Below, one piece after another: positions 1 to 37,624 of a stretch of 37,624 nt of DNA; position 1 is the first letter of the stretch; each line of letters begins with the position of its first letter. Source of the DNA: Flavobacteriaceae bacterium (GTDB taxonomy: Bacteria > Bacteroidota > Bacteroidia > Flavobacteriales > Weeksellaceae). The stretch lies in NCBI GenBank assembly GCA_018260565.1, contig JAGLAZ010000014.1, positions 1 to 37,624 of the forward strand, in the 5' to 3' direction. The translations under genes and the position numbers were made by a program. Below the pieces are notes generated by a model, which was not told the origin of the DNA, ran no database searches, and was given only the letters and a program-made list of their open reading frames with translations.

Positions 1-52
1 TCCCTCACGGAAGCAGAGCTTCCTGAGGGAACTTCGCCAATCCGCGCGGCGT
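1..52. repeat. GC-rich palindromic (REP-like) element at window edge
   Basis: Bases 1-7 (TCCCTCA) pair with 24-30 (TGAGGGA), and 9-14 (GGAAGC) pair with 18-23 (GCTTCC). This makes a 13-bp stem with one bulged C and an AGA loop. A second GC-rich palindrome, CCGCGCGG at 42-49, lies inside flanking CGCC/GGCG arms (35-38 and 48-51). The composition is far more GC-rich than the AT-rich DNA that follows. No coding frame is evident. It resembles intergenic repetitive extragenic palindromes, including the AATCCGCGC-type repeats I recall from flavobacterial genomes, but it may continue beyond the window. Calling it a repeat family member is inference. Confidence 0.45.
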
Positions 53-76
53 TGTCATCATAATTTAAATGTAAGT

Positions 77-784
77 TTAAAGGTTTTCAAATAAATAATC
101 GCTGCGGGAGAAAGTTGGCTTAACAAAATCTTTTAATTCAGAGATCTTCATCAGTTCGGCGCTTAATGCAGCTTTTTTTAATTTAGTTTGCGCTTGAAAT
201 TCACGAAATTTTTTCTAAGTTAACGTTTTCAAAGGCTTAGCCTCTACTTGCGCTAAATCTACTGTAAGAGTTTGAATATCCAGCAATTGTATTGTATAGA
301 TATTACATTTTATTTGGTAGACAAGACCCGGGAGGCCTTTAAAAATAAAGGGTCCTTCTGGAATGGAAATATCAGCATTAAACAAGGCAGAAATCTTCCT
401 CTCCTTATACATGGTATTAGCTATTTTCAGATGAACATTCTCTATAAGAGTATCTTTTTCAGAGATTTTCCATTTTAACTTTTCATCTAAAGGAACTATT
501 ATATTAAAAGATTGTTGGCGAGAGAACACGCCCATTTTAGATGCTCTTTTAAATAACACTTCATATTTCTTGGATATCCCAAGTCCTTCAGGCAGATTTA
601 GTTTAACAATATCATTATTAAAAAAATCAGAATTATTATCTTTAATTTCAAGCCTATATAAAATTTCTTTTACATTTTTAGGTTCGTTTAACTTCAGATT
701 ATAATTACATACTAAATTCTGAGCACCTAGCTGTGCAGTGTAGAACATTATGAGAACTCCAAATTTTATAACTAAATACCTCAT
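77..784 (-). pseudogene. GLPGLI family secreted protein, interrupted by in-frame TAG
   Basis: The first 189 codons (784 down to 215) start at ATG with a signal peptide of about 21 residues ending in LGAQ. They carry the family signature GPFIFKGLPGLVYQI at about residue 142-156. GLPGLI proteins are exported Bacteroidota proteins of unknown function, usually about 230-290 residues long with a tail after the signature. Here TAG at 215-217 stops translation 33 residues after the motif. The same frame then stays open for 45 more codons to TAA at 77-79, with a charged protein-like tail beginning KKFREFQAQTKLKK. The simplest reading is a nonsense mutation in a 235-codon gene. A functional 189-residue product remains possible. 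A fragment of another gene ends 13 bases upstream on the same strand. Confidence 0.7.
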
Positions 785-797
785 TCATTTAAATTTG

Positions 798-1146
798 TTA
801 ATGGCTTTGAACATTAATATTTTGAGCGTAATATGCAGTGGCATTTATAGCCAGATCGCCCTCTCCAATCGGCACTAAATCTACTAAGAATTTTGATGAA
901 TCAATCCACAAAGATTTCATTATTTTCAATTTTAATAATACAATTTATATTCGGTACTTCCCAAAAAACCTTGTAAATTGAAAGTGGTTTTTCGATATTT
1001 TTTATATTAAAAATTTTATTTTGCATCATTAATAAAAATTTATAGGATTGTTGTAACATTGGATTTAAACTATATCCCTTTAGCAATTTAATTGTACAGA
1101 AATCAGTAAGGCTGCAACTATGACAGTCTATTTTCAATATTTTTAT
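798..1146 (-). pseudogene. Frameshifted remnant of an unidentified gene
   Basis: Two open segments on the minus strand look like one broken coding region. The first (1146 down to 901) begins with the Cys-rich stretch CHSCSLTDFC, has no ATG after the upstream stop, and ends in NEIFVD at TGA 901-903. The second frame (about 920 down to TAA 798-800) continues plausibly with SSKFLVDLVPIGEGDLAINA. Joining the two with a one-base shift near 901 gives a continuous protein-like sequence ending AQNINVQSH. I do not recognise the family. The tail ends 13 bases before the GLPGLI start, so the two genes were probably co-transcribed. A short genuine protein from ATG 920 (40 residues) is an alternative. Confidence 0.45.
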
Positions 1147-1240
1147 AATTAATTAAAAGTAGGAGATAAATACTAAAATTTTCACTATCACTGTTAAATT
1201 TATTTAACAATAGATAGTAAATTATGCCATACACTTTATT

Positions 1241-1248
1241 TACTTTTG
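1241..1248 (+). promoter_or_regulatory. Bacteroidota -7 box TACTTTTG for the phosphate operon
   Basis: TACTTTTG matches the TAnnTTTG consensus of Bacteroidota housekeeping promoters exactly. It lies 16 bases before ATG 1265. I see no clear TTG -33 element at the usual distance. Confidence 0.6.
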
Positions 1249-1264
1249 CAGATTAAATAAAATC

Positions 1265-1906
1265 ATGGGTATTTCTAATATTTTTAAGGCTTTTCAGCCC
1301 AAGGATAAGGTTTTTTTCGCATTATTTGATCAAGTTACTCAGGCCCTTGTGGATATGTCGGGAGATTTTTTGGCAGCGCTCAAAGACTTCGACATTAATG
1401 ATGATGCAATGCTACGCAAAATGAGTAAATATGAGCATACCTTGGATGAACTAACTCATGAAATCTATGTACAGCTTGGCAAAAATTTTATTACTCCTTT
1501 TGATAGGGAGGATATAAATCTTCTTGCTGGAGGTTTAGATGATATTGCAGATTATATTTACGCATCTTCTAAATACATTTTCCTTTATAAAAGCCCTGAA
1601 GTAAAGGCGTATGAGGAATTTGCACTGCTTATCAATAAATCTTGTATAGAATTGCGTATTGCAATTCAAAACTTAAATGGTTTTAAAAACATTGATGCTA
1701 TTAAAGAAAGCTGTATAAAAATTAATTCGTTTGAGAATTTAGCGGATGACGTTCTTACCCGTTCTTTAGAAAGATTATTTAGTTCTAATGTTTCTCCTGT
1801 GGACATTATCAAAGAAAAAGATGTTCTTAATTATTTGGAAATTGTAACAGATAAGGCCGAAGACGTAGCTAATACAATTGAAAATATCGTAATAAAATAC
1901 GCATAA
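1265..1906 (+). CDS. DUF47 (PhoU-like) phosphate transport accessory protein
   Basis: A 213-residue all-helical cytoplasmic protein of the DUF47/PhoU-like family, distantly related to PhoU. It is full length for the family. It opens with GISNIFKAFQPKDKVFFALF, followed by long amphipathic helices rich in acidic residues (for example the DDIADYIY region near residue 90) that in PhoU-type proteins bind metal and form three-helix bundles. The Pit phosphate transporter gene starts 11 bases downstream. This DUF47-pit pairing is widespread, and the DUF47 protein is thought to modulate the transporter. ATG 1265 follows a good -7 box, and no Shine-Dalgarno sequence is present. Confidence 0.93.
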   Translation: MGISNIFKAFQPKDKVFFALFDQVTQALVDMSGDFLAALKDFDINDDAMLRKMSKYEHTLDELTHEIYVQLGKNFITPFDREDINLLAGGLDDIADYIYASSKYIFLYKSPEVKAYEEFALLINKSCIELRIAIQNLNGFKNIDAIKESCIKINSFENLADDVLTRSLERLFSSNVSPVDIIKEKDVLNYLEIVTDKAEDVANTIENIVIKYA

Positions 1907-1917
1907 ACACATATTGT

Positions 1918-3063
1918 ATGCCGGATTTTCCTATACTTCTCACGGTTATTATTATTTTGGCCCTGATTTTCGATTATATTAATGGCTTTCACGATGCAGC
2001 CAACTCTATCGCCACCATAGTATCCACCAAGGTTTTAACTCCTTTTCAAGCTGTTCTTTGGGCAGCTCTTTGGAATTTTGCCGCATTTTTTATAGCCTAT
2101 TACATTATAGGAGAATTTAAAATTGGGAACACAATCGCTAAAACTGTAAACGAAAATTTTATCACCCTTGAGGTTATCTTCTCCGGGCTTATAGCTGCTA
2201 TATTATGGAATTTACTTACCTGGTGGTTCGGTATCCCAAGCAGTTCGTCCCATACTTTAATTGGTGGATTTTTAGGCGCAGCACTTATGCATGCCTATTT
2301 AGGTGATTACGCTGCAGCTAAAGCTTTAACTCCAGACGCAAACGTATTCAGCCACATAGGAGATGCTTTTCAAACTTTGTTTAGCCAGAGTGTAGTAAAA
2401 TATGAAAAAGTAATTCCTATATTTTTATTTATATTCCTAGCACCTATTATAGGGATGATAATTTCAATCATCATTACATTGATCATCATTAATCTAGCAA
2501 AAAAATCTAATCCTTCTAAAGCGGATAAAATATTTAAGAAATTACAGTTGGTATCATCTGCTTTATTTTCTCTAGGACATGGGCTTAATGATGCTCAAAA
2601 AGTGATGGGTATTATTGGTGCAGCTGTAATTTTTTATCATGTAAAAATGATACATGATCCACAATATACACTGCTTCAAGAAAAAGCTCGTTTTGATTTC
2701 TTTGCGGATCATTATTTATGGGTGCCCATTGCATCTTTTTTAGCAATAGCACTAGGAACTATGAGTGGTGGCTGGAAAATAGTGAAAACCATGGGAACAC
2801 GTATTACCAAAGTAACATCTTTAGAAGGAGTTTCTGCTGAGACCGCCGGAGCTCTTACTCTATTCCTTACAGATAAGCTGGGAATTCCAGTTTCTACTAC
2901 ACATACCATTACTGGATCCATCATTGGTGTAGGTCTTACCAAGAGAGTCTCTGCTGTTCGCTGGGGCATTACTGTTAGTCTGCTATGGGCATGGGTGCTT
3001 ACTATTCCTATTTCTGCAATAGTGGCAGCACTTACCTATTTATTAGTAAGAGCGATAAATTAA
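1918..3063 (+). CDS. pit: Inorganic phosphate transporter, Pit family
   Basis: A 381-residue inner-membrane low-affinity phosphate symporter. The two family repeats are intact: GFHDAANS at residues 23-30 near the N-terminus and GHGLNDAQK at 220-228. Conserved loops GIPSSSSHTLIGG (105-117) and GIPVSTTHTITGS (322-334) are also present. About ten hydrophobic membrane segments flank a cytoplasmic loop near residues 195-210. The length is shorter than E. coli PitA (about 500) but normal for the DUF47-linked type. It is the second gene of a two-gene operon and is followed immediately by an intrinsic terminator. Confidence 0.95.
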   Translation: MPDFPILLTVIIILALIFDYINGFHDAANSIATIVSTKVLTPFQAVLWAALWNFAAFFIAYYIIGEFKIGNTIAKTVNENFITLEVIFSGLIAAILWNLLTWWFGIPSSSSHTLIGGFLGAALMHAYLGDYAAAKALTPDANVFSHIGDAFQTLFSQSVVKYEKVIPIFLFIFLAPIIGMIISIIITLIIINLAKKSNPSKADKIFKKLQLVSSALFSLGHGLNDAQKVMGIIGAAVIFYHVKMIHDPQYTLLQEKARFDFFADHYLWVPIASFLAIALGTMSGGWKIVKTMGTRITKVTSLEGVSAETAGALTLFLTDKLGIPVSTTHTITGSIIGVGLTKRVSAVRWGITVSLLWAWVLTIPISAIVAALTYLLVRAIN

Positions 3064-3074
3064 ATTCGTATCAT

Positions 3075-3101
3075 AAAATGGCATTAATGCCATTTTTTTT
3101 T
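3075..3101 (+). terminator. Rho-independent terminator after pit
   Basis: A 9-bp perfect stem (AAAATGGCA at 3075-3083 with TGCCATTTT at 3088-3096) closes a TTAA loop, and T's run from 3093 to 3101. It starts 12 bases after the pit stop. The U-tract ends only 16 bases before the next start codon, so the terminator and the next promoter are packed together. Confidence 0.85.
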
Positions 3102-3117
3102 GTGTTATTTTGCACCT

Positions 3118-4104
3118 ATGAGTACTTTGCCAATGACTTTTTTAGATAGATATAATGAGCTTCTATCCGCTGCGATAGAAAAATATAAATTTCGTTCAGA
3201 GCCGAAAGAACTGTATGAACCAATGAATTACATACTTTCTAATGCTGGCAAGAGAATCCGTCCTATGATGGTTTTAATGGCTGCAGAAGCATTCGGGGCA
3301 CCCGTAGAAAAAGCACTTAAACCCGCCTTGGGGATTGAGTTTTTTCATAATTTCACTCTAATTCATGATGATATTATGGATGAGGCCCCGCTGAGAAGAG
3401 GGGTCCCTACAATCCACACGCTCCATGGGACCAATACTGCTATACTATCCGGAGACGGACTATTACTTAAGGCTTATAAATTTTTTGAAGACCTGGAACC
3501 AGAATTATTTAAACCCTGTATTAGAATATTCACACAAACAGGAATCTTGCTATGTGAAGGTCAACAGTATGATGTTTTATTTGAAAACCAAGAAAATGTA
3601 ACCTATTCTCATTATTTGAGAATGATTACATACAAAACAGGAATTTTGGCAGCATCAGCATTTGAAATAGGAGCTATAATTGCTAAAGCACCATCTGCCG
3701 ACGCGAGAAGTATATTTAATTTTGGGATGAATTTAGGTATAGCGTTCCAAATCATGGATGATTATTTAGATGTATTTGGGGATGAAAAAAAGTTTGGGAA
3801 AAAGCATGCAGGAGACATTTATGAAAATAAAAAAACCATTTTATATCTAATGGCAAGAGATTTTAGCAGCGCTGAAGACAGAGAAGAATTGGATTTTTGG
3901 TATTCTAAAAAAACGGATAATATTGATAAAATATATGGCGTAGAAAAAATTTTTAAAAAGGCGAAAGCAGGAGAAAAAGCCCTTTTAGAAATTCAAAAAC
4001 ATACAGATTTAGCATTTCAATATTTAGCAAAAATTAATTTACCAGATGCTAAAAAACAGGCATTTTTAGACTTGTCTAATTATCTCTTAAAACGAGTGAG
4101 CTAA
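3118..4104 (+). CDS. Polyprenyl synthetase family protein (short-chain prenyl diphosphate synthase)
   Basis: A 328-residue trans-prenyltransferase that condenses isopentenyl diphosphate with allylic diphosphates. Both aspartate-rich motifs are present: DDIMD at residues 84-88, with RRG at 93-95, and DDYLD at 214-218. GKRIRP at 44-49 binds diphosphate. The fifth residue before the first motif is Phe79. A bulky residue there generally limits chain length, so a C15-C20 product is plausible, but specificity is not certain. An upstream TTG at 3100 would add six residues, but ATG 3118 fits the family and lies just after a -7-like TTATTTTG at 3105-3112. It forms an operon with the GSCFA gene, whose ATG overlaps this stop (TAATG). 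Confidence 0.93.
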   Translation: MSTLPMTFLDRYNELLSAAIEKYKFRSEPKELYEPMNYILSNAGKRIRPMMVLMAAEAFGAPVEKALKPALGIEFFHNFTLIHDDIMDEAPLRRGVPTIHTLHGTNTAILSGDGLLLKAYKFFEDLEPELFKPCIRIFTQTGILLCEGQQYDVLFENQENVTYSHYLRMITYKTGILAASAFEIGAIIAKAPSADARSIFNFGMNLGIAFQIMDDYLDVFGDEKKFGKKHAGDIYENKKTILYLMARDFSSAEDREELDFWYSKKTDNIDKIYGVEKIFKKAKAGEKALLEIQKHTDLAFQYLAKINLPDAKKQAFLDLSNYLLKRVS

Positions 4105-5075
4105 TGCAATGGCGTACAGAGGTGGAGATATTACCTCCCTATCGTAAAGCTGGACTTCAAGATTCCTATTTTTTTTTAGGAAGTTGTTTTTCCGATGAAA
4201 TGGCACTCCGTTTTTCACAAAAAGAATTGCCCGTACTTTCTAATCCGTTTGGAACTATTTTCCATCCTTTAGCATTATTCGACATTTTAGAAGACATTGT
4301 TTCAAATAAAATATATACCGAAGAAGATTTGCTCTTATACAAGGGGAGATTATACAGTTTAAAACACTCTGGTAAATTTTCTACGGACGCAGAAAATGCC
4401 AAAGAATTCCTCAGCTTCTTAAATCAACAAATTTCTGCATGCCGAAGTTTTTTGGCTAAAGCCAATCATATATTCATCACTTTTGGTAGCGCATTTTATT
4501 ATGAATTTATACCACAAAATAAACTTGTGGCCAATTGTCATAAACTCCCACAGGTTTATTTCGATAAAAAACTCGCTTCATCAGAGGCAGTTTTTCAAAA
4601 ATTTCAAACTTTATTCCCAGACCTAAAAAAACTTTTACCATTCGGTACACAAATCTTTTTTAGTGTATCTCCTGTACGCCATACACGAGATGGGATGGCG
4701 GAAAATTCCCATAGTAAAGCCATCTGCATAGAAGCAGCACATCGTATGCGTGATGTTTCTACTATGTGTAGCTATCTACCTATTTTTGAAATTTTTTTAG
4801 ATGACCTTCGGGACTATAGATTTTATAAAGAAGATCTTATACATCCCAGCAGTACAGGTATCTCTTACGTAGAAGAAAAATTAAAAGCTGCACTTTTTAG
4901 TCCTGAGTTAGTAGAATTCAGTTCTAAAAACGAAAAAATTCATAAAATGATATCCCATATCCCGCTCCGTCCAGAGAGCGAAGAATATGCTAAACTACAG
5001 GTAAAAATAAAAGAAGAAATAAAAGCGCAACAGGCACTCGTGCCTTACCCTATTTTCCAGGAGTTTCATGATTGA
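4104..5075 (+). CDS. GSCFA domain-containing protein
   Basis: A 323-residue protein with the defining GSCF motif at residues 26-29 (context FFLGSCFSDEMALRF) and a late DLIHPSSTG block. Together these supply the Ser and Asp/His typical of SGNH-type esterases, to which the GSCFA family is related. The substrate is unknown; acyl ester or glycan deacylation is only a family-level guess. There is no signal peptide, so it is probably cytoplasmic. The start codon overlaps the preceding stop by one base, and the tatD gene starts within its last eight bases, so the three genes are translationally coupled. Confidence 0.88.
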   Translation: MQWRTEVEILPPYRKAGLQDSYFFLGSCFSDEMALRFSQKELPVLSNPFGTIFHPLALFDILEDIVSNKIYTEEDLLLYKGRLYSLKHSGKFSTDAENAKEFLSFLNQQISACRSFLAKANHIFITFGSAFYYEFIPQNKLVANCHKLPQVYFDKKLASSEAVFQKFQTLFPDLKKLLPFGTQIFFSVSPVRHTRDGMAENSHSKAICIEAAHRMRDVSTMCSYLPIFEIFLDDLRDYRFYKEDLIHPSSTGISYVEEKLKAALFSPELVEFSSKNEKIHKMISHIPLRPESEEYAKLQVKIKEEIKAQQALVPYPIFQEFHD

Positions 5076-5832
5076 CACACATACACATCTATACGCGGAA
5101 GAATTTGATATTGATAGAAATGATGTTATAGAACGTGCCTTTCTGGCTGGCGTGAATCATTTTTATTTACCTGCCATAGATTCTGAGACACATGGGAAAA
5201 TGCATCAGTTGGAATCTCAATACCCAGAAAAGATTCATGCAATGATGGGACTTCATCCCTGCTATGTAAAACCTGATACTTGGGAAGAAGAATTAAAGAT
5301 TGTCCAAAGATATATCGAAAGCCGTACTTATCCTGCTATAGGGGAAATTGGGATCGATTTATATTGGGACAAAAGTACGCTGGAGATACAGATTTTGGCA
5401 TTTGAAAAGCAAATTGATTGGGCACTAGCACTCAATAGACCTATCGTAATCCACTCTCGGGAAAGTTTTAAAGAAACTTTTGAAGTTTTAAATCAAAAAA
5501 AACACCCCAAATTGAGAGGCATATTTCACTGTTTTTCAGGGAATTTAGAACAAGCACAGGAGGCCTTAAATCTCGGTTTTTTGTTAGGAATTGGAGGAGT
5601 GGTCACCTTTAAAAACGGTAAAATAGATCAATTCTTAAATCAATTACCATTGGAAAAAATTGTTTTAGAAACCGATTCTCCTTATTTAGCACCAGTACCC
5701 TACCGTGGAAAACGAAATGAGAGTGCTTACTTAGAAATTATCGCTAATAAGCTATGTGATATTTACGGAAAAACTTTCGCTGAAATAGAAGAGATTACCA
5801 CCCAGAACGCTAAGAATTTGTTCTTAATCTAA
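5068..5832 (+). CDS. TatD family metal-dependent hydrolase (DNase)
   Basis: A 254-residue TIM-barrel amidohydrolase-type nuclease. Metal ligands are visible as the N-terminal IDTHTHLY, the EIGID strand near residue 92, IVIHSRES, IFHCFSG and ETDSPYLAPVP near the C-terminus. This is the complete TatD set. TatD proteins are 3'-5' exonucleases linked to DNA repair and turnover. The length is normal. It overlaps the GSCFA gene by eight bases. Its TAA stop overlaps the TAG stop of the convergent helicase gene. Confidence 0.93.
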   Translation: MIDTHTHLYAEEFDIDRNDVIERAFLAGVNHFYLPAIDSETHGKMHQLESQYPEKIHAMMGLHPCYVKPDTWEEELKIVQRYIESRTYPAIGEIGIDLYWDKSTLEIQILAFEKQIDWALALNRPIVIHSRESFKETFEVLNQKKHPKLRGIFHCFSGNLEQAQEALNLGFLLGIGGVVTFKNGKIDQFLNQLPLEKIVLETDSPYLAPVPYRGKRNESAYLEIIANKLCDIYGKTFAEIEEITTQNAKNLFLI

Positions 5833-7124
5833 TCCCATCTTTTTTTGGGGGCTCCGCCAGTTTTTCTGGAAGGTGCATTAGGTCTTGAAAAAGATTTTTT
5901 AGGGGATGCGTTGCTGGTTCCAAAATTATTTGTCCGTGGTTCAGATCGAAAGGGTTTATTATTGCTGTCTCGTTTTTCTATAACCAAACTATCTGTGTGA
6001 AAGGGGTGATCTCTCTCTACAGGAATTTTTTTACCAATAAGTTTTTCCGTGTTTTTAAGATTTACCAAATCTAATCCATCTACAAAACTAATGGAAGCTC
6101 CATCTGCGCCAGCTCTACCGGTACGCCCTATTCTATGTACATAAGTTTCAGCAACATCAGAAAGTTCAAAATTGACTACCCATTTAAGTTCTGATATATC
6201 GATTCCGCGCGCCGCGATGTCCGTAGCAACAAGGACTTTTGTTTTTCCACTTTTGAAATTGGCAAGTGCATTTTGTCTTGCATTTTGAGATTTATTACCA
6301 TGGATAGCCTCCGCAGCAACTCCACTCTGGACTAATCTCTTCACTATTTTATCCGCACCATGTTTTGTTCTTGCAAATACAAGAACTTCAGAATCCAATT
6401 GATTTTCAAGCAAATGAAGAAGAAGCGGAACCTTATTATCTTTATCTACCATAAACACTTTCTGCTGTATGGTATCTGCAGTGGAGGAAACTGGGGCAAC
6501 TTCCACGCGTACAGCCTCATTCATTAACTCCTTAGAAAGTGTAACGATTTCGGATGGCATTGTAGCGGAAAATAAAAGATTTTGTCTCTGAGAAGGCAAC
6601 ATTTTAATAACCTTCTTTACATCGTGAACGAATCCCATATCCAGCATTCTATCTGCCTCATCTAAAACAAAAATTTCAATATCCTTTAGGTTTATAATAC
6701 CTTGAGATGTAAAATCCAATAATCTTCCAGGAGTAGCTACTAAAATATCTGTACCTTTTCTAAGCTGACTTTCTTGGGATCCTTGTTTTACTCCGCCAAA
6801 GACAACTAAAGTTTTAATACCCGTATTTTTACCGTAATCTGTACAGTTTTCTTCTATTTGAATAGCCAATTCTCTGGTGGGAGTAAGGATTAGGCAACGG
6901 ATTTTTTTATTTCTTCCGTCCGCTTTTTTCCTGGATAGGATTTCGATTATAGGCAGTGTAAATGCGGCGGTTTTTCCAGTCCCTGTTTGGGCAGTGGCTA
7001 AGAGGTTTTTTCCTGTAAGTACCACAGGTATGGCTTTTTCTTGGATAGGTGTTGGCTGTGTGTATCCCAAAGCCGAAATATTATCTAAGATGCTCTGCTG
7101 AAGCGGTAGGTCTGTAAAATTCAA
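5829..7124 (-). CDS. DEAD-box ATP-dependent RNA helicase (RhlE-like)
   Basis: A 431-residue RNA helicase with the full motif set: Q-motif region (residues 3-28), AQTGTGKT (45-52), PTREL (82-86), DEAD (155-158), SAT (186-188) and HRIGRTGR in the second RecA domain. It ends in a 55-residue basic, Ser/Asn-rich tail finishing KKRWD. Such proteins unwind short RNA duplexes in ribosome assembly and mRNA decay, often under cold stress. The start codon is TTG (7122-7124). No in-frame ATG exists upstream before a stop, and the N-terminus NFTDLPLQ fits the family. -7 boxes lie at 7144-7151 and 7127-7134. Confidence 0.93.
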   Translation of the reverse strand: MNFTDLPLQQSILDNISALGYTQPTPIQEKAIPVVLTGKNLLATAQTGTGKTAAFTLPIIEILSRKKADGRNKKIRCLILTPTRELAIQIEENCTDYGKNTGIKTLVVFGGVKQGSQESQLRKGTDILVATPGRLLDFTSQGIINLKDIEIFVLDEADRMLDMGFVHDVKKVIKMLPSQRQNLLFSATMPSEIVTLSKELMNEAVRVEVAPVSSTADTIQQKVFMVDKDNKVPLLLHLLENQLDSEVLVFARTKHGADKIVKRLVQSGVAAEAIHGNKSQNARQNALANFKSGKTKVLVATDIAARGIDISELKWVVNFELSDVAETYVHRIGRTGRAGADGASISFVDGLDLVNLKNTEKLIGKKIPVERDHPFHTDSLVIEKRDSNNKPFRSEPRTNNFGTSNASPKKSFSRPNAPSRKTGGAPKKRWD

Positions 7125-7143
7125 TTCAAAAATATAAAGTCGG

Positions 7144-7151
7144 CAAAGGTA
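7144..7151 (-). promoter_or_regulatory. -7 box TACCTTTG upstream of the DEAD-box helicase
   Basis: On the minus strand this reads TACCTTTG, an exact TAnnTTTG match 19 bases before the TTG start. A second match, TATTTTTG, lies at 7127-7134, only two bases before the start. The upstream copy is the more likely promoter because it leaves room for a leader. Confidence 0.5.
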
Positions 7152-7193
7152 TGGCTTTCAATTTAAAGAAAGTTTTAACCAATTAAGAGTAAA

Positions 7194-8051
7194 TCAAACT
7201 GTCCCAAAAACAAACTGCATAGACATCCATTCTTCTCTTTGGTGCCGGGCTATTTCATGAAGATGTAACGAATTTGTTAGCTTCAAAATATCATCTACAT
7301 CAAAGAAACAAATTCCTGATAATAATAGGATACCTCCTTTTTTGAGATGAAGTAAGTATGCTGGAATATCTTTAAGCAAAATGTTACGATTAATGTTGGC
7401 TAAGATAATATCAAATTGTATCGCTGGAATTGCTTCCGCATCTCCCATTATTACTTCTATGTCTGCCGAATTCCGAATAGCATTTTCTTTAGAATTTTCC
7501 ACAGACCATGGATCAATATCTATACAAACTACTTTGGTGGCGCCATGTAATTTAGCATAAATCCCCAGAACACTGGTCCCGCAACCCATATCCAAAACCG
7601 TTTTTTCTAAGAAATTGTTTTGTTGACCCATTTGATATAAGGCTTCCATCATTAGGTGCGTGGTGGGATGATGCCCCGTACCAAAGGACATTTTAGGCTG
7701 AATAATAATTTCCTCACAGCTTTCTGATTTCTTGGAAGGGTGGAATTCTGCTCGTATCCGTAGATGATCGTTTATTTCTATCGGACTAAAATTTTTCTCC
7801 CACTCTTCGTTCCAATTGATATCTTCCATTTCTTTTTTAGACCAACTGGAAATTACAGGCTCATGGAGATTTGTAATAAAGTTATCCATTGAAAATGTTC
7901 CCTCATTTTCAGAATCAATATAGCCCAAAATACCATCTACTTGTTCCGTGAAACTATCAAAACCTTGTTCCACCAACAGTGCGGGAAGAATATCCAGCCA
8001 ATGAGGTTCCGTTTTAGGTAAAAGTGTTATGGTATATTCAATGTAAGGCAT
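7194..8051 (-). CDS. prmA: Ribosomal protein L11 methyltransferase
   Basis: A 285-residue SAM-dependent methyltransferase that trimethylates ribosomal protein L11. The N-terminal L11-binding domain (about 1-100) is followed by the diagnostic SFGTGHHPTTHLM, then motif I (VLDMGCGTSVLGIYA), the acidic motif II (VVCIDIDPWSVEN) and the LANINRNILL segment at the catalytic site. Length and domain order are normal. It is the last gene of a four-gene operon, and its start overlaps the end of the hydrolase gene by 14 bases. A 69-base gap with the helicase promoter follows. Confidence 0.94.
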   Translation of the reverse strand: MPYIEYTITLLPKTEPHWLDILPALLVEQGFDSFTEQVDGILGYIDSENEGTFSMDNFITNLHEPVISSWSKKEMEDINWNEEWEKNFSPIEINDHLRIRAEFHPSKKSESCEEIIIQPKMSFGTGHHPTTHLMMEALYQMGQQNNFLEKTVLDMGCGTSVLGIYAKLHGATKVVCIDIDPWSVENSKENAIRNSADIEVIMGDAEAIPAIQFDIILANINRNILLKDIPAYLLHLKKGGILLLSGICFFDVDDILKLTNSLHLHEIARHQREEWMSMQFVFGTV

Positions 8052-8832
8052 GGCTCAGGAATTGTTCGGTAAGGCTTAAAAATGCATCTGGCTGCTCGGC
8101 ATGAAGCCAATGTCCCGCATTGGGAATACTTTTTAATATAGCTTTTGGGAAATAGTTTAAAATAATGGTTTCATCTGAGGGTAGGATGTAGCTGGAGTTA
8201 CCGCCGCTCAGAAATAAAACTGGTTTATCAAATTGAGCTTCTGGTAATTTGGACTCTAGAAAGCCTTGATAAAAATTAAAAATTGCAGTGGTATTAAATC
8301 GCCAAACAAGTTTATTATCTTCATTTCTGTATAGATTTTTACCTAAAAACTGCACTATACCCTTATCTTTTATATAAGTATGAAGAATTTGCTCCACTTC
8401 CTGACGAGAAGAAATATTCCCCTCGGGAATTTGTTTTATTGCAAAAAATATTTCATTATGGTGGGGTGGATATTCCCGGGGCGCTATATCTGCAATAATT
8501 AGTTGGGAAACTCTATTTGGATGGCTTAGAGCCATTTGCATAGTAATTTTACCTCCCATAGAATGTCCTAATACATTAGCCTGTGGAAGAGCATAATATT
8601 CCATATACCGAATTATATCCTCCGCCATAATATCCAATGACATTTCTGTGCTGTGGAAACTTTTTCCATGGTTACGCATATCCAATAAATGCACCTCTCT
8701 TTTTTCAGCAAAACGGTTACCCAAACTCTGCCAATTATCTAACATCCCGAATAACCCATGTAAAATCAACAAGGGTGGATCCTCAGATTGGCTGTGAGAC
8801 TTTATAATTTTGGAATGTAAAATATCATCCAT
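8038..8832 (-). CDS. Alpha/beta fold hydrolase (YbfF-like esterase)
   Basis: A 264-residue alpha/beta hydrolase. The oxyanion-hole motif LHGLFGMLDNW is near residue 25, the nucleophile elbow GHSMGG places the catalytic Ser near residue 92, and the catalytic His lies in NAGHWLHAEQP near the end. The DMRNHGKS segment is typical of the YbfF/esterase subgroup acting on short acyl esters. The natural substrate cannot be read from the sequence. It follows pdxJ by two bases and overlaps prmA, so it belongs to the same transcript. Confidence 0.9.
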   Translation of the reverse strand: MDDILHSKIIKSHSQSEDPPLLILHGLFGMLDNWQSLGNRFAEKREVHLLDMRNHGKSFHSTEMSLDIMAEDIIRYMEYYALPQANVLGHSMGGKITMQMALSHPNRVSQLIIADIAPREYPPHHNEIFFAIKQIPEGNISSRQEVEQILHTYIKDKGIVQFLGKNLYRNEDNKLVWRFNTTAIFNFYQGFLESKLPEAQFDKPVLFLSGGNSSYILPSDETIILNYFPKAILKSIPNAGHWLHAEQPDAFLSLTEQFLSHALH

Positions 8833-8834
8833 AT

Positions 8835-9563
8835 TTAAAAAATTGAAGGTTTTTGAAGGCGATTTTTGTACATAGAAATAGTATTTTCCAATCCTAAATA
8901 AAGTGCTTCACTGATAAGTGCATGACCTATACTTACCTCCAATACATCAGGAACTTGGGTAACAAAATATTCGATATTATCTAAAGACAAATCATGCCCA
9001 GCATTGATTCCCAGATGATATTCTGAGGCGATTTTTGCGGTTTCTCTATATTTTTCAACTGCCCTTTCAGGGTTGGTAGGGTACTGTTTAGCAAAATCCT
9101 CAGTATAAAGCTCAATTCTATCCGCGCCCGTTTTTTTTGCGTACTCTACCATTTCGGGATTAGGATCTAAAAAAATGGAAGACCTGATTTTATGCTCAGC
9201 GAGCTGGGAAATTATATCTTGTAAAAATTGCAAATGTGTCTTACAATCCCATCCTGCATTACTGGTAATGGCGTTTGGCGCATCAGGGACTAGAGTGACC
9301 TGATGAGGTTTTACCTGAAGAACCAATTCCATGAAATCCGAAGTTGGATTTCCTTCAATATTGTATTCTGTAGTTATAAGAGGCTGAATATCAAAAACAT
9401 CCTTTCGCGTAATATGCCTTTCATCTGGCCTTGGATGAATGGTAATACCATCTGCTCCGAAGGCTTGTATTTTTTTGGCCGCCTCGGAAACGGATGGTTC
9501 TGCTCCTCCACGCGCATTTCGCAATGTGGCTATTTTATTGATATTGACACTAAGTTTTGTCAT
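8835..9563 (-). CDS. pdxJ: Pyridoxine 5'-phosphate synthase
   Basis: A 242-residue TIM-barrel enzyme that makes pyridoxine 5'-phosphate (vitamin B6) from 1-deoxyxylulose 5-phosphate and 3-amino-2-oxopropyl phosphate. The N-terminal SVNINKIATLRNARGG and the ITIHPRPDERHI phosphate/active-site segment are diagnostic. GINAGHDLSLDN and the late SIGHALISEAL contribute the remaining ligands. The INK in the first motif replaces the NVDH of E. coli, which I recall as a common flavobacterial variant. Its ATG overlaps the stop of the upstream channel gene by one base. Confidence 0.95.
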   Translation of the reverse strand: MTKLSVNINKIATLRNARGGAEPSVSEAAKKIQAFGADGITIHPRPDERHITRKDVFDIQPLITTEYNIEGNPTSDFMELVLQVKPHQVTLVPDAPNAITSNAGWDCKTHLQFLQDIISQLAEHKIRSSIFLDPNPEMVEYAKKTGADRIELYTEDFAKQYPTNPERAVEKYRETAKIASEYHLGINAGHDLSLDNIEYFVTQVPDVLEVSIGHALISEALYLGLENTISMYKNRLQKPSIF

Positions 9564-10831
9564 CAGATTTTGGGTTTTGAAAATTGTAAGATTTCAAGTT
9601 TAAAAATTTTTGCTGCTGCTAATAAATGGTCAAAAATATCTGCCTGAATATTTTCAAATTCTGTAATATCACTTGTTTTAGTAAAACACATGATTTCAAG
9701 AGGCATTCCTTGGGCTGAAACTTCTAGCTGACGCACGATAAGCAATTCATCCTTATCTATATTAGGATTAGCGTTTAGATAGGCTAAAACATACTTTCTA
9801 AAAACACCAATATTGGTAAGCTGATGCCCATTAATGATTAAATCAGAATTTGGAATTGCGCTTCTTTCGTTTTCCAATACCACTTGTTTTAGATTCATAT
9901 AATCTTGTATCAGATTAATTTTGGATAACTGCGCATAAAAATCATCATCAATAAAAATGAAAGAAGATACATCCATTACGATAGACCGCTGGAGCCTTCT
10001 AATATTCCCATCATACATTACCTGCATATTCTTAACTTCCGTGCTTAGAAGGTCATAAGTAGGGAATGTAGAAACACTTTTATCAAAATTTAGCATTTGG
10101 GTTGTTAATAGATTAATCTCTAAAATATGCCCTTCAATATTATACTTCTGGATGTATATCCAGTCCCCTGTTTTTACCAAACGGCTCACACTCACATGAA
10201 TTCCTGTGACAAAACCTAAAATGGTATCTCGGAAAATCAATAATATAACAGCAGTAAGTGCACCGAGTGTTCCTAATATAGCGGTGGAACTGATCCCAAA
10301 AATGAGCATAATAAGGATAGTCCCAAAAATGAGATAGCCTATTAGTGTTGCCGTCTGAGTAATCGCCCGTAAAGCCGTTACGCGATAATTATCTTTTTTG
10401 AGATTATAATATTTGCTTATAGATTCCAATATTCTTTTACTCAATATAAATACTGCGAAGAGAATTAGAATATTTATTAATTTATCTAAAAATGTGGGAG
10501 TTACTGCATGTCTGTAAAAAATACTCCCTATGAACGTACTTGAAAATGATAAGGCAAAAAAATTAGATATAGAATTACTTATTTTGTTTTCTACCATAGA
10601 AACTACCAAAGCTTTTTTTGAAAGTTTATTCGGTAACAGATATACTAAACCTTTTAAGATATAATTAATTACATAATTGGTAGCAAAAATAAGGAGCAAG
10701 AGAAGAGCAACTTTAAGAAAAATTTGCATACTAAGCTGCCAAGTATCCGGAAAATAATCTATCGCAAATTGATGCAACACATCACTGATAGCCTGCACAA
10801 AATTTTTGGTATCCCTAAATTCTTTTTCCAT
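9563..10831 (-). CDS. Mechanosensitive ion channel (MscS superfamily, YbdG-like)
   Basis: A 422-residue integral membrane protein. About five hydrophobic segments occupy residues 25-190. They are followed by the MscS beta domain, recognisable from FRDTILGFVTGIHVSVSRLV, GDWIYIQKYNIEGHILEINL and the TFPTYDLLSTEVKN segment. A C-terminal cytoplasmic domain extends to residue 422. This layout matches the YbdG/YnaI-type channels that open under hypo-osmotic shock. It is the first gene of the mscS-pdxJ-hydrolase-prmA operon. Its ATG lies four bases after a -7 box, so the transcript is predicted to have almost no leader. Confidence 0.92.
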   Translation of the reverse strand: MEKEFRDTKNFVQAISDVLHQFAIDYFPDTWQLSMQIFLKVALLLLLIFATNYVINYILKGLVYLLPNKLSKKALVVSMVENKISNSISNFFALSFSSTFIGSIFYRHAVTPTFLDKLINILILFAVFILSKRILESISKYYNLKKDNYRVTALRAITQTATLIGYLIFGTILIMLIFGISSTAILGTLGALTAVILLIFRDTILGFVTGIHVSVSRLVKTGDWIYIQKYNIEGHILEINLLTTQMLNFDKSVSTFPTYDLLSTEVKNMQVMYDGNIRRLQRSIVMDVSSFIFIDDDFYAQLSKINLIQDYMNLKQVVLENERSAIPNSDLIINGHQLTNIGVFRKYVLAYLNANPNIDKDELLIVRQLEVSAQGMPLEIMCFTKTSDITEFENIQADIFDHLLAAAKIFKLEILQFSKPKI

Positions 10832-10835
10832 AAAG

Positions 10836-10843
10836 CAAAAATA
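10836..10843 (-). promoter_or_regulatory. -7 box TATTTTTG of the mscS-pdxJ-prmA operon
   Basis: An exact TAnnTTTG match on the minus strand, ending four bases before the ATG at 10831. Transcription normally starts several bases after this box, so the mRNA would begin at or next to the start codon. It faces the divergent DUF456 promoter across a 58-base gap. Confidence 0.6.
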
Positions 10844-10854
10844 AACAATCCCTA

Positions 10855-10885
10855 TTGCTCTTCCACCCTTTATTAATTATCTTTC
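10855..10885 (+). promoter_or_regulatory. Probable promoter of the DUF456-lipoprotein operon
   Basis: TTG at 10855-10857, then a 20-base spacer, then TATCTTTC at 10878-10885. This is a 7/8 match to TAnnTTTG with usable spacing, and it ends four bases before ATG 10890. The final G is replaced by C, so it may be a weaker promoter. Confidence 0.4.
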
Positions 10886-10889
10886 CACA

Positions 10890-11381
10890 ATGGATACGGC
10901 TCAAATTTGGAATATTGTCTCCTTAGTATTATTACTAGCAGGACTTGCAGGTACCGTATTACCCATTCTACCAGGAACTTTATTATCACTAGCAGGTTTA
11001 CTAATTTTTCAATATTTAGGTAGCGGTGGTATCTCGGTGTGGGTGATCATTTCTTTGGGGATATTTGCTGGTGCATCCATTCTTTTATCCTATACCCTCC
11101 CATTAAAACAAAGCACAAAGTATGGCGGATCCACTTTCGGAAAATGGGGCGGAATACTAGGGGCAATTTTATTTTTCCTTATTCCTGTATTACCATTTGG
11201 CTTGCTTTTCGGGATGTTTATTGGTATTTTTATTGGGGAATTTTTATACTATAAGCAAGATTTTGGAAAGGCTGTTCAGGCTTTAAAGGGTGCAGCTATA
11301 GGATTTTTGCTTAGCAGTTTGGTAAATTTATGCTTGGCAATCCTCATGATTATTGTAGTTTTGTTTAAATTAACCTTTTAA
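10890..11381 (+). CDS. DUF456 domain-containing membrane protein
   Basis: A 163-residue membrane protein that is almost entirely hydrophobic. About four or five membrane segments carry glycine-rich turns, including the GTVLPILPGTLLSLAGLLIF segment near the N-terminus and GGSTFGKWGGILGA mid-protein. Both are typical of DUF456 proteins, which have no defined function; the glycine zippers suggest a packed helical bundle. It is divergent from the mechanosensitive channel and is followed after 12 bases by the lipoprotein gene, so those two are probably co-transcribed. Confidence 0.88.
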   Translation: MDTAQIWNIVSLVLLLAGLAGTVLPILPGTLLSLAGLLIFQYLGSGGISVWVIISLGIFAGASILLSYTLPLKQSTKYGGSTFGKWGGILGAILFFLIPVLPFGLLFGMFIGIFIGEFLYYKQDFGKAVQALKGAAIGFLLSSLVNLCLAILMIIVVLFKLTF

Positions 11382-11393
11382 AAAAAGTTTTTA

Positions 11394-11846
11394 ATGAAAA
11401 AATTTTTATTTCTTCTTGCTTCTGCTAGCCTATTACTAGTATCTTCTCAGTCTTGTGTCGGGAGGAAAAATTATGGTCTAAATGATCATTTAAAGACTAA
11501 GTATGTGTATGGGAAAGATGAAGTTTTATTAAAAGAAGGCCAAAATAGATTTTTACCAGATAAAGAATTGAACTTTACCTTTACCAGAGTATTGGAAGAC
11601 TCCAGATGTGTTGGCCCACAAAATTGTCCCAATCCTGGTACAGCTGTGGTAGAGGTTACGCTTATAACTACTACCAGCAGGCCCCAAACCCTTCGTATCT
11701 CTCTTGATTCTCGAGAAAATAAACCTGCGGACGTTGCACATTTCGCCGATTTTGAGATTAGATTAAAAAAACTGGATCCTACAGGTGAGCCAGGAGTTAC
11801 TAAATACTATCGAGCCTTATTTTCTGTTATAAACACTACCAAATAA
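11394..11846 (+). CDS. Putative lipoprotein with a DSRC-type motif
   Basis: A 150-residue exported lipoprotein. The signal MKKFLFLLASASLLLVSSQSC ends in a lipobox-like sequence with Cys21 as the lipid site. The mature part includes EDSRCVGPQNCPNPG, which resembles the DSRCPxGxxCxWxG element in many small Bacteroidota lipoproteins, where the two Cys may pair. No enzymatic motif is seen and the function is unknown. Its last 11 bases overlap the convergent ung gene. The probable terminator of its operon lies about 110 bases further on, inside ung. Confidence 0.8.
   Translation: MKKFLFLLASASLLLVSSQSCVGRKNYGLNDHLKTKYVYGKDEVLLKEGQNRFLPDKELNFTFTRVLEDSRCVGPQNCPNPGTAVVEVTLITTTSRPQTLRISLDSRENKPADVAHFADFEIRLKKLDPTGEPGVTKYYRALFSVINTTK
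11765..11793 (-). terminator. Possible ung terminator inside the lipoprotein gene
   Basis: Reading the minus strand past the ung stop, CTGG pairs with CCAG and the inner CCT pairs with AGG, separated by small internal loops (11772-11793). Seven T's follow (11765-11771 on the plus strand are A's). The stem is modest, so confidence is limited. It lies about 43 bases beyond the ung stop, within lipoprotein coding sequence. Confidence 0.4.
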
Positions 11847-12477
11847 TTGGTTTTTTGCCAAATTGTACTAAATATTCATTGGTCTTACTAAAAGGTTTGC
11901 TACCGAAGAAACCTCTATGAGCCGATAAAGGTGAAGGATGTACGGCCTCAATTATAAGATGCTTATTAGAATTAATGAGCATCTTTTTTTGTTGTGCAAA
12001 ACTTCCCCACAAAATAAACACCACATGTTCCAGTTTTTCGGAAATCTGCTTAATAATAAAATCTGTAAAAGGATACCACCCGAGTTTACTATGGCTATTT
12101 GCCTGATGCGCCCGCACACTTAGGCTGGCATTAAGTAAAAGAACACCTTGCCTTGCCCACGGAGTAAGGTCTGGCGATGATTTATTAGTCCCAATATCTT
12201 CGCGCAATTCTTTAAAAATATTTTGTAAGGATCTTGGCGTTTGTATTCCATCACGTACTGAAAAGCTAAGCCCATGAGCCTGTCCTGGAACATGATATGG
12301 GTCTTGACCTAATATCACAACTTTAATATCTTCAAATGCAGTGCATTCTAAAAAATGAAAAATTTCCTTTCTTGGAGGAAAACATTCATAATTATTGTAT
12401 TCTTCTTTTACTCGCTGCCACAGCAATTCAAATTCTGGAGAATTTTTATACGGTTCTAATACTTTCGCCCACGTCAT
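11836..12477 (-). CDS. ung: Uracil-DNA glycosylase, family 1
   Basis: A 213-residue base-excision repair enzyme that removes uracil from DNA. The catalytic water-activating loop GQDPYH is at residues 57-62, followed by GQAHGLSFSV. The minor-groove intercalation loop HPSPLSAHRGFFG, with its catalytic His, is near the C-terminus, and LLLNASLSVR is the uracil-binding strand. This is the complete family 1 set at normal length. It is divergent from the MutS2-like gene (49-base gap) and convergent with the lipoprotein gene, whose 3' end it overlaps by 11 bases. Confidence 0.95.
   Translation of the reverse strand: MTWAKVLEPYKNSPEFELLWQRVKEEYNNYECFPPRKEIFHFLECTAFEDIKVVILGQDPYHVPGQAHGLSFSVRDGIQTPRSLQNIFKELREDIGTNKSSPDLTPWARQGVLLLNASLSVRAHQANSHSKLGWYPFTDFIIKQISEKLEHVVFILWGSFAQQKKMLINSNKHLIIEAVHPSPLSAHRGFFGSKPFSKTNEYLVQFGKKPIIW
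11956..11990 (+). terminator. Strong terminator of the DUF456-lipoprotein operon, inside ung
   Basis: Plus-strand bases 11956-11968 pair with 11973-11985 over 13 positions, with a single G-U pair, around a GAAT tetraloop. T's run from 11984 to 11990. The T-run on the plus strand fits termination of rightward transcription from the lipoprotein gene, which ends at 11846. The sequence is also codons of ung on the opposite strand. Confidence 0.75.
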
Positions 12478-12513
12478 ATCAATAATTTAGCACGAATTTA
12501 ATTCTTATTCTTT

Positions 12514-12521
12514 TACTTTTG
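12514..12521 (+). promoter_or_regulatory. -7 box TACTTTTG of the MutS2-like gene
   Basis: An exact TAnnTTTG match that ends five bases before ATG 12527, predicting a very short or absent leader. No clear TTG -33 element was identified at the expected distance. Confidence 0.55.
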
Positions 12522-12526
12522 TCCTA

Positions 12527-14677
12527 ATGCATATATCAGAAAGCCAAATCCAAGAACTGGAATTCCAAGAAATTCGTACTCTCTTAGGTACATATGCCCT
12601 ATCCGAGGTCGCCAATCAAAGACTGGAAAATCTGCTTCCTATTCCAGAAAAATTTTTAGTAGTAGAGCTTAAGAAAGTAAAAGAATTTTTGCTTTCTTTT
12701 GATGGATTGCACCCTATACCTCTTCGTACCTATCCTATTTTGGGAGATGTTATAAAGAATGTAAGCATAGAGGGTTATACTTTGGAACTTTCCTCAATAG
12801 TGGGTATTCGAGGCATGGTGGAAGTGATAAAAGACTTACATACTTTTTTTAAGAAAAATGGAGAGGTCTTCCCTGCCCTAGCACGAGAAAATGCGAAGGT
12901 AGAATATCAGGATGAAATTTTATCTCTCATTAATGGAATAATAGATAAAGATGGAGAAATAAAAAATAAGGCTACTCCTGAATTAGAAAGTATCCGTGAA
13001 GCAATTAAACTTAATAAAAAACAAATCCAAACTGGTTTTTCACGCGTTTTAGGCGCCTTGACTGGTACAGAATTTTTGGATGAAATCAGGGAAAGCATTG
13101 TTGATGATGAGCGAGTTTTAGCTGTGAAATCCGCCTACAAAAAGAAAGTTCCAGGAAGAATTATGGGAGAAAGTAAAAGTGGCTCTATAACTTTTATTTT
13201 ACCAGAAGCTATCTTACCTTTTTATACCCATTATAGAGAAAATAAAGAAGAAGAAAAAAAAGAAATACACAAAATATTACGCCATTTATCTTCGGAATTA
13301 TCATTTTTCGCTGCGGATTTTAAAATATACCAAGCCTACTGTATCCGGCTCGATATAGTACACGCAAAAGCCCGACTGGGGCAAGATGTTAATGGAATTA
13401 TTCCGAAATTAAACAAGAATAAAGTTGTAAAACTCATAAATGCATACCATCCTTTACTTTTACTTAAAAATAAAGCGAAAGAATTACCTATTTATTCCCA
13501 AAGCATTCAGCTAAATCCTGGAAAAAGAATAATCTGTATTTCAGGGCCTAATGCGGGTGGAAAATCCATCACCTTAAAGACAGTAGGACTTCTCCAAATT
13601 ATGCTGCAATGTGCTATACCTGTTCCATTAGATGAAGGAAGCAGTATGTGTTTATTTGCAAATGTAATGACGGACATTGGAGATAATCAATCAATTGATA
13701 ATCATGTAAGTACATATTCTGCGAGATTAAAAAAAATGCAAAACATCATAGAAAAGGCAGATGGGAATACGCTCCTTTTGATAGATGAGTTTGGTACAGG
13801 TTCGGATCCCGAACTGGGTGGAGCTTTGGCTGAAAGTTTTTTAGAATATTTTTATGAAAAAGGCTGCTACGGGATAATCACTACTCATTATACTAATATT
13901 AAAATTAAAGTGGAAGAACTGCCAGAGGCAGAAAATGCTGCAATGCTTTTTAACGAGAAAACACTGGAACCACTGTATAAATTGGAAATAGGAAGAGCTG
14001 GAAGCTCATTTACTTTTGAAGTTGCTGAAAAAAACCATATTCCTCAAGATTTAATTCAAAAAGCGAGAAATAAGATTAAAAATGATGTTTTAAATCTGGA
14101 TAAGACTTTAGTAAAACTTCAGCAAGATGCCTTTGAGCTTGATAAAATGCGTTCCGAGCTGGATACACATACCTCCTCCACCATAAACACAAAAGAAAAT
14201 ATTGAAAGGCTAAATAAGCAACTTGAAGAGAAATTATATAATTTCCAGAAATTATATGAAGAGGAACACAGGAAACTTCAATTTGGAAATAAAATTGAAA
14301 AATTCGTGGAGGCATCTTTAGCAGGTAAAAGCAGAAAAGATATTGTACGCGATTTTATTAAACTATTAGAAGTAGAAAAGCATCGGGTACAAGGGAACAA
14401 CCGTGACGAGGGAAAAAGGATGCAGATTATCCGCCGCAAAATTACACAACAGCTGAAAAGGAGTTCTACGCAAGAGAAGATTACGGAAACTATTGCTCAA
14501 AAAACTCAGGAAGTGAAGCAGAGTAGGCAGCTATGGCTCAAAATAGGCCAGCGCGTTCGTATTGCAGGAAGTACCAGCGTAGGAACTATAGAATCTGTGG
14601 ACAAAAACGGGAAAGTTTTAGTAAATTATGGGAAATTTACGACAAGAATATCTGAGGATCAGCTGGAAAGAATCTAA
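12527..14677 (+). CDS. MutS2-like ATPase without an Smr domain
   Basis: A 716-residue MutS-family protein of the MutS2 type. The N-terminal helical core (1-310) leads to the ABC-type ATPase with Walker A GPNAGGKS (about 341-348), the STYSARLKKM signature and Walker B LLLIDEFGTGSD (about 417-428), then THY. A long charged coiled coil (about 520-625) follows, and a small beta barrel (about 672-716) ends ISEDQLERI. Canonical MutS2 continues with a C-terminal Smr nuclease domain of about 80 residues. Here translation stops before it and the next gene begins on the other strand. MutS2 acts on branched DNA or on collided ribosomes; which applies here cannot be told. Confidence 0.88.
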   Translation: MHISESQIQELEFQEIRTLLGTYALSEVANQRLENLLPIPEKFLVVELKKVKEFLLSFDGLHPIPLRTYPILGDVIKNVSIEGYTLELSSIVGIRGMVEVIKDLHTFFKKNGEVFPALARENAKVEYQDEILSLINGIIDKDGEIKNKATPELESIREAIKLNKKQIQTGFSRVLGALTGTEFLDEIRESIVDDERVLAVKSAYKKKVPGRIMGESKSGSITFILPEAILPFYTHYRENKEEEKKEIHKILRHLSSELSFFAADFKIYQAYCIRLDIVHAKARLGQDVNGIIPKLNKNKVVKLINAYHPLLLLKNKAKELPIYSQSIQLNPGKRIICISGPNAGGKSITLKTVGLLQIMLQCAIPVPLDEGSSMCLFANVMTDIGDNQSIDNHVSTYSARLKKMQNIIEKADGNTLLLIDEFGTGSDPELGGALAESFLEYFYEKGCYGIITTHYTNIKIKVEELPEAENAAMLFNEKTLEPLYKLEIGRAGSSFTFEVAEKNHIPQDLIQKARNKIKNDVLNLDKTLVKLQQDAFELDKMRSELDTHTSSTINTKENIERLNKQLEEKLYNFQKLYEEEHRKLQFGNKIEKFVEASLAGKSRKDIVRDFIKLLEVEKHRVQGNNRDEGKRMQIIRRKITQQLKRSSTQEKITETIAQKTQEVKQSRQLWLKIGQRVRIAGSTSVGTIESVDKNGKVLVNYGKFTTRISEDQLERI

Positions 14678-15552
14678 TGTACTATTAGCGGTCTCATACG
14701 GAATCCCTTTTTTTTCATTTCGGAGATTAAACCCGATTTTCCTAATAAAAGCCTCTCTGGAATTGCCAAAAAAACAGTTTTTTTCTTTAAGCCTTCCATC
14801 CATTGATTACTTTCAAAAGATGTTACATTTAAACTTGAATGAGTGAAAACTGGATAATTTTTAAATAATTTTGATAGAAGGTCTTCCGATGGGATACCAC
14901 CCTCTTTTCTAATCAATTTTAATTTAGCTAAAATCCCCTGAAATTTTTCTGGATCTTTGATTATATTTTGTAAACTTTGAAATGCTTCATTTTCTCGGTC
15001 CTCTGGAATAATAAGCACGGAATTATTTACAAAATTCACTTTAACTCCCCTTCCATTAGCTAACTTGGTAAAATTCTTTTGCTCGATCATCCAATTTTCT
15101 TCGGATTCTTTAGCCAAGACATGAATTAACTTATTTATAACCTCTAGTATGGGTTTTTGTAACTCAGAACTTTCAATTCCATATGTTCCTAACTTTTGAA
15201 TCCAATATCTCTGTTCTTTTTCCGGTAATTTGGTAATAAACTCAGATAAGATTTTACTATCAAATAATTTCGCTTTTGCTTCTTCAAAATTTTGCTCTGT
15301 TTGTAAAGGAAACATCAGTACAAGTTCATTAGATTCTAAAAACGCATCCTGCACCCCTTTGGGAATCCCAGTTGAAAAAAATTCTGGTAAAGCATACAGA
15401 TAGGATCTGTTTCCTGTTTCCGGATGTTTTATTTCCCACAATATACTGTTTGAAGGCCCATCAGTACGCTGTGCAGATACCAGGACTAATCCAAATAAAA
15501 AACAAATTTGAATATATATGATTCTAAAAATTCCAGAAAATAATGGTCGCAT
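14674..15552 (-). CDS. TraB/GumN-like secreted protein lacking both GxxH motifs
   Basis: A 292-residue protein with an N-terminal signal or anchor segment (about 8-27). The start SILWEIKHPETGNRSYLYAL and the end KKKTVFLAIPERLLLGKSGL align with the two ends of the TraB/GumN family, which normally read SYLFGTIHL and FVAVGAGHLPGEKGLI. The catalytic GTIH is replaced by ALPE (residues 54-57) and the second GAGH by PERL (265-268). The fold is probably kept but the metal-dependent hydrolase activity lost. Assignment rests on my memory of the family pattern. It stands alone, and its stop overlaps the MutS2-like stop by four bases. A -7 box with an overlapping dyad lies upstream. Confidence 0.65.
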   Translation of the reverse strand: MRPLFSGIFRIIYIQICFLFGLVLVSAQRTDGPSNSILWEIKHPETGNRSYLYALPEFFSTGIPKGVQDAFLESNELVLMFPLQTEQNFEEAKAKLFDSKILSEFITKLPEKEQRYWIQKLGTYGIESSELQKPILEVINKLIHVLAKESEENWMIEQKNFTKLANGRGVKVNFVNNSVLIIPEDRENEAFQSLQNIIKDPEKFQGILAKLKLIRKEGGIPSEDLLSKLFKNYPVFTHSSLNVTSFESNQWMEGLKKKTVFLAIPERLLLGKSGLISEMKKKGFRMRPLIVH

Positions 15553-15565
15553 AGTTTTAGATTAA

Positions 15566-15587
15566 TTTCAAATGTAATGATTTGAAA
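15566..15587 (-). promoter_or_regulatory. -7 box TACATTTG within an 8-bp perfect dyad
   Basis: TTTCAAAT at 15566-15573 and ATTTGAAA at 15580-15587 form a perfect inverted repeat with a six-base spacer. On the minus strand the left arm overlaps TACATTTG (15569-15576), an exact -7 box 16 bases before the ATG at 15552. The layout suits a repressor site covering the promoter of the TraB/GumN-like gene, but an AT-rich 8-bp dyad can arise by chance. Confidence 0.4.
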
Positions 15588-15686
15588 AAGACTTATCTTT
15601 ACATAAATGTTTACATATGATACAGTTCGTAGTACAATTTTTTATGAAAGTTATAGGTTTTATTTTCGAATTATTTTAAATAATTC

Positions 15687-16259
15687 ATGAAAAAACTTAT
15701 TGCAAGCCTCATTTTAAAAATCGTAGGCTGGAAAATTGTGTTAGATGGTCCCAAGGAAAACCTTAATCGATGTATTTTAGTTACGGTTCCGCATACTCAT
15801 AACTCAGAATATATTTTAGGGAATCTTGCCTTTATGGTTTTGGATAAGCCACTAAAAATTATCATTAAAGATACCCATACCAAAGCCTGGTACGGAGGAT
15901 TGGTAAAATCTATTGGTGGTATTGGCGTCAATAGAAGCCAAAAAAATGATTTGGTTCAGTTCGTAGTAGATGAGTTCAAAAAACAAGACTTTGCACTAGT
16001 TATCACTCCAGAAGGTACACGGAGCTATGTAGAAAAATGGCGAAAAGGTTTTTATTTCATGGCTAAAGAAGCACAAGTTCCCATTTGTCTTGCTATGGGT
16101 GATTATAAAAGGAAAATCATGATTTTAGCTAAAACTATAACAGTAGAGGAAATTAATAGCCTTACCTACGAAGAGATATTAGATATAATTAGAGCTTATA
16201 TAGTTGAAAGAGATGTGCAGCCAGCAGTAAAAGAAAATTGGAATATAAATTTCACTTAA
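15687..16259 (+). CDS. PlsC-like 1-acylglycerol-3-phosphate acyltransferase
   Basis: A 190-residue membrane-associated acyltransferase of the glycerolipid family. The ITPEGTRSYVEKWRKGFYF block (from about residue 110) binds the phosphate head group. The first block reads PHTHNSE (35-41), so the usual HX4D catalytic pair is HX4E here (His36, Glu41). It is shorter than classical PlsC (about 240) but matches the compact Bacteroidota group, whose acceptor lipid is uncertain. It begins a three-gene run: its TAA overlaps the ATG of the thioesterase gene. Confidence 0.85.
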   Translation: MKKLIASLILKIVGWKIVLDGPKENLNRCILVTVPHTHNSEYILGNLAFMVLDKPLKIIIKDTHTKAWYGGLVKSIGGIGVNRSQKNDLVQFVVDEFKKQDFALVITPEGTRSYVEKWRKGFYFMAKEAQVPICLAMGDYKRKIMILAKTITVEEINSLTYEEILDIIRAYIVERDVQPAVKENWNINFT

Positions 16260-16684
16260 TGACTACAGAAGAGAAAAAAGAAATATTAGATTTCCTGAAT
16301 TCCTGGAAAAATCAGGGAAATGTTACAGATTTTATTGAATTTAAGTTCACTGACGTGTCTGAAAATAGTCTTTCTGCTAGCATTCCCGTAACACCCAAAG
16401 TGCATCAGCCATTTGGGATTTTAAATGGAGGTATTAGCTGTCTTATGGCCGAAATATTAGGAAGTTGTCTTAGTAACATTAATATAGATACTTCGAAATT
16501 TTATGCTGTGGGCACGAATCTTACCGCCAATCATCTTAAAAGTGTGTCTAAGGGTAACATTACAGGAACTGCCAGTTTCATAAGAAAAGGAAATAGTTTA
16601 CATGTTTCAGAAATTAAAATTTTAGATGATGCTGGAAATCTTATCAATCATACAGTAATGACAAATAATATCATTGCTCGGTAA
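16259..16684 (+). CDS. PaaI-type hotdog thioesterase, possibly DHNA-CoA thioesterase
   Basis: A 141-residue hotdog-fold acyl-CoA thioesterase. The active-site helix reads HQPFGILNGGISCLMAEILG (residues 49-68). The catalytic Glu65 is kept, but the His of the usual HGG is Asn56. A TTG at 16238 would extend the frame, but ATG 16259 overlaps the previous stop (TAATG) and fits the family better. The next gene is an isochorismate synthase one base away. The pair suggests hydrolysis of 1,4-dihydroxy-2-naphthoyl-CoA in menaquinone synthesis. This role is inferred from context. Confidence 0.8.
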   Translation: MTTEEKKEILDFLNSWKNQGNVTDFIEFKFTDVSENSLSASIPVTPKVHQPFGILNGGISCLMAEILGSCLSNINIDTSKFYAVGTNLTANHLKSVSKGNITGTASFIRKGNSLHVSEIKILDDAGNLINHTVMTNNIIAR

Positions 16685-16685
16685 A

Positions 16686-17672
16686 ATGCAAAACGCTTTC
16701 CCTCTTCTTTTTTCCCCTCCCGATTATCGGGAATTTTTTTGCCTGAAACCGTCATTAATAGAATCTTATCATGTAACTTTTATCACGTTTGACAACAAGA
16801 AAGAAATAAAATTTTCAGGTGATTTACACCCCATCCATCCTCAAGATTTTTTTAATTCTACTTCGGTAGAAAAGCTAGAGTTGTTCCACGGGGTTGATTT
16901 ATTAGATACTAAAATTTCTTACCAAAATAAAGTAGAGGATGCAAAAGATTTCTTACGTATCCAGCATATTCCAAAGGTAGTTCTATCAAGAAGAAAGTTT
17001 TTACCTACAACACAGCCACAATTAGAACAAATACTTGTCCAATTTCGTAAAGATTTCCCCAAAGCTTTTATTTATTACTTTGTAAATCAACAAGATAAGA
17101 CAGCTTGGATTGGTGGTTTCTCGGAAATTTTGGGTGCATATAACACCAAAGAAAAAACCTTTCAGTGTCATAGTTTAGCAGGAACCAAACACTTACAAGA
17201 AGCTTTTACAGAAAAAGAATTTCATGAACAGCAAGAAGTAAGCGATTCTATAGCAGCTATTTTATCAGAATTTTCCTTAGAATATTCCACATCGGATTTG
17301 GAGATAATCACTTCGGGAAAACTTAAGCATATTAAAAAAACATTTTTTGCTATAACGGATGAGTTTTTAGTCCCACTATTATTGGAACGACTCCATCCCA
17401 CACCTGCAGTTTGTGGTAATCCTGTTTTATTATGCAAGGAATTTATAAACAAAACGGAACAATTAGAAAGAAAATTCTATGCTGGCCGAATATCTGTACG
17501 ACTCCCAAAACTCAATATATATACCGATTTTGTAAACCTTAGGTGTGGAGAACTTTATAAAAACGGGATACTCCTATATGCAGGAGGAGGTATTACACAA
17601 ATTAGTCAAGCTACTTCTGAATGGGAAGAAACTGAAGCAAAATCCAACGCATTGGGACAATACTTTACTTAA
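16686..17672 (+). CDS. menF: Isochorismate synthase / chorismate-binding protein
   Basis: A 328-residue enzyme of the MenF/EntC group that isomerises chorismate to isochorismate, the first committed step of menaquinone synthesis. The chorismate-binding half is intact: ERLHPTPAVCGNP, KFYAGRISVRLP, VNLRCGELYKNG and AGGGITQISQATSEWEETE in order. The N-terminal half is short compared with MenF (about 430). TTG 16674 is possible, but ATG 16686, one base after the thioesterase stop, is preferred. EntC-type siderophore use is the alternative, but no siderophore genes are nearby. Codons 11-19 contain a terminator-like hairpin followed by seven T's. Confidence 0.87.
   Translation: MQNAFPLLFSPPDYREFFCLKPSLIESYHVTFITFDNKKEIKFSGDLHPIHPQDFFNSTSVEKLELFHGVDLLDTKISYQNKVEDAKDFLRIQHIPKVVLSRRKFLPTTQPQLEQILVQFRKDFPKAFIYYFVNQQDKTAWIGGFSEILGAYNTKEKTFQCHSLAGTKHLQEAFTEKEFHEQQEVSDSIAAILSEFSLEYSTSDLEIITSGKLKHIKKTFFAITDEFLVPLLLERLHPTPAVCGNPVLLCKEFINKTEQLERKFYAGRISVRLPKLNIYTDFVNLRCGELYKNGILLYAGGGITQISQATSEWEETEAKSNALGQYFT
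16718..16740 (+). promoter_or_regulatory. Terminator-like hairpin within the first codons of menF
   Basis: TCCCGA (16718-16723) pairs with TCGGGA (16727-16732) around a TTA loop, followed by ATTTTTTT. It has the form of an intrinsic terminator or attenuator but lies in the coding frame 30 bases after the menF start. The stem is only six pairs, four of them G-C. Confidence 0.4.
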
Positions 17673-17870
17673 TTATTTTTTGGGCTGAGACAGCTTTCGC
17701 CAAGTATCCAACGCCAAAGTTGCTATAATACCAACTACAGAAACCCCAGCTGAAAAGAGATATGTTCTATTGTCTTCGTGTGTAATGCCTATACCAAGGT
17801 TTAAAAAGTAAAGATTTACAAGTAAAAATATAACGAAGGCGCTAAGCGCAATTTTTGAAAATAAGCTCAT
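17673..17870 (-). CDS. Small two-segment membrane protein
   Basis: A 65-residue protein with two hydrophobic segments (about 7-28 and 39-55), a short polar loop (HEDNRT) between them and a basic tail (WRKLSQPKK). I do not recognise a named family. It is likely real because its ATG overlaps the marC stop by one base and its own stop abuts the menF stop exactly. A role beside the MarC-type membrane protein is possible but unproven. Confidence 0.65.
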   Translation of the reverse strand: MSLFSKIALSAFVIFLLVNLYFLNLGIGITHEDNRTYLFSAGVSVVGIIATLALDTWRKLSQPKK

Positions 17871-18466
17871 TAAAATCGGATGTAATGTGAAAAAAGTTGC
17901 GCAAAGTTTGCCGTAAAGAGTTTTATACTAATAGCCAAAAGGATTATTCCAAAAACTTTTTGTAACACAGCATGAGTAGCACCCCCAATGTTTTTTTCTA
18001 TCCACGGAGCCAGTTTTAAGACGCTATATACGAAGAGCATATTAATAATAATGGCAACAATAATATTAATATCAGCGAATTCTGCACGTAAGGAAAGAGT
18101 GGTAGTAAGAGTCCCAGCACCAGCTATCAGCGGAAATGCAATAGGTACAATGGAAGCGGATGTAGAATCCGTGTTTTTATGGATTTCTATTCCTAAAATC
18201 ATTTCCACCGCAATGAGAAAGATGACAAAGGCACCTGCTATTGCAAAAGAATTAACATCTATTCCTATTAATTTTAAAATTTTATTTCCAATAAATAAGA
18301 ATGAAATCATAAGAGCTCCCGCCACCAGCGAGGCTTTTCCTGAGGAAATTTGTCCAAATTTTTGGCGTAATGTAACTATTATAGGGATACTTCCCAATAT
18401 ATCAATGACAGCAAATAGTACCATAGTAGCTGTAGCTATTTGCTTTATGTCCAGCTTCTCCAGCAT
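17870..18466 (-). CDS. MarC family integral membrane protein
   Basis: A 198-residue protein with six predicted membrane segments, typical of the MarC/NAAT family. Hallmarks include the start LFAVIDILGSIPIIVTL, the FLIAVEMILG segment and the central PIAFPLIAGAGTLTTTLSLR. Despite the name, MarC is not established as a drug-resistance protein and its function is unknown. It precedes the 65-residue membrane protein with a one-base overlap. It has its own -7 box in the 24-base gap after the batD gene, so it need not depend on the Bat operon promoter. Confidence 0.9.
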   Translation of the reverse strand: MLEKLDIKQIATATMVLFAVIDILGSIPIIVTLRQKFGQISSGKASLVAGALMISFLFIGNKILKLIGIDVNSFAIAGAFVIFLIAVEMILGIEIHKNTDSTSASIVPIAFPLIAGAGTLTTTLSLRAEFADINIIVAIIINMLFVYSVLKLAPWIEKNIGGATHAVLQKVFGIILLAISIKLFTANFAQLFSHYIRF

Positions 18467-18473
18467 GGGTTAA

Positions 18474-18488
18474 ATTTTTGCAAAAATA
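18474..18488 (-). promoter_or_regulatory. -7 box TATTTTTG of marC within a perfect palindrome
   Basis: On the minus strand TATTTTTG (18481-18488) is an exact TAnnTTTG match 14 bases before the ATG at 18466. It overlaps a 14-bp perfect palindrome, ATTTTTGCAAAAAT (18474-18487), which could be an operator or merely AT-rich symmetry. Confidence 0.45.
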
Positions 18489-18490
18489 CG

Positions 18491-20266
18491 CTATTTTACA
18501 GGGTAAAATTGATGATAAAATCCCAAAATTTGTAAATAAACTTCTGAAAGTTGGGATGCTGCATTTCCTGAGAATCTAACAACTTCCCAATGCTTCTTTA
18601 ATTCTCGCCAAGTAACGAGTAAAGGTGATACGGTACCTGAAGTTATTATTTTATTTCCATCAATGATCTGTTTATCAATTTCTTGAACACAATTCCAGAA
18701 ATTCTGAACGTTTCCTGCATCTGCATATGTTTTGAGAAAAGATATGTGATCTGAAAGTTTAGGAATTAAATTTTCAGCTATTTTTTCCTCTAATTCACTT
18801 ACATTTTCAATATTCTCCTGAGAATTATTTTTAGTGTTTTTTTGTACTGCATTTGATTTAGCTCTTGCTCGTAATTGAAAAATTAACACAGCACCCAGCA
18901 TTGCAAGAGTCCATATTATTCCATTCAGAAAAGGAGAGGTGCTCCATTGAAATTTTCCTAAATTTCTATCTTTGCTTTGTACTTTTTCTGTAGGTAGAAT
19001 AGAAACCTTTTGCATCACTGCACTAGTAAGTTTAGATACAGTTTGAAGCGCATCTTCTGTGGACGAGGTACTTCCTAAATTTCCAACTGAAAGTGTAATT
19101 TCTTGAGGTGAAAAATTTTTCCATTCCCCTTTTTTAGGATTAAAAACTCCAATTGACTCCGTGAATATAGTAATATCTCCAGTTTCTATGGGTTGAAAAT
19201 TATATACTATTTCCCAATTCTGTTCTTTTAATTTATTGTTTTTAGATTTAACAATTGTAGGCTTAAAAAAAGTTCCCTTTCGGTTTGCATACAGCTGAGG
19301 AACTTTAAAATTATCTGGAATATTATCTCCTGAAATTACTAATTTAATAGGTATTACACTCCCTTTTTCAGTTTTATTAGGTTCTAAATAAATGGGATTA
19401 ACTGGCAAAATCTGAATTTGATTAATACTTCCAAGTCCTAAAAACTGTCCAGAATTATGTCCTTTTTTTGTAGGTATTTTTAAAATTTCAACTCGGCTGG
19501 GTACAGAATTTCTCAGTGCTATTTTCGAATTAAAGTCCCTAATATTTTCTAATCTGTATTTTCCCGGAGCTAAATCCTTTATAAGATAAAATCCTATTTT
19601 CTTTCTAAACAAACTGCCATTTATTTGGCTTATGTTAGATTTGGAATATGGTTTAAATGGAATTACATTATTATTTCTACCATTTCTATTTCCAACAGGA
19701 ATAAATTGGCGAAGCTGTGCTAAACTTACTGATTCCACATAAACAGGAATTTCCGTAGTAAGCCCCTCGTATATTCTTGAGTTTATAAGTTTTTTATCGA
19801 TTACAATATTTAATTCTGTACTGTTTTTATCTGATTTTTTGTTTTGTTTTTCGTTCTCCGGATTATTTAAAAGATAACCAGTAACCTCGATTAGAAATGG
19901 TTCAGTTTTATATATTTTATTATCCACCCAAACTATAGCAGAGCCAATTTTTAAATTTCCAGACTTATTGGGTGACAGGATTATTTGGTATATAATCTGC
20001 CGTGCAATCGCACCATTATCTTCTTTTTTAAAATATTTTTTTTGAGATCCAGTAGATATAATGTTAAAATTGGAAAAATCTGGCAATCGGAGGCTACTCT
20101 GCTGCTCTCTATCACCTTCTATTTCTAAAACGAATGTAAGGGCATATTCCTTACCGACCTGAAAGGAATTTCCTTCAATAGAAGAACTTAAACTTACTTG
20201 TGCATTAAGGTAGGATCCACAAGAATGTAAAAGAAATAATAGAAAATAAAGATATAGTTTATTCAT
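18491..20266 (-). CDS. batD: BatD-like oxygen tolerance protein
   Basis: A 591-residue envelope protein. It has a signal peptide (MNKLYLYFLLFLLHSC) and a long periplasmic region of beta-rich Ig-like repeats (about 25-420). A membrane segment follows (about 447-465), then a charged cytoplasmic tail of about 130 residues. This is the BatD architecture of Bacteroides aerotolerance operons. In-frame TTG/GTG codons lie upstream, but ATG 20266 overlaps the batC stop (TGATG) and gives the clean signal peptide. It is the last gene of the operon. Exact function is unknown; a role in envelope stress or assembly is the family-level view. Confidence 0.87.
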   Translation of the reverse strand: MNKLYLYFLLFLLHSCGSYLNAQVSLSSSIEGNSFQVGKEYALTFVLEIEGDREQQSSLRLPDFSNFNIISTGSQKKYFKKEDNGAIARQIIYQIILSPNKSGNLKIGSAIVWVDNKIYKTEPFLIEVTGYLLNNPENEKQNKKSDKNSTELNIVIDKKLINSRIYEGLTTEIPVYVESVSLAQLRQFIPVGNRNGRNNNVIPFKPYSKSNISQINGSLFRKKIGFYLIKDLAPGKYRLENIRDFNSKIALRNSVPSRVEILKIPTKKGHNSGQFLGLGSINQIQILPVNPIYLEPNKTEKGSVIPIKLVISGDNIPDNFKVPQLYANRKGTFFKPTIVKSKNNKLKEQNWEIVYNFQPIETGDITIFTESIGVFNPKKGEWKNFSPQEITLSVGNLGSTSSTEDALQTVSKLTSAVMQKVSILPTEKVQSKDRNLGKFQWSTSPFLNGIIWTLAMLGAVLIFQLRARAKSNAVQKNTKNNSQENIENVSELEEKIAENLIPKLSDHISFLKTYADAGNVQNFWNCVQEIDKQIIDGNKIITSGTVSPLLVTWRELKKHWEVVRFSGNAASQLSEVYLQILGFYHQFYPVK

Positions 20267-21030
20267 CACCAATCTTTTTCCTTAGATTCTGGTTCGTAAT
20301 ATGCGTTTTTATTCAAAATTTTTCCAGCCGTATTGGATTCTCTATTTTTAATTCCATTTAGAATATCTTTTTTTTGCTCTTCTGAGAAATTTTTAGGTTT
20401 TGGAATTTGTGGCGTAGTATTGGGTTTGGCCTGATTATTACCAGAGCTCCCTTGTTTGTTTCCATTATTACCTCCTGATTCCTGAGACTTTCCATTTGGC
20501 TGATTTTCAGGCTTATTTCCCTCTTTTCCTTCTTTACCTTTATCTTGTTTTTGTTGTGGATTAGGCTTTTGAGATGAATCTTTTGAAGAATTATTTTGTT
20601 TTTCTTGCTTTTTCAAGGCTAAAGCATAGTTTCGTTGGAGCCCTGGGTTCGTAGGATCCTTGGCCAAGGCTTTTCTGTATTTTTGAAGGGCTTCATCTGT
20701 CTTCCCCTCTTTTAACGATGCATTTGCATCATTAAATTGAGCAGAAGCTATCTTTTTAGAATTTTTGGAAAGTGTTTTGGCTATATTAAATTCCTTTTGA
20801 GCCTCTTTTAATTTACCGGATTTATAATAAGCGTTTCCAAGACCCAGATGTGCGTTGTAAGAATTTGGATTTGAAGTTACAGAATTTTGGTACTTTTCTA
20901 AAGCTTTATCATATTGCCCTGCCATGTACTCTTGGTTTCCCTGATACATATAGGTCTTAAATGACTGACCACGTCCCCAAAATAAAACTCCAAATAGGAA
21001 TATAAAAGTGTAGATTTTATTCATAGGCAT
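20266..21030 (-). CDS. batC: BatC-like TPR protein
   Basis: A 254-residue exported protein. A signal peptide (to about residue 22) precedes three or so tetratricopeptide units (about 25-145, for example GNAYYKSGKLKEAQKEFNIA). A low-complexity Gln/Asn/Lys/Gly linker (about 150-215) and a short conserved end (KNFSEEQKKDILNGIKNRES) follow. This is typical of BatC, which is thought to assemble with other Bat proteins in the periplasm. Two ATGs (21030 and 21024) are possible. An 81-base gap with an internal promoter separates it from batB. Confidence 0.87.
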   Translation of the reverse strand: MPMNKIYTFIFLFGVLFWGRGQSFKTYMYQGNQEYMAGQYDKALEKYQNSVTSNPNSYNAHLGLGNAYYKSGKLKEAQKEFNIAKTLSKNSKKIASAQFNDANASLKEGKTDEALQKYRKALAKDPTNPGLQRNYALALKKQEKQNNSSKDSSQKPNPQQKQDKGKEGKEGNKPENQPNGKSQESGGNNGNKQGSSGNNQAKPNTTPQIPKPKNFSEEQKKDILNGIKNRESNTAGKILNKNAYYEPESKEKDW

Positions 21031-21037
21031 TATGTAG

Positions 21038-21069
21038 CAAAATTAGTTGCTGAAGGTTCATTTACCCAA
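21038..21069 (-). promoter_or_regulatory. Internal promoter upstream of batC
   Basis: On the minus strand TTG (21067-21069) is followed after 21 bases by TAATTTTG (21038-21045), an exact TAnnTTTG match with consensus-like spacing. It lies seven bases before the batC ATG. It would allow batC-batD to be made independently of moxR-batB. Confidence 0.6.
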
Positions 21070-21111
21070 GGAAATAATCATAAATTATTATTAAATAAAA
21101 CTTCAAGGCTG

Positions 21112-22125
21112 TTAAATAGTAAGATCCTTTTTTGGATTAAATAAATATATAAGACTTAAAGATGCAAAACTGAGTAGTAAAAAATAAGGAAACAATTGAT
21201 GCGCATCCTGAGTGTCAACCATTATTTCTTGCTTATTTGCCGCTGAACGAATGTATTCGGTAAGTTCCTGAGTTGCTTTTTCAACATTATTTCCATCAAT
21301 AAAAATGCCACCGGTCTTGCTGCTTATCTTTTTAAGTTCATCTTCCATTCTTCTCGAGATCACGGTTTGCCCATTTTTATCCATTTTGTAGCCCATCATT
21401 TGGCCAAAATCATAATACGGTATTGGGCCACCTTTATCGGTTCCTATACCAACAGTTGTAATTTTAATTGCCTCGTTATTAGCCATATCGATAGCATCAT
21501 CCAGATGATTTTCATTATCCTCTCCATCACTTAGTATAACTAAAACTTTACCCGATGTAATACTTTTTAATTTTTGTGCTGCAATGGCTACAGGTTGCTG
21601 GAAATCTGTCCCTTGTACTTTTATTACATCCGTAGTAAGTTGATTAAGATATACTTGGGCCGCCTCGTGGTCTACTGAAAGAGGCATTACAGAAAATGCG
21701 TTTCCTGCAAATAGAATGATTCCTGCTCGCATTCCTGGCGTATTTTCTAATGTGGAAATGATGATTTTTTTTGCCGCTTCCAAACGCTTAGGTGTTACGT
21801 CTTCCACATTCATCGAATTAGATACATCCAAAGCGAACATAACTGTTCCTGTCGCCTGTTTCACTTTTTGTGAAGCACTACCATATTGAGGTTTAGAGAG
21901 CGCTACTATTCCCGAAAACAAAGCAATGCTACACATTAAGATAATGAACCATGGATATCTTCCCTTTTTAATACCTAAATCATTGAAAAATTTCTCATCC
22001 GCAAAAGAATATATTGCCTTATTTCTCCATTTAAAATATAATGTAGCCAACGCTAAAGGCAAAAATAGAATAGGAAGTAAATATAGCCACTGGGGCTCCG
22101 CAAAATTTATATCTGAAACATTCAT
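21112..22125 (-). CDS. batB: BatB-like von Willebrand factor A protein
   Basis: A 337-residue membrane-anchored VWA protein. It has an N-terminal two-helix membrane anchor (about 12-30 and 58-76), then a VWA domain with MIDAS motif DVSNS (100-104) and IILFAGNAFSVMPLS, and a C-terminal membrane segment (about 312-330) before a basic end. BatA and BatB are thought to present metal-dependent adhesion sites in the periplasm. The final four bases of batA overlap its start (ATGA). Confidence 0.9.
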   Translation of the reverse strand: MNVSDINFAEPQWLYLLPILFLPLALATLYFKWRNKAIYSFADEKFFNDLGIKKGRYPWFIILMCSIALFSGIVALSKPQYGSASQKVKQATGTVMFALDVSNSMNVEDVTPKRLEAAKKIIISTLENTPGMRAGIILFAGNAFSVMPLSVDHEAAQVYLNQLTTDVIKVQGTDFQQPVAIAAQKLKSITSGKVLVILSDGEDNENHLDDAIDMANNEAIKITTVGIGTDKGGPIPYYDFGQMMGYKMDKNGQTVISRRMEDELKKISSKTGGIFIDGNNVEKATQELTEYIRSAANKQEIMVDTQDAHQLFPYFLLLSFASLSLIYLFNPKKDLTI

Positions 22126-23150
22126 ATAATTTGCCTATATAGTGTCCAGCGAATCAGTATATCTAGCAATAATAAAAGCAGGGCTGGTATTAAAAAATAT
22201 TTATAGTTTTCCTTATATGAATACAGTTTTGATTTAGAATAGTTCGTTTTTTCCAATGAATCAATCTCTTTATACACTCCAAGTAAATCTGAGTTTGTTT
22301 CAGCTCTGAAATATTTCCCTCCTGTAGTCTGAGCAATTTCTCGTAAGACAGGTTCGTCTATTTTTACTTCAACCATATCAAAAACCAATTCCCCAAAGAT
22401 GTTAGAGCGTGTGGGCATTAGTGCTACTCCATTGGTACCTATTCCTATTGTATATACCTTTATATTGCTATCCGCTGCCAATTGTGCAGCTATTATAGGA
22501 GGTATTTGGTTTTCTATAGTATTTACACCATCCGTCATTAAAAGAATGATTTTGCTTTTAGAACTTTTATTTTGTAAATGGGAAACAGCGACGGCCAATC
22601 CCTCTCCTATGGCTGTTCCTTGAGCAAGCTCGTTTGGATATAAGTTTCCAATTTCTTCACGCAAAACGTCATGATCTGTAGTAAGTGGAACTTTAGTGAC
22701 CGCCTCTCCAGAATAGGCTACGAGACCAATCCTATCTCCTTGCCTTTTAGATATGAAATCTTGGGCAATACCCTTTAAAGCGGTGAGTCGGTCTGGTTCT
22801 AAATCACGGGATAACATACTGAGAGACACATCAATAGCAAACATGATATCAATTCCTTTTCCGTCATTATCATTATTTCTAAGTTCCACATACCTAGGGC
22901 GTGCCAGGGCTAATATTAGTAATATTAAAACCCAGTATTTGGTATATTTTAAGAAAGAAAATAAAACACTTCTGCCCTTATTTTGTGTAAATTGAATACT
23001 GGGTAGGCTAAGAGATGCAGGTTTTTTTCGTAATCTAAAAATGAAAAACATAGGTAGAATGAGCAATAAAAAAAAAGCCCAGGGTGCTGCAAATTCATAT
23101 GAGGGCAGGAATGGTATTGGCACACTATTCCACATGTCTATAGTTTTCAT
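22122..23150 (-). CDS. batA: BatA-like von Willebrand factor A protein
   Basis: A 342-residue VWA protein with membrane segments at about 23-39 and 72-85. The MIDAS motif DVSLS is at residues 107-111, followed by the characteristic DRIGLVAYSGEAVTKVPLT, LMTDGVNTIENQIPP and a C-terminal membrane segment. This is the BatA pattern and normal length. Its start overlaps the preceding BatD-like gene by 26 bases, the longest overlap in the operon. An alternative start at Met6 would reduce that overlap. Confidence 0.9.
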   Translation of the reverse strand: MKTIDMWNSVPIPFLPSYEFAAPWAFFLLLILPMFFIFRLRKKPASLSLPSIQFTQNKGRSVLFSFLKYTKYWVLILLILALARPRYVELRNNDNDGKGIDIMFAIDVSLSMLSRDLEPDRLTALKGIAQDFISKRQGDRIGLVAYSGEAVTKVPLTTDHDVLREEIGNLYPNELAQGTAIGEGLAVAVSHLQNKSSKSKIILLMTDGVNTIENQIPPIIAAQLAADSNIKVYTIGIGTNGVALMPTRSNIFGELVFDMVEVKIDEPVLREIAQTTGGKYFRAETNSDLLGVYKEIDSLEKTNYSKSKLYSYKENYKYFLIPALLLLLLDILIRWTLYRQII

Positions 23151-24033
23151 TATCCTCCAAATCCTCTGGGACAGCAGTTTCTACCAGATTTTTAACTAAA
23201 TCAAAATCTTCGCGCATTGTAGTAAGGGAAGTTCTTTTCTTGGCAAATTTTATTTCATCCGAGCGAAGGAGGAATTGAGAAATGTTCCCAGTAACTTCTG
23301 ATGTAAAGGTATTTTTGGCTCTTAAATTATTTATTAAATCATCTGTTAGTAATACATCAGCAGGAATTTTTTTACTTATTGAAAGATAATTACGCAATAT
23401 TTCTGTAAGTATGATATAATATTCGCGTTGGTTCTCTTCGCCATAATTCTTCTTTTTAAGCTCTTTTAATTGTCTTAAATATTTATTTTTAAGTTTAACA
23501 TCAGGCTTTTGTTGTTTGCGGTAATATTTAGTAATAAATACAACTAAAAATAATAGCGCTAAACCAATTAATCCTCCTAAAACATAGAACTTGTACATTT
23601 CCCAATACTCTCTTAAACCCAAGTCTACCTGAGATGGCATCGCATTTTCTGCCATTGGATCATTTTCAGAGACATTGTTTATGACTTCTAATTCATATCC
23701 AACCGTTTTTAGGGCCTTACCATTAACATTTATAGTAAATTCTGGAATTTTAAAAGTTCCAGTTTCATAGGAAGTTATCTGGAATATACGTTCATAACCG
23801 GAGCTTTGATTAGCGGAAACAAGACTATCCTTTATAATTTCAATATGATGCGGAAAAACAGACTTTAAGTTAGGAATTTCCACCTTAGGATTTCGTACGC
23901 CTGAAATTAAAATACGAAATTCTGTAGGTTCAGCAACCTGAATTTTATCTTTTTCTATGCGCGTGCCTAATATTTGACCAAAAAGTGTACTCCCGATACT
24001 ACATAACACTATGTAAAGTAATTTCTTTGCCAT
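23125..24033 (-). CDS. BatD-like accessory membrane protein of the Bat operon
   Basis: A 302-residue protein with a signal peptide (about 1-19), a periplasmic beta-rich domain (about 20-125) resembling one Ig-like unit of BatD, a membrane segment (about 150-168) and a charged cytoplasmic domain (170-302). Genes with this layout, some annotated as DUF4381-type, commonly lie between the DUF58 and batA genes. Its partner is presumably the MoxR/DUF58/VWA complex. The gene is tightly packed: two bases after DUF58 and overlapping batA. Confidence 0.75.
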   Translation of the reverse strand: MAKKLLYIVLCSIGSTLFGQILGTRIEKDKIQVAEPTEFRILISGVRNPKVEIPNLKSVFPHHIEIIKDSLVSANQSSGYERIFQITSYETGTFKIPEFTINVNGKALKTVGYELEVINNVSENDPMAENAMPSQVDLGLREYWEMYKFYVLGGLIGLALLFLVVFITKYYRKQQKPDVKLKNKYLRQLKELKKKNYGEENQREYYIILTEILRNYLSISKKIPADVLLTDDLINNLRAKNTFTSEVTGNISQFLLRSDEIKFAKKRTSLTTMREDFDLVKNLVETAVPEDLEDNENYRHVE

Positions 24034-24035
24034 GA

Positions 24036-24905
24036 TCAGGTAAATATTTGGTAAAGTTTAGGATAAAAATCTTCACCTGAGTTAACGCGAACATGTTTAG
24101 CATTGGCTGAACTAAATCTAGATTCCACCTGTTCCCTATGATTATTCATCTTTTCCTCATAGCCTGATTTAAATTGGGAAGAAGAGGTATTACAAAAGGT
24201 CAATTCTCCAGTTTCACTGTCTCGGAAGTGTACCCAACCGATTTTTGGAATGCTTATTTCTTTTTCATCTTGTAGATGTATAGCTACAAGATTGTTTTTT
24301 TTTGCTAAAATTCCAATAGATTTTGAATCAGGTATTTGTGCAAAATCCGATATCCAAATAATATACGAATTTCTAGGGCTAAGATTTTGCATTATTGCCG
24401 GTACTTTATCTTGTTCTGCAGGTATATTTGTAAAAGGACCTTGAAGCATTTTACTTAACACAGCAAGAAAATGGCTCATTCCTTTTTTAGGTGGTAAATA
24501 ATTACGGATACCATTATCATATTGGATCAGTCCGATTTTATCTCCATTTTTTACCCCAGATAAACCTATTGCTGCTGCTATTTCAACTCCTGTCTCTATT
24601 TTATAGGCAGTGCGAGAACCGTATTCCATACTCTTTGAAACATCTACAACAAACAGGACATTCATTTCCCTTTCCTCCTCCATCACCTTAACAAAAGGTT
24701 CCCGAAAACGTGCCGTTTTATTCCAGTCCATTCGTCGGATCTCATCGCCATAGGTGTATGGACGTACTTCTGAAAAGGTCATGCCTTGACCTTTTAAATG
24801 AGAATGGTAATTCCCTAAAAGTTTATTTTGGCTTTTTCGCCAAGCGTTTATTTCAATTTGTCTTACTTTCTTAATAATATCACTTACACTGCTTTTCATA
24901 CTCAT
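24036..24905 (-). CDS. DUF58 domain-containing protein (MoxR partner)
   Basis: A 289-residue cytoplasmic protein. The DUF58 core reads VRPYTYGDEIRRMDWNKTAR near residues 47-66, leading into a VWA-like fold with MIDAS motif DVSKS (88-92). DUF58 proteins partner MoxR AAA+ ATPases, which are thought to remodel or load metal into target proteins through the VWA site. The ATG overlaps the moxR stop by one base. Length is normal. Confidence 0.92.
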   Translation of the reverse strand: MSMKSSVSDIIKKVRQIEINAWRKSQNKLLGNYHSHLKGQGMTFSEVRPYTYGDEIRRMDWNKTARFREPFVKVMEEEREMNVLFVVDVSKSMEYGSRTAYKIETGVEIAAAIGLSGVKNGDKIGLIQYDNGIRNYLPPKKGMSHFLAVLSKMLQGPFTNIPAEQDKVPAIMQNLSPRNSYIIWISDFAQIPDSKSIGILAKKNNLVAIHLQDEKEISIPKIGWVHFRDSETGELTFCNTSSSQFKSGYEEKMNNHREQVESRFSSANAKHVRVNSGEDFYPKLYQIFT

Positions 24906-25900
24906 TACGGCGCTTGTACGGATCCCAAAATAGTTTCTATGATATTTTCCGATGTTATTCCTTCTGCTTCTGCCTCAAAACTGAGACCTATTCTATGTCG
25001 CAAAACATCTTGTGCTATTTCCCTTACATCCTCCGGAATTACATACGCTCTTTGGGCTAAAAATGCTTTAGCTCGAGCTGCAATTGCTAGATTTATACTG
25101 GCTCTAGGCGAAGCTCCATAGCGTATATAGTTGGATAATTTTTCTGCTCTGTATTGTTCTGGAAAACGTGTAGCAAAAACGATATCCAATATATATTTTT
25201 CAATTTTTTCATCTATATAAATCGAGTTAATTAATGCTCTAGCTTCCTGAATGGTATCGGTAGTAATAACTTTATGGATAGGCTGAGATTCTTGTTTAGA
25301 TATCATGCGCATTACCTGCAATTCTTGCTCTCTGGTTGGATATGTAATTAAAACTTTTAACATGAATCTATCTGCCTGTGCTTCGGGAAGCGTATAAGTA
25401 CCTTCTTGATCGATAGGGTTCTGCGTGGCTAAAACTAAGAATGGACTTGGAACTTGTAAACTTTCGTCACCAATAGTTACCTGTTTTTCCTGCATAACTT
25501 CTAATAAAGCCGACTGTACCTTTGCCGGAGCTCTATTAATCTCATCTGCAAGAACAAAGTTTGAAAAAACAGGACCTTTTTTTATAACAAAATCATTATC
25601 TCGAACATTAAACATGAGGGTTCCTACTACATCTGCAGGAAGAAGATCTGGTGTGAATTGTATTCTGGAAAAACTACCATCTACAGCAGTGGCTAATGCT
25701 TTGATAGCTAATGTTTTAGCCAAACCAGGAACACCTTCTAAAAGGATATGCCCGTTTCCTAAAAGGCCTATAAGCAATGCATCCAGCATCTTATCCTGGC
25801 CAATAATTGCCTTATTAATTTCGGCTTTAAGACGAGAAAAGGATGGATAAAGTTGTGAAATTTTATTATTAACTTCCTGAATTTGAATATCTTGCAACAT
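24905..25900 (-). CDS. MoxR family AAA+ ATPase
   Basis: A 331-residue chaperone-like ATPase of the MoxR group. Walker A GVPGLAKT is at 56-63, Walker B LADEINRAPAK begins at 118, and sensor-1 ATQNPIDQEGTY and the DRFMLKV arginine region follow. A C-terminal lid helix domain completes it. MoxR proteins act with VWA partners to mature or activate envelope or enzyme complexes. It is the first gene of the seven-gene Bat locus. The 163-base divergent gap to the DinB-like gene must carry its promoter, but I see no exact TAnnTTTG there on this strand. Confidence 0.95.
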   Translation of the reverse strand: MLQDIQIQEVNNKISQLYPSFSRLKAEINKAIIGQDKMLDALLIGLLGNGHILLEGVPGLAKTLAIKALATAVDGSFSRIQFTPDLLPADVVGTLMFNVRDNDFVIKKGPVFSNFVLADEINRAPAKVQSALLEVMQEKQVTIGDESLQVPSPFLVLATQNPIDQEGTYTLPEAQADRFMLKVLITYPTREQELQVMRMISKQESQPIHKVITTDTIQEARALINSIYIDEKIEKYILDIVFATRFPEQYRAEKLSNYIRYGASPRASINLAIAARAKAFLAQRAYVIPEDVREIAQDVLRHRIGLSFEAEAEGITSENIIETILGSVQAP

Positions 25901-26032
25901 GAGCTCGCTCTAAAATTTTAAATAGTAAATTTCATCATAATTTAATCAAAATCACGCCAATTTTGTTAAAGTATGCGTTAATTCTTTGTTAAAATTAATC
26001 CAATAAATGGATGTACTTTATTTAGCAATCCT

Positions 26033-26040
26033 TATTTTTG
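26033..26040 (+). promoter_or_regulatory. -7 box TATTTTTG of the DinB-like gene
   Basis: An exact TAnnTTTG match 23 bases before ATG 26064. It lies downstream of the alternative ATG at 26007, which would not be on the transcript, so it decides the start. Confidence 0.55.
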
Positions 26041-26063
26041 ACAACTTTAACCTTTACATCATA

Positions 26064-26549
26064 ATGCAACAGCATTTTGAGCATCTGCTTCAAATTCGAC
26101 ATCTCCTTAAAAATCAATTACTTGGAACATCATTAGAAGATCTTGCTTATGTACCAGATGGATTTAACAATACTTTATTTTGGAATATTGCACACTGTGT
26201 AGCAACTCAACAATTATTGATTTATTTTCTTTCCGGTACGAGTTTTCGTGTAGATTCATATTGGGTAGAACATTTTAAAAAGGGAACTCTCCCGCAACTA
26301 AGTGTCCGGGATGATGAAGTGGAAGATTTAGCATATTTACTAATACGAACTGCTGAAATTATGGTGGATGATTATGATAATAAGTATTTCCAACACTATA
26401 AAAATTACACCACTTCACTTAATATAGAGGTTAAGAATTTTGAAGATGCATTACAATATAATATTATCCATGAGAGCTTACACCTTGGCTACTGCATGGC
26501 GTTACAAAAAGCACTCATAGGTGAAAAATTAAAATATACCAATGGATAA
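26064..26549 (+). CDS. DinB-family (DinB_2) protein
   Basis: A 161-residue four-helix-bundle protein of the DinB/YfiT type. The metal-ligand histidines are visible: His44 (WNIAHCVATQQL), then His136 and His140 (NIIHESLHLGY). Members include thiol-dependent transferases and many of unknown role; the substrate is not known. A longer frame from ATG 26007 adds 19 residues, but the promoter at 26033 and the N-terminal helix MQQHFEHLLQIR support 26064. The following methyltransferase gene starts within its last eight bases. Confidence 0.85.
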   Translation: MQQHFEHLLQIRHLLKNQLLGTSLEDLAYVPDGFNNTLFWNIAHCVATQQLLIYFLSGTSFRVDSYWVEHFKKGTLPQLSVRDDEVEDLAYLLIRTAEIMVDDYDNKYFQHYKNYTTSLNIEVKNFEDALQYNIIHESLHLGYCMALQKALIGEKLKYTNG

Positions 26550-27777
26550 AAAATATAACAGAGACCAACCTAGAGATTCTGATTCTAGAGAAGAAAATAA
26601 AGGAAGATTTTCCGATAAAACCAATCAAACCCAAAGGGATGAAAGACCTTTTGATAGACCTAAAAAGGATTCTTCCAATAGACAATTTGAAGGTAATAAG
26701 GAGCGTTTTGGAGATCGTCCTAGAATATCTACAAGGGGCTCATCTGAAAATTTCAGCCGGCCAAGAACTGAGTCTTCACGAGATGATAAACCCAGATTTT
26801 CAAGAGAAAATTCTGATCCTAATCGTAAAGATGGACCGAGGTATGGGGATAAATCAAGTTATGGAGATAGGTCCAAGTATGGAGATAAGCCTTCCTATTC
26901 TGACAAATCTAGATTTGGTGATAGACCCAATTATGGTGACAAACCAAAATTTGGTGATAGACCAAAATTCACTGAGAATAATAATTCTGAGTTTAAAAGG
27001 AACTATAGAGAGGACGAAAAATTCCCAACCAAGGATAAATACGATAGAGTTTTTAAAGAAAAAGCAGGCCTTATCTATGGTATACGCCCGATAATGGAAG
27101 CTCTACGGCAAAAAAAGGATATGGATACCTTGTATGTACAAAATGGTTTGACAAGTGACCACGTAAACGAGCTTATATCCAGAGCTAAAGAAAATTTGGT
27201 ATCAATAAAATATGTTCCTGCAGAAAAAATTGAGAAATTTACTCGCAATAATCACCAAGGTGTAGCGGCATTTATTTCCCCCGTTAAAATCTTAAAAACG
27301 GAAGATCTTCTTCCTGAATTGCTTCAGCAGGAAAAATTTCTATTATTAATATTAGACAGAATTACAGATACCCGGAACTTTGGCGCTATTTGTAGAACTG
27401 CTGAAGCGATGGGTGTAGCTGCTATCATTATTCCTGATGGAGGGGCTGCCCCGGTAAATGAGGATGCGATGCGCACGAGTACGGGAGCAATATTAAATCT
27501 AAAAATTTGTAAAAGCACCAATCTTTGTCATACACTGGATTACCTGCAAGAAAATGGGGTGGTAGTTTTTGCGGCTACAGAAAAAGCGGCTCAAACTTTA
27601 CAAGATGTTGAATTTCAATCCTTTTCAGCTATAGTTTTAGGTAATGAGGAGCAAGGGATAGGAAAAGATATTCTTCGCCGGGCAGATCATTTAGTAAAAA
27701 TCCCAATGCAGGGCGAAACTGGAGCTCTAAACGTATCGGTAGCAGCAGGAATTCTTATGTATGAATATTTTAGATAA
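26542..27777 (+). CDS. rlmB: 23S rRNA 2'-O-ribose methyltransferase (RlmB/TrmH-like) with disordered extension
   Basis: A 411-residue protein. Residues 173-411 form the substrate-binding domain and SPOUT methyltransferase, with the knot motifs LDRITDTRNFGAICRTAEAM, IVLGNEEQGIG and IPMQGETGALNVSVAAG. In RlmB this methylates G2251 of 23S rRNA. Residues 1-172 are charged, low-complexity and probably disordered. They contain about seven degenerate six-residue units of type YGDKPS at 101-143. Standard RlmB is about 245 residues, so the extension is unusual; it may bind RNA. Whether this is RlmB or another TrmH-group enzyme is not certain. Confidence 0.88.
   Translation: MDKKYNRDQPRDSDSREENKGRFSDKTNQTQRDERPFDRPKKDSSNRQFEGNKERFGDRPRISTRGSSENFSRPRTESSRDDKPRFSRENSDPNRKDGPRYGDKSSYGDRSKYGDKPSYSDKSRFGDRPNYGDKPKFGDRPKFTENNNSEFKRNYREDEKFPTKDKYDRVFKEKAGLIYGIRPIMEALRQKKDMDTLYVQNGLTSDHVNELISRAKENLVSIKYVPAEKIEKFTRNNHQGVAAFISPVKILKTEDLLPELLQQEKFLLLILDRITDTRNFGAICRTAEAMGVAAIIIPDGGAAPVNEDAMRTSTGAILNLKICKSTNLCHTLDYLQENGVVVFAATEKAAQTLQDVEFQSFSAIVLGNEEQGIGKDILRRADHLVKIPMQGETGALNVSVAAGILMYEYFR
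26842..26970 (+). repeat. Degenerate 18-base tandem repeats in the rlmB extension
   Basis: About seven 18-base units encode [YF]-[GS]-D-[KR]-[PS]-x, from YGDKSS to FGDRPK. They are diverged at the nucleotide level, so this is an old expansion selected as protein sequence rather than a recent slippage product. Confidence 0.7.
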
Positions 27778-27782
27778 GTAAA

Positions 27783-28841
27783 ATGAAAAATTCCCATCTT
27801 TATATAGCACTTGTTTTAAGTTCGGTTCTCTCAATAACATCTTGTAAAAAAGACACCAAGACAGTCCAAAGAGTAGACCCAAAATCGGGGAAAGTCACCA
27901 ATGTAGAAGTCCCAATAGGTACCGAAAATTCCACTTCTACCACAGTAGCAAAACCTGCTATTGTAGATTCTGCAGGGGTTTTTTACCAAAGTTTTAAGCT
28001 TACTCCTGGAAAAAAATATCCATTTACTACGGTACAAAAGGAAACTAAAACAATGACCGGTCCTGATGGGAAAAGCCAAAGTATATCAGTAGAATCTGTT
28101 GATGAAATGGATTTTGAGGTTAAAAGTTTTCAGAATGGAATTTATGATATACAAGTAAATCTTTTAGCCAAAAAAACTTCCCAAACTGCAAATGGAAAAA
28201 CGGAAGCAGTAGATACCAAAGAATCGGCACCTACAGAAAAACAAAAAAAGGCTATTTATACAATGAATAAAGCTTTAGTAGGAAATAGCCTAAGCTTGAA
28301 AATGAAAGAAACAGGAGACATTCTCAGTATTACAGGATTTGAATCCATTCAAGGAAAAATAAACTCAGCCTTAGGTCAAATTACAAAGAATGCACAGGAA
28401 AAGAAGATGATGACGGAAGGTCTTAAACAAAGCTTTAACGCCAATGTATTAAAAGAGCAAATTTCCAAAAATCTTAAATTATTCCCTAAAAAAGGTTTAA
28501 AGATTGGGGAAAAGCTAGAAAAGGTAGAGAACTTAAATCAAGATGGTTCAATGAAGATAACTACCCAATATAGACTAATGGGTGTGGATAATGGAATTGC
28601 CAAGTTTTCTATTTCCGGTGGTATGCCAAAAGTATCAAAATCTCAAACAAAAGCTCCACTTACCCAAACAATAAGCGCAGAAATTACTCAAAGTGGTGAG
28701 ATTACCTACGATACACAAACAGGCTGGCTTAAAAATCAAAACATAAAAGTGGTATCAAAAGAGTCTCAAAGCATCACGGATGGGAAGCAAACTCAGTCAG
28801 CAAAAAGTGTTAGCTCAAATGTAATTATAGTAAATCCATAA
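27783..28841 (+). CDS. DUF6263 family lipoprotein
   Basis: A 352-residue exported lipoprotein. The signal MKNSHLYIALVLSSVLSITS ends at Cys21 followed by KKD. A Thr/Ser/Val-rich linker precedes a beta-rich domain (about 70-352) with the FKLTPGKKYPFTTVQKET strand start. That pattern is what I associate with DUF6263, a family of unknown function common in flavobacteria. It lies five bases after the methyltransferase gene, within the same direction block, so co-transcription is likely. It has no enzymatic motif. Confidence 0.8.
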   Translation: MKNSHLYIALVLSSVLSITSCKKDTKTVQRVDPKSGKVTNVEVPIGTENSTSTTVAKPAIVDSAGVFYQSFKLTPGKKYPFTTVQKETKTMTGPDGKSQSISVESVDEMDFEVKSFQNGIYDIQVNLLAKKTSQTANGKTEAVDTKESAPTEKQKKAIYTMNKALVGNSLSLKMKETGDILSITGFESIQGKINSALGQITKNAQEKKMMTEGLKQSFNANVLKEQISKNLKLFPKKGLKIGEKLEKVENLNQDGSMKITTQYRLMGVDNGIAKFSISGGMPKVSKSQTKAPLTQTISAEITQSGEITYDTQTGWLKNQNIKVVSKESQSITDGKQTQSAKSVSSNVIIVNP

Positions 28842-28876
28842 TGCAGCTCAGGGTATTATAGTATAAAGCGTATTCT

Positions 28877-29110
28877 ATGAAATATATATTGATTTTTGTC
28901 CTTATTCTTATAATTTTTTCCCTAGGTTTTAGGATGTTAAAAAATATCTTGTTAAAAAAGGTATTTAGTGAGATGCAAAAAAATATGCGGCCTCCTTCTG
29001 AAAAGGAATCCGAGGTATCTCAAATACCAAAGGAAAAAACAGTACAATGGGATGCAGAAACAGTGGATTATGAGGATATACCTCCTACTCCTACAAATAA
29101 AATGGAATAA
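28877..29110 (+). CDS. DUF4834 family small membrane protein
   Basis: A 77-residue protein with one N-terminal membrane segment (about 3-18), a basic stretch (KNILLKKVFSEMQK) and an acidic, Pro-rich cytoplasmic tail that includes VDYEDIPPTP. DUF4834 proteins of flavobacteria have this pattern and often precede YfhO-type genes. Function is unknown. The YfhO gene starts three bases after the stop, so translation is likely coupled. Confidence 0.8.
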   Translation: MKYILIFVLILIIFSLGFRMLKNILLKKVFSEMQKNMRPPSEKESEVSQIPKEKTVQWDAETVDYEDIPPTPTNKME

Positions 29111-29113
29111 ATA

Positions 29114-31663
29114 ATGAAATCTAACAATATTTTCCTCCAAAAATACGGTGTATGGATAGCACCCATTATTTTATTTTTAATACTTGCTTTAGGATACAAT
29201 AGCCCGTTGATTAGTGGTAAATCTATTCTTCAGCATGATATTATTCAATATAAAGGAGGTGCCGAGGAGCTAAATACCTTCCGAGAAAAAACTGGTAAGG
29301 AAACATATTGGACAAATTCCATGTTTGGAGGAATGCCAACCTTCCAGCTAGGTGCACGATATCCTGGTGATGTTATCGGTAATGTAGACAAAGTATTAAA
29401 CTTTCTTCCAAAACCTGCCAACTATATATTTCTATTACTCTGCGGTTTTTATCTTTTAGGAGTTGCCGCGTTCCGAAATTGGAAATATGCTCTTTTAGGT
29501 GCATTATTTTTTGGATTTACTACTTATATTTATATTATAATAGCTGCAGGGCATAATGGAAAGGTTCATACTATTGCATATATCCCTCCTGTTTATGCAG
29601 GGATATGGTATATATTTTATAGAAAGAAATATGCACTTGGTTTTGGAATCACAACTCTATTTTTAACATTGCAATTATATGCAAACCATGCGCAAATGAC
29701 ATATTATTCATTTATAGTCTTAGGTTTTCTATTTTTAAGTGAAATTATCCGAACCTTTATTAACAAAACATCTTTTAAACATCTTCTATATGCTTGTGGA
29801 ACCGCTTTAGCAGCAATAGTCTTCGCTGTAGGGATGAATAGTCAGAGATTAATTACCAACGCAGAATATATAAAAGCAACTGTACGTGGCGACAAAATTT
29901 TACCGGATGGTTTTAGCAATTCATCGTCCAGCAAGGGTAATTCTGGAATGGATAAAGATGCTATTTTACAATGGAGTTATGGGAAATTTGAAAGTCTGAA
30001 CCTTCTAATTCCAAGACTTTTGGGCGGGTCCAGCAATGAGAAAGGAAGTGAAAAAGTATTGGAAGATATTATGGCTTGGAGAGATGAGAACATAAGCTCT
30101 CAGGAAGAAATGATGAAAGCCTTTTCTGGTTTAGGTAGTCTAAGTTATTGGGGAGATCAGCCAGGAACTTCTGGACCAGCATATCAGGGAATTATTGTAG
30201 TCTTTTTTGCCATTTTTGGGTTTATTTTTTCACCTAAAAAATATAGTTACTGGATTTTAGGCGCATCTACTTTATGCTTATTTCTTGCATGGGGGTCGAA
30301 TTTTCAATGGTTATCAGATATATTTATTGATTATGTACCATTTTATAACAAATTTCGAGCACCTTCTAGCATTTTGGTGGTTTTGGAAATTTTGTTTCCT
30401 TTAATTGCTGTATATGGAATATATTCTTTATTTGAATCCAATAATAAAGTTGAAATAAAAACGAAAAGCTTTCTTATTTATTCAGGAATATTTATAGGAT
30501 TTTTAGTTTTATTATTAGTATTAGGTACCTCTATCCTATCATTTAGCACTGAAAGTGAAAGGAACAGCATGCCCACCGACTTACTCGCTATTTTACAAAA
30601 ATATCGATCCGGTATGTATAAGACTGATATTTGGAGAGCTTTTGGTTTTTTAATTCCAACTATCATACTCGTTTACTTTACACTTAAAAAGCAGATAAAA
30701 AAAGAGTACGCCTTAGCTGGTATAGCACTACTTTCTATGATTGACTTATGGAATGTAAATAAAAATTACTTAAATGATACCAATTTTGTAGCAAAGAATG
30801 TTGCTGAAAAACCTTTTTTGATTAAACAGGAAGACACAGAAAATCAAGAGTCACCAGAAATTCAAAATCTATTGGCCTTAGAAAATGTAAATGCTAGTCT
30901 GATGCAAATAAAAAAGGCGGATCCATCTTACTATAGGGTTTTTAATACAACAGCCAATCCTTTTTCGGAAAATAATACCAGCTACTTTCATCATTCCTTG
31001 GGAGGATATAGTGCTGTAAAACTGAGGAGAATGGATGATATAATAGATTATTATTTCAATTTCAAAGATAATTCTAGAGGAATTGGTACGGCTGCTGTGG
31101 TAAATATGTTAAATACAAAGTATATTGTTTCTGGGACTTTAGAAAAACCTCAAATAAGCCAAAATCCAGATGCTAGTGGTGCGGTATGGTTGGTAAATTC
31201 TATAAAACCAGTTCAAAATGCAGGCGAAGAACTTACCCGTATTAATGATACAGATCTAAAAAATATTGCCATTATTAATACTAAAGAGATGAAATTAAAA
31301 AATTCAAATTTTTCTCCATCTAAAAGTATTATTAAACTTAAAACCTACACCCCGAACCATTTGAGCTATACGTTTTCTGGAAATTCTAATGCACTTGCGG
31401 TTTTTTCAGAAATATATTATCCATACGGATGGAAAGCAACTATTGACGGAATAGAAACACCAATTTTGAGAGCTAATTACTTGCTCCGTGCTTTAGAGAT
31501 TCCGGCAGGCCAACATACTATTGATTTTAATTTTCATCCAAATACCATCGAAAAAGGAGGCACACTTTCTTTGATTTTTAGTCTTCTATTTTTAGGCGCC
31601 TTAGCAGTATTAGTATATGTTGAAAATAAAAATCGACCTAAACAACTACCACAGACTGATTAA
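29114..31663 (+). CDS. YfhO family multi-pass membrane protein
   Basis: An 849-residue protein with at least a dozen membrane segments between residues 15 and 550. A large extracytoplasmic loop (about 50-105) contains NSMFGGMPTFQLGARYPGD. A C-terminal beta-rich domain carries YYPYGWKATIDG and ANYLLRALEIPAGQHTIDF, the YfhO hallmark, and a final membrane helix follows. YfhO is a GT-C-like family implicated in glycosylating lipoteichoic acid in Firmicutes; in Bacteroidota the substrate is unknown. A GT4 glycosyltransferase gene abuts it with no spacer, pointing to surface glycan work. Confidence 0.88.
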   Translation: MKSNNIFLQKYGVWIAPIILFLILALGYNSPLISGKSILQHDIIQYKGGAEELNTFREKTGKETYWTNSMFGGMPTFQLGARYPGDVIGNVDKVLNFLPKPANYIFLLLCGFYLLGVAAFRNWKYALLGALFFGFTTYIYIIIAAGHNGKVHTIAYIPPVYAGIWYIFYRKKYALGFGITTLFLTLQLYANHAQMTYYSFIVLGFLFLSEIIRTFINKTSFKHLLYACGTALAAIVFAVGMNSQRLITNAEYIKATVRGDKILPDGFSNSSSSKGNSGMDKDAILQWSYGKFESLNLLIPRLLGGSSNEKGSEKVLEDIMAWRDENISSQEEMMKAFSGLGSLSYWGDQPGTSGPAYQGIIVVFFAIFGFIFSPKKYSYWILGASTLCLFLAWGSNFQWLSDIFIDYVPFYNKFRAPSSILVVLEILFPLIAVYGIYSLFESNNKVEIKTKSFLIYSGIFIGFLVLLLVLGTSILSFSTESERNSMPTDLLAILQKYRSGMYKTDIWRAFGFLIPTIILVYFTLKKQIKKEYALAGIALLSMIDLWNVNKNYLNDTNFVAKNVAEKPFLIKQEDTENQESPEIQNLLALENVNASLMQIKKADPSYYRVFNTTANPFSENNTSYFHHSLGGYSAVKLRRMDDIIDYYFNFKDNSRGIGTAAVVNMLNTKYIVSGTLEKPQISQNPDASGAVWLVNSIKPVQNAGEELTRINDTDLKNIAIINTKEMKLKNSNFSPSKSIIKLKTYTPNHLSYTFSGNSNALAVFSEIYYPYGWKATIDGIETPILRANYLLRALEIPAGQHTIDFNFHPNTIEKGGTLSLIFSLLFLGALAVLVYVENKNRPKQLPQTD

Positions 31664-32953
31664 ATGTCAAAGAAAGTATTGCTTATTACTTATTATTGGC
31701 CCCCTGCTGGAGGTCCTGGAGTTCAGCGGTGGTTAAAATTCACAGAATATTTGCAAGAATTTGGTTGGGACATTCACATTATTGTACCTAAAAATCCTGA
31801 CTATGCACTTATTGATACATCAATAAACCCTAAACCAGTTTCCGATAAAATTAGGATCCATCCTGTCCCTATATGGGAACCGTATAAAATTGCTAAAAAA
31901 TTTACCTCAGACACAAAAGATTTTGCCAAAGGAAAATTACCAACAGCCGACAAACAAAATTGGAAACAAAAATTGAGTATTTACATTAGAGGAAACATTT
32001 TTATTCCGGATGCAAGAGTTTTTTGGCTTTCTAATGTAATAAACGCCGCTGAGGATATTTGTGTAGAATATTCTATAGATAGGATTATAACTACTGGCCC
32101 TCCCCACTCAGTTCATTTGTCCGGATTGGCACTAAAAAAGAGGAGGCCTACTATCAAATGGATAGCAGATTTTCGTGATCCTTGGACAAGAATTAGTTAC
32201 CATAAGGAACTAAAAATGAACAGATTAGCCAGATCTCTCCATAAAAAACTTGAAAATAAAGTTATTACAAATTCAGATGTAGTACTTGCCACTAGCTATA
32301 GTGATGCCGAGGTATTTAATACAATGGGTGCTATTTCTATTTGCGTTACCAATGGTTTTGATCCTTTAGATTTCCCAAAAAATAAGGTAATATCTGATAA
32401 ATTTATTATAGCATATACTGGGGTTTTAGAAACACTTAGAAATCCTTCTATTTTTTGGATAGCATTGGAAGATTTTGCAAAAAACCATCCTGAGACAGCT
32501 ATTGAACTTCATTGGATGGGAGATTTAGCTTCTGAAGCTCGTGAAATAATATCAAATTCCAAAGTTCTTAAAAATATCTTTGTTGATCACGGTTACCAGC
32601 CGCATTACAAGGCAGTGGAGCTGATGTGTAAAGCAGATGTTTTGCTTTTAACGAATTTTCCAGATGGCACTGGGAAAGGGATAATTCCAGGCAAATTATA
32701 TGAATATATGGCTTCAGGAGCGGAAATTTTAAGCTTTGGTCCACCTTATTCAGACGTGGAGACGATTTTAGAGAAAGCAAATGCTGGAAAACATTTTACG
32801 TTTCACTCTTCAACTAGTGATATCTCAAATTATTTGCATCAATTATTGCATACCAAATCGCATCGAAGTAAAGAATCTTTAAACGCAGATTTAGAGGAAT
32901 TTAATAGAAAAAACTTAGCTAGAAAGTTGGGTGATATTCTTGATAAGGTTTAA
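31664..32953 (+). CDS. Glycosyltransferase family 4-type protein
   Basis: A 429-residue glycosyltransferase of GT-B fold. The N-terminal Rossmann domain opens with LLITYYWPPAGGPGVQRWLK, a typical start for exopolysaccharide or LPS-type GT4 enzymes that bind the acceptor here. The C-terminal half has the IPGKLYEYMASGAEILSFGP segment, which binds the nucleotide-sugar donor. There is no signal peptide. It starts at the base after the YfhO stop, so the two are surely one transcript. Donor and acceptor are not known. It is convergent with the helix-hairpin-helix gene, sharing stop bases (TTAA). Confidence 0.9.
   Translation: MSKKVLLITYYWPPAGGPGVQRWLKFTEYLQEFGWDIHIIVPKNPDYALIDTSINPKPVSDKIRIHPVPIWEPYKIAKKFTSDTKDFAKGKLPTADKQNWKQKLSIYIRGNIFIPDARVFWLSNVINAAEDICVEYSIDRIITTGPPHSVHLSGLALKKRRPTIKWIADFRDPWTRISYHKELKMNRLARSLHKKLENKVITNSDVVLATSYSDAEVFNTMGAISICVTNGFDPLDFPKNKVISDKFIIAYTGVLETLRNPSIFWIALEDFAKNHPETAIELHWMGDLASEAREIISNSKVLKNIFVDHGYQPHYKAVELMCKADVLLLTNFPDGTGKGIIPGKLYEYMASGAEILSFGPPYSDVETILEKANAGKHFTFHSSTSDISNYLHQLLHTKSHRSKESLNADLEEFNRKNLARKLGDILDKV

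Positions 32954-37624: not shown

Follow-up and report, generated by a model that had tools for sequence, protein, structure and literature searches.

Two genes that converge on ung, encoding a DUF456 membrane protein and a putative lipoprotein, most probably share a one-way intrinsic terminator that would end their rightward transcript inside the ung coding sequence, at positions 11956-11990 of the window (the whole stretch of DNA analysed here, 37,624 nt, corresponding to contig C32 of a 1.87-Mb genome). In sequence terms, this predicted terminator is real, is shared across genera and is under constraint. The evidence is for a single antisense terminator acting in one direction rather than for the reciprocal pair, with one terminator embedded in each of the opposing genes, that an earlier sequence-only reading of the window had proposed.

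The gene order around the site is mechanosensitive channel (-), DUF456 (+), putative lipoprotein (+), ung (-) and MutS2-like ATPase (+). Judged by gene content, the genome probably belongs to the Bacteroidota and perhaps to the Flavobacteriales. The putative lipoprotein gene (11394-11846, +), the final gene before the terminator, starts 12 nt downstream of the DUF456 gene (10890-11381, +; PF04306, E 1e-29), and the two probably form one transcription unit. The lipoprotein open reading frame has relatives in the family and no Pfam match, its putative identity being read from a signal peptide with a cysteine in the predicted product. The convergent ung gene (11836-12477, -; PF03167, E 7.5e-18) encodes uracil-DNA glycosylase, and its antisense strand carries the terminator. 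As had been noted before, the 3′ coding ends of the lipoprotein and ung genes overlap by 11 nt (11836-11846). Overlapping or abutting 3′ ends are common in the family, and an overlap of exactly 14 nt is found in 46 of the 93 relatives whose locus has the lipoprotein gene downstream of ung.

The hairpin in the window has 13 pairs and a 4-nt loop (11956-11985, +) and lies antisense to ung codons 165-174. It is continued by a run of seven T (11984-11990, +), two of them within the 3′ arm of the stem, which is the antisense of the Gln163-Lys164-Lys165 codons of ung. With a folding energy of -14.2 kcal/mol (z -4.97), the stem-loop is stable beyond chance, none of 200 dinucleotide shuffles being equally good, which bears out the initial proposal of a strong 13-bp hairpin with a T-run serving the rightward operon from within ung. 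It was picked up by the terminator scan of the window, which did not pick up the leftward candidate; an Rfam scan of the whole window at gathering thresholds gave no match. Only 3 of the 13 pairs are G-C. The genome is A+T-rich and so is the stem, which makes up in length for its low G+C content; we regard a G+C-rich stem as usual rather than defining for intrinsic terminators, and stems of the relatives are richer in G-C pairs, as in the case of GGCCGG stems. The U-tract directly follows the stem, and in each of the 92 genomes that carry the lipoprotein gene the 8 nt past the usual stem end contain 5 to 7 T.

For the comparison we selected 136 genomes, 120 from the family of the window (33 genera; ung is present in 317 of 320 family genomes) and 16 from other families of the order; the window genome is the sole one of its genus in this set. 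Relatives of the lipoprotein gene were found in 122 of 197 family genomes. The lipoprotein neighbour of ung was recognised by an HMM search, which may miss diverged copies. It should be noted that the genera g20, g26 and g9 are over-represented and that many loci were chosen by their ung or lipoprotein score. Three loci without ung (L114, L116 and L123) were dropped, mapping across the site failed for one genome (G182), so that the counts cover 135 of the 136 genomes, and another (G028), which has one codon more, was left out of the pair counts and strand energies. The thresholds of -6 and -8.5 were set by us and were not tuned on a benchmark, and the simple hairpin scorer and ViennaRNA disagree on bulged hairpins.

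A hairpin at -6 or better is found in 59 of the 77 genomes in which a convergent lipoprotein gene lies within 60 nt of ung (a count that includes G011, whose weak hairpin sits elsewhere in the stretch), in 6 of 15 with the lipoprotein gene at a wider gap, in 3 of 27 family genomes without a lipoprotein neighbour, and in none of the 16 genomes of other families. The difference between genomes with a close neighbour and the rest of the family corresponds to a Fisher p of 6.6e-9 for genomes that are related by descent. An independent-pairs test of close convergent gene against hairpin, on a weak ung tree, yielded 4 supported pairs and a median p of 1, and parsimony placed 20 hairpin changes on the same poorly supported tree (54 of 115 inner branches open). 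We therefore do not claim an association between hairpin and neighbour beyond common descent, from which it is not separable here. The place of the hairpin is shared: rightward hits at -8.5 or better within 360 nt occur in 54 of the 77 close-pair genomes, all in one 20-nt bin, and none of the antisense hits at this threshold across the 77 ung genes lies outside it. Other rightward candidates are rare. In 91 genomes scanned over 330 nt past the lipoprotein stop codon, a hairpin at -6 or better matches the site in 65, two of which show another, weaker one elsewhere in ung; in 4 the sole hairpin is intergenic, and 22 have none. At its base the usual hairpin abuts the Gln-Lys-Lys antisense; the window has a longer stem, and there both the stem and Gln-Lys-Lys are displaced by at most one codon. 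When ViennaRNA served as a looser scorer, with bulges permitted, -6 or better was obtained at some point of the stretch for 14 of 80 distant named ung loci, though for none of them at the usual 22-nt register. Conversely, 18 of the 77 close-pair genomes have no hairpin at -6, and just one of these (G128) has an intergenic one; in these 18 genomes the hairpin is dispensable or is replaced by something not seen.

Three genomes from three genera without the lipoprotein gene (G012, G021 and G023; loci L009, L190 and L017) have a different neighbour: a gene whose sequence reads as DUF456-like converges on ung, with gaps of 3, -12 and 3 nt, respectively. Among them only G012 has the hairpin, being one of the three neighbour-less positives.

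Pairing is retained while the sequence changes. In a gap-free alignment (A1) of the 80 distinct sequences among 92, hairpin-positive or not, the eight usual stem pairs are formed in 83.0% of cells, as against 66.5% in shuffled alignments and 30.6-53.8% when the register is slid, and two-sided stem changes number 107, compared with 37.7 in the shuffles. By two of the five covariation measures the alignment is no better than the shuffles, namely the number of pairs with two-sided change (reached by 336 of 500) and of further pair types (reached by 187 of 500). RNAalifold applied to all registers together returned a consensus of only 4 pairs, because the registers differ. Key codons of the stem are nearly invariant, in contrast to codon use in the rest of the gene. 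In g20, alanine is written GCC in 33 of 34 cases (0.25 elsewhere in ung) and proline CCG in 31 of 32 (0.27); in g26, glutamate is GAG in 13 of 14 (0.18) and serine TCC in 11 of 11 (0.12); in g11, threonine is ACG in 7 of 7 (0.12). Loop codons vary, the loop leucine of g20 being written with five codons. Stem codons are more mixed in g9, where 9 of 22 genomes have the hairpin. The suggestion that each terminator constrains the codons of its partner thus stands for ung, and the check on synonymous conservation proposed along with it gave the expected outcome there; the part concerning the lipoprotein gene is not supported.

Could the protein alone account for this pattern? Lys-Lys followed by peptides such as AELIDPA might tend to give a hairpin with a U-tract without any selection on the RNA. 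For most g20 genomes the peptide by itself yields an equally good hairpin in about 0.2 to 13% of synonymous recodings, and in up to 22%; moreover, g20 codons beside the stem are fixed as well (His CAT 34/34, Phe TTT 33/33). However, the codon choice of the stem departs strongly from that in the rest of ung. When the ung residues were held fixed and the codons redrawn from the gene, a proportion of only 0.001 of 1000 recodings matched the hairpin of the window, and the corresponding p was 0 to 0.008 for the nine hairpin-bearing g9 genomes. Over 11 genera with a close lipoprotein gene the combined p on genus medians was 6e-9, compared with 0.053 for 19 family genera without one and 0.86 for the 16 other-family genomes. 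Furthermore, an identical 21-residue peptide, FAQKKASLIDETKHFIIQSAH, is shared by g9 and g11, in which the pairing registers differ, and the window uses a third register, as expected if it is the signal, and not a given sequence, that is kept; distant genera also reach the hairpin with different residues. We hence consider a by-product of the protein sequence unlikely.

The constraint appears to reach the residues themselves. Those flanking the loop come in pairs, AE with PA in g20, EE with SS in g26 and in three of the four g5 genomes, AS with ET in g9, and AP with GT in G180. Three g20 genomes (G212, G239 and G293), and more weakly a fourth (G297), have changed stem residues and a lost or weakened hairpin, with no replacement hairpin at -6 within 330 nt in any of the four, so loss is tolerated. 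Whether the antisense terminator, kept across many genera, has steered the sequence of the ung enzyme, coupling these residue pairs through codon pairing while the stem was rebuilt in new registers beside the Gln-Lys-Lys U-tract, is a proposition on which we are evenly divided.

For an intrinsic terminator of the DUF456-lipoprotein transcript, the course of events would be as follows. Rightward polymerase would stop at the hairpin and U-tract inside ung; with the coding ends overlapping and no intergenic room left, the transcript would extend about 144 nt beyond the lipoprotein stop codon along the antisense of ung, the abutting gene ends having pushed the terminator into the neighbour. The U-tract would be supplied by the antisense of the ung Gln-Lys-Lys codons, and the stem would be written in the adjoining, more variable residues, where selection for termination would keep it through synonymous codon choice and through residue pairs changing together. 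Lysine occupies both aligned positions in 10 of the 16 other-family genomes. Since Lys-Lys is present outside the family, the U-tract was probably there first, for reasons of the protein, and the stem arose beside it later.

The palindrome folds on both strands, with g26 and g5 nearly symmetric in folding energy, and it might accordingly serve as a hairpin in the ung mRNA, affecting stability or translation, with the antisense fold being incidental. This is very unlikely given the direction of the signal. The U-tract lies only on the lipoprotein-direction side, antisense to ung, and terminator-like hits on the sense strand amount to 2 end positions in 77 ung genes. Of 92 genomes, 72 fold more strongly in the lipoprotein direction and 15 more weakly; the bias is also present without a lipoprotein neighbour (18 to 2 of 26), and it is larger with the lipoprotein gene than in the neighbour-less or other-family genomes (p 0.0017, uncorrected for descent). 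Counts of G-U against A-C over the eight outer stem pairs do not discriminate, being 159 to 30 where the lipoprotein gene is present and 42 to 12 where it is absent.

A leftward hairpin followed by seven T (11765-11793, -) is present inside the lipoprotein gene, where a terminator for ung had been suggested, and we rejected it as a chance fold: its energy is -5.6 kcal/mol (z -0.50), and 53 of 200 shuffles are at least as good. Among the 77 close-pair genomes, leftward hits at -8.5 or better occur in three, scattered and with no common place. With the leftward hairpin at chance level and such hits rare, the evidence points to a one-way arrangement, and of the approximately 200-nt overlap of the two transcripts that had been predicted only the rightward extension past the lipoprotein stop codon is supported, the left end having no support. 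The idea that each transcript would end within the partner gene, the two then pairing as a regulatory duplex, draws on the common overlap of 3′ ends and on the RNA antisense to the ung 3′ end that a rightward stop would yield, but it has very little probability, as the leftward half lacks support, ordinary termination suffices to explain why the rightward hairpin by itself is conserved, and our tests revealed no link between the functions of the lipoprotein and ung. The transcript of ung itself may possibly have a Rho-dependent end.

Bidirectional terminators, said to be pervasive by Ju et al. in 2019, resemble the one-way antisense terminator proposed here in serving a convergent pair; unlike them, the ung site has a U-tract on one strand rather than both and is located inside ung and not between the genes. 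With intrinsic (Rho-independent) terminators it shares a stem-loop that runs directly into a U-tract where a transcription unit would end, and it differs in lying wholly within the coding sequence of another gene, antisense to it, with a stem that is shared with codons and, in the window, is A-T rich. Compensatory stem changes similar to those described here have been reported for terminators of Bacillus cereus (PMC5381666). The 3′ ends mapped in Zymomonas include an excess of terminators that lie between convergent genes (PMC7566282), and site-specific termination is missing from most of the transcripts of convergent pairs examined in Rickettsia prowazekii (PMC3027695); in Bacillus, pyrimidine-rich antisense strands favour Rho (PMC13323073). 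In overlapping 3′ UTRs and in the excludon concept, as proposed here, a 3′ UTR enters the convergent gene because its terminator lies well beyond the stop codon (PMC7154746). The ung case differs in that the two genes are not known to oppose or repress each other, that no defined leftward end was found inside the partner, and that the terminator is conserved within the codons of the partner. TransTermHP, which also assigns scores to candidates within coding sequence and extends its scan to 500 nt beyond the stop codon (PMC1852404), covers sites of the ung type; the sections of that paper drawn upon here contain no case of codon constraint or of family-wide conservation of one embedded site. 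Overlapping 3′ UTRs, bidirectional terminators and the termination of convergent genes in general have been described before (PMC7154746, PMC5381666, PMC3027695, PMC1852404, PMC7566282). Among the matches listed from the open-licence literature, there was no family-conserved terminator inside ung, no family-wide terminator within an enzyme gene that constrains both codons and residues, and no study of how an embedded antisense terminator limits codon choice.

Where convergent genes leave no space, a compact genome may place the stop signal of a transcript within the neighbouring coding sequence, and the codons and some residues of that neighbour would then be bound by the embedded signal. At the ung locus one can test to what extent protein sequence is shaped by non-coding signals of the other strand, and terminator annotation restricted to intergenic DNA misses such embedded sites. 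In 393 kb of the same genome, including the window, with genes called by ORF length only, antisense hairpins at -8.5 or better occur in 11 of 731 interior 250-nt segments, compared with 5 of 58 close-convergent transcripts, the ung site included, that have a hairpin inside the partner gene (Fisher p 0.004); 48 of the 58 have no terminator at -8.5.

Besides the ung site, this sample contains four further embedded candidates. The genes for malate:quinone oxidoreductase (mqo) and a recO-like protein (L147:8332-10532; contig C16 88332-90532) overlap by 4 nt at their 3′ ends, and a hairpin of -14.9 lies antisense inside recO; of 25 relatives in which the gene was located, 3 (L253, L258 and L261) have a hairpin at a similar depth in recO. 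Hairpins of -12 to -13 lie in the partner gene at contig C16 217514-218955, C16 3688-5934 and L160:8773-10157, pairs listed as rhomboid protease/methyltransferase, M14 peptidase/glycine cleavage T protein and short ORF/ApbC/NUBPL-like ATPase. Within the window, a 7-pair hairpin with seven T (5502-5522, -) is located antisense inside the gene at 5068-5832, about 307 nt beyond the point where the convergent gene (5829-7124) ends. Finally, a 38-nt stretch elsewhere (L002:1501-1538; contig C16 30314-30351) is 87% identical to a coding part of ung that lies outside the hairpin (window positions about 12334-12370).
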